55,730 nucleotides of DNA from the NCBI GenBank assembly GCA_934524965.1, contig CAKSYU010000009.1, forward strand, positions 1-55,730, in the 5' to 3' direction. Made by a program: the position numbers and the translations under genes. A model generated the notes under the pieces. That model was not told where the DNA came from. It searched no databases and was given only the letters and a program-made list of their open reading frames with translations. The stretch is from an uncultured Angelakisella sp. (GTDB lineage: Bacteria; Bacillota; Clostridia; Oscillospirales; Ruminococcaceae). Below are positions 1 to 55,730 of this stretch, in pieces. Each line of letters opens with the position of its first letter. Positions within the stretch are counted from its first letter, which is position 1.

Positions 1-71
<71 letters not shown>

Positions 72-389
72 TAAAGAGTTACCGGTATAGATGCGTCTGG
101 CGCAAAGCCAGGCGCATCAACCGTTTCCGGACTTTTTCGAGCCCGGATTTCTTCTTTTGAACCATAGATTTTTATGGAGGTTTCGGAGCAACTGACCGGA
201 TTTGAACTGGAGGATCTTATGTCTTGGACAGTTTCTAACCTCCAGCGCCCTTTTAGAGAGGACTTATCTCTCAAAAAAAGCGGCATCATCGCAGAAAAAG
301 AATCACAAATATTTAGGCGTCGTTTTGTCGGCTTTGACAGCCGAAAAAGCGGCGCCCTTTTTCAATTTCTAAAAGGGCGCTGGCTGTAG
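72..389. other. Non-coding stretch after tRNA-Thr
   Basis: No gene is recognised here. A strong hairpin lies at 90-118 (GATGCGTCTGGC paired with GCCAGGCGCATC around GCAAA, one G-T wobble). It has no T-run, so it is more a tRNA 3' processing or stability hairpin than a clear terminator. A 71-codon open frame from 174 has no ribosome binding site and no recognisable domain. Confidence 0.5.
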
Positions 390-830
390 CGTCTGAAACG
401 GCAGACCGGAGAAGATCTCTCCGACCTTATTTTTTTACAACAGGCGGATCGCTCACATGGACACCCAAAACACACGGTGGACTTCTATTCCAAGATCAAG
501 GATCAGCCGGAGCATCCTTTCTCCACCTGCAACCACGGCAAGGGCTTCTACACCGATTTTGGAAAAGCCGGCAATTACATCTTTGATGGTACGACGATCA
601 GGGCGAAGGATTCCCGAAAGCAAGATCGCGGCGTGATCTACGAGCTGGAGTTTTACGACAGAGCGCAAAACATGGAGGAAACGATGATGGACAGAAAAAT
701 GGTAAATTTTATCAAGGAGCAGTATCCCCCCGGCACCGGTGAGCTCATCTGCATCAAGCGCGGCGAGAGTGGCTACTACCCCAGCGACTGGTCCACAAAC
801 GATCCAGCGCATAACCGTGAGATACTATAA
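390..830 (+). pseudogene. Chimeric remnant of mobile-element accessory genes
   Basis: An open frame without a usable start runs from 390 to a stop at 828-830. Its first part (with [18 protein letters not shown]) is not recognised. Inside it, a GGAGG site at 674-679 precedes ATG at 684, and the encoded [13 protein letters not shown] segment resembles, from memory, the start of DUF4314 proteins found on Clostridia conjugative elements. It then changes to [10 protein letters not shown]...NREI, which resembles the inner part of other conjugative-element accessory proteins, and stops. This looks like two or three truncated genes fused by deletion. A real short 48-residue product from 684 cannot be excluded. 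Confidence 0.45.
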
Positions 831-1554
831 CGGAGCCTGCCGCGGCGAACAGGGCGAAAGAGGACCCGTCGGGGAACAGGGCATACAGGGCAAGGTAGGA
901 CCGCAGGGTGTGCAGGGCGACCGAGGCTGTCCGGGACCGCAGGGGGAACAGGGCATTCCGGGACTCAAGGGCGAAAAGGTAGACCGCGGTGAGCGCGGGG
1001 AACAGGGGATTCAAGGGGAAAAGGGCGAGACCGGTGAAACGCCGGAGATCACCGTGGCGGAGGATACCCCGCTGAGCTACAAGCTGCGCTTTAAGACCGC
1101 GGAGCAGTCGCTTACCACCCCCAATCTTTTTGCCCCGTTTACCGAGTACCACGCCGATCTTTCCGCAACGGGCAGTACCCTTGCCATGCCGCTGAAGGAT
1201 CTTGTTCTCACTTATCAAAACACCTCCTCCACGGCGCTGCACATCACCATTGCGCCGCGGGAAACCGGCGCCGCCGTGCTGGTAGATGCCCGCCGCACCG
1301 CCATCTATAACGGCAGCACGGTGGAAACCACCACCCTAAACGGCGCCTTAGTTTCGGCACGCACCGTGCTGGATGAGATCGTCTATACCGCCTCACAGGA
1401 GACCCACAGCATGGTGATCCGCCAGCAGGACCCTGCCACCAAGCTGTGGTCGCTGTGCGAGATCCATTCCTTCCTTTCCGCCGGCGGTGCGCGCTGCTCC
1501 GTCAGTATCCGGTGGAGCGAATACGAAGTCTCCTACGAAGTCCCCGCCGTGTAA
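811..1554 (+). pseudogene. Collagen-like surface protein, 5' truncated
   Basis: The frame encodes 22 consecutive Gly-X-Y-type triplets (844-1041) followed by a ~165-residue C-terminal domain. This layout is typical of bacterial collagen-like exosporium or surface proteins, whose triple-helical stalk carries a trimeric tip. No start codon with a ribosome binding site exists; the nearest in-frame candidate is GTG at 817, and the reading frame overlaps the end of the preceding remnant. One triplet reads VDR instead of GDR (a GTA for GGA change), which would interrupt a triple helix. The C-terminal domain is otherwise intact up to its TAA. It is most likely a decayed gene whose 5' end was lost; expression from a remote start is possible. 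Confidence 0.6.
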
Positions 1555-1658
1555 AAGAAAAAACTGTCCCGCTCCTGTCATGCCGCGGCGGGAACGGGTA
1601 CCCTTTTGCCTGCTTTTGTGGTATGATAGTGCCAGCAAGCCAAAGGAGGCAAAAAAGA

Positions 1659-1835
1659 ATGGAATTGGAAATTCTGCGCGAAGCCGCCGCACAGGTGGAA
1701 CAGCAGCTGGATATTGATAACATCACGGTGGAGCGGGCGGTCTTTGGACTGTTTTTCTCCGGCGTCAAGCTCTCCGCCCGTGCCATGCCGCTTTTCGGCA
1801 GGGTCGATTTTTCCCCCGCGGCGTGTTATAATTAA
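1659..1835 (+). pseudogene. Truncated DUF364/DUF4213-type protein, N-terminal 58 residues
   Basis: A good AAAGGAGG site at 1643-1650 precedes ATG 1659. The product begins MELEILREAAAQVEQQLD and contains ITVERAVFGLFFSGVKLS, which resembles the N-terminal DUF4213 module of DUF364 'putative heavy-metal chelation' proteins (family recalled, not searched). Those proteins are normally 230-260 residues. Here the frame stops after 58, and the homologous part ends near residue 48. The tail runs into the promoter of sdaAB. It is read as a gene truncated by deletion that still has an intact translation start; the short peptide may be made but is unlikely to be functional. Confidence 0.55.
1824..1832 (+). 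promoter_or_regulatory. Extended -10 promoter for sdaAB-sdaAA
   Basis: TG-T-TATAAT lies 33 bases before the sdaAB start. The -35 region (TCGATT at 1804) is poor, as expected for an extended -10 promoter. The GAAAGGAGAAA ribosome binding site follows before ATG 1865. Confidence 0.6.
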
Positions 1836-1864
1836 AAACAGAGCATCGGAAAGGAGAAACCCTC

Positions 1865-2548
1865 ATGTCTACCGGCATTTTTGATATTATCGGACCCAAT
1901 ATGATAGGCCCCTCCAGCTCCCACACGGCTGGGGCGCTGCGCATCGCCTACCTTGCGGGGCGGCTGATCCACGGCGGCGCCAAACGGGTGGAATTTACCC
2001 TGTACGGCTCCTTTGCCCACACCTATCGGGGGCACGGCACCGACAGGGCGCTGCTGGCGGGGGTCATGGGCTTTGCCCCCGATGACCGCCGCATCAAAAA
2101 CTCCTTCGAAATCGCGGAGGAACGGGGCTTGCAGTATCAGTTCCATATCGATACCATCACCGAGGTGGCGCACCCCAATACCGTCGGCATTCTGTTGGCG
2201 GGTGCCGATGGACACGAGGTGCATGTGACCGGCGTTTCGGTGGGGGGCGGCAGCGTGCGGCTTCGGGAGCTGGACGGCGTGGAGATCGACCTTTCCGGCG
2301 AATACGATACCATTGTGGTAAAGCAGTATGATAAGCCCGGTGTGGTGGCGTTCATCACCAAAACACTCAGCGAAAACGGCGTCAATATCGCCTTTATGCG
2401 GCTTTACCGTGAAAATCGCGGCAAGATCGCCTATACCATCGTGGAAGCTGACCAGCCCATTCACCGCGAAACGGTGCGGACGATTTTTGAGCACCCCGAT
2501 ATCGTTGCGGCAAGACGCATCACCCCAAGGGAGGAGACCGACCGATGA
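1865..2548 (+). CDS. sdaAB: L-serine dehydratase, beta subunit
   Basis: This is the beta subunit of the two-subunit, iron-sulfur L-serine ammonia-lyase that converts serine to pyruvate and ammonia in the cytoplasm. The 227-residue product starts with MSTGIFDIIGPNMIGPSSSH; the GPSSSHTAGA motif at residues 15-24 is typical of the family. An ACT-type domain (from about residue 147, with YDKPGVVAFITKTLSENGVN) closes the protein and probably senses an amino acid. The start has a GAAAGGAG site 6-8 bases upstream. The stop overlaps the sdaAA start as ATGA, so the two subunits are translationally coupled. Length and order match the Bacillus/Clostridium type enzyme. Confidence 0.95.
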   Translation: MSTGIFDIIGPNMIGPSSSHTAGALRIAYLAGRLIHGGAKRVEFTLYGSFAHTYRGHGTDRALLAGVMGFAPDDRRIKNSFEIAEERGLQYQFHIDTITEVAHPNTVGILLAGADGHEVHVTGVSVGGGSVRLRELDGVEIDLSGEYDTIVVKQYDKPGVVAFITKTLSENGVNIAFMRLYRENRGKIAYTIVEADQPIHRETVRTIFEHPDIVAARRITPREETDR

Positions 2549-3444
2549 AAACCAATACCACCACCGCCGCAAAGCTCTTAGCCGCCGTGCGGCAGGAAAA
2601 CCTTACACTGCCGCAGGTCATGCTGCGGCGGGAGCAGGAACAAAATGAGACCCCACCGGAAACGGTTTACGAAAAGCTGGGTGCTGCCTATGCCATTATG
2701 CGGCAGGCGGTAGAGGAAAGCCTGAAGGAGCCGCACCAAACGATGGGCGGTCTCATCGGCGGCGAAGCCATCAAGCTGCGGGAATACCGGCGGCAGGGCA
2801 AAAACCTCTGCGGCGAGACGGTTTCCCGCGCTATCTGCTACGCCATGGGCGTTCTGGAGGTCAGTGCCTCAATGGGACTCATCGTGGCGGCGCCGACGGC
2901 AGGCGCTTCCGGTGTGCTGCCGGGGGTGCTTATCGCCCTGCAGCAGCAGTATGACCTGCCGGAGCGGGAGATGCTGGACGCCCTGCTGGTGGCTTCCGCC
3001 ATCGGCGTGGTGGTGGCGGAAAACGCCGGCATCAGCGGGGCGGCGGGCGGCTGTCAGGCGGAGGTAGGCACCGCCAGTGCCATGGCGGCGGGCGCCGCCG
3101 TTTATCTGCGGGGCGGCACCCCGGAGGATTGCTTTGCCGCCGCGGGACTGGCGATCCAGAATATGCTGGGGCTGGTGTGCGACCCCATCGCCGGCTTGGT
3201 GGAGGCGCCCTGCCAGGCACGCAACGCCGCGGGAGCCTCCAATGCCCTTGTTTCCGCCGAGCTGGTGCTGGCGGGCGTGCCGGAGGTCATTCCCTTTGAC
3301 GAGGTGGTGGAGGCGATGCGGCAGGTGGGCAGCGCCCTGCCGGAAAGTCTGCGGGAGACCGCATTGGGCGGCATTGCCGCGACGCCCACTGCCGGAAAGC
3401 TGGCGCAAAAGACCGGCTGCGGCAGCTGCCGTGGCTGCGGCTGA
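2545..3444 (+). CDS. sdaAA: L-serine dehydratase, alpha subunit (4Fe-4S)
   Basis: This is the catalytic alpha subunit, 299 residues, coupled to sdaAB by a 4-base overlap. The core holds VAAPTAGASGVLPG, the glycine-rich substrate loop, and LVCDPIAGLVEAPCQARN, which carries cysteines used by this family for the oxygen-sensitive [4Fe-4S] cluster. The C-terminus KTGCGSCRGCG is rich in cysteine, as in homologues from anaerobes. Together with SdaAB it deaminates L-serine to pyruvate, feeding amino-acid fermentation. No terminator is obvious directly downstream; a separate promoter follows for the next gene. Confidence 0.95.
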   Translation: MKTNTTTAAKLLAAVRQENLTLPQVMLRREQEQNETPPETVYEKLGAAYAIMRQAVEESLKEPHQTMGGLIGGEAIKLREYRRQGKNLCGETVSRAICYAMGVLEVSASMGLIVAAPTAGASGVLPGVLIALQQQYDLPEREMLDALLVASAIGVVVAENAGISGAAGGCQAEVGTASAMAAGAAVYLRGGTPEDCFAAAGLAIQNMLGLVCDPIAGLVEAPCQARNAAGASNALVSAELVLAGVPEVIPFDEVVEAMRQVGSALPESLRETALGGIAATPTAGKLAQKTGCGSCRGCG

Positions 3445-3544
3445 AAATAGCCAGAACGCCGCAGAATATCCAGTAAAAGCGGGGCAATTTGCCCGCGACC
3501 GGAAAACAATTCGTAAACGGTTTGTAAATTCTGTGCCGCTGTTC

Positions 3545-3573
3545 TTGCAGTTTTTATCCGGTTCGGCTATGAT
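3545..3573 (+). promoter_or_regulatory. Sigma-A promoter for zinc-ribbon protein gene
   Basis: TTGCAG (3545-3550), a 17-base spacer and TATGAT (3568-3573) lie about 40 bases before the start codon at 3615. Confidence 0.7.
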
Positions 3574-3614
3574 ATACTACAGTTACAAAAATGAACCGGA
3601 AAGGGGAGCAGAAT

Positions 3615-4007
3615 ATGCGGGATTGGTTTCGCCGGCTGATGATGGGGCGCTACGGAGTAGACCAGCTGACCTGGGTGCTGCTGGTGCTGTCGCTCATTCT
3701 TTCGCTGTGCGGCGGCATTTTCCGCTCCAATGTTCTGCGCATTCTGTGCTGGGCAGTGCTTATCGTGTGCTATCTGCGCATCTTTTCCCGCAATATTTAC
3801 GCCCGCCAACAGGAAAACCAGAAGCTGCTGCAATTCTGGTGGAAGCTGAAAAACGGCAAGGCGAACCGCCCTACCCGTGAGCAGCGCAAAAACTACAAGG
3901 TTTTCAGCTGCCCCACCTGCAAGCAGAAGCTGCGGGTACCGCGCGGCAAAGGTAAGATCAGTATCAGCTGCCCCAAATGCGGGACGAGCTTCATCAAGAA
4001 AACTTAA
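3615..4007 (+). CDS. Two-TM protein with C-terminal zinc ribbon
   Basis: The start at 3615 (MRDWFRRLMMGRYGVDQLTW) is chosen over an ATG at 3591 because AAGGGGAGC sits just before it. The 130-residue product has two adjacent membrane segments (about residues 15-33 and 36-54) and a basic linker. It ends in a zinc ribbon of the CPTC...CPKC type (CPTCKQKLRVPRGKG and ISCPKCGTSF). Such zinc ribbons are common at the ends of small bacterial membrane proteins of unknown role. The likely topology is both termini in the cytoplasm with the ribbon inside. No partner gene is adjacent: sdaAA lies upstream behind its own promoter and a terminator follows. Function unknown. Confidence 0.8.
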   Translation: MRDWFRRLMMGRYGVDQLTWVLLVLSLILSLCGGIFRSNVLRILCWAVLIVCYLRIFSRNIYARQQENQKLLQFWWKLKNGKANRPTREQRKNYKVFSCPTCKQKLRVPRGKGKISISCPKCGTSFIKKT

Positions 4008-4010
4008 AGG

Positions 4011-4038
4011 AAAAGGGCTTCCATGGGGGCTCTTTTTT
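4011..4038 (+). terminator. Rho-independent terminator
   Basis: An 11-12 bp stem, AAAAGGGCTTCC with GGGGGCTCTTTT including G-T wobbles, runs into a six-T run directly after the zinc-ribbon gene. Confidence 0.7.
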
Positions 4039-4438
4039 GTTGCCCCTCGCGGGCGGGGGCAGGTGCGCGGGCGCGCGTGTGATAACTATTCTGTTTTCAA
4101 GGTGCAGTTGAGTAAGCCCCCAATTTATCGAGGGGGCTTAGGTTAGCGGCTGACCCCCTGTTTCTCGTTGAGGGTCGGTCGCATTTTCTTATTTATCGTT
4201 AACGATGAGAAGTCCTCTCACTAATACGGACAAAAACGGGGAAATTTGCAGTGAAAGTGTTGAATTCGCACAAAGTTTCATAAAAAGTTTACGGGTTTGG
4301 GAAATGGTGGGAGGTTTGGGGGCGTAAAAAGCCCCCTCGCCCTTTAGGGGAGGGGGTTGGGGGTGGGGTGCGGACTTGTTTTCAAATGGATATTGCAAAC
4401 AGCAAGAAGGACTTGCAGCATAAGGGGCGACTGACTGC
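4039..4438. other. Gene-free stretch with several palindromes
   Basis: No gene is seen. The stretch holds a hairpin TAAGCCCCC/GGGGGCTTA (4113-4140) and a perfect 12-bp palindrome ATCGTTAACGAT (4195-4206). It also has a pyrimidine/purine hairpin near 4332-4352 (GCCCCCTCGCCC...GGGGAGGGGG). On the reverse strand at about 4086-4105, GCACCTTGAAAACAGAATAG resembles the box upstream of Clostridia 16S/23S rRNA genes, but no rRNA gene is present. Confidence 0.4.
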
Positions 4439-4773
4439 AAAGTATTAGCCCACTAATGGCATAGTCCCCCTCCTTTGAGGAGGGGAGAGGGGTGGTGGTT
4501 CGCCCTTCGCGCTCCAGCGCGCGGGCGATAAAAATGCGTCGCAGACACTTTTTGAGCGCATCTGCGCGCAGTACGGATTTGTTTTTCTGTGCCAGCAGAA
4601 AAACAATATCCGTATCCAGCGCAGCCAAGCGATGCGGGTTTTTAGGGCAGCAGCCCTAAAACGCTTTTGGGTACTTTTGGCGGGTCAAAAGTACCACCCC
4701 CGCCGGTAGGCGGAGATACAGACTAAGCTATAATTAAAACTTTGCCCCGCCGACAGGCGAGATGGGACTAAGT
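4439..4773 (+). repeat. Long structured intergenic repeat, copy A
   Basis: This is one of three related ~300-bp non-coding elements in the window (B at 26774, C at 30244), all in the same orientation. Shared blocks in order are: CCCCTCC...GGAGGGG, GGTGGTGGTTCGCC, a short GC hairpin with loop CTCCA, the block ATAAAAATGCGTCGCAGAC, a central module, a T/C-rich hairpin closing AGGGC/GCCCT, GGTACTTTTGGCGGG...CAAAAGTACC, and CCGCCGGTAGGCGG...AGGCGAGA. In copy A the central module is a different long hairpin (about 4569-4616) from that in B and C. It lies between two convergent genes. Confidence 0.85.
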
Positions 4774-4781
4774 CATAGAAC

Positions 4782-4825
4782 GGGTCGCGGTGCGCGGGTG
4801 CGGGAGATAGATTTTCCGAGAGGAA
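4782..4825 (+). repeat. Satellite module of the long repeat (A')
   Basis: GGTCGCGGTGCGCGGGTGCG followed by GGAGATAGATTTTCCGAG closely matches 30188-30230, which lies just before copy C rather than after it. It is therefore a separate module that travels with the long repeat in either position. Confidence 0.6.
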
Positions 4826-4859
4826 ACAAAAAGAAAAGAGCTGCCCCGCAGGACAGCTC
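4825..4859 (-). terminator. Terminator of phospho-sugar mutase gene
   Basis: On the reverse strand, GAGCTGTCC and GGGCAGCTC pair around TGCG and run into TTTTCTTTTTG, 24 bases after the stop codon. Confidence 0.8.
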
Positions 4860-4882
4860 CTTGAAAGAACAGAAATATGCTG

Positions 4883-6595
4883 TTACAGCCCCAGCCAGCT
4901 TTCCACCGAGGATCGGATCTCGCTGTAGGCGGTCTGTGCCTCGGCGCGGTCGGAAGCGCGCAGAGAATAGTAGAATTTGAGCTTCGGCTCGGTGCCGCTG
5001 GGACGGGCAACGAGACTGCCCTCCTTGCCAAAGCGGAATTCCATGACATTGGAGGCGGGAAGTCCGGTGGGGGTCTCTCCCTCGCCGTCCTCATAGCGCA
5101 GCCCTGCCTCGTAATCGGTGTGACCGGTAACGGCGCGGCTGCCGATGACAAAGGGCAGCTCGGTACGCAGCTTCTGCATCAGCGCCGCCATCTTCTCCAT
5201 GCCGTCGCTGCCGGGGAAGGTGTAGCTATCCACCTTGTTGAAGTAGTAGCCGTACTGCGCGTACAGGTCGTCCAGCGCCTCGCCCAGGTTCTTGCCCTGC
5301 CCCTTGTACCATGCCGCCATTTCACAGATGAGCATGGAAGCCACTACGGCGTCCTTATCCCGGACATAACCGCCGGAAAGGTAGCCGTAGCTTTCCTCAA
5401 AGCCGAAGAGGAAGCGCTCGGGGTGACCCTCGGCTTCCAGATGGGCGATCTGCTCGCCGATGTACTTAAAGCCGGTGAGCACCTGCCGCATCTCCACGCC
5501 GTAGTGGGCGGCGACGGCGTCGCTCATGGTGGTGGAAACGATGCTGCGCACCGCCACGGGGTTTTCCGGCATCTTGTGAAGCTCCAGACGGGTGCGGCAG
5601 ATATAATCCAGCAGCAGCACGCCCATCTCGTTGCCGGAGATGAGGCGCGGCGCACCGTTTTGCAGCACAGCGGTGCCGACGCGGTCACTATCGGGATCGG
5701 TGGCGAGCAGCAGATCGGCGCCCAGCTTTTCGCAAAGGTTCAGCCCCAGCTGCATCGCTTCCAGAATTTCGGGATTGGGGTAGGGACAGGTGGGAAAGTC
5801 GCCGTCGGGCTTTTCCTGCTCCGGCACCACGGTGATATCGGTGTGACCCATGCGCTTCAGGACGGTCATCACCGGCACCAGACCGGAGCCGTTGAGGGGA
5901 GTATAGACCAGCCGCAGCCCGGCAGTCTTGCCCAGCTCCGGACGCAGCGCCTGCGCCATTACTGCGGCATAGTAGCGCTCAATGAGGGCATTGTCAATGT
6001 ATTCGATGGTGCCGGCGGCAAGCGCTTCCTCAAAATCCACCAGCTTTACGTCATCAAAAATATCGGTCTTTTCGATCTCGGCGGAAACGGCGGCTGCCAC
6101 CTCGCCGGAGATCTGCGCGCCATCGGCGGCGTAAGCCTTATAGCCGTTGTAGCGGGCGGGGTTGTGGCTGGCAGTGACCATCACGCCGCCCTCGCAGCGG
6201 CGGTCCAGCACCGCAAAAGACAGGGCGGGGGTGGGCATCAGGTGGGGATAAAGATAGACCTTGATGCCGTTGGCGGCAAGCACCCGTGCCGTTTCCCGTG
6301 CAAAAACATCGCTTTTGTGACGGCTGTCGTAGGAGATGGCGGCGCTTGGGGTCTTATTCTGGGTCAGCAAATAAGCGGCAAAGCCTTGCGTTGCCTGTCG
6401 GACGGTGTAGATGTTCATACGGTTGGTGCCGGCACCCAACTCACCGCGCAGCCCGCCGGTGCCGAATTCCAGCGAGCGGTAAAAACGCTCATGCACCTCT
6501 TTTTCCTCATTGCGGATTGAGAGCAGCTCGGCGGAAAGCTCGGGGTCGGTGACCTCCTCCAGCCAGCGGCGCAGCTCGGTCTGTTCCTTACTCAT
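4883..6595 (-). CDS. pgcA: Phosphoglucomutase/phosphomannomutase (phospho-sugar mutase)
   Basis: This cytoplasmic enzyme of the alpha-D-phosphohexomutase family interconverts sugar 1- and 6-phosphates, supplying glucose-1-phosphate for cell-surface glycolipid and polysaccharide synthesis. The 570-residue length matches Bacillus PgcA. Visible motifs are the phosphoserine loop TASHNP (catalytic Ser about residue 143), the metal loop TDPDSDR near residue 300, the sugar-binding FGFEESYGY and the C-terminal phosphate-binding RPSGTEPKLK. The start at 6595 is preferred over an ATG two codons upstream because it sits 8 bases from GAAAGGAG. A strong sigma-A promoter precedes it and a terminator follows, so it is monocistronic. 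Confidence 0.93.
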   Translation of the reverse strand: MSKEQTELRRWLEEVTDPELSAELLSIRNEEKEVHERFYRSLEFGTGGLRGELGAGTNRMNIYTVRQATQGFAAYLLTQNKTPSAAISYDSRHKSDVFARETARVLAANGIKVYLYPHLMPTPALSFAVLDRRCEGGVMVTASHNPARYNGYKAYAADGAQISGEVAAAVSAEIEKTDIFDDVKLVDFEEALAAGTIEYIDNALIERYYAAVMAQALRPELGKTAGLRLVYTPLNGSGLVPVMTVLKRMGHTDITVVPEQEKPDGDFPTCPYPNPEILEAMQLGLNLCEKLGADLLLATDPDSDRVGTAVLQNGAPRLISGNEMGVLLLDYICRTRLELHKMPENPVAVRSIVSTTMSDAVAAHYGVEMRQVLTGFKYIGEQIAHLEAEGHPERFLFGFEESYGYLSGGYVRDKDAVVASMLICEMAAWYKGQGKNLGEALDDLYAQYGYYFNKVDSYTFPGSDGMEKMAALMQKLRTELPFVIGSRAVTGHTDYEAGLRYEDGEGETPTGLPASNVMEFRFGKEGSLVARPSGTEPKLKFYYSLRASDRAEAQTAYSEIRSSVESWLGL

Positions 6596-6629
6596 ATACA
6601 TTGCTCCTTTCGGATACTTTTCTGTCTCC

Positions 6630-6658
6630 ATAATAGTCAAAATGGGGCGGGCTGTCAA
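6630..6658 (-). promoter_or_regulatory. Sigma-A promoter for phospho-sugar mutase
   Basis: On the reverse strand, TTGACA (6653-6658), a 17-base spacer and TATTAT (6630-6635) form a near-consensus promoter 35 bases from the start codon. Confidence 0.85.
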
Positions 6659-6679
6659 TCCGGAAAAAGGGGCGAAACC

Positions 6680-6708
6680 TTGCGGCGGCGGGGCAGGCGT
6701 GGTAAGAT
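6680..6708 (+). promoter_or_regulatory. Promoter for the ferredoxin gene pair
   Basis: TTGCGG, a 17-base spacer and an extended -10, TGG-TAAGAT, lie 44 bases before GTG 6752. It is divergent from the mutase promoter. Confidence 0.65.
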
Positions 6709-6751
6709 GGGAACAGGAGAACGAACCGCAGGCGGCAAAGGAGGAGCGACC

Positions 6752-7540
6752 GTGAATTATTGTGTTTATTTCAGCCCGACCGGTACGACGGAGAGAATGG
6801 TGAAATATGCCGGTGAGCGGCTGGGCTGCACCGAAAACATCGACCTGTGCAGAACCGACCTGCCCCATTACAGCATGGGCAGGGAGGAGCTGTGCGTGGT
6901 AGGGGTGCCGTCTTTCGGCGGGCGGGTCCCGCTGACCGCTGCGGAACGGCTGCAAAGGCTGCGGGGCGACCGGACACCGGCGCTGCTGATCGTGACCTAC
7001 GGCGGGCGGGCCTATGAGGACACGCTGCGGGAGCTGAAGGACACACTGGAGACACGGGGCTTTTGGTGCCTTGGCGCGGCTGCCATGGTGACGGAGCACT
7101 CCATTGCCCGCGAGATAGAAGCGGGGCGACCGAGCGCGGCGGACTATAGGGAGCTGGCACGCTTCCTGACCGAAGCAAAAGACCGCCTGCGGGGAGAACC
7201 GATATCCGTGCGGGTGCCGGGGAACGACCCCTACAAGGAATACAAGGTGCTGCCGATGGGTATTCGCACCGCAGAGGACTGCATGAGGTGCGGGCGTTGT
7301 GCCGGGGGCTGCCCTGCCGGAGCGATCCCGACCGACGACCCGCGGCAGACTGATGCGGAAAAGTGCATCTCCTGTATGCGGTGCGTTACGCTGTGCCCTG
7401 CCCATGCCAGAAGCGCCGACCCCGAAAAGGTGCGCATGATAGGGCAGAAGCTGAAGGCGATCTGCCCGCCGGATAAGCCGAATGAGTTTTTTGAGATTGC
7501 TTTTGAAAGCAAGGAACAGCATAGAGGGACAACAGTATGA
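6752..7540 (+). CDS. EFR1-type flavodoxin-ferredoxin protein
   Basis: The 262-residue product fuses a flavodoxin-like N-terminal half to a C-terminal 2[4Fe-4S] ferredoxin. The N-terminal YFSPTGTTERMV is the FMN phosphate-binding loop. The C-terminal cluster ligands are CMRCGRCAGGCPAG and CISCMRCVTLCPAH. EFR1-family proteins are presumed cytoplasmic electron carriers in anaerobes; the partner is not defined. The start is GTG at 6752, 7 bases after AAAGGAGG. The stop overlaps the next gene as ATGA, so it is coupled to a membrane Fe-S protein. The pair may move electrons between a soluble flavin/Fe-S carrier and the membrane. Confidence 0.85.
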   Translation: MNYCVYFSPTGTTERMVKYAGERLGCTENIDLCRTDLPHYSMGREELCVVGVPSFGGRVPLTAAERLQRLRGDRTPALLIVTYGGRAYEDTLRELKDTLETRGFWCLGAAAMVTEHSIAREIEAGRPSAADYRELARFLTEAKDRLRGEPISVRVPGNDPYKEYKVLPMGIRTAEDCMRCGRCAGGCPAGAIPTDDPRQTDAEKCISCMRCVTLCPAHARSADPEKVRMIGQKLKAICPPDKPNEFFEIAFESKEQHRGTTV

Positions 7541-8355
7541 AAAAATATATCCATTCCATAGTGATGCTTGCGGTATTCGAGACCATTGCCGTGGTGCTGT
7601 GGCTGACGAAGGACAACATCTTTTACCTGTTCAACTTCAGCTATATCGGTATTTCCATCTCGCTGGGGATCTTTCTTTTCACCCAAAAGTATAAGCACGC
7701 GCGGCGGGTGACACAGCTTTTGGTCGGCTGCTATATGCTGATCTATCTGGGGCTGATCTGCGGCGAGAATATGCAGATAGAGGGCTTCTGGTACTATCTG
7801 TTTACCGGCGTGTTTGAGGCGGCGACCATTCACTACGCCGTTGCCAAAATTTTTGGTCCGCTGCTTTTCGGCAGGGGATGGTGCGGCTATGCCTGCTGGA
7901 CGGCGATGGTGCTGGACTTTTTGCCGTACAAGATCCCCGCGGCGCCGCGGAAAAAGCTGGGCTGGCTGCGGTATATCACCTTTACGGCGTCGCTTATTTT
8001 TGTGCTGGCGCTGTTCCTTGCCAAGGTGGGGAACATTGAAAGGATCATGTTCTGGGCGTTCATCGTGGGAAATGTGCTGTACTATGCCGCCGGTATCGCG
8101 CTGGCGTTTGCCTTTAAGGATAACCGCGCCTTCTGCAAATATCTGTGCCCCATTACGGTATTCCTGAAGCCGATGAGCTATTTTTCGCTGGCTCGGGTGA
8201 AGTGCGACAAGGAGAAGTGCATCTCCTGCGGCAAGTGTAAGAGGGTATGCCCCATGAATGTGGATATGACGGATAATTCGCGGAAAAGAGAGAACGGCAC
8301 CGAATGTATCCTGTGCATGGAGTGTGTGAAAAGCTGCCCGAAGAAGGCGCTGTGA
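7537..8355 (+). CDS. NapH/NosR-like membrane 4Fe-4S protein
   Basis: This 272-residue integral membrane protein has about five hydrophobic segments between residues 1 and 205, followed by a cytoplasmic 2[4Fe-4S] domain. The segment FGRGWCGYACWTAMVLDF and the FCKYLCP motif are typical of the NapH/NosR/RdxA group, which passes electrons across or along the membrane. The C-terminal clusters are CISCGKCKRVCP and CILCMECVKSCP. It overlaps the EFR1-type gene by four bases, which argues for one redox unit. No respiratory reductase lies nearby, so the electron acceptor is unknown. Confidence 0.87.
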   Translation: MKKYIHSIVMLAVFETIAVVLWLTKDNIFYLFNFSYIGISISLGIFLFTQKYKHARRVTQLLVGCYMLIYLGLICGENMQIEGFWYYLFTGVFEAATIHYAVAKIFGPLLFGRGWCGYACWTAMVLDFLPYKIPAAPRKKLGWLRYITFTASLIFVLALFLAKVGNIERIMFWAFIVGNVLYYAAGIALAFAFKDNRAFCKYLCPITVFLKPMSYFSLARVKCDKEKCISCGKCKRVCPMNVDMTDNSRKRENGTECILCMECVKSCPKKAL

Positions 8356-8382
8356 GGGGCGGGGGAGCGCCCCCCGTCCCCT
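8355..8382 (+). terminator. GC-rich hairpin after the ferredoxin pair
   Basis: AGGGGCGGGGG pairs imperfectly with CCCCCCGTCCCCT around AGCG, immediately after the stop codon. There is no proper T-run, so termination is uncertain. Confidence 0.4.
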
Positions 8383-8427
8383 GAAAAAGCATTTTAGAAG
8401 CGAAACGACAAATTTTGGCACAAAAAC

Positions 8428-8443
8428 GCAAACAAATGTTTGC
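8428..8443 (+). promoter_or_regulatory. Palindromic operator, LexA-box-like, over comM -35
   Basis: GCAAACAAATGTTTGC is a perfect inverted repeat with 7-base arms. It overlaps the -35 box (8440-8445) of the comM-like gene. It resembles the Gram-positive LexA (DinR) box CGAACRNRYGTTYC with A for G at the second position. The overlap suggests repression, but the identity of the regulator is an inference. Confidence 0.45.
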
Positions 8444-8468
8444 AAACGGTGAGCCGGTATGATATACT
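8440..8468 (+). promoter_or_regulatory. Sigma-A promoter for the ComM-like gene
   Basis: TTGCAA (8440-8445), a 17-base spacer and TATACT (8463-8468) lie 32 bases before ATG 8501. Confidence 0.8.
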
Positions 8469-8500
8469 GTTGGCAGAAAGCCGGAAAAGGAGGGGGAGCC

Positions 8501-10042
8501 ATGTTCTGCTCGGTGCAGTCTATGGGGCTTAGCGGGATCGAAAGCTATCCGGTGACGGTGGAGGTGGACTGCCGTCGCGGGCTGCCGCGCTTTGATATTG
8601 TGGGGCTGCCGGATACCGCGGTAAAGGAAAGCCGGGAGCGGGTACACAGCGCCATCGGCAACCTGGGCTACCAGTTCCCCGCGGGGGTGCTGGTGGTCAA
8701 CCTGGCGCCTGCCGATACCAAAAAGAGCGGTCCGCTGTACGACCTGCCCATTCTGCTGGGTATTTTAACGGCGGGCTGCGGGCTGGATCTGCCGCTGGCG
8801 GGCAGCGCCTTTGTGGGAGAGATCTCGCTGGATGGGCGGCTGCGCCCGGTGAACGGCGTGCTTTCGATGGTCTCGGCGGCGGCGCGGCAGGGCTATTCCC
8901 GCATTTACATTCCCTACGATAACGCCGCCGAGGGCAGTGTGGCGCAGGGGATAGAGGTGTACCCCGTGCGGACGGTGCAGGAACTGGTGGACGCCCTGAC
9001 CGGCGGCAAGCCGCTGTCCCCGGCCGAGGCGATCCCGTTCCGGGAGCTGCCCCAGCCGCCCCTGCCGGATTTCAGTGAGGTGAAAGGGCAGGAAAACGCG
9101 AAGCGCGCCTTAGAGATCGCGGCGGCGGGCGGGCACAATGTGCTGCTCATCGGCCCGCCAGGCACCGGCAAGAGTATGCTGGCAAAGCGGCTGCCCTCCA
9201 TTCTGCCCGCGATGAGCTTTGAGGAGGCGGTGGAGACGACCAAGATCCACTCGGCGGCGGGTTTTCTGCCGGCGGGGGTGCCGCTGCTGAAAAACCGTGT
9301 ATTCCGCGCGCCGCACCACTCTATCTCGATGGTGGGGCTGACCGGCGGTGGGAGCTATCCCCGCCCGGGGGAGATCTCGCTGGCGCACAACGGGGTATTA
9401 TTTTTGGACGAGCTGCCGCAGTTTGAGCGCCCCGCGATGGAGGCACTGCGCCAGCCGCTGGAGGACGGGGTCATTACCATCAGCCGCGCGGGCGGACGGG
9501 CGACCTACCCCAGCAGCTTTATGCTTATCGGGGCGATGAACCCCTGCCCCTGCGGGTACTACGGGCACCCCACCCGTGCCTGCACCTGCTCCCTGACCAA
9601 GGTGAGCCTGTACCTGAACCGGATCAGCGGTCCGCTGCTGGACCGCATGGACCTGCAGGTGGAGGTGCCGCCGGTGGAATATGAGCGCATGGCGGACAGC
9701 CGACCGGCGGAGACCTCCGCCGAGATAAAGAAGCGGGTTGAGGCGGCGCGGCTGGTGCAGCAGCGGCGCTACGCAGGCACCGGTGTGACCTGCAATGCCC
9801 GCCTGACCCCTGCCCTGCTGAAAAAATACTGCGTGCTGACCCCCGAAGCCGACCGCCTGCTGGCTGCCGCCTATGAACGCATGGGGCTTTCCGGCAGGAG
9901 CTACGACCGGCTGCTGCGGGTGGCGCGCACCATTGCCGACCTTTCGGGGAGCGAGATGATCGGCGCCGACCACGTGGCGGAGGCGATCCAGTTCCGCAAC
10001 CTTGACCGCAAATACTGGCAGGTCTCTGCCAAGGAGCTGTAA
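8501..10042 (+). CDS. comM: YifB/ComM family Mg-chelatase-like AAA+ ATPase
   Basis: The 513-residue product has the three parts of this family. These are an N-terminal Lon/ChlI-like domain (to about residue 170), a central AAA+ domain with GPPGTGKS (Walker A) and LFLDELPQF (Walker B), and a C-terminal helical Mg-chelatase domain. The cysteine patch CPCGYYGHPTRACTC is also typical. ComM is a hexameric helicase that helps branch migration when incoming single-stranded DNA is recombined during transformation. The start at 8501 is fixed by AAAAGGAGGGGG just upstream. It is transcribed alone from a promoter with a palindromic operator; a long perfect hairpin follows. Confidence 0.92.
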   Translation: MFCSVQSMGLSGIESYPVTVEVDCRRGLPRFDIVGLPDTAVKESRERVHSAIGNLGYQFPAGVLVVNLAPADTKKSGPLYDLPILLGILTAGCGLDLPLAGSAFVGEISLDGRLRPVNGVLSMVSAAARQGYSRIYIPYDNAAEGSVAQGIEVYPVRTVQELVDALTGGKPLSPAEAIPFRELPQPPLPDFSEVKGQENAKRALEIAAAGGHNVLLIGPPGTGKSMLAKRLPSILPAMSFEEAVETTKIHSAAGFLPAGVPLLKNRVFRAPHHSISMVGLTGGGSYPRPGEISLAHNGVLFLDELPQFERPAMEALRQPLEDGVITISRAGGRATYPSSFMLIGAMNPCPCGYYGHPTRACTCSLTKVSLYLNRISGPLLDRMDLQVEVPPVEYERMADSRPAETSAEIKKRVEAARLVQQRRYAGTGVTCNARLTPALLKKYCVLTPEADRLLAAAYERMGLSGRSYDRLLRVARTIADLSGSEMIGADHVAEAIQFRNLDRKYWQVSAKEL

Positions 10043-10085
10043 AAGAGAAACCGAAGTACGGGAAGCGGTGTGCGAAAGGGGAAAG

Positions 10086-10132
10086 ACGCCCGCAGGGCAA
10101 ACTGTCCGCAGGACAGTTTGCCCTGCGGGCGT
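10086..10132 (+). repeat. Intergenic hairpin element E1 (22-bp perfect arms)
   Basis: Two 22-base arms pair perfectly around GCA. The outer part, ACGCCCGCAGGGC/GCCCTGCGGGCGT, is identical to the outer stem of element E2. The inner part, AAACTGTCC/GGACAGTTT, differs from the E2 third hairpin by one compensated base pair. It may also act as a terminator for comM, though no T-run follows. Confidence 0.85.
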
Positions 10133-10171
10133 ACCGGCACCTTGCAGAGACCCCAAGGGGAGAAATGCGGC

Positions 10172-10200
10172 TTGCATTTGCGGCGGCGGCATGGTAGAAT
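10172..10200 (+). promoter_or_regulatory. Promoter for the PheB-like gene
   Basis: TTGCAT, a 17-base spacer and an extended -10, TGG-TAGAAT, lie 41 bases before ATG 10242. Confidence 0.75.
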
Positions 10201-10241
10201 GTCCGTAGAAGAAGTACAACTGTACGCACGGAGGAAAACGC

Positions 10242-10706
10242 ATGGTCAATTTGCAGCAGCCGTCCCATCGGGAGGGGTCCCGACTTTTGCTGGTGGATAG
10301 TTCCGTTTTGCCGGAGGTCTTTCTGCGGGTGGTGGAGGCGAAGCGCATGCTGGCGGTCGGGCAGGTGCGCAGCCTTTCGGAGGCGGCAAAGGCTGCCGGA
10401 ATTTCCCGCAGCGCGCTGTATAAGTACAAGGACTGCGTCTTTGTACACAATGAGGCGCTGGACGATAAGGTCATCACCCTTTCCGCGCGGCTGGAGGATC
10501 GCCCCGGAGTGCTTTCCGGACTGCTGAACAGCCTTTCGGAGCAGCAGGGAAATATTCTGACCGTCAACCAGAACATACCGGTGGACGGGGTGGCGGCAGT
10601 CTCGGTCTCGGCACGGCTGCCGCTGCCGATGGATATAGAGCAGATGCGCCGCAACCTGCTGACCCTTTCCGGCGTAACGCAGGTCGATATCCTTTCCACC
10701 CGCTGA
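10242..10706 (+). CDS. pheB: UPF0735 ACT domain protein, PheB-like
   Basis: The 154-residue product matches the UPF0735/PheB layout. A short N-terminal segment (LLLVDSSVLPEVFLRVVEAK) is followed by a helix-turn-helix-like stretch (SLSEAAKAAGISRSALYKYK). The C-terminal ACT domain (from about residue 75) contains DRPGVLSGLLN and GNILTVNQNIPV. In Bacillus the gene lies with pheA and thrB, but its biochemical role is not settled; the ACT domain suggests amino-acid sensing. The start is supported by ACGGAGGAAAACGC. It is flanked by its own promoter and terminator and so is monocistronic here. The symbol is by family resemblance only. Confidence 0.85.
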   Translation: MVNLQQPSHREGSRLLLVDSSVLPEVFLRVVEAKRMLAVGQVRSLSEAAKAAGISRSALYKYKDCVFVHNEALDDKVITLSARLEDRPGVLSGLLNSLSEQQGNILTVNQNIPVDGVAAVSVSARLPLPMDIEQMRRNLLTLSGVTQVDILSTR

Positions 10707-10721
10707 ATATTAGTGATACTG

Positions 10722-10765
10722 CCCCATGGGAGAGAGCGTCTCCCGCGGGGGTTCTTTTTTCTTCC
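10722..10765 (+). terminator. Terminator of the PheB-like gene
   Basis: CCCC-AT-GGGAG pairs with CTCCC-GC-GGGG and is followed by GTTCTTTTTTCTTCC. Confidence 0.8.
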
Positions 10766-10793
10766 CTTTTGCAGCGGGTGAAAGGGGGAAGCG

Positions 10794-10884
10794 ACGCCCG
10801 CAGGGCGCCCCGCCTGCGGCGGGGCTGGGGGCGGTCGCAGACCGCCCCTAAAACCGTCCAAAGGACGGTTTGCCCTGCGGGCGT
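10794..10884 (+). repeat. Cloverleaf element E2
   Basis: A perfect 13-bp outer stem (10794-10806 with 10872-10884) encloses three perfect hairpins: GCCCCGCC-TGC-GGCGGGGC, GGGGCGGTC-GCA-GACCGCCCC and AAACCGTCC-AAA-GGACGGTTT. On paper this is a four-way junction with 3-nt loops, in a gap between a terminator and the promoter of the giant surface-protein gene. Confidence 0.85.
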
Positions 10885-10946
10885 TTCCTGCCTTTTTTGC
10901 CGGTTCTTTCCGCTGTTGTCAAACCCCGTCTCATACTTTGGAATGA

Positions 10947-10974
10947 TTTACTTTTGCTGCCGATATGGTACAAT
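10947..10974 (+). promoter_or_regulatory. Promoter for the giant surface protein
   Basis: A weak TTTACT -35, a 16-base spacer and an extended -10, TGG-TACAAT (10969-10974), lie 84 bases before ATG 11059, leaving a leader of about 75 nt. Confidence 0.6.
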
Positions 10975-11058
10975 TTTATCAGGAGTGGAAGTCCGCCCCG
11001 CGGCGTTCCGCATACCGATAGGAAAGATGAGAAATCACGAAAATCTGGAGGAGATCAC

Positions 11059-14000
11059 ATGACGAAGCGAGTACTGAGCGTTTTGCTGGCGCTGATGATG
11101 TGCCTGACCATGCTGCCCGTGGAGGCGCTGGCGGAGGTACTGATCCCGGTGGTGCCGGCAACGGAAAAGAACGCGACCGTCGAGCCGGAAGCGGCCGCCA
11201 AGACGGTCGGGGAGGTGCAGACGCTGATCGACGCGCTGCCGGCGGTGGAGGCACTGACGGCGGAGGACTACGAGGCGGTGCTGACCGCCTACGAAGCCTA
11301 CGAAGCGCTCCCTGAGGAGGAGCGGGCGCAGGTGACCGGCGCCGAGCGCTTTGAGAAGCTGTTCGGCTGGTTCAACAGCCAGACGGCGACGCAGGAGGGG
11401 CTGATGGGCAATACCACCCAGCAGTCTACCTCGGTAGTGAAGATCACGCCCAAGGGCAGCGCGGTGAGCTACTACTATGACACGGTAGATGCCGCGCTGA
11501 GCGACCACTATGATAACCTGTACCTTTCGGGGGAGAACTGCGAGATCACCCTGCTGAAAGATGCCGCGCTGGAGGGCACGGCGGGTCAGAGCACGATCCC
11601 GCTGCAGGGCAAGTACACGCTGGATCTGGCGGGCTTTACCCTGACGACCGCCAAGGCGATCCATCTTGAGGTGAACACGACAAAAATCACCATCAAGGGC
11701 GGCACGGTGACGACCACCGCGACCGATTCCTACTACCTCATTCACCAGAACGCAAACAATGAGCTTCATCTGGAGAATGTGACGCTGGTGGGTCCCGTGA
11801 AGGACGGTAAGCGCGGCGCGGCGCTTTCCTGCCAGTATTACACCTACATCAAGGCTTCCAACCTCATCGGCGGTCTGGTTGCCAATGTAAATTACTGCAC
11901 CATTTATGCGGGCAGCACCATTACCACCGGCGCGGACGCGGCGAATGGCATTGCCGCGAATGATTACAGCGTTTTTGAGGAGAATAACCAGCTTTACAGC
12001 AACATCTCCGCGCTGCTGAGCGGCGGCAAAGCCTTTGCTGTAGATGGCAAGGTCATCAATGCCGCGGCATCGGTAAAGAAAACGAAAGTCCCCGTGATCT
12101 CAGATACGGCGCTGACCGAGGGCTTTGCGCTGACCGAAGATGTCACCATGGTGACGCACGAGAAGCACGAATATGACACCACCGGCGCCTGCCCCTGCGG
12201 CGCCACCTGCATCCATGGCACCGTGAATATGGAGAACGGCAAGTGCGCCGACTGCCAGAAGCGGATCTATGAGGCGAAGATAGGGGAAAAGGGCTACAGA
12301 ACGCTGGTAGAAGCGTTCGCCGCGGTATCGACAATGACCGATGCCACTGTGGTGCTGCTTGGCTATCTCACCTACAACGGAGCCGAGATCTACGTGGAGA
12401 AAGGCACCTTTACGCTGGATCTGAACGACAATTATATATCGCTGCTGCCTGTCGGCAAAAAGCTGTATATCAACGAGGGAGCCAATGTTACCGTTGTGGG
12501 TGACGGCAAGCTGCCCACCAGCAACGGCGGAACGCTTGGCGCCATGGTGGAGGTCAGCGGTACCCTGACCGTAAAGAGCGGCAGCTTTACCAGAGGCTTG
12601 ACCATCATGGAGGGGAGCAATGTCCTGCTCTCCGGCGGGTACTTCTACACCCTCACTGTTCCCGATGGGAAGGTGTGCAGCGATTATCTGGCGGAGGGCT
12701 ATGCGTTCTATCAGAACAGCAAGGTCGTCTCCGGCGAAGTCACCTCGCTGTCGAATGTTTCGGTGAAGTCCCACACCGACCATGTGTACGATGCCGCTAC
12801 CGGCACCTGCGTGTGCGGCAAGCCCTGCCCGCACGAGACCTTCTATACCGATAACGACGGGCACACCGAGGGCACCTGCACCATCTGCGGCAAGCAGGCG
12901 GTCATTGCCAAGATGGGCACCGAATATTACCGTGATGTGGCGGCGCTGAATACCGCGATGAACGGCGTGACCGGCAACCACACCGTCACCATTCTGTGTG
13001 ATATTGAGGGCAATCTGAAGATCATGAAGAGCGAGCTGACGCTGGATGCCGGCTCCTATACCATCAATGGCACAGTGGTGGTGAACGGCTCCACTGTTAC
13101 CATTACCGGCGGTTCTTTTGACAAAAAGGTAACGCTTGGAAAATCTGTTGTAACGCTGATGGGTGGCTTTGAGGAAGTGAATATCGTCGGCGGTGAAACA
13201 CGGATAGAGCGCGGCACCAGCATTAGAGGCAATGCGGCGCTGCGCGGAAAAGTGACGATCGACTTTGCGATGTTCGAGAGCACGGTTTCCGTTTCCGGCA
13301 CCGTCACGGCGGCGAATACCAATTTTCTGGACGCTGTCACCATCAATAATGGCGGCGACCTGACAATAAAGGACGGCTGTGATATTTCCGCCGCCGTCAA
13401 CATCAAGTCGGGCGGCAAGGCGCACTTTACCGGCAGAGGCAGCGTGACCGGACTGGTGACCGTGCAGACGGGCGGCGAGCTGACCGTGACCGAAACAGCC
13501 TGCACCTTTAATGAGGTCTTCTTCGATACAAACAGCAAGGGTGTCCTTTCCGGCGGTGCTTACGGTCAGATCTCCAGCCAGGGCGCGGTGCTGAACACCA
13601 AGCTGGCGGAGGGCTATGCCTACTTTGATGAACGCGGCGTCATCAGCGGCGACTACCAGAACGGTACCCCCGGTGTGGTGAAGATCGCCAGCAATGTGCG
13701 TGTGGCGGCGCACAGCCACAGCTTTAATGCCGAGGGCATCTGCGGCTGCGGCACCACCTGCCCGCACGAAAACTACTACACCGACAGCATGGGCGGTCAT
13801 ACCGAGGGCGCCTGCACCCTGTGCGGCAAGCAGGCGATGTACGCCAAGGTAGTGAGAGATGACGGCGATACCGTGAGCTACTATGCCACCCTGAATGAGG
13901 CGGCAGCGGCTGCCGGCGAGCTGGGCGGCAGTGACATCACCGCCATCACGGTAGAGATGCTTGCCGACTGCAAGGAAGATGTGACCGTCAGCAAGGGCTG

Positions 14001-17000
14001 TTTTACCATCAGCGGCGGCAGCCATAAATACACCCTGACCGGCGACCTGACCGAAAGCGGCACCGCCAAGATGGGCGTACTGAACATGACCGTAAACGGC
14101 AAGCTGACCATGCTGAGCGGCGTCCTTGCCAATAATGTGATAAACGGCGAAGCGACGCTGCGCGGCACCACCGTCCGGAGCGGCATATTTAACGAACCTG
14201 TTGCCGTGACCGGCGAGATCACCATTGAGGGCGGTCTGTTCCAGAAGACGGTCGAGGTACAGGGCAACGCCATTACGATCTGGGACGGCGACTTTACCGA
14301 ATTGATCCTTAGCGGCGCCGGCTGTTCGGTGAGCCGGATCTCCGGCGGACAGTTCGCCAAAATCACCAGCAACAACCTGTTCAATCTGAGTGAAGTTCTG
14401 GTGGCGGATAAGGCATATGCCAATAGGAATACCCTCCAGGTGACAGACGGTTGGAAGACCCTGCTGACCAATGTAATGGTCGTCGACCATACCGACCACA
14501 CCTTTGCGCTGAATGCCGACGGGCACTATGTCTGCGACTGCGGCGCCGTGGCGCTCGTGCGGGTCGAGTGGGATACGGAGATCCATTATTACAGCGACCT
14601 TGATACCATCATAGCGATCGCGGAGCGTTTGACCAAAGGCACCATCACTGTGCTGGAGGATAAAGCCCTCACCCCCGACTACCTGGGAGGGCTTGAACTT
14701 ACCAGCGGCACCTTTACGCTGGATCTGAACAAAAAGACCTTCAAAGAGATCTACATCAAGGGAACTGCCAATATAACGATGAAGAACTGCAACGCGTACA
14801 GCGGTGTGTTGACAGTGGACGGAGCGAATGCCAGCCTGACACTGGAAAGCGCCGATGGAGCGGAGGTTACCGTTCTTGAGGGCAGCTTTACCGTACCGGT
14901 GGGCTGCAACCCGCAGTTTAAGCAGCTGGAAGCTTACAGCAGCAATGTAAGCCTTGGCGGCGGCTACTATAAGACCATCCGCAGTTGGGGCAGTCCCCTT
15001 ACCGAGATCGTGGCGGAGGGCTACGGCTACAAGCAGGGCAACAGCTGGATCACCGACATTTCGTGGGTCGAATTAAATGAGGTCACTGTGACCCGGTACC
15101 CCATCAGCAAGGCGGAAACCGCCCTGAGCTTTGATGGAACGCTGGTTTACGGCACCGCGTACGGCGATGAGTACTATGCCTACGCCAATGTGACCGTCCC
15201 CACCGGCACTGCCCCCGAGACGGGCTATGAGTGGTATATCAAGCAGGTTTCCACCGGCGGCCAAGGGAAAATGACCGGCGATGATGCCGCAAGGGTTACG
15301 ATTCCTCAGGGGCTTGAAGTGGGCGAATACGAGATCTGGTACACCATCACCGTGGACGGCTACAGCGTTACCGCCCTTGCCGCCACCTTCGAGATGATCA
15401 AGGGCACGGATAGCGTAAAGACCGCGCCCACCGCCACCAACCCCGTTTACACCGGCGGCGTACTGGAGCTGGTCACCGAGGGTGTGGGTTCCCAGGGCGA
15501 GATGCGCTACAAGCTGGACGGCGGCGAGTGGCAGGCGAATATCCCCACCGCGACCGAAGCGGGCGAATATAAGGTCTACTACAAGTCCATCGGCAACGCA
15601 AACTATGAGGAAAGCGAGGAGGGCTGTGTCACCGCCTCCATCGCACGGAGAGACATTACCGGCGCCGAGATCACGCTGGGAGCCTCCCTGATCTACAACA
15701 CCAAGGAGCAGACGCAGGCGGTAGAAAGCGTTGTGCTGGAGGACTTTGGCGTTGTGAAGTCCTATATTGTCAGCGGCAACACCGCGACCGATGCGGGCAC
15801 GGATTATGAGCTGACCGTCACCGGCACCGGCAACTTTACCGGCAGTGTCAAGGTGAAGTTTGCCGTAGAACCCGCGTGGATCATCATCGGCAGCGTTACC
15901 GTTGCGCCCAAGAGCTACGACGGCAGCGACGAAGCCACCGTCGCCAAAGTGACCTTCACCGGCATTTACGCGGGCGACACCGTAGAATATGAGGTCGTAA
16001 GCGCCAAGTACGACAGTGCCGAGGCAGCGACAGCCACCAAGGTGATAGGTTATGTCCGGCTAAAGGATACCGTCAAGAACTACAAGCTGATCGGGGACCG
16101 CTTTGAGGTGGACGCCGCCATCGGCAAAGCAGATGCCGAGGTAGTGACCGCCCCCACGGCGGAGGAGCTGATCTATAGTACCGCCGCGCAGACGCTTACC
16201 ACCGCAGGCACCGCCGCGGGCGGCAGCATGCGGTATAAGCTGGGCGACGGCGAATGGCAGGAGACCATTCCCACCGCGACCAATGCCGGCACCTATACCG
16301 TGTGGTACAAGGCGGCGGGCGATGACAACCACAATGATACCGAACCGGAAAGCGTTACCGTCATCATTGCACGGAAGCAGGTGACGAACCCTGTTGTTAC
16401 GGTGGCTACCTGCACCTACAACGGCAAGGACCAGACCCCCGCGCTGACCGTGCGTGACCCGCAGACCTTCGCGGTGATCCCCGCGGAGGAATATACCGTC
16501 ACTTATCGCAATAACCGCAATGTGGGTCTGGGCAACATTATCCTTTCCGATAACGAAGGCGGCAACTATATCGTGCGCGGCTTGACCTCCTTTGCGATCG
16601 GTCAGGCAGCCGCGCCCACCGTGGAGCCGCTGCGCCTTACCCAGAAGTACAGCGATACCAATACCCACACCGTCAGCCGCGACTATGCCGCGCTGATGCC
16701 GCAGGACGCCTATGTCAGTAAGAATTTTGAGGGCGGCAGCTACACCGCCCCCGCAGGCGTTACCCTTGAGGGCTGGGGCGTTGATGTTGCCAGCGGCGAA
16801 GTGACCTATCAGGTGCGGGGCGCGACTGCCGAAATGGTCGGCGAGGAGATCACCCTGCCGGTCATCATCAAGTCCCGCAACTATAAGGACGCCACAGCGG
16901 AGATCATCATTACCCTTGTGGCGAAGGATGCCCCTGTGGTTTCCGCCGCCGATCTGACCATGACCTATACCGGCAGCGCCGTTCCCATTGAGCTGCTTAA

Positions 17001-19440
17001 AGCTTCCGCAGTATTCGACGGCAGCCCCGTTGCGGGCAGCTGGAGCTGGAAGAACGGCTCTCCTATCCATGTGATCGACAGCGGCAGCTATATGGCGGTA
17101 TTCACACCGGAGGATCAGACCAACTTCACCACCGCCGAATGTGAGGTCAAGGTTACCGTGGAGCCGCGTGACATTTCCGACGCGGCGGTCATGCTGGGCA
17201 GCTGGCTGAGATATAACGGCAGCGAGCAGACCCAGACGGTCTTCTCCGTCACGCTGACGGGCTATGACGATGTGACCTATACCGTCAAGGATAACATCAT
17301 AACCAACGCGGGCGAGGATTACGAACTGACCGTGACCGGCACCGGCGACTTTACCGGCAGCATCAAGCAGCGCTTTACCGTCGGGCGCGCGGCGCTGACC
17401 ATTGCGGGCGTTACCATCGCCCCCAAGAGCTATGACGGCAGCCGCAGCGCCACCGTCACCGGCGTGACCTTCGACGGGCTTTATAACAGCGATACCGTGG
17501 CTTACACGGTGGTTTCCGCCCGGTATGACAGCGCCGATGCCGATAAGGCAAGCAAAGTAACCGGCGAGATAGCGCTTGCGGAGAGCGTGATCAACTACAA
17601 GCTGGAGGACGGCAGCTTCTCGGCAGATGCTTCCATTGATGAAGCGGCTTCCGGGGTGACGACCACCCCCGCAAAGCGGGAGGGCCTCATCTACACCGGC
17701 AAGGCGCAGGAGCTTATTACCGCGGGCAGCGCCAACGGCGGCAGCATGCAGTATAAGCTGGGCAACGGCGCATGGCAGCAGACCGTTCCCACCGCGACCG
17801 ATGCCGGCACCTATACCGTGTGGTACAGAGTAGTGGGCGATAACAACCACTACGATACCGCGGAGCAGTCCATCAGCGTTACCATCGGGCAGAAGGATAT
17901 TTCCGGCGCCAAGGTGACGCTGGGCGACAGCCTGACCTACAACGGCAGGCAGCAGACCCAGACGGTCGCTTCCGTCACACTGGCGGGCTACGAGAATGTG
18001 ACCTATACCGTCAGCGGCAACACCGCGACCGATGCGGGCGAGGACTACGAGCTAACCGTGAATGGTACTGGTAACTTTACCGGCAGCGTTAAGGTGGGCT
18101 TCTCCGTCGCGGCGGCACAGCTTTCCGGCGTCAGCGCCGCCCAGAACGGCAAGCTGACCTATAACGGCAAGGCGCAGCAGGCAGATATCAGCGCCACCGG
18201 CACCGGCAAGGACGGACGGCAGGCACGCTTCTCCTACGCCACCGAAGAAAACGGCACCTACGGCACAATGCCCGGCTTTACCGAGGCGGGCAGCTACACC
18301 GTCTACTACAAGGCGGAGCTGGAGAACCACGAGACCGTTACCGACCACTTTACCGTGACCATCGACCCGCTCGACATCGGCAACGCCGTTATCACACTGG
18401 GTGAGAACCCCGTCTACGACGGCGGGATCAAGACCGTGAAGATCGAAAGCGTGAAGGTAGACGACCTGACCCTGACCGAGGCGGATTACACCATCGTCAG
18501 CGGCAGCACTGGCACCAACGCCGATGACTACACCTTGAAGATCACCGGTACCGGAAACTTCACCGGCAGCCGCGAGATCGGCTGGCGTATCGAAAAGGCG
18601 GACCAGACCATGACCGCCCCCGCCGTGAACGGCGTTTACGGCGGCAAGGACCGCATTGCACCGGAGGGCGCGGTGGGTGCTGTGACCTACCGTGTGACCG
18701 GCGGCAGCGATGTGATCTCGATCGATGAGACCGGCACCATCAGCTTCCTGCGCGGCGGCGATGCCACCGTGCTTGTAATGGCGGCGGGCGATGAGAACCA
18801 TCATCCCACCGAACTGCCGGTTGCCGTCCATGTGGAAAAGGCAGTGCTGACCGTGACCGCCGCCGATAAGGACGCCTTTGTTGGGTCCGCCATTCCCAGC
18901 CTTGAGAACCCCGAGGCGGGCAAGGATTACTTCATTACCGGCTTCATCGGGGAGGATACCGCCGAAATGCTGGATATCAGCGTGACGCTTTCCTATCCCA
19001 CCGCGCCGGATATGCGGCATACGGGCAGCTATGAGATCCGGCTGAGCATCACCGGCAGCGACAGCCGCTACGAGCTTGTCGCCGTGAACGGTACGCTGAC
19101 CATCAGCGCCATTCCGGTGCCCTGCTACCGTATCCAGGTGTTCTCCGGTGCTTACGGCTCCATCAGCCCCTCCCGCGATACGCTGGTATGGCAGGGCAGT
19201 GATATCACCTTTACCATCACCCCCGCACAGGGCTACTCCATCGCAGATGTGAAGGTGGACGGCAGAAGCGTGGGTGCCGTAAAGCAGTACACCTTCCGCA
19301 ATGTCACCGCTGACCATACCATCGAGGCGGTATTCACCAAGGGCGCGACGAATCCCGGCACCGGCGCCGCAGAGACCGAGAGCATCGGTCTGGGCGTCAG
19401 CGCGCTGGCGGTATTCGCCGGCGGCACCGCGGTAAAATAA
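11059..19440 (+). CDS. Giant exported surface protein with beta-helix-like, Cys-rich and MBG/YDG repeats
   Basis: The 2793-residue product starts with a signal peptide (MTKRVLSVLLALMMCLTMLP, cleavage near ALAE). Residues ~120-1350 are threonine/glycine-rich short-strand repeats that look like a right-handed beta-helix. They are interrupted by four small Cys modules near residues 370, 575, 887 and 1147 (CPCGATC, CVCGKPC, CGCGTTC, CDCG). Residues ~1450-2600 hold tandem MBG/YDG-type domains, with repeated TVAPKSYDG and DYELTVTGTGNFTGS units. An InlB B-repeat-like domain (AYGSISPSRDTLVWQGSD) follows. The C-terminus is NPGTG (residues 2765-2769) plus a short hydrophobic tail ending in one lysine, like a class B sortase signal. 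The start follows CTGGAGGAG. The likely role is adhesion or matrix binding; the ligand is unknown. Confidence 0.85.
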   Translation: MTKRVLSVLLALMMCLTMLPVEALAEVLIPVVPATEKNATVEPEAAAKTVGEVQTLIDALPAVEALTAEDYEAVLTAYEAYEALPEEERAQVTGAERFEKLFGWFNSQTATQEGLMGNTTQQSTSVVKITPKGSAVSYYYDTVDAALSDHYDNLYLSGENCEITLLKDAALEGTAGQSTIPLQGKYTLDLAGFTLTTAKAIHLEVNTTKITIKGGTVTTTATDSYYLIHQNANNELHLENVTLVGPVKDGKRGAALSCQYYTYIKASNLIGGLVANVNYCTIYAGSTITTGADAANGIAANDYSVFEENNQLYSNISALLSGGKAFAVDGKVINAAASVKKTKVPVISDTALTEGFALTEDVTMVTHEKHEYDTTGACPCGATCIHGTVNMENGKCADCQKRIYEAKIGEKGYRTLVEAFAAVSTMTDATVVLLGYLTYNGAEIYVEKGTFTLDLNDNYISLLPVGKKLYINEGANVTVVGDGKLPTSNGGTLGAMVEVSGTLTVKSGSFTRGLTIMEGSNVLLSGGYFYTLTVPDGKVCSDYLAEGYAFYQNSKVVSGEVTSLSNVSVKSHTDHVYDAATGTCVCGKPCPHETFYTDNDGHTEGTCTICGKQAVIAKMGTEYYRDVAALNTAMNGVTGNHTVTILCDIEGNLKIMKSELTLDAGSYTINGTVVVNGSTVTITGGSFDKKVTLGKSVVTLMGGFEEVNIVGGETRIERGTSIRGNAALRGKVTIDFAMFESTVSVSGTVTAANTNFLDAVTINNGGDLTIKDGCDISAAVNIKSGGKAHFTGRGSVTGLVTVQTGGELTVTETACTFNEVFFDTNSKGVLSGGAYGQISSQGAVLNTKLAEGYAYFDERGVISGDYQNGTPGVVKIASNVRVAAHSHSFNAEGICGCGTTCPHENYYTDSMGGHTEGACTLCGKQAMYAKVVRDDGDTVSYYATLNEAAAAAGELGGSDITAITVEMLADCKEDVTVSKGCFTISGGSHKYTLTGDLTESGTAKMGVLNMTVNGKLTMLSGVLANNVINGEATLRGTTVRSGIFNEPVAVTGEITIEGGLFQKTVEVQGNAITIWDGDFTELILSGAGCSVSRISGGQFAKITSNNLFNLSEVLVADKAYANRNTLQVTDGWKTLLTNVMVVDHTDHTFALNADGHYVCDCGAVALVRVEWDTEIHYYSDLDTIIAIAERLTKGTITVLEDKALTPDYLGGLELTSGTFTLDLNKKTFKEIYIKGTANITMKNCNAYSGVLTVDGANASLTLESADGAEVTVLEGSFTVPVGCNPQFKQLEAYSSNVSLGGGYYKTIRSWGSPLTEIVAEGYGYKQGNSWITDISWVELNEVTVTRYPISKAETALSFDGTLVYGTAYGDEYYAYANVTVPTGTAPETGYEWYIKQVSTGGQGKMTGDDAARVTIPQGLEVGEYEIWYTITVDGYSVTALAATFEMIKGTDSVKTAPTATNPVYTGGVLELVTEGVGSQGEMRYKLDGGEWQANIPTATEAGEYKVYYKSIGNANYEESEEGCVTASIARRDITGAEITLGASLIYNTKEQTQAVESVVLEDFGVVKSYIVSGNTATDAGTDYELTVTGTGNFTGSVKVKFAVEPAWIIIGSVTVAPKSYDGSDEATVAKVTFTGIYAGDTVEYEVVSAKYDSAEAATATKVIGYVRLKDTVKNYKLIGDRFEVDAAIGKADAEVVTAPTAEELIYSTAAQTLTTAGTAAGGSMRYKLGDGEWQETIPTATNAGTYTVWYKAAGDDNHNDTEPESVTVIIARKQVTNPVVTVATCTYNGKDQTPALTVRDPQTFAVIPAEEYTVTYRNNRNVGLGNIILSDNEGGNYIVRGLTSFAIGQAAAPTVEPLRLTQKYSDTNTHTVSRDYAALMPQDAYVSKNFEGGSYTAPAGVTLEGWGVDVASGEVTYQVRGATAEMVGEEITLPVIIKSRNYKDATAEIIITLVAKDAPVVSAADLTMTYTGSAVPIELLKASAVFDGSPVAGSWSWKNGSPIHVIDSGSYMAVFTPEDQTNFTTAECEVKVTVEPRDISDAAVMLGSWLRYNGSEQTQTVFSVTLTGYDDVTYTVKDNIITNAGEDYELTVTGTGDFTGSIKQRFTVGRAALTIAGVTIAPKSYDGSRSATVTGVTFDGLYNSDTVAYTVVSARYDSADADKASKVTGEIALAESVINYKLEDGSFSADASIDEAASGVTTTPAKREGLIYTGKAQELITAGSANGGSMQYKLGNGAWQQTVPTATDAGTYTVWYRVVGDNNHYDTAEQSISVTIGQKDISGAKVTLGDSLTYNGRQQTQTVASVTLAGYENVTYTVSGNTATDAGEDYELTVNGTGNFTGSVKVGFSVAAAQLSGVSAAQNGKLTYNGKAQQADISATGTGKDGRQARFSYATEENGTYGTMPGFTEAGSYTVYYKAELENHETVTDHFTVTIDPLDIGNAVITLGENPVYDGGIKTVKIESVKVDDLTLTEADYTIVSGSTGTNADDYTLKITGTGNFTGSREIGWRIEKADQTMTAPAVNGVYGGKDRIAPEGAVGAVTYRVTGGSDVISIDETGTISFLRGGDATVLVMAAGDENHHPTELPVAVHVEKAVLTVTAADKDAFVGSAIPSLENPEAGKDYFITGFIGEDTAEMLDISVTLSYPTAPDMRHTGSYEIRLSITGSDSRYELVAVNGTLTISAIPVPCYRIQVFSGAYGSISPSRDTLVWQGSDITFTITPAQGYSIADVKVDGRSVGAVKQYTFRNVTADHTIEAVFTKGATNPGTGAAETESIGLGVSALAVFAGGTAVK
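15418..18600 (+). repeat. Tandem internal repeats coding MBG/YDG domains
   Basis: Three kinds of domain recur. MRYKLGDGEW...TDAGTYTVWY units start near 15418, 16145 and 17650. ITLGASLIYN...TGTGNFTGS units start near 15650, 17160, 17895 and 18370. APKSYDGS units start near 15895 and 17410. The block from 15650 to 16370 is repeated about 1.5 kb later with long near-identical DNA. This suggests recent unequal recombination or selection for repeat copy number, and could make the region assembly-prone. Confidence 0.75.
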
Positions 19441-19506
19441 CCAACCAGTACCCACTTCATACAGCAGCGCAGGGCGGAAAGTGGTTTTCCCCGCCCTGTG
19501 CGCCTC

Positions 19507-19556
19507 CCCGCATACGCCGGCATTCCCGCCGGTGCGTGCGGGGATCTTTCCTTTTT
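19507..19556 (+). terminator. Terminator of the giant surface-protein gene
   Basis: CCCCGCA...CGCCGGC pairs with GCCGG...TGCGGGG and is followed by ATCTTTCCTTTTT. Confidence 0.75.
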
Positions 19557-19580
19557 GGGGGAGGGTGCAGGGGGAAAAGT

Positions 19581-19677
19581 GCCGCCCGCAGGGCGCCCCG
19601 CCGCAGGCGGGGCTGGCGGGGGCTGTGCCCCCGCCTAAGCCCGCACCCGAAAGGGGGCGGGCTGCCCTGCGGGCGGC
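19581..19677 (+). repeat. Cloverleaf element E3
   Basis: The 14-bp outer stem GCCGCCCGCAGGGC/GCCCTGCGGGCGGC encloses three hairpins. These are GCCCCGCC-GCA-GGCGGGGC (same arms as the first E2 hairpin), GGCGGGGGC-TGT-GCCCCCGCC, and AGCCCGC...GCGGGCT closed by a GAAA tetraloop. Confidence 0.85.
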
Positions 19678-19774
19678 TTTCACCCCGCGCAATTTTTCCC
19701 CGCGGCAGGACTATCCCGCCCGCGCGGCGGGTACACTGTACCGTAGAGAAGAAAAGCGGGAAGGGGGAGCGCCT

Positions 19775-20830
19775 GTGTCCTCGGCAAAGCGGGCATTTTT
19801 GCAGAATGTCGCCTTCTGGGGCGTGCTGCTGGGACTGAGCTATCTGGGGCTGCGGTACGCGCTGCCCTGTTTTCTGCCGCTGGTGCTGGGGGCGCTGCTG
19901 GCGGCGGCATTGCACCCCGCCGCCTCGGGGCTGTGCCGCAGACTGGGCTGGCGCTACCGCCCCTGCGCCGTGCTGGTGGCGGTGGCGGCGCTTACCGTGC
20001 TGGGACTGCTGCTGTGGGGCATCGGCGGGCTGGTGGTGCGGCAGGGCAGCGCCCTGCTGCCGCAGCTGCCGGAATTCTACCGCCGCACACTCCTTCCGCT
20101 CATCGAGGAGCTGCGGGAGCGGCTGCAAAGCCTCCAGCAGGGCAGGGCGGCGGGCGGCTGGGGCGCTTCGCTGGAGGAGCTTTTGCAAAATGCCGTCACC
20201 TCGCTCTCCCGCAGGGTGGTGGGCTGGCTGGGCGGGCTTGCCTCCTCGCTGCCGTCCATTCTGTTCACCCTTACCTTTACGGTGCTTTCCACTATCTTCT
20301 TTTTGCAGGATTACGCCGCCATTACCGGCTTTGTGGTGCGCTCGCTGCCCGGCAGGCTGCTGCGCCCCATTGTGGAATCCAAGCGCTTTATGCTGGGCGC
20401 GGTGCAAAAGGTGCTGTTCGCCTATCTTTGCATCATGCTTATCACCTTCGGTGAGATCGCGCTGGGACTGTGGCTGTTGCGGGTGCCGTACTTTGCCGTC
20501 ATCGCCTTTGCCATCGCCCTGCTGGATATCCTGCCCTTTATCGGCAGCGGGCTTTTCCTGATCCCGTGGGGCGCTTACCACCTGCTCATCAGCCGGCAGG
20601 CGGCGCTGGGCGCGGGGCTGCTGCTTTTGTACGCCGTGGTCACAGTGGTGCGCATGTGGCTGGAGCCGCGCATCGTCGGCGGCAGGATTGGGCTGCACCC
20701 CCTTGCCACCCTGACCGCTATGTACGCCGGCTTAAAGATTTTCGGCTTTTGGGGTCTGCTGCTTGCCCCCCTGGGGGTAACGCTGCTGCTGCACCTGCGG
20801 CAGGGCGGCTACCTGCGTGGGGAGGCTTAG
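19775..20830 (+). CDS. AI-2E family (YtvI-like) membrane protein
   Basis: The 351-residue product has about eight hydrophobic segments. It shows the family layout: paired N-terminal helices, an amphipathic middle (PLIEELRERLQSLQQ), the DYAAITGF...VQKVLFAYL segment and the signature PFIGSGLFLIPWGAYHLL. The AI-2E/TqsA/PerM superfamily includes transporters, ion antiporters and the sporulation protein YtvI; the length and Gram-positive context favour the YtvI side, but substrate and role cannot be read. The GTG start at 19775 is chosen for the AAGGGGGAG upstream. It is flanked by cloverleaf elements on both sides. Confidence 0.82.
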   Translation: MSSAKRAFLQNVAFWGVLLGLSYLGLRYALPCFLPLVLGALLAAALHPAASGLCRRLGWRYRPCAVLVAVAALTVLGLLLWGIGGLVVRQGSALLPQLPEFYRRTLLPLIEELRERLQSLQQGRAAGGWGASLEELLQNAVTSLSRRVVGWLGGLASSLPSILFTLTFTVLSTIFFLQDYAAITGFVVRSLPGRLLRPIVESKRFMLGAVQKVLFAYLCIMLITFGEIALGLWLLRVPYFAVIAFAIALLDILPFIGSGLFLIPWGAYHLLISRQAALGAGLLLLYAVVTVVRMWLEPRIVGGRIGLHPLATLTAMYAGLKIFGFWGLLLAPLGVTLLLHLRQGGYLRGEA

Positions 20831-20837
20831 CCCCATT

Positions 20838-20925
20838 CGGGCGCCCCGCCCGCCTGCGGCGGTCGGCAGCCGTCCGCTCCGCGTCCGGCCGCCCTGCGCG
20901 GCATTCGCCGCGCGCGGGGCGCCCG
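20838..20925 (+). repeat. Cloverleaf element E7 (imperfect)
   Basis: The 12-bp outer stem CGGGCGCCCCGC/GCGGGGCGCCCG encloses CCGCC-TGC-GGCGG, an imperfect middle hairpin around TCC, and GCGCGGC-ATTC-GCCGCGC. The layout is the same as E2-E6, with more mismatches in the middle arm. Confidence 0.7.
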
Positions 20926-20969
20926 TTCCCGCACCGTACTTTGTGCAGGGTCACGGATAAGCCTTTTCG

Positions 20970-21035
20970 CATAGGGTAGAGTGCAGAGGCACTGCCTCTG
21001 GAACCTATCCCTTTTCGGAAAGGGGCGACCCTATG
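20970..21035 (+). promoter_or_regulatory. Structured leader hiding the aspartate kinase start
   Basis: CATAGGGT (20970-20977) pairs perfectly with ACCCTATG (21028-21035), whose last three bases are the start codon. Inside lie CAGAGGC-ACT-GCCTCTG and CCCTTT-TCGG-AAAGGG; the latter buries the GAAAGGGG ribosome binding site. Both start signals are therefore paired in this fold. At ~66 nt it is too short for a lysine riboswitch and matches no class I know. Confidence 0.5.
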
Positions 21036-21812
21036 TATCTCCTTGTCTATAAATTCGGCGGCTCCTCGGTCGCCGATGCAGCCGGACTGCGCCGTGCCGC
21101 CGAACAGCTGGCGGCTGCCGCCGCTGCCGGTCACCATATCATCGCCGTGGTCTCCGCGCAGGGCAAGACCACCGACCGCCTGCTGCAAAGCACCGCCGAG
21201 CTGACCCGGCACCCCTCCTGCCGCGAGACCGACCAGCTGCTTGCCACCGGCGAGCAGGCTTCCGCCGCGCTGCTCGCGATCACGCTGCAGGAGATGGGAC
21301 TGCCCGCCGTCTCGCTCACCGGCAGTCAGGCGGGGATCCATACCGACGGCAACTACGGTGCCGCAGAGATCACCGCGCTGCACCGCCGCCGTATCCTGCG
21401 GGAGCTGGAGGCAGGCAATATCGTTGTTACGGCGGGCTTCCAGGGCATTGACCGCCGCGGCGATACCACTACATTGGGGCGGGGCGGCAGCGATACCACC
21501 GCCGTTGCCCTTGCCGCCGCCTTTGATGCCTGCGGCTGCCGCATCTGCACCGATGTGGACGGCGTGTACGACCGTGATCCCCGCCGCTTCCCCGAAAGCC
21601 GCCGCTACGATTTCATCTCCTACGATGATATGCTGGCGATGGCGGAGGGCGGTGCCAAGGTGCTGCACCCCCGCAGCGTTTCCCTCGCCCGCCGCTACCG
21701 TGTCCCGCTTTCGGTGCTGCGTACCGGTGCCGAAAGCCCCTCTACCGTGGTGGGTCTGGCGGAGCGCCGCCGTCACTCCCTCGCCGCCGATACCGTTTTT
21801 CTGTTCCGGTAG
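21033..21812 (+). CDS. Aspartate kinase catalytic domain, no ACT domains
   Basis: The 259-residue product is a complete amino-acid kinase fold. It has KFGGSSV near the N-terminus, TLGRGGSDTTAVALA (nucleotide and substrate loop), TDVDGVYDRDPR and GAKVLHPRSVSLA. Aspartate kinase phosphorylates aspartate, the first step toward lysine, threonine and methionine. Usual enzymes are about 400-450 residues with two C-terminal ACT domains for feedback inhibition. Here the protein stops after the catalytic domain at RHSLAADTVFLFR, so allosteric control through ACT is absent. No frameshifted ACT remnant is visible downstream; the next 90 bases form element E5. Its leader may provide control instead. Confidence 0.85.
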   Translation: MYLLVYKFGGSSVADAAGLRRAAEQLAAAAAAGHHIIAVVSAQGKTTDRLLQSTAELTRHPSCRETDQLLATGEQASAALLAITLQEMGLPAVSLTGSQAGIHTDGNYGAAEITALHRRRILRELEAGNIVVTAGFQGIDRRGDTTTLGRGGSDTTAVALAAAFDACGCRICTDVDGVYDRDPRRFPESRRYDFISYDDMLAMAEGGAKVLHPRSVSLARRYRVPLSVLRTGAESPSTVVGLAERRRHSLAADTVFLFR

Positions 21813-21831
21813 CCCCGGCAGGGCGGCAGAT

Positions 21832-21912
21832 ACGGCGCAGCCGCGCGCCCTGCGGGCGCGTCCGCGGGCTTTGCCCGCGGCGGCGGGGCTTCGCCCCGTT
21901 CGGCTGCGCCGT
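21832..21912 (+). repeat. Cloverleaf element E5
   Basis: The 12-bp outer stem ACGGCGCAGCCG/CGGCTGCGCCGT encloses three perfect hairpins: CGCGCCC-TGC-GGGCGCG, CCGCGGGC-TTT-GCCCGCGG and CGGGGC-TTC-GCCCCG. A CTTTTCCC tract follows, so it may also terminate aspartate kinase transcription. Confidence 0.85.
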
Positions 21913-21936
21913 CTTTTCCCCCGCCGAACCCCACCC

Positions 21937-21966
21937 TTGACAAACCCCTGTCCTCCCCCGTACAAT
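21937..21966 (+). promoter_or_regulatory. Sigma-A promoter for the sensor kinase
   Basis: Consensus TTGACA (21937-21942), an 18-base spacer and TACAAT (21961-21966). The transcript would begin with GGCAGCAGAAGCTGC, a small hairpin also present at the next promoter. Confidence 0.85.
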
Positions 21967-22013
21967 GGCAGCAGAAGCTGCTATCCCAAAAACGGGGAAC
22001 AGGGGGTCTTTTT

Positions 22014-23000
22014 ATGCGCTTTTTGGATTACCTGCGCTACCGCCGCCGCGCGCTGCTTGCGGCTGCCGTCTGCGCAGTCATTTTTTTCGCCAGCTTTGCC
22101 CTGTACCGCCTGCCGCTGCGGGCGGTCGCCTATCCGGCGGCGCTCTGCCTGCTGGTGGGGCTGGGCTTTGCCGCGTGGGACTATCACCGTACTCTAAAGC
22201 GCCACCGCGCCCTTTCGGGGCTGGGCGACCTTACCGCCGAGCTGCTGCGGGAGCTGCCCCCGCCGGAAAGCCTGGCGGAGCAGGATTACCGCGACCTTCT
22301 GCTCCATCTGCGGCAGCAATGTACCGAGCTGCAAGCCGCCGCCGACGCCCGTTACCGTGATACCGTCGAGTATTACACCACCTGGGCGCACCAGATCAAA
22401 ACCCCCATCGCCTCGATGCGGCTGGCACTGCAGGGGGAGGATACCCCGCTTTCCCGCCGCCTTTTATCCGACCTTTCCCGCATCGAGCAGTATGTGGAGA
22501 TGGTCATGGCATTCCTGCGGCTGGAGGACGCCACCGGTGACTATGTCATTCGGGAGACCGCGCTGGACGATGTGGTGCGGCAGGCGCTGCGCCGCTTCTC
22601 GGCGGAGTTCATCGACCGCCGCCTGCGGCTGGATTATACCCCGACAGGGCTTACCGTCCTTACCGATGAAAAATGGCTCTGCTTTGTGCTGGAACAGCTG
22701 CTTTCCAATGCGCTGAAATATACGCCGGCGGGCGGTATTACCGTGGAGCTGTGCGCCCCGCGCACCCTCTGTATCCGGGATACCGGCATCGGCATCGCCC
22801 CGCAGGATCTCCCCCGTATCTTTGAAAAAGGCTACACCGGGCAGAACGGACGGGTGGACCAGCGCGCCAGCGGGCTGGGGCTGTACCTTTCCGCCCGCGC
22901 CTGCCGCAATCTCGGCATCACCCTGACTGCCGAAAGCGCCTTGGGGCAGGGGACGGTAATGCGGCTGGAATTTGCCGAGACCCCCCTGCAACCGGAATAA
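22014..23000 (+). CDS. BceS-like intramembrane-sensing histidine kinase
   Basis: The 328-residue kinase has two membrane helices (about residues 12-31 and 37-55) joined by only a few external residues, the hallmark of Bce-type kinases that sense their ABC transporter rather than a ligand. The H-box TTWAHQIKTPIASM (His about residue 126) is followed by an N-box (LLSNALKYT), DTGIGIAPQDL and ASGLGLYLS. It autophosphorylates and passes phosphate to a BceR-type regulator. No response regulator gene lies next to it or elsewhere in the window, which is unusual. The ABC genes follow downstream behind an operator-bearing gap. Confidence 0.9.
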   Translation: MRFLDYLRYRRRALLAAAVCAVIFFASFALYRLPLRAVAYPAALCLLVGLGFAAWDYHRTLKRHRALSGLGDLTAELLRELPPPESLAEQDYRDLLLHLRQQCTELQAAADARYRDTVEYYTTWAHQIKTPIASMRLALQGEDTPLSRRLLSDLSRIEQYVEMVMAFLRLEDATGDYVIRETALDDVVRQALRRFSAEFIDRRLRLDYTPTGLTVLTDEKWLCFVLEQLLSNALKYTPAGGITVELCAPRTLCIRDTGIGIAPQDLPRIFEKGYTGQNGRVDQRASGLGLYLSARACRNLGITLTAESALGQGTVMRLEFAETPLQPE

Positions 23001-23002
23001 CT

Positions 23003-23020
23003 TCTTACAAAAGTGTAAGA
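23003..23020 (+). promoter_or_regulatory. BceR-type operator
   Basis: TCTTACA-AAAG-TGTAAGA is a perfect inverted repeat. It contains TTACA-N4-TGTAA, the published consensus form (TNACA-N4-TGTAA) for regulators of Bce-like transporters. A second half-site, TGTAAG, lies at 23035-23040. Confidence 0.75.
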
Positions 23021-23073
23021 TTTGGGGCGGGAAATGTAAGCCGTTTCGATGGCGGCGCAAGCCCCGCCCCTGC

Positions 23074-23079
23074 TACAAT
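23074..23079 (+). promoter_or_regulatory. -10 box for the BceAB-like operon
   Basis: TACAAT lies 54 bases downstream of the operator. No acceptable -35 is present at the right distance (GGCGGC region), consistent with an activator-dependent promoter. The initial transcript AGCAGCAGAAGCT matches that of the kinase promoter. Confidence 0.6.
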
Positions 23080-23100
23080 AGCAGCAGAAGCTCTCCCCAG

Positions 23101-23264
23101 CCCCTGCCCTGTACCGGTCGGGCGGCTGCCCTCCGCGGACGACGCTGCGGCGCGCTGACTGCGCGGCTGCCTTGACAGGCATCAGCCCGCCTTCGTCGGG
23201 CATCAGCCTGCCTGCGGCAGCCGGCTTGTCATCATCACCGCCCTGCCGCCCGCGGGGGCAGGGG
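23101..23264 (+). repeat. Structured leader E8 of the ABC operon
   Basis: CCCCTGCCC (23101-23109) pairs with GGGCAGGGG (23256-23264) across 146 bases that contain several nested palindromes. These include GGGCGGC/GCCGCCC, GCCT-TGAC-AGGC and GCCCG...CGGGC, plus a direct repeat GGCATCAGCC. It lies wholly between the -10 box and the ribosome binding site, so it is transcribed as the 5' leader. It seems a larger, less regular relative of the cloverleaf elements. Confidence 0.55.
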
Positions 23265-23294
23265 AGCGCGAACAATAAGGAGGCTGCTTTTTTT

Positions 23295-24056
23295 ATGAGC
23301 ATTTTGGAAGTCAAGAATCTGCGCAAGGTCTACACCACCCGCTTCGGCGGCAATCAGGTGGAGGCGCTGCGCAGTGTCAGCTTTACGGTGGAGCAGGGCG
23401 AGTATGTCGCGGTCATGGGCGAAAGCGGCAGCGGCAAAACCACCCTCCTCAATATTCTGGCGGCGCTGGATCAGCCCACCGCCGGCAGCGTTGCGCTGGA
23501 CGGCAGGGAGCTGGGGCGCATCAAAGATGCCGATGCCGCCGCGTTCCGGCGGGATCACCTCGGCTTTGTGTTTCAGGAGTTCAATCTCCTCGATACCTTC
23601 TCGCTGGAGGATAACATCGCCCTGCCGCTGGTGCTGGCGGGCAAAAACTACCGCGAGATCACCGAAAAGCTGACCCCCGTCGCCCGCCGCCTTGGCATTG
23701 CCGAGCTGCTGGCGAAGTATCCCTATGAGGTCTCCGGCGGGCAGAAGCAGCGCGCGGCGGTCGCCCGCGCCATCATCACCCAGCCCCGCCTGCTTTTGGC
23801 AGATGAGCCGACCGGCGCCCTCGATTCCCGCTCCAGCGAGGAGCTGCTGCGCCTCTTTGGCGAGCTGAACCGCGGCGGTCAGACCATCGTGATGGTCACC
23901 CACTCGGTGCGGGCGGCAAGCACCGCCGGCAGGGTGCTGTTCATCAAAGATGGCGAGGTGTTCCACCAGCTTTACCGCGGCGGACGCACCGAGGAACAGT
24001 TCTATCAGGAGATCAGCGGTACCCTTACCCTGCTGGCGACGGGAGGGAAGGCGTAA
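23295..24056 (+). CDS. BceA-like ABC transporter ATPase
   Basis: The 253-residue ATPase belongs to the MacB/Bce group. It has Walker A GESGSGKTT (Lys about residue 48), Q-loop VFQEFNLLDTFS, signature VSGGQKQRAAVARA, Walker B LLLADEPTGALD and H-loop MVTHSV. With the permease encoded next it would protect cell-wall lipid targets from antimicrobial peptides and at the same time signal to the kinase. ATG 23295 is preceded by AAGGAGG. Its stop overlaps the permease start by one base (TAATG). Confidence 0.92.
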   Translation: MSILEVKNLRKVYTTRFGGNQVEALRSVSFTVEQGEYVAVMGESGSGKTTLLNILAALDQPTAGSVALDGRELGRIKDADAAAFRRDHLGFVFQEFNLLDTFSLEDNIALPLVLAGKNYREITEKLTPVARRLGIAELLAKYPYEVSGGQKQRAAVARAIITQPRLLLADEPTGALDSRSSEELLRLFGELNRGGQTIVMVTHSVRAASTAGRVLFIKDGEVFHQLYRGGRTEEQFYQEISGTLTLLATGGKA

Positions 24057-26104
24057 TGAAATTCGGTCTTTATCCGCGGCTTGCCGTCGCGGGGATCCGC
24101 AAAAATAAGCGGCTGTATGTGCCGTACCTGCTTACCTGCACCGGCATGGTGATGATGTACTATATCATCGTTTTCCTCCAGCACAATGCCATGCTGGAGG
24201 GTATGCGCGGCGGAACATCTACCGCCGCCATTCTGGCGCTGGGCAGCTGGGTCGTGGCGATCTTCGCCTGCATCTTCCTCTTTTATACCCACTCCTTTCT
24301 GCTGCGCCGCCGCAAAAGGGAGTTCGGTCTCTACAATATCCTCGGCATGGGTCGCCGCCACCTCGTGCGCATCGAGATATGGGAAACGCTGCTTGTCGCC
24401 CTCGGCACCACCGCGGCGGGAATTTTGTGCGGCATCGCCTTTTCCAAACTGGCGGAGCTGGGGCTGATGAACCTCATGCGCGGCGGGATCACCTATACCT
24501 TCTCCGTCAGCACCGATGCCATCATGGCTTCGCTGCTCGTGTTCGGCGTCATTCACCTGCTGCTGCTTCTGCGCGCCGCCATCGCGGTGGGACGCACCTC
24601 GGCGGTCAGCCTGCTGCAAAGCGAAGCCGCCGGCGAAAAGCCGCCCCGCGCCAACTGGTTCTTGGGGCTGCTGGGCTTTGTGCTGCTGGGCGTCGCCTAC
24701 TACATGGCGGTCACCATCAAGGAGCCGCTCATGGCGCTGTCCCTGTTCTTCGTGGCGGTCGTGCTGGTGATCCTCGCCACCTACCTCATCATGATCAGCG
24801 GCAGCGTGCTGCTGTGCCGCCGCCTGCAAAAGAACACCGCCTACTACTATGATCCCCGCCACTTTGTGTCGGTCTCATCCATGGTGTACCGCATGAAGCG
24901 CAACGGCGCGGGGCTTGCCTCGGTCTGTATCCTTGCCACCATGGTGCTGGTCATGATCTCCTCCACCACCAGCCTGTATTTCGGGGCAGAGGACTCTCTG
25001 CTGGCACGCTACCCGCGGGAGCTTTCGGTCAGCTACTGCGTGGAGGATATGGAATATCTCTCCGAGAGCTCGGTAACGGAGCTGCGGGAGGAGATCCTCT
25101 CCATACTGGAAAAGAAAAACTGCACCCCGCAGAATGTCCAGGATTGGCGCTGCCTGCGCATCTTCGGATACCTGAACGGCACCCGTGCCGATTTTGAACG
25201 GACGAATGAAGAGGCGCAGACGACCTATCAGCCCGATGGCGAAATATATAACTTCGCTTTTGTTCCGGTGTCGGATTACAATGCGCTTACCGGCAAGAAT
25301 ATCACCCTGAACGCCGGCGAAGCGGCGGTCTATAACTCCCGCGGCGCCGCTTTTTCCGGCAAGGAGGTGGATTTTGGCTACGGTCTGCACTACGATGTGG
25401 CGGAGCATCTGGATACCCCGCTGGAGGACGGCAATATCGCCATGGATATCGCCCCCACGCTGGTGCTTGTCGTTCCGGATCTGACCGAAGCCGAGCGGGG
25501 CTTGGAGGCGCTGGAGCAGTACCCCGCCTGCCGGTGGAACTACGGCTTTGATACCGGACTGCCCACTGAGCAGCAGGTGGAGATCAGCAACGAGCTTTTC
25601 AATGCCAATATCGGCATGCACGATAGCTATACCGAAACCCACGGTATTCGCACCCGCACCATCGAGTGCCGCACCCTCAATGAGGCGGATTTCTTCGGTA
25701 CCTACGGCGGACTTTTCTGTCTCGGCATCATTCTCAGCATCGAGTTCCTCTTTGCCGCCGTCCTCATCATCTATTACAAGCAGATCTCGGAGGGCTACGA
25801 GGATCAGTCCCGCTTCGGCATCATGCAAAAGGTCGGCATGACTAAGGCGGAGATCCGCCGCAGCATCAACAGCCAGCTGCTCACGGTGTTCTACATCCCG
25901 CTTTTGATGGCAGGTCTGCACCTTGCCTTTGCTTTCCCCATGATCCGCCGCCTGCTGCTGCTTTTCAACCTCAATAATGTGGGACTTTTCGCCCTTACCA
26001 CTGTCATCAGCTTCGCGGTGTTCGGCATTTTCTACGCCCTCATCTACCGCGTCACCGGCAATGTGTACTACCGCATCGTCAGCGACGCGCAGAACAGGGA
26101 ATGA
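24056..26104 (+). CDS. BceB-like FtsX-type permease
   Basis: The 682-residue permease has the Bce layout: one N-terminal helix, a first FtsX domain (helices 2-4, to about residue 185), further helices, a large external domain of ~200 residues between helices 7 and 8 (about residues 320-545), and a last three-helix FtsX domain. The external domain is the part that senses peptides in characterised members. It is translationally coupled to the ATPase. Absence of a nearby regulator gene means the module must use a BceR-like protein encoded elsewhere, or is incomplete. Confidence 0.9.
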   Translation: MKFGLYPRLAVAGIRKNKRLYVPYLLTCTGMVMMYYIIVFLQHNAMLEGMRGGTSTAAILALGSWVVAIFACIFLFYTHSFLLRRRKREFGLYNILGMGRRHLVRIEIWETLLVALGTTAAGILCGIAFSKLAELGLMNLMRGGITYTFSVSTDAIMASLLVFGVIHLLLLLRAAIAVGRTSAVSLLQSEAAGEKPPRANWFLGLLGFVLLGVAYYMAVTIKEPLMALSLFFVAVVLVILATYLIMISGSVLLCRRLQKNTAYYYDPRHFVSVSSMVYRMKRNGAGLASVCILATMVLVMISSTTSLYFGAEDSLLARYPRELSVSYCVEDMEYLSESSVTELREEILSILEKKNCTPQNVQDWRCLRIFGYLNGTRADFERTNEEAQTTYQPDGEIYNFAFVPVSDYNALTGKNITLNAGEAAVYNSRGAAFSGKEVDFGYGLHYDVAEHLDTPLEDGNIAMDIAPTLVLVVPDLTEAERGLEALEQYPACRWNYGFDTGLPTEQQVEISNELFNANIGMHDSYTETHGIRTRTIECRTLNEADFFGTYGGLFCLGIILSIEFLFAAVLIIYYKQISEGYEDQSRFGIMQKVGMTKAEIRRSINSQLLTVFYIPLLMAGLHLAFAFPMIRRLLLLFNLNNVGLFALTTVISFAVFGIFYALIYRVTGNVYYRIVSDAQNRE

Positions 26105-26142
26105 TAGACAATTTACCGCCCAAAAGTTTTTGCATATTTTTC

Positions 26143-26171
26143 TTGCTTTTTGCCGCGCGGTATGCTAAACT
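26143..26171 (+). promoter_or_regulatory. Sigma-A promoter for rpmE
   Basis: TTGCTT, a 17-base spacer and TAAACT lie 66 bases before the start codon. Confidence 0.75.
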
Positions 26172-26187
26172 ATTGCAGTACGGTTCA

Positions 26188-26209
26188 GCCAATGCAAGCT
26201 AACATTGGC
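26188..26209 (+). promoter_or_regulatory. rpmE leader hairpin (possible L31 autoregulatory leader)
   Basis: GCCAATG pairs with CATTGGC around CAAGCTAA in the 5' leader of rpmE. L31 leaders that bind their own protein are known in Firmicutes; whether this one belongs to that class cannot be settled by eye. Confidence 0.45.
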
Positions 26210-26237
26210 GCCAGGAATTCGAAAGAGGTGAAATCGC

Positions 26238-26441
26238 ATGAAAAAAGGTATCCATCCCAAGTATGGCCCTGCTGTGATTCGCTGCGCCTGCGGTAATACG
26301 CTGGAGACCATCTCCACCGTCCCCGAGATTCGCGTAGAAATCTGCTCCAAGTGCCACCCGTTCTTTACCGGTAAGCAGAAGCTGGTAGATACCGGCGGTC
26401 GTGTTGATCGTTTCAACAAGCGCTTCAATCTGGGCAAATAA
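26238..26441 (+). CDS. rpmE: 50S ribosomal protein L31
   Basis: This 67-residue ribosomal protein has the zinc-binding (C+) form: Cys16 and Cys18 in RCACGN, Cys36 and Cys39 in CSKC. L31 bridges the large and small subunits, and the C+ form also acts as a zinc store that is replaced by a Cys-less paralogue in zinc starvation in many bacteria. The start follows GAAAGAGGTG. It has its own promoter, a leader hairpin and a strong terminator. Confidence 0.97.
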
Positions 26442-26452
26442 TCTGCAAAAGT

Positions 26453-26487
26453 ATAAGGCGGTGCCGCACGGTACCGCCTTATTTTTA
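26453..26487 (+). terminator. rpmE terminator
   Basis: AAGGCGGTGCC pairs with GGTACCGCCTT (one wobble) around GCAC and is followed by ATTTTTA. Confidence 0.88.
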
Positions 26488-26520
26488 CCTTGCCTTCAGC
26501 TAACAAGCGTCCATGCGCCC

Positions 26521-26622
26521 TACAACGGGAAAAACCAGCGCTGACGGCGTCAGAGAACCTTGAAATACGCAAGTATTCCTGCGGCTCTCTTCCTTGTCAT
26601 CATCTGGTTTTCCCTCGCTGTA
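26521..26622. repeat. Palindromic structured element with GGGAAAACCAG-type ends
   Basis: TACAACGGGAAAAACCAG (26521-26538) pairs with CTGGTTTTCCCTCGCTGTA (26604-26622), with small bulges. Inside are CTGAC-GGC-GTCAG, AGAG...CTCT and GAAATAC-GCAA-GTATTC. No coding frame fits. It resembles a dispersed structured repeat, but only one copy is in the window. Confidence 0.5.
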
Positions 26623-26634
26623 TGGTCCTGCGGA

Positions 26635-26676
26635 GTTTTTGAAAGACACATGCGGTGCCTTTCAAAAACCGCATGT
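26635..26676. other. Two mutually exclusive hairpins
   Basis: GTTTTTGAAAG (26635-26645) pairs with CTTTCAAAAAC (26659-26669). ACATGCGG (26648-26655) pairs with CCGCATGT (26669-26676). The two stems cannot form together, because the first arm of one lies in the loop of the other and they share a base at 26669. Confidence 0.5.
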
Positions 26677-26773
26677 CCGCTTATTATCTAAAGGCATATA
26701 CTGCTGTTATTTTGACTTTTCATTAGAAGAAACCGTGTAAGTACAGAAATGCAGATGACGATTAGCTATCATA

Positions 26774-27073
26774 CTTCCCCTATAGTTCCCCTCCTCAGAG
26801 GAGGGGACAGGGGTGGTGGTTCGCCATTCCGCGCTCCAGCGCGGCAGGCGATAAAAATGCGTCGCAGACACCCTATAAGCACCGTTTAGCCCACGCTTCG
26901 GGAAGCCGTCCTTTGGCTTTCCGAGCGGGCGTTCCGGTGCGTGGGTTTTTAGGGCGCAGCCCTAAACCGCTTTTGGGTACTTTTGGCGGTGCAAAAGTAC
27001 CGCCCCGCCGGCAGGCGTACAAGTTAAGTCATATAAAAGACTTTGCTCCGCCGGCAGGCGAGAAGAAACTAAG
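26774..27073 (+). repeat. Long structured intergenic repeat, copy B
   Basis: It is collinear with copies A and C, with all shared blocks present. The CTCCA-loop hairpin reads CCGCGCTCCAGCGCGG here and CCGTGCTCCAGCACGG in copy C, a compensated change. The central hairpin GGGAAGCC/GGCTTTCC also differs from copy C (GGGACGGC/GCCGTTCC) while keeping pairing. The closing stem is TTTAGGGC-GCA-GCCCTAAA. Confidence 0.88.
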
Positions 27074-27109
27074 CCGCAGCAACCCATTTTCAAAAAAGGA
27101 GGTTTCCCC

Positions 27110-27739
27110 ATGTCCGCCCCCTACCGCACCATCGCCGCCCCCGCCGAAGATGAGTTCACGGAGAAAAAAAGCCGCTTCATCGGCTACATCGCCCCCGTCA
27201 CCACCGAGCAGGAGGCGACCGCCTTCATCGAGGGGATCCGTGCCCGCCACAGGGAAGCCCGCCACAACTGTTACGCCTACCGCCTGCGGCAGAATAACCT
27301 CGCCCGCTTCTCCGATGACGGCGAGCCATCGGGCACCGCCGGACGCCCCATTTTGGAGGTGCTCCAGCGGGAGGAGCTTACCGATGTCTGCGTGGTCGTC
27401 ACCCGTTATTTCGGCGGGATATTGCTGGGCACGGGCGGTCTGGCGCGTGCCTATACCCAGGGCTGCAAAATAGCGGTCGCCGCCGCCGAGGTGCTGTGTA
27501 TGCACCCCGCCGCGGAATGTACCCTCACCGCCGATTACGGCTTTTACGGCAAGCTGCAGAACCTGCTGTCCCAGTATGGCGCCGTGCCGCTGGATACCAC
27601 CTTTGAGGGCGATGTCACCGTGCGCTTCATGCTGCGGCAGGAGCGCCTTGCCCCCTTTGCCAAGGCGCTGGAGGAATTGAGCGCCGGTACCCTTGCTCCC
27701 GCCGTTCTGGAAGAAAAGTATTACCCGTTCCCCGAATGA
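27110..27739 (+). CDS. YigZ/IMPACT family protein (UPF0029)
   Basis: The 209-residue product has the N-terminal UPF0029 domain (EFTEKKSRFIGYIAPV, ARHNCYAYRLR, FSDDGEPSGTAGRPIL, TRYFGGILLGTGGLARAY) and the C-terminal DUF1949 ferredoxin-like domain. YigZ relatives are linked to translation control (the eukaryotic IMPACT protein binds GCN1), but the bacterial function is not settled. The start follows AAAAAAGGAGG closely. The next gene has a nearly identical ribosome binding site, and the two lie 49 bases apart in one direction, so they may be co-transcribed. Confidence 0.9.
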   Translation: MSAPYRTIAAPAEDEFTEKKSRFIGYIAPVTTEQEATAFIEGIRARHREARHNCYAYRLRQNNLARFSDDGEPSGTAGRPILEVLQREELTDVCVVVTRYFGGILLGTGGLARAYTQGCKIAVAAAEVLCMHPAAECTLTADYGFYGKLQNLLSQYGAVPLDTTFEGDVTVRFMLRQERLAPFAKALEELSAGTLAPAVLEEKYYPFPE

Positions 27740-27788
27740 TCCCATAAAGTCCGTCAACAGCCGCGAAGTCAAAAAAAGGAGGTTCCCC

Positions 27789-28820
27789 ATGGAGTACACC
27801 CGTCTCGGTCGAACCGGTCTTTCCGTCAGCCGCACGTCCTTCGGCGCGCTGCCGATCCAAAGGATACCGGAGGAGCAGTCCACCGCCCTGCTCCGCGCCG
27901 CCTACGAGGCAGGCGTCAATTTTTATGATACCGCCAATGCCTACACCGATAGTGAGTATAAGCTCGGTCAGGCGCTGGGCGATGTCCGTAAAAATATCAT
28001 CATCGCCACCAAGACCGCTCCCGCCGCCCCCGCGGTCATGCAGCAGCGGCTGGAGCAGAGCCTCAAGATGCTCAAAACCGATTATATTGATATTTACCAG
28101 CTCCACTGCGCTCCCAAGGTCTACCGCCCCGATGAGGAGGACGGCATCTACGACTTTATGCTGCAAAAGAAAAAGGAGGGCGTCATTCGCCATATCTCCA
28201 TCACCGCCCACCGTATTACCGTCGCGGAGGAGGCACTGGAAAGCGGATTGTACGATACCCTGCAATACCCGTTCTCGGTGCTGGCTGAAGAGCGGGAAAT
28301 AAAGCTGGTGCAGCGCGCCGCAGCGCTGGATATCGGCTTTATTGCGATGAAAGCGATGGCGGGCGGCTTGATCCGCCACCCCGAGGTCACCTTCGCGTTC
28401 CTGCGGCAGTATCCGCAGGTGGTGCCCATCTACGGCGTGCAGCGCATGGAGGAGCTGCGTCAGTGGCTTTCGCTGGAAAACGATCCGCCCCGCTGGAACG
28501 AGGAGATGCAGCGTCTGGCGGCGGAGGAAAAAGCCTCGCTCGGCGGGGATTTCTGCCGCAGCTGCGGCTACTGTATGCCCTGTCCCATGGGCATCGAGAT
28601 CCCCAACGCCGCCCGTATGTCGCTGCTGATGACCCGCTCCCCCTATAAGCCCTACATCACCGCCGAGTGGCAGGCAAAGATGCATAAGATCGAGGACTGC
28701 GTCAACTGCCGCCGCTGCGTCGCCCACTGCCCCTATTCGCTGGATACCCCCCGCCTGCTGCGGGATCAGCTGAGGTGGTACGAGGGCTTCTGCGAACAAC
28801 ACCGGTCGGAGCTGGGCTGA
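27789..28820 (+). CDS. Aldo/keto reductase with two 4Fe-4S motifs
   Basis: The 343-residue product is a TIM-barrel aldo/keto reductase (FYDTANAYTDSE, IATKTA and IYQLHC carry the catalytic Asp, Tyr, Lys and His region) with a C-terminal ferredoxin-like extension. Cluster motifs are CRSCGYCMPCPMGIEIP and CVNCRRCVAHCPYSLDTP. Such Fe-S aldo/keto reductases are common in anaerobes; substrates are mostly unknown. ATG 27789 is 5 bases after AAAAAAAGGAGG. A strong hairpin follows 60 bases downstream. Confidence 0.9.
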   Translation: MEYTRLGRTGLSVSRTSFGALPIQRIPEEQSTALLRAAYEAGVNFYDTANAYTDSEYKLGQALGDVRKNIIIATKTAPAAPAVMQQRLEQSLKMLKTDYIDIYQLHCAPKVYRPDEEDGIYDFMLQKKKEGVIRHISITAHRITVAEEALESGLYDTLQYPFSVLAEEREIKLVQRAAALDIGFIAMKAMAGGLIRHPEVTFAFLRQYPQVVPIYGVQRMEELRQWLSLENDPPRWNEEMQRLAAEEKASLGGDFCRSCGYCMPCPMGIEIPNAARMSLLMTRSPYKPYITAEWQAKMHKIEDCVNCRRCVAHCPYSLDTPRLLRDQLRWYEGFCEQHRSELG

Positions 28821-28882
28821 CGCCAAAGCCCGTCCCCGGATGGTTCCTGCGGGCTTCTCCACGCGCTAACTTCTCCCACCCC

Positions 28883-28933
28883 CCGCCAAAATGTTTCCGT
28901 GAAACTTTCCGTGAAACATTTTGGCGGTTTTCT
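28883..28933 (+). terminator. Terminator after the aldo/keto reductase
   Basis: Perfect 15-base arms CCGCCAAAATGTTTC and GAAACATTTTGGCGG are followed by TTTTCTCCC. The loop holds a second GTTTC/GAAAC hairpin through a CCGTGAAAC direct repeat. Confidence 0.7.
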
Positions 28934-29147
28934 CCCGCGTGCGCGCGGGTACACGCAGGTGCACAGGGGGACGCCCGCCGCCCGCGCGGGACGGCTTCGG
29001 CAAAAAATTTGCCCGCCGACCCCGTTCCAAAAATTTTTTGCAAAAATTTGTCCGGTTTAACAGGAATTCGCCGACCGGACTGCGTACTAAGTAAGTAGAG
29101 GGGAAAAATGCCCCATTCCAACCAAAACCGCCAAAAGGAGAGACAGC
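28934..29147. other. Gene-free stretch before dgt
   Basis: A short GC-rich part is followed by AT-rich palindromic sequence (CAAAAATTTTTTGCAAAAATTTG at 29033 onward). No convincing promoter with both boxes was found for the gene that follows, although transcription must start here or upstream. Nothing coding is seen. Confidence 0.35.
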
Positions 29148-30149
29148 ATGACCATTCGAGAGCAGCAGGAGGCGCTGGAGCACGAGATCCTTTCGCCCCG
29201 CGCCGCCTTTGCCAATGAAAGCCACGGCAGAGAACGACCTGAGGAGGAGTGCCCGATGCGCACCCCGTTCCAAAGGGATCGGGACCGTATTCTGCACTGC
29301 AATGCCTTCCGCCGCCTGACCCACAAAACACAGGTCTTTCTTTCGCCGGAGGGCGACCATTACCGCACCCGGCTGACCCACACCTTGGAGGTCAGCCAGA
29401 TCGCCCGTACTCTGAGCCGTGCCCTGCGCCTCAATGAGGATCTGACCGAGGCCATTGCCCTGGGTCACGACTTGGGGCATACCCCTTTCGGCCATGCCGG
29501 GGAATATGCCTTGCAGGACGTTTTTGACTCCGGGTTCCACCACGCCGCCCAAAGCATTCGGGTCGTCACCAAGCTGGAACGGGACGGCAGGGGACTGAAC
29601 CTCACCGAGGAGGTGAGAGAGGGCATTCTGGCGCACAGCGACGGTCAGGCATGGAGCCGGACCCAGGAGGGCAGAGTGGTGCGCTATGCCGATAAGATCG
29701 CCTACATGAACCACGATATCGAAGACGCCATTCGTGCCGGAATTCTTACCGAGGAGGACCTGCCGTGGGAGGTTCGGCTGCGCTTCGGCAACGGCAAAAG
29801 CCGCCGCATCAGTGGTATGCTGCAAGCCCTCATCGAGCACAGCGATGAAACGGTGCAGATGGACGAGGAAAGCGAAAAAAACTTCCTGACTCTCAAGCGC
29901 TTTTTGTTTGAGGCGGTGTACAAAAACCCCGTCGCCAAGGGTGAGGAGGGCAAGGCAAAGGATATTGTGCGGTATCTTTACGGCTACTATGTCGCCAACC
30001 CGCACCGTCTGCCGGACTTTTACCGCGGCATCGCCGAGGAGGAGGGCGCTCCCCGCGCCGCCGCCGATTTCATCAGCGGCATGAGCGACCGTTACTGCGT
30101 CGACCTCTACGAGGGTATGGTCATTCCCCGCTCCTGGTCGGTACTGTAA
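29148..30149 (+). CDS. dgt: dGTP triphosphohydrolase, HD superfamily
   Basis: The 333-residue product belongs to the dGTPase group that cuts dGTP (or other dNTPs) to the nucleoside and triphosphate. It has RDRILHCNAFRRLTHKTQV, the HD-domain metal ligands in LTHTLEVSQIART and GHDLGHTPFGHAGE, and YADKIAYMNHDIEDAI. The size fits the shorter Gram-positive type. The start follows AAAAGGAGAGACAGC. It is followed by the long repeat copy C, with no clear terminator of its own. Confidence 0.9.
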   Translation: MTIREQQEALEHEILSPRAAFANESHGRERPEEECPMRTPFQRDRDRILHCNAFRRLTHKTQVFLSPEGDHYRTRLTHTLEVSQIARTLSRALRLNEDLTEAIALGHDLGHTPFGHAGEYALQDVFDSGFHHAAQSIRVVTKLERDGRGLNLTEEVREGILAHSDGQAWSRTQEGRVVRYADKIAYMNHDIEDAIRAGILTEEDLPWEVRLRFGNGKSRRISGMLQALIEHSDETVQMDEESEKNFLTLKRFLFEAVYKNPVAKGEEGKAKDIVRYLYGYYVANPHRLPDFYRGIAEEEGAPRAAADFISGMSDRYCVDLYEGMVIPRSWSVL

Positions 30150-30187
30150 GCGGCAACCCGCCCGCTGCGGACTTCACCGAAACCATA

Positions 30188-30230
30188 GGTCGCGGTGAGA
30201 GGGTGCGGGAGGTGGTTTTGCCGAGGAAAG
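30188..30230 (+). repeat. Satellite module of the long repeat (C')
   Basis: GGTCGCGGTGAGAGGGTGCG followed by GGAGGTGGTTTTGCCGAG matches 4782-4825. Here it precedes copy C, whereas near copy A it follows. Confidence 0.6.
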
Positions 30231-30243
30231 AAGCGACAGGCTG

Positions 30244-30557
30244 AAAAGTATTAGCCCACTTCCCCCATAGTTCCCCTCCTTTGAGGAGGGGATAGGGGTG
30301 GTGGTTCGCCCTTCCGTGCTCCAGCACGGGGGCGATAAAAATGCGTCGCAGACACCCTATAAGCACCGTTTAGCCCACGCTTCGGGACGGCGTAGCCGTT
30401 CCGAGCGGGCGTTCCGGTGCGTCGGGGTCTTGGGGCTTGCCCCAAGCCGCTTTTGGGTACTTTTGGCGGGCCAAAAGTACCACCCCGCCGGTAGGCGGAG
30501 ATACAGACTAAGCCCTAATTAAAACTTTGCGACGCCGTTAGGCGAGAAGAAACCGAG
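30244..30557 (+). repeat. Long structured intergenic repeat, copy C
   Basis: It is collinear with A and B. Stem variants are CCGTGCTCCAGCACGG, GGGACGGC-GTA-GCCGTTCC, CTTGGGGC-TT-GCCCCAAG and GGTACTTTTGG-CGGG-CCAAAAGTACC. All keep pairing while the sequence differs from A and/or B. It fills the dgt-dnaG gap and ends 51 bases before dnaG. Confidence 0.88.
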
Positions 30558-30608
30558 ATCAAAAATACAAAATCAGACGAGAAATGAGGAGAAAGGAGGG
30601 GAGAGCGT

Positions 30609-32378
30609 ATGCTGTCCGACCAGTTTTTGCAGGAGCTGAAATACCGCAGCGACATTGAGCAGGTGGTGGGCAGTTATGTCAACCTGCGGCGGCGGGGCCG
30701 CACCCTTTTGGGGCTTTGCCCGTTCCACAGCGAAAAATCCCCCTCCTTTACCGTTTACCCCGAAAATCAGTCCTTCTACTGCTTCGGCTGTGGGGCGGGC
30801 GGCGATGTCATCAGCTTTATCCGCCGCATCGAAAATCTGGACTACATGGAGGCGGTGCGGCTGCTGGCGCAGAGAGCCGGTATGCAGGTGCCGGAGGAGG
30901 CGGGCGATGACCGTTCCTCCCGCCTGAGAAAGCGAATTCTGGAGCTGAACCGTGACGCTGCCCGCTACTTCCACCGCAGCCTGATGAGCGAAGCCGGCAG
31001 ACCCGGCAGAGCCTATCTCATCGGGCGGGGATTGACCAAGGATACCATCATTCACTTCGGCATCGGCTACGCTGCCGAGGGCTGGGACGGGCTGGCAAAC
31101 GCCATGCGGCAGCAGGGCTACACCAAAGAGGAGCTGCTGGCGGCGCATCTGGTCAACGAAGGGGCGCGGGGCGGTATCTACGATACCTTCCGCAACCGCG
31201 CTATTTTCCCCATCATCGACCTGCGGGGCAATGTTATTGCCTTCGGCGGCCGAAATCTGGGGGAAAAGGGTCCCAAGTACCTCAACAGCAGTGATACGCT
31301 GGTCTTTAAGAAAAGCCGCAACCTGTTTGCTCTCAACTTTGCCAAAAGCAGCCCCCGTAAGGAGCTGATCCTGTGTGAGGGCTACATGGACGTCGTTTCG
31401 ATGCATCAGGCGGGCTTTACCAACGCTGTGGCGACGCTGGGCACCGCCCTGACCGAGGAGCAGTGCCGCCTCATCGCCCAGTACACCGGCGAGGTGCTGC
31501 TGAGCTATGACAGCGACGGTCCGGGGCAGGCTGCGACACAGCGTGCTACCGGTCTTTTGGAGGCGGCGGGGGTCAAGATCAAGGTGCTTTCCATTCCGGA
31601 CGCCAAAGACCCCGATGAATTCATCAAGAAGTTCGGCGCGGAGCGCTTCGGGCAGCTCATCGAGGGCAGCAGCTCCGCCACCGACTTTGCCATAAACAAG
31701 CTGCGTAAGGAAAACGATGTGACCACCGCCGAGGGCAAGGTCTCGTTCCTCAAGCAGTTCGCGGTGCTGATGGCAGGACTGCCCAGCCCCATCGAGCGGG
31801 AGGTCTACCTCTCCAAGATCTGTCGGGAGCTGGAGGTGGATAAAGCCGCCGTTGCCGGACAGATCGAGCGGGAGCAGAAAAAGCGCAGCTACCGTGACCG
31901 CAAAAAGGAGGAACGGGAGCTGATCTCGCCGCCGGTGAAGAACGCCGCTGACCGGGAGGACGAGCTGCTGTGGCGGCAGCACCCCCGGGAGATGAAAGCC
32001 GCCGAGCGGCTGCTGCGGTACCTGCTGCGCAACCCCGACCAAGCCGAGAGCCTGCGGGATAAGCTGCCGGAAAACTACCTGCTGAGCGAGGGCGACCGGA
32101 CGCTGTATCGGGCGCTTTTGCAGCGGGGGCTTGCCGGACAGGAGCTGAGCATCACGGCATTGGGCGAGGCGCTGCCGCCGCAGACGGTAGACCGTGTGGC
32201 AAAGTGGCAGCTGCCCGGCGAACCGGCGGTGAGCGACCGGGAAGCCGAGGACTGCCTGCGCTGCCTGCAAAGCTATGCCGCGCAGATGAGCCGTGAGGAG
32301 CTGGGACAGCTTTCCGGCGAGGCGCTGAAGCAGTACATAGCCGCCCTGAACCGCGAGAAAAACCGGCGGGGCGAATAA
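30609..32378 (+). CDS. dnaG: DNA primase
   Basis: The 589-residue primase makes RNA primers at the replication fork. The N-terminal zinc-binding domain has Cys37-x2-His40...Cys58-x2-Cys61. The RNA polymerase core and TOPRIM domain follow, with LILCEGYMDVVSMHQAGF, EEQ and SYDSDGPGQAA as acidic metal motifs. The C-terminal third is the helicase (DnaB/DnaC) binding region. The start follows AAAGGAGGGGAGAGC. It is the first gene of a dnaG-rpoD macromolecular-synthesis operon; no rpsU is present upstream. Confidence 0.96.
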   Translation: MLSDQFLQELKYRSDIEQVVGSYVNLRRRGRTLLGLCPFHSEKSPSFTVYPENQSFYCFGCGAGGDVISFIRRIENLDYMEAVRLLAQRAGMQVPEEAGDDRSSRLRKRILELNRDAARYFHRSLMSEAGRPGRAYLIGRGLTKDTIIHFGIGYAAEGWDGLANAMRQQGYTKEELLAAHLVNEGARGGIYDTFRNRAIFPIIDLRGNVIAFGGRNLGEKGPKYLNSSDTLVFKKSRNLFALNFAKSSPRKELILCEGYMDVVSMHQAGFTNAVATLGTALTEEQCRLIAQYTGEVLLSYDSDGPGQAATQRATGLLEAAGVKIKVLSIPDAKDPDEFIKKFGAERFGQLIEGSSSATDFAINKLRKENDVTTAEGKVSFLKQFAVLMAGLPSPIEREVYLSKICRELEVDKAAVAGQIEREQKKRSYRDRKKEERELISPPVKNAADREDELLWRQHPREMKAAERLLRYLLRNPDQAESLRDKLPENYLLSEGDRTLYRALLQRGLAGQELSITALGEALPPQTVDRVAKWQLPGEPAVSDREAEDCLRCLQSYAAQMSREELGQLSGEALKQYIAALNREKNRRGE

Positions 32379-32389
32379 AAGGGCGCCGA

Positions 32390-32605
32390 ATGGCGCAAAA
32401 CAAAGGGAAAACCGAAAATCCGCGCCGGAGACGGCGCAAAGGACTTGAAAGGGAGGACTTCCCGAATGAAACCGAAAACGCCGCAGAACGCAAATTTGCG
32501 GGGCTGGCGGCGGAACAAAAGCCGGTAAAGGAGCGGCGCCCGCAGGGCAGCCCGGCTCCGCACAGACCGATCAGGATCAGTAACGAAGGGGAGCTTTCCC
32601 CATAA
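32390..32605 (+). CDS. Possible small basic protein between dnaG and rpoD
   Basis: A 71-codon frame (starting [20 protein letters not shown]) begins 11 bases after dnaG and ends 13 bases before rpoD, filling the gap exactly. AAAAGGG lies 6 bases before its ATG. The product would be very basic, Pro/Glu-rich and probably disordered, with no known domain. Against it, the frame includes CGCCCGCAGGGC (32537-32548), the arm of elements E1/E2, so the region may be non-coding debris. Treated as tentative. Confidence 0.35.
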
Positions 32606-32618
32606 GGAGGAGCAACAG

Positions 32619-33692
32619 ATGGCGACACAGGATAAGAAGCAGGTACTGAAGGAGCTGCTGGAGAGCGGCAAGCAGAAGGGACGCCTGACCACCAAGGAGA
32701 TCAGCGACGCGCTGGAGGAGCTGGACTACGATGTGGAGCAGGTGGACAAGCTGTACGATACCTTTGAGGCGTACAACATCGAGATCGTGGAGGACGACGG
32801 CGGCGAAAGCATAGCGCCGGCGAGCAACGAGGAGCTGGAAAGCGTGCTGAACGCCGACGGCATCAGCATCGACGATCCGGTAAAGGTGTACCTGAAGGAG
32901 ATCGGTCGGGTGCCGCTGCTTTCCGCCGAGGAGGAGGTAGAGCTGGCGATCCGCATGTCGGAGGGCGATGTGGCGGCGAAGAAGCGCCTTTCCGAGGCGA
33001 ACCTGCGGCTGGTCGTTTCCATTGCCAAGCGGTATGTGGGGCGCGGTATGCAGTTCCTCGACCTCATTCAGGAGGGCAACCTGGGTCTTATTAAGGCGGT
33101 CGAGAAGTTTGATCACACCAAGGGCTTTAAGTTTTCCACCTACGCGACCTGGTGGATCCGGCAGGCGATCACCCGTGCCATTGCCGACCAGGCGCGCACC
33201 ATTCGTATTCCGGTACACATGGTGGAGACCATCAACAAGGTGAAAAAGGTGAATAGCCAGCTGCTGCACGAGAACGGCCACGAGCCGACCAATGAGCAGA
33301 TCGCCGAAAAGCTGGAAATGCCGGTGGAAAAGGTGCGGGAGATCATGCGCGTGGCGCAGGAGCCGGTTTCCCTCGAAACGCCCATCGGTGAGGAGGAGGA
33401 CAGCCATTTGGGAGACTTTATCCCCGATGAGGATGCGCCCTCCCCCAGTGATGTGGCGGGGCACACCATGCTGAAGGAGCAGCTTGCCGAGGTGCTTGCT
33501 ACCCTGACCCCCCGTGAGGAAAAGGTGCTGCGCCTGCGGTTCGGCTTGGAGGACGGACGCGCCCGCACGCTGGAGGAGGTAGGAAAGGAATTTAATGTTA
33601 CCCGTGAAAGAATCCGGCAGATTGAGGCGAAGGCACTGCGGAAGCTGCGTCACCCCAGCCGCAGCAAGAAGCTGAAGGACTTTCTGGAATAA
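32619..33692 (+). CDS. rpoD: Primary RNA polymerase sigma factor (sigma-70/SigA)
   Basis: The 357-residue housekeeping sigma factor has region 1.1 ([20 protein letters not shown]), 1.2 ([18 protein letters not shown]) and 2.1-2.4 with [20 protein letters not shown] and [20 protein letters not shown]. Region 3 ([12 protein letters not shown]) and region 4 ([14 protein letters not shown] and [20 protein letters not shown]) follow. It recognises the TTGACA/TATAAT promoters seen throughout this window. ATAAGGAGGAGC precedes the start. It probably shares the dnaG transcript. Confidence 0.97.
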
Positions 33693-33707
33693 AAGGGAGG
33701 GAGAACG

Positions 33708-34121
33708 GTGCATATCACACTGGAATCCGACTATGCGGTACGGATCGTTTACTGCCTGGCGCAGAACGGCGGACGAATGGAGGCGGCAGCCATTGCCGAG
33801 CAGACCGGCGTGACGCTGCGGTTTTCGCTGAAGATCCTGCGGAAGCTGGTGGCGGGCGAGCTGGTAAAAAGCTATAAGGGCGCCGGCGGCGGCTATGAGC
33901 TGGCGAAGGACCCGAAGGACATCTCGCTGTACGAGGTGATAGAGCAGGTGGAGGGACCGTATGCCATCAGCCGGTGCCTGAACGAGGACGACTACACCTG
34001 CAACCGCAACCGGCAGGCGTGCATGGTGTGCAAATTCAGCCGCATCTACGCGGATATTTCCGAGATGGTGCGGGAGAAGCTGGAGGGCATCAAGTTTGGC
34101 GACCTGCTGGACGAGCCGTGA
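33708..34121 (+). CDS. Rrf2 family transcription regulator with cysteine cluster
   Basis: The 137-residue product is a winged-helix Rrf2 protein (ESDYAVRIVYCLAQNGG, LRFSLKILRKLVAGELVKSY, GAGGGYELAKDPKDISLYEV). Near the C-terminus, Cys90, Cys98, Cys105 and Cys108 could bind an Fe-S cluster, as in IscR, NsrR and RsrR, so it may sense iron-sulfur status, oxygen or NO. It starts with GTG, 15 bases after rpoD and preceded by AAAGGGAGGGAGAA, so it is probably in the dnaG-rpoD transcript. Target genes are unknown; a cysteine desulfurase gene lies 6 kb away. Confidence 0.87.
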   Translation: MHITLESDYAVRIVYCLAQNGGRMEAAAIAEQTGVTLRFSLKILRKLVAGELVKSYKGAGGGYELAKDPKDISLYEVIEQVEGPYAISRCLNEDDYTCNRNRQACMVCKFSRIYADISEMVREKLEGIKFGDLLDEP

Positions 34122-34136
34122 GCGCAACGGCGCAGC

Positions 34137-34165
34137 AAAAAGAACCCCGAGAGGGGTTCTTTTTT
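34137..34165 (+). terminator. Terminator 1 after the Rrf2 gene
   Basis: AAAAGAACCCC-GAGA-GGGGTTCTTTT followed by further T. Confidence 0.9.
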
Positions 34166-34214
34166 GTGGGGGAAAATGGTCAAGGACGGGACCTGCGGAA
34201 CAGACGGGGAATAG

Positions 34215-34245
34215 AAAAAGAACCCCTTGGATAGGGGTTCTTTTG
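34215..34245. terminator. Terminator 2, bidirectional between convergent genes
   Basis: AAAAGAACCCC and GGGGTTCTTTT pair around TTGGATA. The A-run on the left serves the reverse-strand sortase-fusion gene as its T-run. The stem is nearly identical to terminator 1. Confidence 0.85.
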
Positions 34246-34319
34246 GGGTATGTACTGGGTGACAGGTGTCTTGCGACCCTTTTCGCTCCCGTTATGCGGT
34301 GGGAGCGCCCGTGGGGGCA

Positions 34320-37300
34320 TCAGCCGGTGGGGAGGACGATGACGCCGCCGCCGGAGGACTGCTGCTTATCCTTGATCGCCTGATCGAGCGCGGCATTGGT
34401 GGGATACTGAGAGGGATCGATATCCAGACCTCTCGCGGTCTCCTCCAGATTGGCGCGAATGGCGCGCAGCTCGCTGAGCTTGCTGGCAATGGAGGACGCA
34501 TCGGAATTCTGGAGCGACGCGGCAGCATCGGGATCCAGTACGCGGATAGCCTCAAGATTTTCCTGACGCTGTGCCTCCGCCTTCTTCTGCTGCAGCTCCT
34601 GCTTTTTAGCGGTGAGCTGGTCGAGCGTCATGGCGTTGAGGGCGCTTTCATCCACGCTTTCGCCCAGCTCCGCCGCCAGTGCCTTGATATCGCTGATGAG
34701 GGTGGCACGCAGCGTTGCCTGATCGGCGAGCTGCGCCTTGATGGCTTTCAGCTCGTCGAGGGTCTTATTCTGCAGCTCGCTTTCAGAGGGGTGTCCCTCC
34801 ATGGCGAGGATCTCCTTGATGAGAGCCTCGCGCTGACCCTTCTGCTTCTCATTGATGATCTGCTGAAGGGCGGAGTTGCTGGGATACTTCTTGATCTCAT
34901 CACTGGTCATGCCAGCGGCTTTTGCCGCGGCCTCCAGCGTGGCGCGCTCCTGCTGGAGCGTGGCGAGCAGGGCTTTCAGCTCATCGAGGGTCATATCGGT
35001 GAGGGCGGTGCCGTTGGCGCCGGTGGCACTGGGATTGAGCACCTTGATGGCTTCGATGGTCTTATTGATCTCGCCCTGGTTCTTCTTCTTATCCACCGCC
35101 TTCTTGAGGTCGGCAAGGCTCAGCTTATCCATCTCCGCCTGGGTAAGACCGGCGGCGAGACCCTCGGCCTCCAGTGCCTTACGGGTGGCTTCCGCCTTGG
35201 TGACGGCTTCGGAGAGCTTCTCCCAGGTCTCGTACTGGGCGATCTGTTCCTCGGTGAGGTACTTCTTGGCTTTCTGCTGGTTGGTCTCGAAGAGCTTTTG
35301 CAGCTTTTCACCGTCGATCTTTTCGAGGTCGCGGACATCCTTGACCGAGAGGTACAGCTTCCAGGTCTTCTTTTCCTTGCTGAGCAGCTTGTAGCGCGGC
35401 TCGAGCTGCGCCCACTTGGTGGCGAAGAGGGTCTTATCGCTGAACAGCGGGACATCCTTCTGATCCTCGAAATCCACCTTCTGCTGCAGGACATTCAGAC
35501 GCTCCTGGCAGAGGGCGAGCTTCTTGCTGGCGGTGTTCTGCTCCTCCTCGGTCTGCGTCAGCAGCATGACAAAGAGCTTCTTGCGGTACTCGATGAGCGC
35601 CTTGATGGTCTCCGGCGTGCGGTCCTCGGCGGAAAGTTCCTCCGCGGTGAGGCAGCGCTCGGCCTGCGCCGCGCGCTCCTGCGCCTTGGCGTACAGCTCG
35701 GCAGTGGTCAGGGTGGTATCGGCAGCCTCCTCCTCGGTGAGCCACAGGGCGATGTAAGCCTTCTGCTCCTTTTCCAGCTCCTCCGCAGCCTTCTTATCCT
35801 GCTGCTTCTTGATGTAATCGTACCACTGCTGCGGCATGACCGGATTGGGATTGAGGGTGGCGGCATTGACATTGACGGTCTCGCTTTCGCCATCGCGCAC
35901 CGCGCGGGCAAACACGACCAGACGGGCAATGAGCTTATTGGTATCGGGATCGCGGAAGGTGTAATCGCAGGTGGAGAGGGTGAGCAGACGGTCGCTCGCC
36001 TTGACATCTACGGTAGTTTTGATGATGGAGCGCTCCATGATCTTTTCGATGTACTCATTCTTGGCGGCATCGCTGTCGCTGTCGATGAAATTGTGGTAGT
36101 CGAAATCGGGGTCATCGGCTTTGCAGACGACAACGGCAAAGATCTTGTACATATCCTTGCGGTAGACGCTGTTGTAGCTGATGAGCGGGTGCTGCTGGTA
36201 GTAGCTGAGCTTACGGTACGCCTGCAGGTAACCAAACATGGTGCCATCGCCCATATTGTGACCATAGATGACGGTATTGTAGGAGGGCTTTTCCTGATCG
36301 ACGCGGAAATCGACATAGGGAATGCCCCAGTCGTTCTTCTTGAGGTCGATATCGGTGCGGTGATACTTATCGTTATCCTCCGCCTGCATGACGGCGTAAT
36401 CCAGCTTGGTATCGGGGATCTTGACCCAGCCGGCGATATCGGGATTGCGCTTATACAGTGCCTCGAAGCCCGCGATGTAGTTGCTGGGGTAGCCGTCCTT
36501 ATCCGTGGCGCTGGTATTGGTGGCGTCGGGATCGTAGAGGTTCGCCAGCTCATCGGAGAGCTTGCCGTTATTGATAGACTGCATCTTGTTGCCCAGAATG
36601 TAGATGAGCGAAGCGGCAAATACCACCACGCACAGACCGAGCGCCGCAATGCGGATCTTGTCGCTCTTGGTGAGCGCTTTCATCTTGATGCGCTGAATGA
36701 GGTTGGTACCCCTGACCGCCTCGGCACTGGGTTCCGCGGCAGCGGGGCGGGGGGCTTTGGTGCGGGTTTTCTTTTCCATAGCGGGTTTTGGTTCCTTTCC
36801 GGCGGTATTTGCGGGGGATTTGACGGTGTGGGCGCCGCGGGCAAAGAGTGAGCCGAGCCCCGCGCGCTTTTCCAGCTCGGCGGGTTCGATGCCGCCGGGG
36901 AGCTGCTTGGGATACTGAGCGGTGTAGAGCCGCAGGACGTTCATCGCCTGCCAGACGGCGATCTGGGGGGTATCCTCCCGCCGAAGCTCCGCGACGGAGA
37001 GACGGCGGTTCCAGACACGGTTTTTATCTGCCAGCGCGACATGCAGCAGCCCGCTGCCCGCCTGACAGTAGACGCCGAGACCCAAAGCGGTGCGTCCGGC
37101 ACGGCGGCTTTGCTGCGCCAGAAGCCCGGCGATGAGGGCGGCGTTTTCCGACGGCTCCTGTAAGAGACGGCGGGGAAGCTCCAGCTCCTGCCCGATGTGG
37201 GTATCATTGTAGGCGGCGCGGTAGCAGCCATCGGCGCCGATGACGGCGGAAAGCTGCTGCCGCAGCAGGTCGCCTGTGCCCCATTCGGCGGTGGCAAGGG

Positions 37301-38108
37301 TGAGCCCGTGGCGGGTCAGCCCATCGACGACAATCTGCGGGAGGGGACGGCTGCCGATGCAGTAGAGGTAAATGCCGAAGGTCTGCTGCATATGACTGAT
37401 CGCCCGCTGCAGGTAGTCATCGGCTTCCGCCTGATCGGCGCCGGTGGCTTCGATATTGATCTCGTAATCGCCGCACTGGTGGCGGGAGGTGAGCTTTAAG
37501 TGGGGGTTCTGGCTGAGGCGGGTGATCTCCTGCGGCACCGAGAACTGATCCAGCTCCAGCACGCGCACGGTGCCGTAGCTTGCCGCCAGCCCCGCCAGCT
37601 TGCCCAGCAGGGGGCGCACCGAAGAGGGATAGAGGGCGGAAAGCTCGCCGGGGAGGGCGGGCAGCGCCATTAAAAGCTGCCGGCGCGCGGCGATGGCGTA
37701 GCCCTGCACCAGACCCTGCGCGTTGGGCAGCAGGGTGGCGCCCGACGGGAACGAGGAAAAATCCGCGAGCTGCTCGTAGCTGAGGGTAAGCCCCATGCGG
37801 GCGGCGCGGGCTTCCAGCTGCTTTTGCAGGGCGGCATCGGTGGCGACGGAGCGCTCCAGCCCGCCGCAGACGACCCGCAACGCCGTGGAAACGGCGGCAG
37901 GCTCCGGAGAGAGCAGCAGGATAAGCGTCTCGCTTTGGCTCATCGCCTGACGCATGGCGGCAAACAGCTCGGTGGTTTCCGGACGACAGATGGCATAGGA
38001 AAGCTCCGCCGAAAGGGAAGCGGTCTCTTTCTTCAGGTACTGGTAGGCGGTATCAAAGGTGGGCTGACACTGCGCCTCGCTGCCTACGGCAAGAATGGTG
38101 ATCTTCAT
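34320..38108 (-). CDS. CinA-like domain fused to a class B sortase and helical repeats
   Basis: The 1262-residue product has three parts. Residues 1-405 align by eye with a whole CinA protein: FPSGATLLPNAQGLVQGYAI with the MoCF-like half and LTRHGLTLATAEWGTGDLL with the C-terminal half. The usual ESCTGG is changed to EWGTGD and the GGLGPTxDD motif is lost, so it is probably not catalytic. After a basic linker, a membrane helix (about 487-508) leads to a class B sortase with His617 (YGHN), Cys714 (LSTCDYTF) and Arg729. Residues 760-1262 are Lys/Glu/Ala-rich helices with repeated MTLDELKAL and YPSNxAL-like units, ending GGVIVLPTG. The sortase would attach proteins to the wall, with the CinA part inside the cell. 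AGGAGG lies 14 bases before ATG, which is long. No related gene is adjacent. Confidence 0.85.
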   Translation of the reverse strand: MKITILAVGSEAQCQPTFDTAYQYLKKETASLSAELSYAICRPETTELFAAMRQAMSQSETLILLLSPEPAAVSTALRVVCGGLERSVATDAALQKQLEARAARMGLTLSYEQLADFSSFPSGATLLPNAQGLVQGYAIAARRQLLMALPALPGELSALYPSSVRPLLGKLAGLAASYGTVRVLELDQFSVPQEITRLSQNPHLKLTSRHQCGDYEINIEATGADQAEADDYLQRAISHMQQTFGIYLYCIGSRPLPQIVVDGLTRHGLTLATAEWGTGDLLRQQLSAVIGADGCYRAAYNDTHIGQELELPRRLLQEPSENAALIAGLLAQQSRRAGRTALGLGVYCQAGSGLLHVALADKNRVWNRRLSVAELRREDTPQIAVWQAMNVLRLYTAQYPKQLPGGIEPAELEKRAGLGSLFARGAHTVKSPANTAGKEPKPAMEKKTRTKAPRPAAAEPSAEAVRGTNLIQRIKMKALTKSDKIRIAALGLCVVVFAASLIYILGNKMQSINNGKLSDELANLYDPDATNTSATDKDGYPSNYIAGFEALYKRNPDIAGWVKIPDTKLDYAVMQAEDNDKYHRTDIDLKKNDWGIPYVDFRVDQEKPSYNTVIYGHNMGDGTMFGYLQAYRKLSYYQQHPLISYNSVYRKDMYKIFAVVVCKADDPDFDYHNFIDSDSDAAKNEYIEKIMERSIIKTTVDVKASDRLLTLSTCDYTFRDPDTNKLIARLVVFARAVRDGESETVNVNAATLNPNPVMPQQWYDYIKKQQDKKAAEELEKEQKAYIALWLTEEEAADTTLTTAELYAKAQERAAQAERCLTAEELSAEDRTPETIKALIEYRKKLFVMLLTQTEEEQNTASKKLALCQERLNVLQQKVDFEDQKDVPLFSDKTLFATKWAQLEPRYKLLSKEKKTWKLYLSVKDVRDLEKIDGEKLQKLFETNQQKAKKYLTEEQIAQYETWEKLSEAVTKAEATRKALEAEGLAAGLTQAEMDKLSLADLKKAVDKKKNQGEINKTIEAIKVLNPSATGANGTALTDMTLDELKALLATLQQERATLEAAAKAAGMTSDEIKKYPSNSALQQIINEKQKGQREALIKEILAMEGHPSESELQNKTLDELKAIKAQLADQATLRATLISDIKALAAELGESVDESALNAMTLDQLTAKKQELQQKKAEAQRQENLEAIRVLDPDAAASLQNSDASSIASKLSELRAIRANLEETARGLDIDPSQYPTNAALDQAIKDKQQSSGGGVIVLPTG

Positions 38109-38249
38109 GGGACGGCTCTCGACCTCCTATGTACGGACACAATTAGTTAAGGATAGCATAGCATGAAATTTTTTCGCGCTTGCTAATAGAATACGAATAA
38201 GGTGTGAATTTTGTCGGCTGGAAATAGTTTTTTGCAGTGACTGAAAAGA

Positions 38250-39425
38250 TCAGTAACGGATAATGACCAGCTCCGCCTCGTCCGCGGCTTGCTGAACCAG
38301 CTCCGCGGGGATCGCCATTTCCGCTTCGATGGCTTCCACGGCGGCGACGGTGGGCTTGGTCTTGGGGTGGCGGGGGGTAAAGACGGTGCAGCAGTCCTCG
38401 TAGGGGAGAATGGAGGTCTCGAAGGTCTCGATCTTGCGGCTGAGACGGACGATCTCCTCCTTATCCATGCCGATGCAGGGGCGCAGCACAGGCAGCCGGC
38501 AGGCAAGGTCGGTGCAGCCGATCGCCTGCATGGTCTGGCTGGCGACCTGCCCCAGACTTTCGCCGGTGACAAGGGCGCCGCAGCCCTCCCGCAGGGCGAT
38601 CATCTCCGCGACGCGCATCATGTAGCGGCGCATGAGAATGGTGAAGTAATCCTCCGGACAGCGCTCCCGCAGAAGCTCCTGTAATTTGGTGAACGGGACG
38701 ACGAACAGCCGGATACGACCGGTGTAGGGGGTCAGCTCCTGCGCGAGATCCAGCACCTTTTGACGGGCGCGGTCGCTGGTGTAGGGCGGGGAGGCAAAGT
38801 GGACGGCGGCGATCTCCAGACCGCGCTTTGCCATCATGTAGCCCGCGACGGGGCTATCGATGCCGCCGGACAGCAGCAGCATGGCGCGTCCGCCGGTGCC
38901 GACGGGGATCCCGCCCGCTCCGGGGAGCTGGTCGGCGTGAATGTAAGCGCCCTGCTCACGGATCTCGACGGTGATGGTGATCTCCGGCTGCTCCACCTTG
39001 ACCTTGAGGTGGTGGAAACGGGAGAGGAGATATCCGCCCAGCTCGCGGCTGATCTCGGGGCTTTTCATCGGGAAGGACTTATCGCTGCGCTTTGCCTCCA
39101 CCTTAAAGGTGCGGGCGGCGGAAAGCTGGGCGGCAAAATATTCCGCGGCGGCGGGGCAGATGACGGAGAAATCCTTTTCCACCACGCAGCTTTTGGTGAC
39201 GGCGACGATGCCGAATACCGTTTGCAGGCGGCGCACCGCTTCGTCCATATCCACACCCTCGGTAAGGGGCTGGACATAGGTGGTGGACTGGGCGTGCCAG
39301 ATCTTGAACTCGCCCAGAGGCTGGAGGCGGCGGCGGGCGTTTTTCGCCATGATGTCCTCGAAGGTGCTGCGGTTGAGACCCTTGAGGGCGATCTCGCCGC
39401 TTTTAAGCAGAATGATCTCTTTCAT
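38250..39425 (-). CDS. thiI: tRNA 4-thiouridine synthetase (sulfurtransferase)
   Basis: The 391-residue product has the N-terminal ferredoxin-like and THUMP domains (to about residue 165) and the PP-loop ATPase (LLSGGIDSPVAGYMMAKRG). It ends at RRSWSLS-less Bacillus-type length, without the C-terminal rhodanese domain of the E. coli enzyme. It activates U8 of tRNA and receives sulfur from a dedicated cysteine desulfurase. That partner is encoded 14 bases upstream, matching the nifZ-thiI pairing of Bacillus. The start follows ATAAGGAG. Sulfur transfer to thiamin precursors is also possible. Confidence 0.93.
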   Translation of the reverse strand: MKEIILLKSGEIALKGLNRSTFEDIMAKNARRRLQPLGEFKIWHAQSTTYVQPLTEGVDMDEAVRRLQTVFGIVAVTKSCVVEKDFSVICPAAAEYFAAQLSAARTFKVEAKRSDKSFPMKSPEISRELGGYLLSRFHHLKVKVEQPEITITVEIREQGAYIHADQLPGAGGIPVGTGGRAMLLLSGGIDSPVAGYMMAKRGLEIAAVHFASPPYTSDRARQKVLDLAQELTPYTGRIRLFVVPFTKLQELLRERCPEDYFTILMRRYMMRVAEMIALREGCGALVTGESLGQVASQTMQAIGCTDLACRLPVLRPCIGMDKEEIVRLSRKIETFETSILPYEDCCTVFTPRHPKTKPTVAAVEAIEAEMAIPAELVQQAADEAELVIIRY

Positions 39426-39439
39426 GCGGGGGATACTCC

Positions 39440-40576
39440 TTATCTTCGTTTGGTGAGGGTGGCTTCGCCCTCCAGCAGACGGCGGCAGAACTCATCGATC
39501 TCCGCCGGTGTGGTGGTATCGGTCATGCTGAGGCGAATGGCGGAATCGATGCGGTCGTGGGAGAAGCCCATGGCGGTGAGCACATGGCTGCGCTCCCCCT
39601 TGGCACAGGCGGAGCCGCTGGACACATAGACGCCGAACTGCTCCAGATAGTGGATCATGACCTCACTGCGGATACCCTGCACCGAACAGTTGACAATATA
39701 AGGTGCGGCATCGGCGGGGGAATTGATGCAGACGGCAGGCGATTGTGATAAATTTGTAATCATCTGACGGCGCAGGGCGGTAAAATGGGCAAAATTTTCC
39801 GCGCGGCGGTCGTTCATCAGCTTGGCAGCCAGCCCCATGGCGCAGATGCCGGGGACATTCTCGGTGCCGGGACGCAGACCCCTTTCCTGACCGGAGCCGA
39901 AGATGGGCGGCACCAGACGGGTACTCTTTGCCACATACAGGGCGCCGACCCCCTTGGGGGCGTGGATCTTGTGACCGCTGACGCTGACCAGCTGCACGCC
40001 CCACTTTGCCGGTTCGATGGGCAGGCGGCAGAATGCCTGTACGCAGTCGCTGTGGAAGATGAGCGACGGGCTGATCCGACGGCAGGCGGCGGCGATGGCG
40101 GGGATATCGTGAACGGCGCCCGTTTCGCTGTTGACCATCATGCAGGAGACGAGAATGGTCTTCTCGTTGCAGGCGGCAGCCATGGCGGCGGGGGTGATGT
40201 GCCCGCTTTCATCGGGGGAGACGGTGACGACCTCGAAGCCTTCGGCTTCCAGCGCCTTGCAGATGGCAAGCACCGAGTGGTGCTCCACGGCGGTGGTGAC
40301 GATGCGGTTGCCCCGACGCTTCATGGCGTGGGCGGCGCCCAGCAGGGCGATATTATTGCTTTCTGTCCCGCCGGAGGTGAAGATGACCTCCTCCGCGCGG
40401 CAGTGCAGCACCTCCGCGACCTGCCCGCGCGCCTCGGTCATGGCACGCTCCGCCAGAAAGCCCCGACGGTGCAGTGAGGAGGGATTGCCGAACTCCTCGC
40501 ACATCATGTGCAGGGCGCAGGCGGCAACGGGCGGTGTAACGGCGGTGGTGGCGCTGTTATCCAGATAACATTCCAA
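39440..40576 (-). CDS. Cysteine desulfurase (NifS/IscS-like)
   Basis: The 378-residue PLP enzyme takes sulfur from cysteine as a persulfide. It has YLDNSATTAV at the N-terminus, FTSGGTESNN (PLP phosphate site), the lysine motif SVSGHKIHAPKGVGALY and the catalytic cysteine in VSSGSACAKGERSHVL. The short loop around this Cys fits partners of ThiI such as Bacillus NifZ. The start is TTG at 40574-40576, 11 bases after AGGGAGG; an ATG nearby is out of frame. It is the first gene of a two-gene operon with thiI. Confidence 0.92.
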   Translation of the reverse strand: MECYLDNSATTAVTPPVAACALHMMCEEFGNPSSLHRRGFLAERAMTEARGQVAEVLHCRAEEVIFTSGGTESNNIALLGAAHAMKRRGNRIVTTAVEHHSVLAICKALEAEGFEVVTVSPDESGHITPAAMAAACNEKTILVSCMMVNSETGAVHDIPAIAAACRRISPSLIFHSDCVQAFCRLPIEPAKWGVQLVSVSGHKIHAPKGVGALYVAKSTRLVPPIFGSGQERGLRPGTENVPGICAMGLAAKLMNDRRAENFAHFTALRRQMITNLSQSPAVCINSPADAAPYIVNCSVQGIRSEVMIHYLEQFGVYVSSGSACAKGERSHVLTAMGFSHDRIDSAIRLSMTDTTTPAEIDEFCRRLLEGEATLTKRR

Positions 40577-40648
40577 AGAAACGGGAACCTCCCTTGGTGT
40601 GCGGCAGCTGCCGAATGGCGCAATACAGCACTATATTTCTATCATACC

Positions 40649-40677
40649 ATTATAACGCCGGAGAGGGGTAAAAGCAA
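40649..40677 (-). promoter_or_regulatory. Sigma-A promoter for cysteine desulfurase-thiI
   Basis: On the reverse strand, TTGCTT (40672-40677), a 17-base spacer and a perfect TATAAT (40649-40654). Confidence 0.85.
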
Positions 40678-40758
40678 CGAAAAAAGCGCAATTCGGCGGG
40701 ACATTATGCGGCGGAAAAGGAAAAAGACGCCATTTGCGCGGCGGGGGACGGAAAGCCC

Positions 40759-40787
40759 TTTTCAAACGGCGGGAAATGCGCTATACT
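40759..40787 (+). promoter_or_regulatory. Promoter for the solute-binding lipoprotein
   Basis: TTTTCA, a 17-base spacer and TATACT (40782-40787) lie 35 bases before ATG 40823. Confidence 0.7.
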
Positions 40788-40822
40788 GGGAGGGAAAATC
40801 ACCCTGACTGGGAGGACGATGC

Positions 40823-42211
40823 ATGAAAAAGACATGGGCACTGCTGCTGGTCATTGCGCTGCTTTTGACAATGGCGGGCTGCGGCAGTAAGAAGGAATAT
40901 CTGGCGGGAGCCGTGAGCGACACCGGCGTGGTGGCGATCGGCGTCCCCACCGAGCCGGTGAACACCGATCCCGCGCTGTATGACGGCGGTCTTGCCGCCC
41001 GCGCGATGATGGGGCTGCTGTACGAGGGTCTGACCGCTGTGAACGAGGAGGGCATTGCCGTGGGCGCTGCCGCCGAGAGCTGGGAGGTGACGACCACCGA
41101 CGACGCCGCGAAGCGTCCGGTGTACACCTTTACCCTGCGGCAGGGCGCCTGCTGGAGCGACGGCTCGACGGTAAAGGCGGAGGACTTTATCGAGGCGTGG
41201 ACAAGAATCATCAGCGGCGCGGTGGAAAGCCCGTACCGGTATCTTTTTGATGTGATACTGGGCGCGAAGGACTACGAGAACGAGGAAAGCGAGCTGGGGC
41301 TTGCCGTGACCGAGGACGGCGCGCTGCAGGTGACGCTGGAGGGCGACTTTGCGGGCTTTGTCCATATGTTGGCGGCACCGGCGTTCTATCCGGTGAAGGA
41401 GGGCGAGCGTGTCTACAACGGACGGTACGCCATGACCGCCCTGAGCGACAATGTGGCGACGCTTTCTCCCAACGGGGGGTACCGCGGCGAAAAGACCGGC
41501 ACCGGACTGACGCTGAAATATTACTTCGGCGACATGGCGGCGCTGGAGAAGCTGGCAGCGGACGGCACTTTACAGGCGACCTACGGCTACGCCGGTGAGA
41601 ACACCCCCGCGGTGACCGGCAGCGACGGCGTGCAGTACTGCTATGTGGTGAATACCGTGCGGCTGACCGACGCCGAGACCTGCCTGGCGGTAAAGCAGCT
41701 GGCAGCGGGCGAGGAAGTGACCGGCACCCTGCCGGGTGAGATCACGCTGCTGATGCCCGACTATGCCGCGGCGGCGGAGACTGCCGGCGCGGACGAGCTG
41801 CGGCAGCGGGTGGAGCAGGCGGGCGTGACGCTGAACCTGCAGAAGCTGAGCTATGAGGAATACAAGACGGCGCGCGAGGACGGCGGGTATGACCTGCTGT
41901 ATCTGGCGGTGAGTGCCGATTACCCTGATGAGGCGGTGCTGCTGGGACGCTTTGTGAGCGAGGCGGCAGGCAACTACGCGGGGTATAATAACGAGAAATT
42001 TGACGAACTGTTGTCGAAAGCTGCCGCGAAGACCGACGAAGCGGCACGGGCGGCGCTGCTACAGGAGGCGCGGCTGCTGCTGGAGAGCGACGGTGTACTG
42101 ATCCCGTGGGGCGAGGGCAAGACCGAGCTGTACTGCAACGCGGCGCTTTCCGGCATTACCTGCGATGCGCAGGGGCTGTGGGACTTTGGCGGCGCGAAGT
42201 ACGCGGCGTGA
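40823..42211 (+). CDS. Family 5 extracellular solute-binding lipoprotein (OppA-like)
   Basis: The 462-residue product begins with a lipoprotein signal (MKKTWALLLVIALLLTMAGC, lipid on the Cys of MAGC). It continues as a family 5 oligopeptide/nickel-type binding protein, with YEGLTAVNEEGIAVGAAAESW, YTFTLRQGACWSDGSTVKAEDF and, near the end, YNNEKFDELLSKAAAKTDE. It is shorter than typical OppA (about 520-540 residues). No ABC permease or ATPase gene accompanies it, so it is an orphan that may serve a transporter encoded elsewhere or act in signalling. The start follows GACTGGGAGGACG. It has its own promoter and terminator. Confidence 0.88.
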   Translation: MKKTWALLLVIALLLTMAGCGSKKEYLAGAVSDTGVVAIGVPTEPVNTDPALYDGGLAARAMMGLLYEGLTAVNEEGIAVGAAAESWEVTTTDDAAKRPVYTFTLRQGACWSDGSTVKAEDFIEAWTRIISGAVESPYRYLFDVILGAKDYENEESELGLAVTEDGALQVTLEGDFAGFVHMLAAPAFYPVKEGERVYNGRYAMTALSDNVATLSPNGGYRGEKTGTGLTLKYYFGDMAALEKLAADGTLQATYGYAGENTPAVTGSDGVQYCYVVNTVRLTDAETCLAVKQLAAGEEVTGTLPGEITLLMPDYAAAAETAGADELRQRVEQAGVTLNLQKLSYEEYKTAREDGGYDLLYLAVSADYPDEAVLLGRFVSEAAGNYAGYNNEKFDELLSKAAAKTDEAARAALLQEARLLLESDGVLIPWGEGKTELYCNAALSGITCDAQGLWDFGGAKYAA

Positions 42212-42231
42212 CACGGCAAACGGAATAACGG

Positions 42232-42269
42232 AAAAACTCCCGATGGGCACGAGCCTGTCGGGAGTTTTT
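42232..42269 (+). terminator. Terminator of the lipoprotein gene
   Basis: AAAAACTCCCGA and TCGGGAGTTTTT pair around a 14-base loop. Confidence 0.85.
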
Positions 42270-42278
42270 ACGCATGGA

Positions 42279-42475
42279 AATATGACGGAATGTCATATTA
42301 AAAGGGACGGAGAATATGACAAACTGTTCTAAATATGACGAAGTGTCATATCGGAAAGAGGGGCGGCGCGGCGGAGCGGGGGAGGGGCGCGCTCCCGCTG
42401 AGAGGGCGCCCCGACAGGAAGCGCAGGAGTGCCGCCCCGTGCCGGGGGAAACAGGGGTATGACAAATCGTCATAT
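42279..42475. repeat. Array of ATATGAC-N5-GTCATAT palindromes
   Basis: There are four sites. 42279-42299 is AATATGAC-GGAAT-GTCATATT, perfect with 8-base arms. 42313-42330 is AATATGAC-AAACT-GTTCT, with only the left half intact. 42333-42351 is ATATGAC-GAAGT-GTCATAT, perfect. 42458-42475 is TATGAC-AAATC-GTCATA. They lie between the terminators of two convergent operons, with no gene start nearby. They look like binding sites for a dimeric protein. Confidence 0.75.
42360..42438. repeat. GC-rich palindromic element E9 inside the operator array
   Basis: GGGGCGGC (42360-42367) pairs with GCCGCCCC (42431-42438). Inside, GGGGCGC/GCGCCCC or a bulged AGCGGG...CCGCT stem can form. It separates the third and fourth palindromes of the array and is a weaker relative of the cloverleaf elements. 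Confidence 0.45.
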
Positions 42476-42486
42476 TGGCGGTGGGC

Positions 42487-42523
42487 AAAAAAAGAACTCC
42501 CGACGGACGAAGTCGGTCGGGAG
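42487..42523 (-). terminator. Terminator of the spoIIA operon
   Basis: On the reverse strand, CTCCCGAC pairs with GTCGGGAG around an 11-base loop and is followed by TTCTTTTTTT. Confidence 0.85.
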
Positions 42524-42549
42524 CAAGAACTAAGATAACTGGGTGGAGA

Positions 42550-43230
42550 TCAGCCGACGAGCTGTTCCCGCATGGACTGGAGAATGCGTTTTTCCCGACG
42601 GGAGACCTGCACCTGCGTCATGCCCAATCGGCGGGCGACCTCGGTTTGGGTCTTGCCGCGGTAGTAGCGCAGAAAAATAAGGCGGCGGTCCCGTTCCTCC
42701 AGCGAGGAAAGGAGCTGGTGCAGCGAAAGCAGGTCGCTGAGCCGTTCCTCGGGACCCTCCTCCGGCAGGTCGATCTGTCCGCTGCCGTCCTCCTCGCCGC
42801 CGGTGAGGGAAAGAGGGGGAGCGGTGGCGGCAAGCGCCTGCGCCACATCTTCCGGTGAGCGCCCCATGCGGGCGGCGACCTCGCCCACGGTGGCTTCCCG
42901 CCCCAGCTCGGTGCCCAGAAGCTCCCGCACCCGACCGGCGGCAAGCCCCAGCTCCTTCAGGCTGCGGCTGACCTTGACGGTGCCGCCATCGCGGAACAGG
43001 CGGCGGATCTCGCCCAGAATGACCGGCACGGCATAGGTGGAGAACATCACCCCGCGGGCGGTGTCAAAAGCGGCGGACGCCTTGACCAGTCCCATGCAGC
43101 CCGCCTGATACAGATCGTCATAGTCGATGCCGCGCCCCTTGAAGCGGTGGGCGCAGGCGTGTACCAGCCCCAGATTGTGCTCGACGCTGGTATCCTGCAC
43201 GGTCGGCTTGGGTTCGGTGGTGATAGGCAT
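42550..43230 (-). CDS. sigF: RNA polymerase sigma factor for forespore (sigma F)
   Basis: The 226-residue sigma factor directs the first forespore-specific transcription in sporulation. Region 2 reads YDDLYQAGCMGLVKASAAFD and MFSTYAVPVILGEIRRLFRD; region 4 reads LIFLRYYRGKTQTEVARRLG with QVQVSRREKRIL. It is third in spoIIAA-spoIIAB-sigF, 18 bases after the anti-sigma gene, which distinguishes it from the similar SigG. It follows AAGGGAGGAAGTACC. Its activity is held by SpoIIAB and released by SpoIIAA. Confidence 0.95.
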   Translation of the reverse strand: MPITTEPKPTVQDTSVEHNLGLVHACAHRFKGRGIDYDDLYQAGCMGLVKASAAFDTARGVMFSTYAVPVILGEIRRLFRDGGTVKVSRSLKELGLAAGRVRELLGTELGREATVGEVAARMGRSPEDVAQALAATAPPLSLTGGEEDGSGQIDLPEEGPEERLSDLLSLHQLLSSLEERDRRLIFLRYYRGKTQTEVARRLGMTQVQVSRREKRILQSMREQLVG

Positions 43231-43248
43231 TTGGTACTTCCTCCCTTG

Positions 43249-43686
43249 TTACCGGAGCTTCTGGCTCAGGCGGCGGCGCAGGCGCACGGTGGTGCCGCTC
43301 CCCGCGCGGGAGGTGACATGCACCTCGTCCATCAGCTCCTGCATCACCGCGAAGCCCAGTCCGGCTCTTTCGCTGCCGCCGGTGGTGTACAGCGGCTCCA
43401 TCGCCTTTTCTACATCGGCGATGCCGCAGCCGTGATCCCGCACCTTGATGGTGAGGAGGTTATTTTCCGAAAGGCTGGCAGCTATGTAGATCTCCCCGAT
43501 GCGTTGGGGATAGGCGTGGACGATGCAGTTGGTGACCGCCTCCGAAACGGCGGTCTTGATATCGCACAGCTCCTCCACGGTGGGGTCTGCCTCGGTGACA
43601 AAGGCGGCGATGAGCATACGCGCCAGCCCCTCATTGGCGCCGCGGCTGGGGAAGCTGACTTTCATGGTGTTTTTCGGCTTATTCAT
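43249..43686 (-). CDS. spoIIAB: Anti-sigma F factor, serine kinase
   Basis: The 145-residue GHKL-type kinase binds and blocks SigF and phosphorylates SpoIIAA. Visible are the N-box AVSEAVTNCIVHAYP, DHGCGIADVEKAMEPLYTT (G1) and SERAGLGFAVMQELMDEV (G2). It overlaps spoIIAA by four bases (ATGA), as in Bacillus, which keeps the two proteins in balance. Length matches the family (146 in B. subtilis). Confidence 0.96.
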   Translation of the reverse strand: MNKPKNTMKVSFPSRGANEGLARMLIAAFVTEADPTVEELCDIKTAVSEAVTNCIVHAYPQRIGEIYIAASLSENNLLTIKVRDHGCGIADVEKAMEPLYTTGGSERAGLGFAVMQELMDEVHVTSRAGSGTTVRLRRRLSQKLR

Positions 43687-44000
43687 ACACGGCTTTCCTC
43701 CTCGATCTCCAGATCGGCGATGCCTGCGACCCGCATGACACGCCGGATATGCGGCGGCATGGCGCTGAGCGCCAGCCTGCCCTCCCGTTCCTGCATGAGA
43801 CGGTAGCGCCCCAGCACCAGCCCGATGCCGCTGGAATCCATAAATTCCACGCCGGCAAAGTTCAGGACAAGGCGGGCAGGGCGTTCCTTCTGCACACTGC
43901 GGTCGATCTCCTCCCGCAGCTTTTGGGTATGGTGGTGATCCAGCTCGCCGGAAAGGCGGGCGGTCATTGTATCGCCGTTTACTTCGATCGTGACCGGCAT
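43683..44000 (-). CDS. spoIIAA: Anti-anti-sigma F factor
   Basis: The 105-residue STAS protein releases SigF from SpoIIAB when dephosphorylated by SpoIIE. The target serine lies in FMDSSGIGLVLGRY (Ser57, equal to Ser58 of B. subtilis). It is first in the operon; the start follows AACAAGGAGGCTATC. A sigma-H-like GAAT -10 element is possible about 30 bases upstream on the reverse strand, but no matching -35 was found, because element E4 occupies that region. Confidence 0.95.
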   Translation of the reverse strand: MPVTIEVNGDTMTARLSGELDHHHTQKLREEIDRSVQKERPARLVLNFAGVEFMDSSGIGLVLGRYRLMQEREGRLALSAMPPHIRRVMRVAGIADLEIEEESRV

Positions 44001-44055
44001 TTTGATAGCCTCCTTGTTATATTACGACTGGGAATTCGGCGCAGGGTGGGGAACG

Positions 44056-44133
44056 GGGCGCAGCCCGTTTCGGCGAAGCCGAAACCCGCAAGCGGAGCTT
44101 GCGGTGCCCGCCGTAGGCGGGCGGGCTGCGCCC
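44056..44133. repeat. Cloverleaf element E4
   Basis: The outer stem GGGCGCAGCCCG/CGGGCTGCGCCC (44056-44067 and 44122-44133) encloses three perfect hairpins, each with a G-N-A loop: GTTTCGGC-GAA-GCCGAAAC, CCGCAAGC-GGA-GCTTGCGG and GCCCGCC-GTA-GGCGGGC. It lies between folC and the spoIIA operon. Confidence 0.88.
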
Positions 44134-44155
44134 GTAGGCAGACCCCGCGCAGCAG

Positions 44156-44185
44156 AAAAGCTCCTACCCAAAAGGATAGGAGCTT
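44156..44185 (-). terminator. Terminator of folC
   Basis: On the reverse strand, AAGCTCCTA and TAGGAGCTT pair around a 10-base loop and are followed by TTCT. Confidence 0.7.
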
Positions 44186-44221
44186 GAACGGAAATATTCT
44201 GTCGCAATAGGGGAGGACGCT

Positions 44222-45511
44222 TTAATTTTTTGCTTTTTGCAGCTCCTCCAGCAGTACCGGACGGACGGCAGAGGCAAGGTACAGCGAGCCGAACACCAGC
44301 ACGCCATGCGCTCCGGCGGCGGAAAGCGCCAGTCGGGCGGCTTTCTCACAGTCGGGGCAGACGGTGACCTCGGGGCAGACCCCGCGGGCAAGCGCGGCAA
44401 ATTCCTCCGCGGGATAGCTGCGGGGGTTGGGTACTGTGGTGACGATCATGCGGGCGCAATAGGGCGCCATCATGCGCAGTACCGGCAGGCAGTCCTTATC
44501 CCGCAGCATGCCTACCACAGCGGTGAGGTCATGCAGCCCCAGCGACCGGAGCGCATTGCACAGTGCCTGCCCGCCATTGGGATTGTGCGCGCCGTCCACC
44601 AGCACCGGCGGGATCTGCCGCAGCAGCTCCAGCCGCGCGGGGAACCGTGCTGCGGCGATGCCGGCGGCGACCGCCGAAGGGGGCAGCACGAAGCGGCTGC
44701 CGGAAAGTGCGTTCAATGCTTCCATTGCCGTGACGGCGTTGAGGATCTGATGGGGACCGGCAAGGGGGATAAAGACCTCCTGCCCCTTATAGCAGATGCG
44801 GCTGCCGGTGAGGTCGGAGGAAAGGACGGTAAGCCGCGCCGGATCGGGCAGGCGCAGGGGGTCGTCCTCCTCGGCGGCACGGCGGCGAATGACTGCCAGC
44901 GCTTCCTCCGCCTGGTCGGGATAGCAGATGACGGTGCTGCCCCGTTTGATGATGCCGCATTTTTCACCGGCGATGGCGGCGAGGGTATCACCCAGAATGG
45001 CGGTATGGTCGTAATCAATGCGGGTGATGACGGCGACCAGCGGGGCGGGAATGATATTGGTGGCGTCCAGCCGCCCGCCGAGACCGACCTCCAGCACGGC
45101 GATATCGCAGCCGGCTTCGGCAAACCAGGTCAGCCCCAGCACCGTGACCAGCTCAAACTCGGTGGGGGGATCGCCCGCCGCCTTGAATTCCTCCGCGATG
45201 GGGCGGAGACGGGTCGCCAGCGCCGCCAGCGTTTCCTCGGGGATCATTTTGCCGTCGATCTGCATTCGCTCCCGAAATTCGAGGATAAAGGGGGAGATGA
45301 ACTTGCCGGTCCTGAAGCCGCCGGCGGTGAGCGCCGAGGCGATCATGGTGGTGGTGCTGCCTTTGCCGTTGGTGCCGGCAACATGGATATAGGGGACTTT
45401 GAGGTGCGGATCGCCCATGCGGTGCAGCAGGCGTCCCATGCGCCCCAGCCCCAGGCGGCTGCCGAAGCGCTCGGTGCCGTGGATCCAGGAAAGTGTTTCG
45501 GAATAATTCAT
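44222..45511 (-). CDS. folC: Folylpolyglutamate synthase/dihydrofolate synthase
   Basis: This 429-residue Mur-ligase-type enzyme adds glutamate to dihydropteroate and folates. The N-terminal ATPase domain has VAGTNGKGSTTTM (P-loop), FISPFILEFRERM and VLEVGLGGRLDATN. The C-terminal domain carries VLVDGAHNPNGGQAL. ATG 45511 is chosen because AAAGGAGGAG precedes it. It lies 130 bases downstream of valS, the usual valS-folC order of Firmicutes, and may be read from the valS T-box-controlled transcript. Confidence 0.94.
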   Translation of the reverse strand: MNYSETLSWIHGTERFGSRLGLGRMGRLLHRMGDPHLKVPYIHVAGTNGKGSTTTMIASALTAGGFRTGKFISPFILEFRERMQIDGKMIPEETLAALATRLRPIAEEFKAAGDPPTEFELVTVLGLTWFAEAGCDIAVLEVGLGGRLDATNIIPAPLVAVITRIDYDHTAILGDTLAAIAGEKCGIIKRGSTVICYPDQAEEALAVIRRRAAEEDDPLRLPDPARLTVLSSDLTGSRICYKGQEVFIPLAGPHQILNAVTAMEALNALSGSRFVLPPSAVAAGIAAARFPARLELLRQIPPVLVDGAHNPNGGQALCNALRSLGLHDLTAVVGMLRDKDCLPVLRMMAPYCARMIVTTVPNPRSYPAEEFAALARGVCPEVTVCPDCEKAARLALSAAGAHGVLVFGSLYLASAVRPVLLEELQKAKN

Positions 45512-45641
45512 CGGTACTCCTCCTTTGGAGAAAACGGTATGCAGGGGGGCGGCGGGGCAAAGCGGCGCCCTGCCGCCCTTAAATGGTGGGGGACAGCGGA
45601 CTGCACCGCACCACGGGGGTACGGTGCAGGGGAAAATCTGA

Positions 45642-48341
45642 TTACTTTTGCAGGGAGGCAATGGCTTCCAGGATCTTTGCCATGCGTTCCTTGTGCTGCG
45701 CCAGCTTGCTGCGCTCGGCTTCGATAAGCTGGGCGGGTGCTTTGGCGACAAAGCCGGCATTATCCAGCTTGCGGCTGATAAAATCTATGTCGCTTTGGCA
45801 CTTCTCGCGCTCCTTTTCCAGACGCGCCAGCTCCTTCTCACGGTCGATCAGCTCGTCCATGGGGATAAGAGCGCGGGCGGTGTGGGTGATGACCTGTACG
45901 GCGCCCTCCAGCGCGAACTTTTCGCCGACCTCGACCTCCGAGGCGGAGGCAAGGCGCTGCAGGAACGGGATACCATCGGTGAAGATGGCAGTCTCCACGG
46001 TCTCGATGTAGACCTTTGCCTTTTTGGAGGGCGGAATGTTCATCTCGGTGCGCTGGTTGCGGATCGCGCGGATAATATCAATGATCTTCTGGAAATCGGC
46101 CTCCTCCTTCTGGAAGGAAAGCTCCTCGCTCCAGGTGGGCCACTGCGAGATCATGATGGCTTCCGCCTCGCCCTCGTGGGGCAGGCTCTGCCAGATCTCC
46201 TCGGTGATGAAAGGCATGAAGGGGTGCAGCAGCTTGAGGGTATTCGCCATGACATACACCAGCACCTTCTGGGCGTTCAGGGCGGTCTCGCCGCCCGCCT
46301 GCAGGCGGCTCTTTACCAGCTCGATGTACCAGTCGCAGAGAATATCCCAGATGAAGTCGTATAGCTTGGCGGAAGCGACACCCAGCTCGAATTTCTCAAG
46401 GTTATCGGTGACTTCCTTGATGAGGTCGTTGTAGAGAGTGAGCACCCATTTATCCTCGGTGGCAAGCGTTTCGGGCAGCTCGATTCGGGTGATCTCATCG
46501 GAGAGGTTCATTTGAATGAAGCGAGTGGCGTTCCAGATCTTATTGGCAAAGTTGCGTGCCGCCTTGACCTTTTCGTCCATATAGCGGGTATCGTTGCCGG
46601 GGCTGTTGCCGGTCACCAGCATGAAGCGCAGAGCGTCTGCACCGTACTGGTCAATGACCTCCAGCGGGTCAACACCGTTGCCGAGGGATTTGCTCATCTT
46701 GCGGCCCTGCGCATCTCGCACCAGACCGTGAATGAGCACGGTATCAAAGGGCTTTTTGCCGGTGTACTCCAGACCGGAGAAGATCATGCGGGAGACCCAG
46801 AAGGTGATGATATCGTAGCCGGTAACAAGGGTAGAGGTGGGGTAGAATTTGCGCATCTCGGGGGTATCATCGGGCCAGCCGAGGGTGGAGAAGGGCCACA
46901 GTGCGCTGGAGAACCAGGTATCCAGCGTATCGGGGTCCTGCGTCATATGACCGCCGCACTTGGGACAGGTTTCGATGCCTTGAATGGTGACGACCGTTTC
47001 ACCGCATTCATCACAGTAGTAGGCGGGGATCCGATGACCCCACCAGAGCTGACGGCTGATGCACCAGTCACGGATATTCTCCATCCAGTGGAAGTAGTTT
47101 TTATCAAAGCGCTCGGGGACAAAGCGGATCTCTTTATCTCGAACCACCTTAATGGCAGGCTCCGCCAAAGACTTCATTGAGACGAACCACTGCTTGGAAA
47201 CCATCGGCTCGATGGTGCAGTGGCAGCGGTAGCAGGTGCCGACATCGTGGCGCAGCGGCTCCACCGATTTGAGGGCGCCGCAGGCTTCCAGATCGGCAAG
47301 AATGGCTTTGCGCGCCTCCTTGGTGGTCATGCCGGCGTATTTGCCGCAGTCCAGCACCTCCGGCTCGCCGGCGGCAGCCTTTCCGGTACGGAACAGCTCA
47401 TCGGCGGCAGCTTTATCGGCGGCGCCGGTCATGTGCCCATCGTAGGTGAAGACACGGACGCGAGGCAGATTATGGCGCTCGCCCACCTCGAAGTCATTGG
47501 GGTCGTGGGCGGGGGTGATCTTTACAACGCCGGTACCCTTTTCCATATCGGCGTGCTCATCGCAGACGATGGGAATTTCCTTATTCAGCAGCGGCAGAAT
47601 GACATGGCAGCCGTGCAGATGGGCATAGCGGGGATCGTCGCCGTTGATGGCGACGGCGGTATCGCCCAGCATGGTCTCGGGACGGGTGGTGGCAAGCTCC
47701 AGCTGCTCACCGGTCTCCTTGACGGTGTACAGCAGGTGCCAAAAGCTGCCGTCCTGCTCCTCATACTCTACCTCGGCATCGCTGATGGAGGTATTGCAGG
47801 TAGGGCACCAGTTGACCATGCGGTTGCCGCGGTAGATGAGCCCCTGATCGTACAGGCGCTGGAACACCAGCTGCACCGCGCGGGAGCAGCCCTCATCGAG
47901 GGTGAAGCGTTCCCGCTGCCAGTCACAGCTGGAACCGAGCTTTTTAAGCTGGCTGACGATGCGCCCGCCGTACTGACGGCGCCATTCCCACGCGCGCTCC
48001 AAAAAGCCTTCGCGCCCGATCTCCTCCTTGGTGACGCCCTCCTTGCGCATCGCTTCCACGATCTTCGCTTCGGTGGCGATGGAGGCGTGGTCGGTACCGG
48101 GCAGCCACAGCGCCTCGTAGCCCTGCATACGGCGCCAGCGGATCAGGGCATCCTGCAGGGTGTTATCCAGCGCGTGACCCATGTGGAGCTGACCGGTGAT
48201 ATTGGGGGGCGGAATGACGATGGTATAGGGCGGTTTTTCGCTTTCGGCATCGGCATGGAAATAGTTTTTCTCCAGCCAGAACGCATAGGTGCGGTCCTCG
48301 ACCTGCTTGGGGTCATAGACCTTTTCCAGTTGTTTTGCCAT
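45642..48341 (-). CDS. valS: Valyl-tRNA synthetase
   Basis: This 899-residue class I synthetase charges tRNA-Val. The HIGH motif is in PPPNITGQLHMGHAL and KMSKS in GRKMSKSLGNGVDP. An editing domain lies between them, the anticodon domain follows, and a C-terminal coiled coil (REKELARLEKEREKCQSDID) closes the protein. ATG 48341 follows AAAAAAGGAGG. A T-box leader upstream links its expression to uncharged tRNA-Val. Confidence 0.97.
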   Translation of the reverse strand: MAKQLEKVYDPKQVEDRTYAFWLEKNYFHADAESEKPPYTIVIPPPNITGQLHMGHALDNTLQDALIRWRRMQGYEALWLPGTDHASIATEAKIVEAMRKEGVTKEEIGREGFLERAWEWRRQYGGRIVSQLKKLGSSCDWQRERFTLDEGCSRAVQLVFQRLYDQGLIYRGNRMVNWCPTCNTSISDAEVEYEEQDGSFWHLLYTVKETGEQLELATTRPETMLGDTAVAINGDDPRYAHLHGCHVILPLLNKEIPIVCDEHADMEKGTGVVKITPAHDPNDFEVGERHNLPRVRVFTYDGHMTGAADKAAADELFRTGKAAAGEPEVLDCGKYAGMTTKEARKAILADLEACGALKSVEPLRHDVGTCYRCHCTIEPMVSKQWFVSMKSLAEPAIKVVRDKEIRFVPERFDKNYFHWMENIRDWCISRQLWWGHRIPAYYCDECGETVVTIQGIETCPKCGGHMTQDPDTLDTWFSSALWPFSTLGWPDDTPEMRKFYPTSTLVTGYDIITFWVSRMIFSGLEYTGKKPFDTVLIHGLVRDAQGRKMSKSLGNGVDPLEVIDQYGADALRFMLVTGNSPGNDTRYMDEKVKAARNFANKIWNATRFIQMNLSDEITRIELPETLATEDKWVLTLYNDLIKEVTDNLEKFELGVASAKLYDFIWDILCDWYIELVKSRLQAGGETALNAQKVLVYVMANTLKLLHPFMPFITEEIWQSLPHEGEAEAIMISQWPTWSEELSFQKEEADFQKIIDIIRAIRNQRTEMNIPPSKKAKVYIETVETAIFTDGIPFLQRLASASEVEVGEKFALEGAVQVITHTARALIPMDELIDREKELARLEKEREKCQSDIDFISRKLDNAGFVAKAPAQLIEAERSKLAQHKERMAKILEAIASLQK

Positions 48342-48379
48342 GGGGTTTCCTCCTTTTTTCTTTGGCAGGCGGCAGCAAA

Positions 48380-48645
48380 AAAATAAAAAAGCCCGCCGTT
48401 TTTCCCGATACGGGAAAACAGCAGGACGCAATATCGGCGCGGTACCACCTGAATTCGTGCCGGAAGGCACGCACTTTAGCTCCCGTAACGGGGAATACCG
48501 TTGCCGCTTAAAAAATATTCGGCGGCACCGCTCGGCGGCGACTTTCTCCGTTTTCCGCCGCAGCCTTTACACCGGTCGGCTGCTCTCTGGGGGTCGGGGG
48601 GAACGGGTACTCCTCCGCTTCAAAGCGTTTTTTGTTATCCTCGCT
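48380..48645 (-). promoter_or_regulatory. T-box riboswitch of valS
   Basis: On the reverse strand, the 5' part has GCGGAGGAGTA (stem I bulge) and AGAGAG-like distal loop sequence. Then comes the T-box AGGTGGTACCGCG (complement of 48438-48450), which binds the tRNA ACCA end. The competing terminator GTCCTGC...GGGAAAA...CGGCGGGC with a T-run is at 48381-48428. GTC near 48540-48542 is a plausible valine specifier codon, but the fold was not computed. Confidence 0.88.
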
Positions 48646-48675
48646 ATTTTATCGCAGAAAAGGGGGCTTTGTCAA
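48646..48675 (-). promoter_or_regulatory. Sigma-A promoter for valS
   Basis: On the reverse strand, TTGACA (48670-48675), an 18-base spacer and TAAAAT (48646-48651). Confidence 0.85.
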
Positions 48676-48738
48676 GGTCGGGAATGAGGCGCGGCGCAGG
48701 CAAACGGCAGTTTTTTTGCGGCAGGCGGCAAAAAATAC

Positions 48739-48768
48739 TTACACAATAGGGAAAATATGTGCTATATT
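48739..48768 (+). promoter_or_regulatory. Promoter for the DUF2798 gene
   Basis: TTACAC, an 18-base spacer and TATATT, giving a leader of about 120 nt with no clear structure. Confidence 0.55.
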
Positions 48769-48896
48769 GGGAATTGAAAAAAGTGTGATCCGAAAGTTCT
48801 GCCATATTCCAGATAGAAATAAGTCCTGTGGGCGTAGTCTATTGCGAATGCAAGAGATTACGCTTTTTATTATCCGAAAAACAGGAGGGCAGGAAT

Positions 48897-49406
48897 ATGC
48901 CGAAAACAAAAGCGCAGGGGATCGTATTTGGAATTCTGATGTCATTTTTTATGGCGTACGGAATGGAGGTTTATAATGTCTCGATCAGAATGGGGTATAA
49001 CCTGACGGCAGGGCAGGGCTTTTCCTCCCTATCCTATGCGGTATTTGCCGAGGCACTGAAGGAAGCGGTATTGATGAGCGTGATCGTCTTTATCGTCTCC
49101 AGTCTTGTGGGCAATCGGGCAGGCGCGGCGTTTATGGCAAAGCACTGTAACGAGGAGCGGGATAACCCGTATTTTTGCCGCATCATGCGGCAGGCAGGGA
49201 CGGTGATGGTGATGTGCCCGCTGATGAGTCTGATCGCATCGGTGATTTTCCAGATCATTTTAGGGGGACAGCCGCTCCTCCGGCTGCCGGCGATTTGGGT
49301 AGGGACGGTGATGAAGAACTTCCCGATGGCATTTTTCTGGAACATGTTTGGCGCCGCGCCGCTGGTTCATCTGATCTTTGAAAGGTGGAACAAGACCTCC
49401 GCGTAA
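48897..49406 (+). CDS. DUF2798 family membrane protein
   Basis: The 169-residue product has four hydrophobic segments in two pairs: residues ~8-26, ~46-68, ~100-122 and ~130-155. Two copies of the DUF2798 pattern are visible (FGILMSFFMAYGMEVYN and VGTVMKNFPMAFFWNMF). The family is common in Firmicutes and Proteobacteria and has no assigned function. The start at 48897 follows ACAGGAGGGCAGG. It lies alone, convergent with the riboflavin genes; cloverleaf E6 with a terminator hairpin lies downstream. Confidence 0.85.
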   Translation: MPKTKAQGIVFGILMSFFMAYGMEVYNVSIRMGYNLTAGQGFSSLSYAVFAEALKEAVLMSVIVFIVSSLVGNRAGAAFMAKHCNEERDNPYFCRIMRQAGTVMVMCPLMSLIASVIFQIILGGQPLLRLPAIWVGTVMKNFPMAFFWNMFGAAPLVHLIFERWNKTSA

Positions 49407-49431
49407 CGGGGGAAAGTGCGGGGAGCGGGTA

Positions 49432-49528
49432 CGGGCAGCAGCCCCGCCGGTCTGCGACCGGCGAAAAAGGCGCGCTGCGTTTCGCAGCGCGCCTTTTTTA
49501 GACGGCTCCGCCGTCGGGCTGCCGCCCG
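49432..49528. repeat. Cloverleaf element E6
   Basis: The outer stem CGGGCAGCAGCCC/GGGCTGCCGCCCG (one mismatch) encloses GCCGGTC-TGC-GACCGGC, a 16-bp terminator-type hairpin with loop TTT, and GACGGC-TCC-GCCGTC. It has the same cloverleaf layout as E2-E5. Confidence 0.85.
49464..49499. terminator. Bidirectional terminator within E6
   Basis: AAAAAGGCGCGCTGCG and CGCAGCGCGCCTTTTT pair perfectly around TTT. A-run and T-run flank the GC stem, so it can stop transcription from both the DUF2798 gene and the riboflavin kinase gene. Confidence 0.9.
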
Positions 49529-49550
49529 AGCCGGAGCATTTTTAACAGTT

Positions 49551-49964
49551 TTACTTATTGCAGGGGGTGTGTTCTCCCTTGCCGCCCAGCAGCAAAGCCC
49601 GCGCTTCCTCGGCGTTTTTGAAGATCGCCTGCCGCAGAGCTTCCACATCGGGGAAGCGCCGCTCCGGACGCAGAAAATGACACAGCGTGACGGTCAGCTC
49701 CTGCCCGTACAGGTCGCCGGAAAAATCGAGGAGGTAGCTTTCCACCCACAGGGCGCCTGCCGCCTCCACGGTGGGGCGGACGCCGAGATTTGTCACCGCG
49801 GCACGGCGGGTGCCGTCCGGCAGCGTGACCCACGCAGCGTAAACGCCAAGGGTGGGGGTACGCTCTTCGGGGTCGACAACAATATTGGCAGTGGGGAAGC
49901 CGATGGTATGACCAAGATGATGACCGGCAATGACACGACCGGTAAAGGAGAACAGTTCTTTCAT
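49551..49964 (-). CDS. Stand-alone riboflavin kinase
   Basis: The 137-residue product is the C-terminal kinase module of bifunctional RibF on its own. It has FTGRVIAGHHLGHTIGFPTAN (ATP site with GFPTAN), GVYAAWV, TNLGVRPTVE and LWVESYLLDF with the catalytic Glu, then RPERRFPDVEALRQAI. It phosphorylates riboflavin to FMN. The FAD synthetase half found in most bacterial RibF is absent. It starts 4 bases after ribU without a strong ribosome binding site, so it is probably coupled. The partner trap for imported riboflavin makes functional sense, but another RibF must make FAD. Confidence 0.88.
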   Translation of the reverse strand: MKELFSFTGRVIAGHHLGHTIGFPTANIVVDPEERTPTLGVYAAWVTLPDGTRRAAVTNLGVRPTVEAAGALWVESYLLDFSGDLYGQELTVTLCHFLRPERRFPDVEALRQAIFKNAEEARALLLGGKGEHTPCNK

Positions 49965-49968
49965 AATA

Positions 49969-50514
49969 TCACCGATGTAAAAGCGGCGAAACGCTCTTAT
50001 AGACCAGGAAGGTCACAACAGCGTTGATGCCGGCTTTAATGAGATTAAAGGGCAGGATAATGGGCAGCAGAATAGCGCGAATGGCATCTACCGGCATACC
50101 GGTAAAGATGGGTGTGATGATGAGGTTGGCAGGCATCATGATGAGCCCCCACGCCACCACGCCGCAGAGCAGAGCGATCAGCGCACCCTTTTTGGTCTTA
50201 TGCTTTTGATAGAGGAAGCCGGCGACCAGCACGAAGGTGCCGGTGGCAATGATGTGCATGATGATGCCGTAGATGCCGCCGGAGGCGCTGACGGTAAGAC
50301 CCTGCACCACCGCAACAACGATGGTGGTCATCAGACCGTACCAGGGACCGAAGGCAAAGGTGGCAATCATGATGGGAATATCAGCAGGGTCGTACTCCAA
50401 AAACTTGGCGGTGGGGAAGATGGGAAAGTGAATAAAGAACACAAGAACGATCGAGAGGGCGGCGAGCAGACCGAGCTTTGCAAGTCGGCTGAGTTTGGGA
50501 TTGACATTTGACAT
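49969..50514 (-). CDS. ribU: Riboflavin ECF transporter S component
   Basis: The 181-residue membrane protein has six predicted helices and the S-component start SRLAKLGLLAALSIVLVFF, followed by the external EYDPADIPIMIATFAFGPWYG segment typical of RibU. It binds riboflavin and works with the shared EcfA-EcfA'-EcfT energising module, which is not in this window. AAAAGGAGCATAAATCC precedes ATG 50514. The upstream FMN riboswitch turns the operon off when FMN is plentiful, which confirms the substrate. Confidence 0.94.
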   Translation of the reverse strand: MSNVNPKLSRLAKLGLLAALSIVLVFFIHFPIFPTAKFLEYDPADIPIMIATFAFGPWYGLMTTIVVAVVQGLTVSASGGIYGIIMHIIATGTFVLVAGFLYQKHKTKKGALIALLCGVVAWGLIMMPANLIITPIFTGMPVDAIRAILLPIILPFNLIKAGINAVVTFLVYKSVSPLLHR

Positions 50515-50554
50515 GGATTTATGCTCCTTTTTTTGAATTGCAGATGTTTCATCG

Positions 50555-50598
50555 CAAAACAAAAGCGCCCGGCACGGCAAAAGCCGCAGCGGGGCGCT
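50555..50598 (-). terminator. Riboswitch-controlled terminator
   Basis: On the reverse strand, AGCGCCC...GGGCGCT with an internal GCGGC/GCCGT helix is followed by TTTTGTTTTG, between the riboswitch and ribU. Confidence 0.8.
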
Positions 50599-50618
50599 GA
50601 ACACGCAAAAAAGCGCTG

Positions 50619-50754
50619 TTTCTTCCATCCGGACTGTGACCGTCGGTGAGGGAATCGCACCCTCTCGGCAGCGCCGTGGCACTGTTCGCGGACTGGGGAG
50701 CCGATGGGCTCCGTCACCGCCGGTGGGGAATTGCACCCCGCCCCGAAACATCTT
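50619..50754 (-). promoter_or_regulatory. FMN riboswitch (RFN element)
   Basis: The reverse strand shows the conserved RFN blocks in order: TTCGGGGCGGGGTGCAATTC, CCCACCGGCGGT, CAGTCCGCGA, GAGGGTGCGATTCCCTCACC, GACGGTCACAGTCCGGATGG and AAGAAACA. It senses FMN and controls ribU and the kinase, most likely through the following terminator. Confidence 0.97.
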
Positions 50755-50760
50755 GACTCC

Positions 50761-50788
50761 ATTATATTCCCTTTTGGGCGCTTGTCAA
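50761..50788 (-). promoter_or_regulatory. Promoter of the ribU-riboflavin kinase operon
   Basis: On the reverse strand, TTGACA (50783-50788), a 16-base spacer and TATAAT (50761-50766), just before the riboswitch. Confidence 0.88.
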
Positions 50789-50797
50789 TAGGAAATG

Positions 50798-51331
50798 TTA
50801 CTGATTTTCGGGGTATTCAGCCAGATCCTTTTTCCACGGGGTCATTGCCAGCGCCAGCGCGCGGTTTTTCAGGTTCGGGTCACCGGTCACATCGGCAAGC
50901 ACCGTGATCTCCGGCGGCAGGGAAAACGCTTCCTCGGGGGAGGAAAGCTCCACCTCCAGGATCGCCTCATTTTCCCAAAAGGGGTAGCAGTCGATCTCGA
51001 TGGTGTGCCCCTCGTAGGGGAACGCCCAGCGCACCTTGTAAAGCGACGGCGTATCGGGCAGCATCGCCTCCAGCAGCGCTTCGTACTCGCTTGGGGTGAT
51101 CTCCCTTTCCAGCTCGGTGCGTACCAGACCGGCTTCTTCGGTTTTCTCGGTGAGGGTGCAGCGTACCTCGCCGGTCAAGGCGTCGGTGGCTTGGCGCACC
51201 CGGCGCTCCCAGCCTTCACGGGCGGTGAGGTAGCACTGTACCAGCCCGGTGGCAGTGACGGCTTCCCGGCTGCGAAGCCAGTCCTTTTCCGGCATTTTAA
51301 TGCGGAATTTCCGCTCGATCTCCAGCGACAT
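50798..51331 (-). CDS. CYTH domain protein (triphosphate tunnel family)
   Basis: The 177-residue product starts MSLEIERKFRI, the EXEXK-type signature of CYTH triphosphate tunnel enzymes. It continues with basic and acidic strand residues (RRVRQATD, TLTEKTEE, EIDCYPFWENEAILEVELSS) that line the tunnel. Bacterial members hydrolyse inorganic triphosphate or similar substrates; some lack a known substrate. The start follows AAAGAGGTG. It has its own promoter and ends just inside the riboflavin promoter region. Confidence 0.9.
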   Translation of the reverse strand: MSLEIERKFRIKMPEKDWLRSREAVTATGLVQCYLTAREGWERRVRQATDALTGEVRCTLTEKTEEAGLVRTELEREITPSEYEALLEAMLPDTPSLYKVRWAFPYEGHTIEIDCYPFWENEAILEVELSSPEEAFSLPPEITVLADVTGDPNLKNRALALAMTPWKKDLAEYPENQ

Positions 51332-51354
51332 AACAGCACCTCTTTTCCGGCTTT

Positions 51355-51383
51355 ATGATAGCACAGCGGCAGGGTGGACGCAA
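51355..51383 (-). promoter_or_regulatory. Promoter for the CYTH gene
   Basis: On the reverse strand, TTGCGT (51378-51383), a 17-base spacer and TATCAT (51355-51360). Confidence 0.75.
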
Positions 51384-51390
51384 GGGGAGC

Positions 51391-51423
51391 AAAAAAAGGC
51401 AGCCCCCTTTTGAGAGGGCTGCC
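51391..51423 (-). terminator. Terminator of the TRAP operon
   Basis: On the reverse strand, GGCAGCCC and GGGCTGCC pair around a 10-base loop and are followed by TTTTTTT. Confidence 0.88.
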
Positions 51424-51436
51424 CGTTGGCGTTGGT

Positions 51437-53530
51437 TTATTCCGCCGCGGCTGCTTTCAGCTTGCGGTTATGGAGAAGCTGCGTGACAAACGGGATGCCG
51501 ATGAGCAGCAGCCCGATGAGGTCGCTGACGGGACTGGGATCAATAAGGAAGATCCCACCGGCCAGCAACATGATGCGCATGAACCACGGAATGGGAGCAT
51601 AGGCGTGTCCGGTCATGCCCATGGCGATGCCCGCCATGCCGATGACCGAGGTGACCATAATGCCGATAAGCGCCCAGACACTCTCCACATCAATAAACAG
51701 CAGGCTGGGATTGAGGGCGAAGATGTATGGTATAATGAATGCGCCAATGGCAAGCTTGGTGGCAGTTACGCCGGTTTTGAGCGGATTGGAATGGGCGATG
51801 GCGCTGCCTGCATAGGCGGCAAGCGCTACAGGCGGGGTGATATCCGCCACGATGCCGAAGTAGAATACGAACATGTGCGCCGCTAACAGCGGGATTCCCA
51901 TTTTGACAAGGATCGGCGCCGTGATGGTCGCCATGATGACATAGTTGGCGGTGGTGGGTACGCCCATGCCCAGCACAATGCATGCCAGCATGGTACAGAA
52001 CAGCGCAAGGAAGATGCTCTTTTGGGCGAGGGGGACAATGACCGCTACCAGCGTGGTGCCCAACGCTGTCATGGAGACAACGCCGGAGATGATACCTGCC
52101 ATGGCGCAGGCCACCGCAACGCCGATGGAACTGCCGGCGCCGCCCTGCAGGCCCTCTGCGACCAGATGTGGGGAGAGGATTGCGGAACGGGAAAGGAAGC
52201 TGCAGAGCACGGCGACCACCATCGAGACAAAGACAGCGGTACCGGTATCTATCTTGATGACCTGCCACAGAATGATGAGGGTTGCCAGCGGGATCAGCGG
52301 CAGACCGACAGAACGCACAAGATCATGTTTATCCTTCCCAATGAGGCTGATGATGAGGGCAAACAGTATGGCAAAGCAGGCGGACATACCGGCGGTGTAA
52401 TAATTCATGCAGATGACCAGCACGACGACCGGAATGAGCAGGTAGCCGCTTTTTCCCAGCAGGCGGAAGAAATGGGGAATGGAGTCCTTGGGAAGACCCT
52501 TAAGACCCAGCCGCTTGCCCTCGAAATGGACCATCAGGAAGATGCCGGTAAAGTACAGAACGGCGGGGAGGATTGCCGCAACGACAATGGAAGCGTAAGG
52601 TATGCCGGTGATCTCCGCCATCAAAAAGGCGGCAGCGCCCATAATGGGCGGCATGATCTGACCGCCGGTCGAGGCAGCCGCCTCCACTGCCGCAGCAAAT
52701 TCCGGCTTGTAGCCTACCCGCTTCATGGTGGGAATGGTGATGCTGCCGCTGCCGACGGTATTGGCAACGGAGGAGCCGGAATACATTCCCTCCAAAGCGC
52801 TGGAGATGACCGCGACCTTGGCAGGACCGCCCACGCTGGCGCCCGCGATGGAGTTTGCCAAATCCACAAAGAAGGTACCGATTCCGGTCTTTTCGAGGAA
52901 CGAGCCGAGAATGATGAACAGCACGATGAACGAACAGCAGACGGTGATGGGGGAGGAAAAAATGCCGCAATTGAGGTTATAAAACAGGTTGTAGATGAGG
53001 TTGCGCAGGGCAGTTTTGGGGTTGTTGTTGGTCAGCCACCATGCCCCGTAAACGGTAAACAGTCCCACCACCACAATGAGCGGGATCCCGGTGGAACGGC
53101 GGCACAGCTCCACCAGCAGCAGAATACCGATAATGCCCAGTACGATCTGAGTGGTGCCGATGCGGTTTGCCATCTGAATGATCTTTTTTTGAGCGAAGGC
53201 ATAATAGAAAAACACAATGAGCGAGGCAAACGCCAGCACAATATCATACCACGGGAAATAGTTATCCCGCAGGGCGTCCCGCTTGCTGGCAGGGTACTTC
53301 AGGTAGCCCACAAACAGCGTCATGCCCACAAAAACGGGCAGACGGGTATACTGCGTTGCGCCGGAGACGACCAGCGCCATGACGATCATGGTGACGGAAT
53401 ACAGGACAAACAGTACCGTCATGGCGGTTTTCCAGCCGCCGGTCAGGCTGCGGCTTTTGCTGTCACGGTCCAGCTCCTGCAGCAGCTTGGCGGTATCGGC
53501 GGCATCGGAATGGTGATGCAGATGATTCAT
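51437..53530 (-). CDS. TRAP transporter permease, fused small and large subunits
   Basis: The 697-residue membrane protein has about 17-18 hydrophobic segments. The first four to five form the DctQ-like part (to about residue 170) and the rest the DctM-like ion-coupled part (GGPAKVAVISSALEGMYSGSS, GGQIMPPIMGAAAFLMAEIT, and a second half with VVSMTALGTTLVA and GMGVPTTANYVIMATI). This 4TM/12TM fusion is typical of TAXI-type TRAP transporters, driven by a sodium or proton gradient. The start follows AAAGAAAGGAAGC. The binding protein gene lies upstream, with a partial terminator between them. Confidence 0.94.
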   Translation of the reverse strand: MNHLHHHSDAADTAKLLQELDRDSKSRSLTGGWKTAMTVLFVLYSVTMIVMALVVSGATQYTRLPVFVGMTLFVGYLKYPASKRDALRDNYFPWYDIVLAFASLIVFFYYAFAQKKIIQMANRIGTTQIVLGIIGILLLVELCRRSTGIPLIVVVGLFTVYGAWWLTNNNPKTALRNLIYNLFYNLNCGIFSSPITVCCSFIVLFIILGSFLEKTGIGTFFVDLANSIAGASVGGPAKVAVISSALEGMYSGSSVANTVGSGSITIPTMKRVGYKPEFAAAVEAAASTGGQIMPPIMGAAAFLMAEITGIPYASIVVAAILPAVLYFTGIFLMVHFEGKRLGLKGLPKDSIPHFFRLLGKSGYLLIPVVVLVICMNYYTAGMSACFAILFALIISLIGKDKHDLVRSVGLPLIPLATLIILWQVIKIDTGTAVFVSMVVAVLCSFLSRSAILSPHLVAEGLQGGAGSSIGVAVACAMAGIISGVVSMTALGTTLVAVIVPLAQKSIFLALFCTMLACIVLGMGVPTTANYVIMATITAPILVKMGIPLLAAHMFVFYFGIVADITPPVALAAYAGSAIAHSNPLKTGVTATKLAIGAFIIPYIFALNPSLLFIDVESVWALIGIMVTSVIGMAGIAMGMTGHAYAPIPWFMRIMLLAGGIFLIDPSPVSDLIGLLLIGIPFVTQLLHNRKLKAAAAE

Positions 53531-53587
53531 AGGGCAGCTTCCTTTCTTTAGGGAATTTTTACCGGATCACAAAAGGGGAGCGGCAGC

Positions 53588-53611
53588 AAAAGGAATATCC
53601 GGTTCCTTTTT
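53588..53611 (-). terminator. Weak attenuator between TAXI and permease genes
   Basis: AAAAGGAA pairs with TTCCTTTT around a 7-base loop and is flanked by runs. A second hairpin, GCGGCGGGAG/CTCCCGCCGC, lies at 53649-53679, nearer the upstream gene. Together they may let more binding protein than permease be made. Confidence 0.55.
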
Positions 53612-53709
53612 GTCACCCGATAAAGATACGGATATAATAGGGCAAGCCGCGGCGGGAGGCACATTGGCACTCCCGCCGCAGGCATATGGGGAACTTAGCA
53701 GTTTGCGGC

Positions 53710-54723
53710 TCAGCCTACATTCAGACCCATCTCGGTGTAGTACTTGGCGGCACCGGCGTGCAGCGGTACATTACCGATGGTGACAAAGGCGTTGTTGATA
53801 TCCATACCGGTACCCACAGCGTGCGCCTTGGCGATTTCCGCCTTGTTCTCCCACAGTGCCTTGGTCATGTTGTAGACCTGCTCCTCGGAGAGAGAGTTGG
53901 AAACGATGTAGGTCGCGGTCACGCCGATGGTGGTGATGGGCGCGTCGGCGGGAATGCACTCGTACTGGTCGTGGGTCACATCCATCTTGGCGTAAACGGC
54001 ATAGTCGCCGACCTTGTTATTGGCAATGAATTCGTCCATTACGGCATTGTCCAGACTCAGCAGGTAGATATCCATGGCGGTCTGCAGCTCGGTAATGGCG
54101 GTGGTGGGGGCGCCGGAGGTGAAGAAGAAGACGTCCAGCTTGCCGTCCTTCATGGCATCGGCGCTGCTGCCGGCGGAAAGGTTCTGTACGGTGATATCAT
54201 CGGTGGAAACGCCGTAGGCGGCAAGCAGTGCCTTGGCGTTTGCCTCGGTGCCGGAACCGGCATCACCAATGGAAACACGCAGCCCCTTTACATCGGCAAG
54301 GGTCTTAACGGTGTCCTTCAGGTCACCGCGCACAACGATCTGCATGACCTCGGAGTAAACCTCGCCCAAAACGGAGAAGGAGGTGATGGCGACGGGGAAG
54401 TTGAAGTCGTCCAGCTTGTTGTAGGCTTTTATCATGGTATCGTTCTGTACGATCGCCATGTTGTAGTCGCCGTCCTCGATGCCGTTGATGTTGGCAACGG
54501 AGCCGCCGGTGGAAATAACATTGTAGGTGTAGCCGGTGGCGTCCTTCAGGATCATGCCGACGGCGTTGGTATAGGCGTAGTAGGTGCCTGCGGTGCCGCC
54601 GGTGCCGACGGTAATGGCAGCGGGGGTATCGGAGGGGGTATTGGGGGTGTCATTGCCGCCGCCGCAGGCAACGCAGCACAGCAGCATCATGACAGCCATC
54701 AAAAGGGCAATCAGTTTTTTCAT
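53710..54723 (-). CDS. TAXI family TRAP solute-binding lipoprotein
   Basis: The 337-residue product starts with a lipoprotein signal (MKKLIALLMAVMMLLCCVAC, lipid on the last Cys). It then has the TAXI pattern VGTGGTAGTYYAYTNAVGMI, NINGIEDGDYNMAIVQNDT, VKGLRVSIGDAGSGTEANA and LDVFFFTSGAPTTAI. TAXI proteins deliver organic acids or amino acids such as glutamate to the fused permease encoded next; the ligand cannot be read from sequence. GATAAGGAGAACTTACC precedes ATG 54723. The promoter carries an inverted repeat that may be an operator. Confidence 0.94.
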   Translation of the reverse strand: MKKLIALLMAVMMLLCCVACGGGNDTPNTPSDTPAAITVGTGGTAGTYYAYTNAVGMILKDATGYTYNVISTGGSVANINGIEDGDYNMAIVQNDTMIKAYNKLDDFNFPVAITSFSVLGEVYSEVMQIVVRGDLKDTVKTLADVKGLRVSIGDAGSGTEANAKALLAAYGVSTDDITVQNLSAGSSADAMKDGKLDVFFFTSGAPTTAITELQTAMDIYLLSLDNAVMDEFIANNKVGDYAVYAKMDVTHDQYECIPADAPITTIGVTATYIVSNSLSEEQVYNMTKALWENKAEIAKAHAVGTGMDINNAFVTIGNVPLHAGAAKYYTEMGLNVG

Positions 54724-54779
54724 GGTAAGTTCTCCTTATCAAAATCATTTTAATCTCTGTCACGGTGGACTATGGTGCT

Positions 54780-54807
54780 ATTATAGCACCGCAAAATGGA
54801 ATTGCAA
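54780..54807 (-). promoter_or_regulatory. Promoter of the TRAP-TAXI operon
   Basis: On the reverse strand, TTGCAA (54802-54807), a 16-base spacer and TATAAT (54780-54785). Confidence 0.82.
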
Positions 54808-54818
54808 CCCCATTTTGC
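54791..54818. promoter_or_regulatory. Inverted repeat around the TRAP promoter -35
   Basis: GCAAAATGG (54791-54799) and CCATTTTGC (54810-54818) are perfect 9-base arms 10 bases apart, with the -35 box between them. CCTGCAAAATG, the extended right arm on the other strand, recurs directly at 54949-54959 near the divergent gene. Confidence 0.6.
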
Positions 54819-54967
54819 AGGATTTTTTTATTTTCATTCATTTTGACGGTAAACAAGCGATAAAAACCCTTTATATTTTAATAAAAATGAATTAATAACG
54901 ATTTTTCCTGCATTTTTGCAAGTTTTGCAGCTCATTATGCAAGCCCTCCTGCAAAATGACGCTCCGC

Positions 54968-54996
54968 TTGCCAGCCGTTCCCCCGCGTGGTAGAAT
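54968..54996 (+). promoter_or_regulatory. Promoter for the YfbR-like gene
   Basis: TTGCCA, a 17-base spacer and an extended -10, TGG-TAGAAT, followed by AGCAGCAGA, like the start of the kinase and Bce transcripts. Confidence 0.75.
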
Positions 54997-55060
54997 AGCA
55001 GCAGAGATCGGGCTGCCGGTACGGTCGCCCGCGCCATTTTTTAGCCAAGGAGAGAAAACC

Positions 55061-55627
55061 ATGCTGAATACCTTTTACGCCCTGCTGGGCAGAATGAAGT
55101 ACATCGACCGCTGGTGTCTCATGCGCTCCTCCCGCCCCGAGAACCTGTGCGAGCATACGCTGGAAACGGCGTATATCGCCCACGCGCTGGCGCTGCTGAA
55201 CCGTGAGCGCGGCGGCACGCTGGAGCCGGAAAAGGCGGTGCTGTATGCCCTGTACCACGATTGCACCGAGATCCTGACCGGCGACCTGCCCACCCCCGTC
55301 AAGTATAAGAACGAGAGCATTAAAACAGCGTACAAGGCGGTGGAAAAGGAAGCGCAGACGGCGCTGCTCAGCCGTCTGCCGGTACCCATGGCGGAGGAGA
55401 TGGCGCCGTGGTTTACCCCCACCGAGGAGTACAAGCCCTACATCAAGGCGGCGGATAAGATCTCCGCCCTTATCAAGTGTACCGAGGAACGCCGCGCCGG
55501 CAACCACGAGTTTGACCGCGCCTATGATACCCTGCTGCAGGCGATCCACGAAATGCAGCTGCCGGAGGCGGAGCAGTTCCTGATGCAGTTCCTGCCGCCC
55601 TTCGGCATGACGCTGGACGATCTTTAA
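55061..55627 (+). CDS. YfbR-like 5'-deoxynucleotidase (HD domain)
   Basis: The 188-residue product has the HD-domain ligands in CEHTLETAYIAHALA and YALYHDCTEILTGDLPTPVK, and a C-terminal ADKISALIKCTEER helix with the last Asp. YfbR enzymes remove phosphate from deoxyribonucleoside 5'-monophosphates and so help set dNTP pools; dgt in this window acts on the same pools. The start follows AAGGAGAGAAAACC. It has its own promoter, divergent from the TRAP operon, and terminators downstream. Confidence 0.9.
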   Translation: MLNTFYALLGRMKYIDRWCLMRSSRPENLCEHTLETAYIAHALALLNRERGGTLEPEKAVLYALYHDCTEILTGDLPTPVKYKNESIKTAYKAVEKEAQTALLSRLPVPMAEEMAPWFTPTEEYKPYIKAADKISALIKCTEERRAGNHEFDRAYDTLLQAIHEMQLPEAEQFLMQFLPPFGMTLDDL

Positions 55628-55653
55628 TGCCAAACAGGATAAAGGCAAAAAAG

Positions 55654-55680
55654 AAAAGCTCCCCCGTGGGGGAGCTTTCA
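55654..55680 (+). terminator. Terminator after the YfbR-like gene
   Basis: AAAGCTCCCCC pairs with GGGGGAGCTTT around a tight loop. The T-run is short (TTTCAG), but an A-run on the left could serve a reverse-strand gene beyond the window. Confidence 0.7.
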
Positions 55681-55688
55681 GCTTGTCG

Positions 55689-55719
55689 AAAAAGTCCAGT
55701 GGGAGCTGGGCTTTTTCTC
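55689..55719. terminator. Second terminator near the window end
   Basis: GAAAAAGTCCAG pairs with CTGGGCTTTTTC around TGGGAG, with one wobble. It is suitable for termination in either direction. Confidence 0.7.
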
Positions 55720-55730
55720 GTAGATATGGT

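Follow-up and report, generated by a model that had tools for sequence, protein, structure and literature searches.

A single 1262-residue gene on the minus strand, filling positions 34320-38108 of the window (the whole 55,730-nucleotide stretch of Angelakisella sp. DNA analyzed here), joins a CinA fold, a membrane helix, a class B sortase and a tail predicted to be mostly helical (Table 1). The reading that we favor, and consider fairly probable, is that neighboring genes fused and the CinA part then died, leaving a non-catalytic cytoplasmic module on the sortase. An earlier note on this DNA described an uninterrupted gene with a CinA-like region at residues 1-405, a helix, a class B sortase and ~500 residues of helical repeats, and this layout is borne out.

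Table 1. Coordinates of the fused gene, its parts and its upstream neighbors.
Feature	Positions	Strand	Remarks
Fused cinA-like::srtB gene	34320..38108	-	1262 aa, stop codon included
COG1058/MoCF-like domain, residues 1-172	37593..38108	-	Boundary approximate; Mg2+ ligands Asp45 and Asp76 lost, ribose-contacting Glu155 kept
KH-like domain, residues 173-250	37359..37592	-	Boundaries approximate, placed by position relative to solved CinA
PncC/NMN-deamidase-like domain, residues 251-405	36894..37358	-	Lys301 to Ile, Thr340 to Tyr, ESCTGG to EWGTGD
Linker, residues 406-483	36660..36893	-	Variable to ~465
AAGGA, Shine-Dalgarno-like	36793..36797	-	13 nt 5' of internal ATG; hypothetical internal ribosome site
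ATG of conserved Met444, in frame	36777..36779	-	Possible internal start, free-standing sortase
One membrane helix, residues 484-506	36591..36659	-	Predicted
Class B sortase domain, residues 541-745	35874..36488	-	His617, Cys714, Arg729
C-terminal region, residues 746-1262	34323..35873	-	Predicted mostly helical; last part fast-evolving
thiI	38250..39425	-	Upstream neighbor of the fused gene in most related loci
nifS-type cysteine desulfurase	39440..40576	-	Upstream of thiI

His, Cys and Arg are the catalytic residues of class B sortases; here, His617, Cys714 and Arg729 sit in motifs that align with those of solved SrtB and are invariant in alignment A2. The domain scores 159.6 bits against TIGR03064, above the cutoff of 153.75, and a single helix with a basic stretch just before it is predicted at residues 484-506, in agreement with the membrane-anchored class B sortase that had been proposed. 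In the predicted topology, the CinA part would lie on the cytoplasmic side and the sortase outside. A rough pattern search for sorting signals in the window gave one weak match, at 51440-53566; substrates may lie elsewhere. The C-terminal region has no Pfam family match; the C-terminal half was modeled with low overall confidence (pTM 0.37), and the structure matches listed for this model are all to sortases, none to the helical tail. Both matches to a sigma-70 pattern 5' of the fused gene fall on the opposite strand.

The fusion is not an assembly artefact because it recurs in many independent assemblies: 97 of 103 database matches are longer than 1100 aa and cover both parts in the alignment, at least 38 of the 396 genomes searched from one taxonomic family contain a match that runs across both parts with no stop, and in Angelakisella massiliensis the fusion sits on a contig of 2.99 Mb. 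Joining of two genes by faulty assembly or gene calling, which we give virtually no credence and reject, could appeal to L009, L010, L027 and L110, where an intact cinA directly precedes srtB as a separate gene. The earlier note had set two separate genes in homologous genomes, with an assembly fusion here, against its reading; the separate genes do exist in some relatives, but as true neighbors, not as a sign of an assembly fusion in the window. A phage origin was likewise rejected: 21 phage records match, the best covering 22% of the query, and the 20 matches listed involve the sortase region only.

In relatives, the locus is found in several states: intact cinA and srtB as two genes, a fused gene whose CinA part is intact, one whose CinA part is eroded, and versions that retain a single CinA domain. 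Its surroundings recur, with nifS and thiI upstream in 12/12 longer loci examined and thiI in 19/24 shorter ones. Five fused genes (L108, L112, L115, L116 and L120) share the CinA-sortase architecture behind thiI with the window gene yet differ from it in that they retain 15/15 canonical active-site residues, whereas the window gene is eroded. In each of these five genomes, no CinA other than the fused-intact one was found; by contrast, a separate intact CinA was found in 20 of the 23 genomes whose fusion is full-span and eroded (Fisher p 5.7e-4, a value that ignores shared ancestry among 35 genomes chosen by best match), the three in which none was found (G006, G043 and G044) perhaps being incomplete. 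In the CinA tree, a branch (95/96) sets apart the nine eroded rows chosen, and the six separate second CinAs group as a clade (97/99); a single origin of the fusion does not follow from the sortase tree. From these states we infer an order of events: neighboring cinA and srtB would have fused within a nifS-thiI-cinA-srtB row of related Clostridia, and in the window lineage both catalytic sites of the fused CinA would later have decayed, probably after an intact CinA from a gene elsewhere was doing the enzymatic work.

The CinA origin of residues 1-405, claimed from the sequence, holds up: a confident model, from the structure prediction that had been suggested, has a CinA fold over its whole length, while the NF001813 profile (bifunctional CinA) gives 97.9 bits, below its cutoff of 379. 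Only 4/15 canonical active-site residues remain. Both CinA signatures are altered, as noted before; of the pyrophosphatase-site Mg2+ ligands, Glu12 is kept while Asp45 is replaced by Pro and Asp76 by Ser, the NMN deamidase site has lost Lys301 and Thr340, and a deletion covers the TGxAGP loop. With Asp45, Asp76 and Lys301/Thr340 gone, neither CinA activity is likely to persist. The domain is nevertheless kept: across 87 homologues, the CinA part has an aligned fraction of 1.00 and 79% identity, as compared to 50% identity for the linker, and the eroded CinA part shows dN/dS of 0.12-0.54 in six overlapping pairs of relatives that lie outside the window clade. Outside the L003/L005 pair, the CinA part evolves clearly faster than the sortase in four of five Angelakisella-type pairs (0.28-0.54 vs. 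0.17-0.23), which fits relaxed constraint, and in the L007/L099 pair both parts give similar values (0.21 and 0.20). By this codon test on relatives, the dead CinA domain is under purifying selection; two marks of a pseudoenzyme, loss of catalytic residues and purifying selection (the latter in relatives), are both found, and we read the CinA part as a retained cytoplasmic pseudoenzyme module. Among 394 genomes of the order, a search for window-clade relatives returned only 22-86-base query matches besides the known Angelakisella locus (G003).

What would such a module do? Were the CinA part still an enzyme, with one activity kept or a new one gained through different residues, the confident model and the retained pocket residues would fit, and Lys301 does persist in 17/22 eroded fusions among the loci and also in P0104; yet it is present in 0/8 window-clade rows, at least one of Glu12/Asp45/Asp76 is replaced in 30/31 eroded fusions (L118 being unaligned there), and the substitutions and loop deletion in the window protein make this reading very unlikely. 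A ligand sensor, the idea of the earlier note, is a tentative possibility: a nucleotide, ADP-ribose or an NAD-like ligand would bind to the inactive CinA part in the cytoplasm, which would gate the external sortase via the helix. In Thermus CinA, a dimer, Glu156 contacts the terminal ribose (PMC4246079). The matching Glu155 is kept in 30/31 eroded full-span fusions examined, L118 being the exception. In a comparison of 15 intact and 18 eroded rows, N129, G132, G136, L149, P150, P153 and E155 are still conserved and the canonical Pro135 gives way to a Gln that the clade conserves, next to V134 and Y137; the segment 118-172 tops seven segments of the dead domain for clade conservation (mean top frequency 0.66). 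The kept Glu155 and the new conserved VQGY block would fit a remodeled pocket, but a dimerization or docking role accounts for them equally, conserved Gly, Pro and Glu can be structural, and Asp45, Asp76, Lys301 and Thr340 are lost from the window protein. We know of no signal route through a single helix in this family.

A different view, which we find quite improbable, is that the true product is a short sortase started at Met444, with the CinA part ahead of it a leader that the cell tolerates. Met444 is conserved in 94/98 aligned proteins and is preceded by a conserved GK[E/D] at 437-439, the residues in between varying by subgroup, and in ten genes a Shine-Dalgarno (SD)-like motif precedes 9/20 linker ATGs vs. 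12/187 elsewhere in the same genes (p 1.6e-5). When codons were redrawn synonymously, however, the SD-ATG returned in 49-87% of draws in nine of the ten genes (the tenth, L005, having none), so the Lys-Glu residues suffice to account for the motif; in the other 18 fused genes, 0/22 linker ATGs carry one, and a duplex-energy comparison across the full set of fused genes gives no separation (-6 or below in 15% of 46 linker ATGs vs. 14% of 533 others). The conservation of the CinA part and dN/dS below 1 in relatives also oppose a passive relic. P0095, at 819 aa of the length expected for a Met444 product, was rejected as such: it begins at Met1 and ends early. The linker site is suggestive only, and may also give a short sortase; the combined scheme, in which the inactive CinA part, on binding a pyridine or adenine nucleotide, controls sortase activity or position while the Met444 start yields a second, unregulated short sortase, appears improbable. 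On the fusion-and-death reading, what remains of CinA would be a module that still folds but no longer catalyzes, on the cytoplasmic face of a class B sortase that crosses the membrane once. Most likely, this module would dimerize or position the sortase, with a ribose-containing ligand in the remodeled COG1058 pocket possibly tuning it.

To our knowledge, the usual view of sortases is of surface enzymes that carry no intracellular control domain; in the fused family, a sortase has a large, predicted cytoplasmic domain that comes from metabolism. The earlier note knew of no such architecture, and literature searches found no description of a CinA-sortase fusion among the entries listed (20 of 71 and 15 of 37 where lists were long); two papers contain cinA and sortase, each word a single time. 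Living intermediates run from two genes, by way of a fusion whose CinA is intact, to the dead domain and, together with the cytoplasmic domain, make pseudoenzyme birth by fusion and possible metabolic control of surface anchoring testable in gut-type bacteria.

FAD synthase belongs to soluble nucleotide metabolism, with neither a membrane helix nor a surface enzyme. Its fusion to COG1058 in animals and plants joins this domain to another protein, as here (PMC3680494; human FAD synthase 8ron). That paper lists stand-alone, PncC-fused and FAD-synthase-fused COG1058 forms and does not contain the word sortase. The window protein shares its whole-length fold and COG1058-KH-PncC domain order with bifunctional CinA (Thermus thermophilus 4ct8, Streptococcus mutans 6mr3) but has neither active site, and a linker and a membrane helix join its CinA part to the sortase. 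With class B sortases (Staphylococcus aureus SrtB 1qwz/4lfd, Bacillus anthracis SrtB 2oqw), it shares the His/Cys/Arg domain and a single predicted membrane helix N-terminal to it; unlike them, it carries ~480 residues ahead of the helix and ~500 mostly helical residues past the sortase domain.

A search with the window's fused cinA-like::srtB protein matched 103 proteins, 97 of which exceed 1100 aa and, with the window protein, make up an alignment of 98 rows that excludes P0102 and five shorter matches (P0093, P0094, P0095, P0097, P0103). Compared section by section, the sortase of the 97 proteins has a group mean aligned fraction of 1.00, and their two CinA sections have means of 0.99-1.00 (calculated without P0002, which is 99% identical). 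In a set of 396 genomes from the family to which Angelakisella massiliensis belongs, at least 38 rows span both parts (query start ≤160, end ≥700) without a stop. Together, the stop-free rows and the long proteins in practice rule out a fusion created by assembly, one of the outcomes by which the earlier note would have abandoned its proposal; the same fusion, which it suggested seeking in other Oscillospiraceae, is present there, including in Angelakisella. The closest named relatives, Angelakisella and other Oscillospiraceae, share ~36-42% identity across both parts; neither the named genome collection nor a set of 394 genomes of the order yielded a close relative of the window. Because Pfam domains of the CinA and sortase parts are precomputed on many members, the architecture is already in databases. 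In P0102, the sortase domain ends midway and continues into a different part with S-layer homology (PF00395); recombination or a chimeric assembly may account for this protein. P0097, a cluster of 46 sequences, starts with MKGTNLIQR just ahead of the membrane helix and lacks the CinA part, which could reflect truncation of the gene, a variant start or a contig effect.

A more sensitive profile finds a CinA-like frame in 14 of the 80 named-collection loci (L001-L007, L009, L010, L011, L017, L027, L040, L072) and none in the others, which are mostly Lachnospiraceae sortases, although one of these, L008, carries a COG1058-like remnant. In L017 and L040, a separate, unfused PncC-like frame shares the locus with the sortase (L040 also has a thiI-like frame); L072 has a separate, unfused CinA on the opposite strand. 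Most loci share their gene order: nifS and thiI both lie upstream in 12/12 inspected named-collection loci (L001-L011, L027), thiI lies upstream in 19 of 24 shorter loci (L096, L099, L101-L122, with L119 duplicating L008), and the window order, nifS-thiI-fusion, is that of its relatives. Among the 24, thiI was not seen at L096, L102, L104, L110 and L114, the gene at L096 and L110 starting near the edge of the stretch examined.

The loci can be arranged by state. In state 1, a separate intact cinA directly precedes srtB, the frames touching or overlapping (L009, L010, L027); L110 has the separate intact pair with stops between the frames. In state 2, the genes are fused and all 15 inspected CinA residues are intact (L108, L112, L115, L116, L120). 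State 3, a fusion with an eroded CinA, is represented by 22 loci that retain 1 to 9 of the 15 canonical residues and by nine database proteins (one of them the window's) that retain 3 to 5. In state 4, the CinA is partial: L011 has only the PncC part fused, and a COG1058-like remnant precedes the sortase in L008/L119, G124 and G183 and is found as second copies in G222 and G319.

Coordinates of features in the window and of double sortase loci in relatives
Source	Position	Strand	Feature
Window	1-68	+	Edge-cut tRNA, detected by Rfam, missed by ARAGORN
Window	33708-34121	+	Rrf2-family regulator; follows dnaG and rpoD and converges with the fused gene end
Window	48419-48632	-	T-box leader, upstream end of valS
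Window	50613-50754	-	FMN riboswitch aptamer
L102	1327-4671		Fused gene
L102	4820-5569		Tandem copy, closely related sortase frame
G222, contig C1	~65.1-72.0 kb	opposite	Two sortase fusions within a few kb; the CinA-like part of one is near-full, the other has a COG1058-like part only

Residue roles described in excerpts of the Thermus CinA paper (PMC4246079) were transferred by alignment, the canonical residue being the one that intact L010 has. The window CinA retains Glu12, Glu156, Gly284 and Tyr296; Asp45, Asp76, Glu187, Ser286, Lys301 and Thr340 are replaced and the TGxAGP loop is deleted, bearing out the earlier reading that its CinA signatures are altered. One or more of Glu12, Asp45 and Asp76 is replaced in 30/31 eroded fusions, and the Glu contacting the terminal ribose is retained in 30/31; the exception in both cases is L118, which is unaligned at the former sites. 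Lys301 persists in 17/22 eroded loci and in P0104, and in 0/8 window-clade rows. Of the canonical invariant positions (15 intact vs 18 eroded sequences), 19 are kept, 5 now carry a different conserved residue and 63 are lost; the newly conserved residues include V134, Q135 and Y137, flanking the retained G136.

A second CinA was sought in 35 genomes, picked because they matched the window protein best. In all five state 2 genomes (G195, G117, G012, G115, G253), no CinA was found besides the fused copy, and in the genomes where cinA and srtB form a separate pair (4/4: G009, G010, G011, G119), the paired CinA stands alone. A separate above-cutoff CinA occurs in 20/23 genomes with a full-span eroded fusion (G222 being assigned to this class from its score only; none above cutoff was found in G006, G043 and G044) and in 3/3 whose only fusion is partial (G008, G124, G183). 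The difference, 0/5 vs 20/23, gives a Fisher p of 5.7e-4, descriptive since the genomes are related. In the CinA tree, a branch supported at 95/96 separates off the nine eroded rows that were selected from the 31, and six of the separate second CinAs form a clade (97/99). The sortase tree (65 rows, a quick method with long branches flagged, every fifth only of the CinA-free loci L012-L080) groups the eroded fusions without tying the fusion to a single origin.

This evidence fits gene fusion followed by catalytic loss with the module retained: neighbouring cinA and srtB would fuse into one gene, the fused CinA would lose catalysis after an intact CinA became available elsewhere, and a folded cytoplasmic module would persist. 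A still active enzyme is disfavoured by the loss of catalytic residues. Selection on the CinA part speaks against a purely passive relic. Against 87 homologues (71-82% identity), identity is 79% in the CinA part, at an aligned fraction of 1.00, 50% in the linker and 93% in the sortase. In six pairs with shared members, relatives of the window clade rather than the clade itself, dN/dS of the eroded CinA is 0.12, 0.21, 0.39, 0.54, 0.45 and 0.28, and that of the sortase 0.02-0.23; linker values are 0.15-0.84. A seventh pair, L111/L121, gives 0.11 with dS near-saturated, and the intact fused pair L108/L120 gives 0.09, likewise near saturation. Judged by these values, the dead domain is maintained, though in most cases it is less constrained than the sortase. 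Thermus CinA forms a dimer both in crystals and in size exclusion, according to the same paper (PMC4246079), and therefore dimerising or positioning the sortase would be the simplest role for the retained module; the remodelled pocket may also hold a ribose-containing ligand.

An internal start in the linker is a lead only. Met444 is present in 94/98 aligned proteins, G437 in 92/98, K438 in 94/98 and a following Glu/Asp in 91/98; the linker between this GK[E/D] motif and Met444 varies among subgroups. In the group comprising the window and Angelakisella, 9/10 genes have an in-frame linker ATG with a Shine-Dalgarno-like motif (9/20 linker ATGs vs 12/187 other ATGs, p 1.6e-5), spaced AAGGA-N10-ATG in 6/9 genes and AAGGA-N13-ATG in the window. 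The case is weakened because synonymous redraws regenerate the motif in 49-87% of draws in nine of ten genes, because the remaining 18 fused genes have it at 0/22 linker ATGs, and because linker ATGs are no different in a duplex-energy test of all fused genes.

Among the papers listed by literature text searches, whose coverage leaves out most subscription papers, none describes a CinA-sortase fusion. Among known arrangements, as given in excerpts of one paper (PMC3680494), COG1058 occurs on its own or together with either PncC or FAD synthase.
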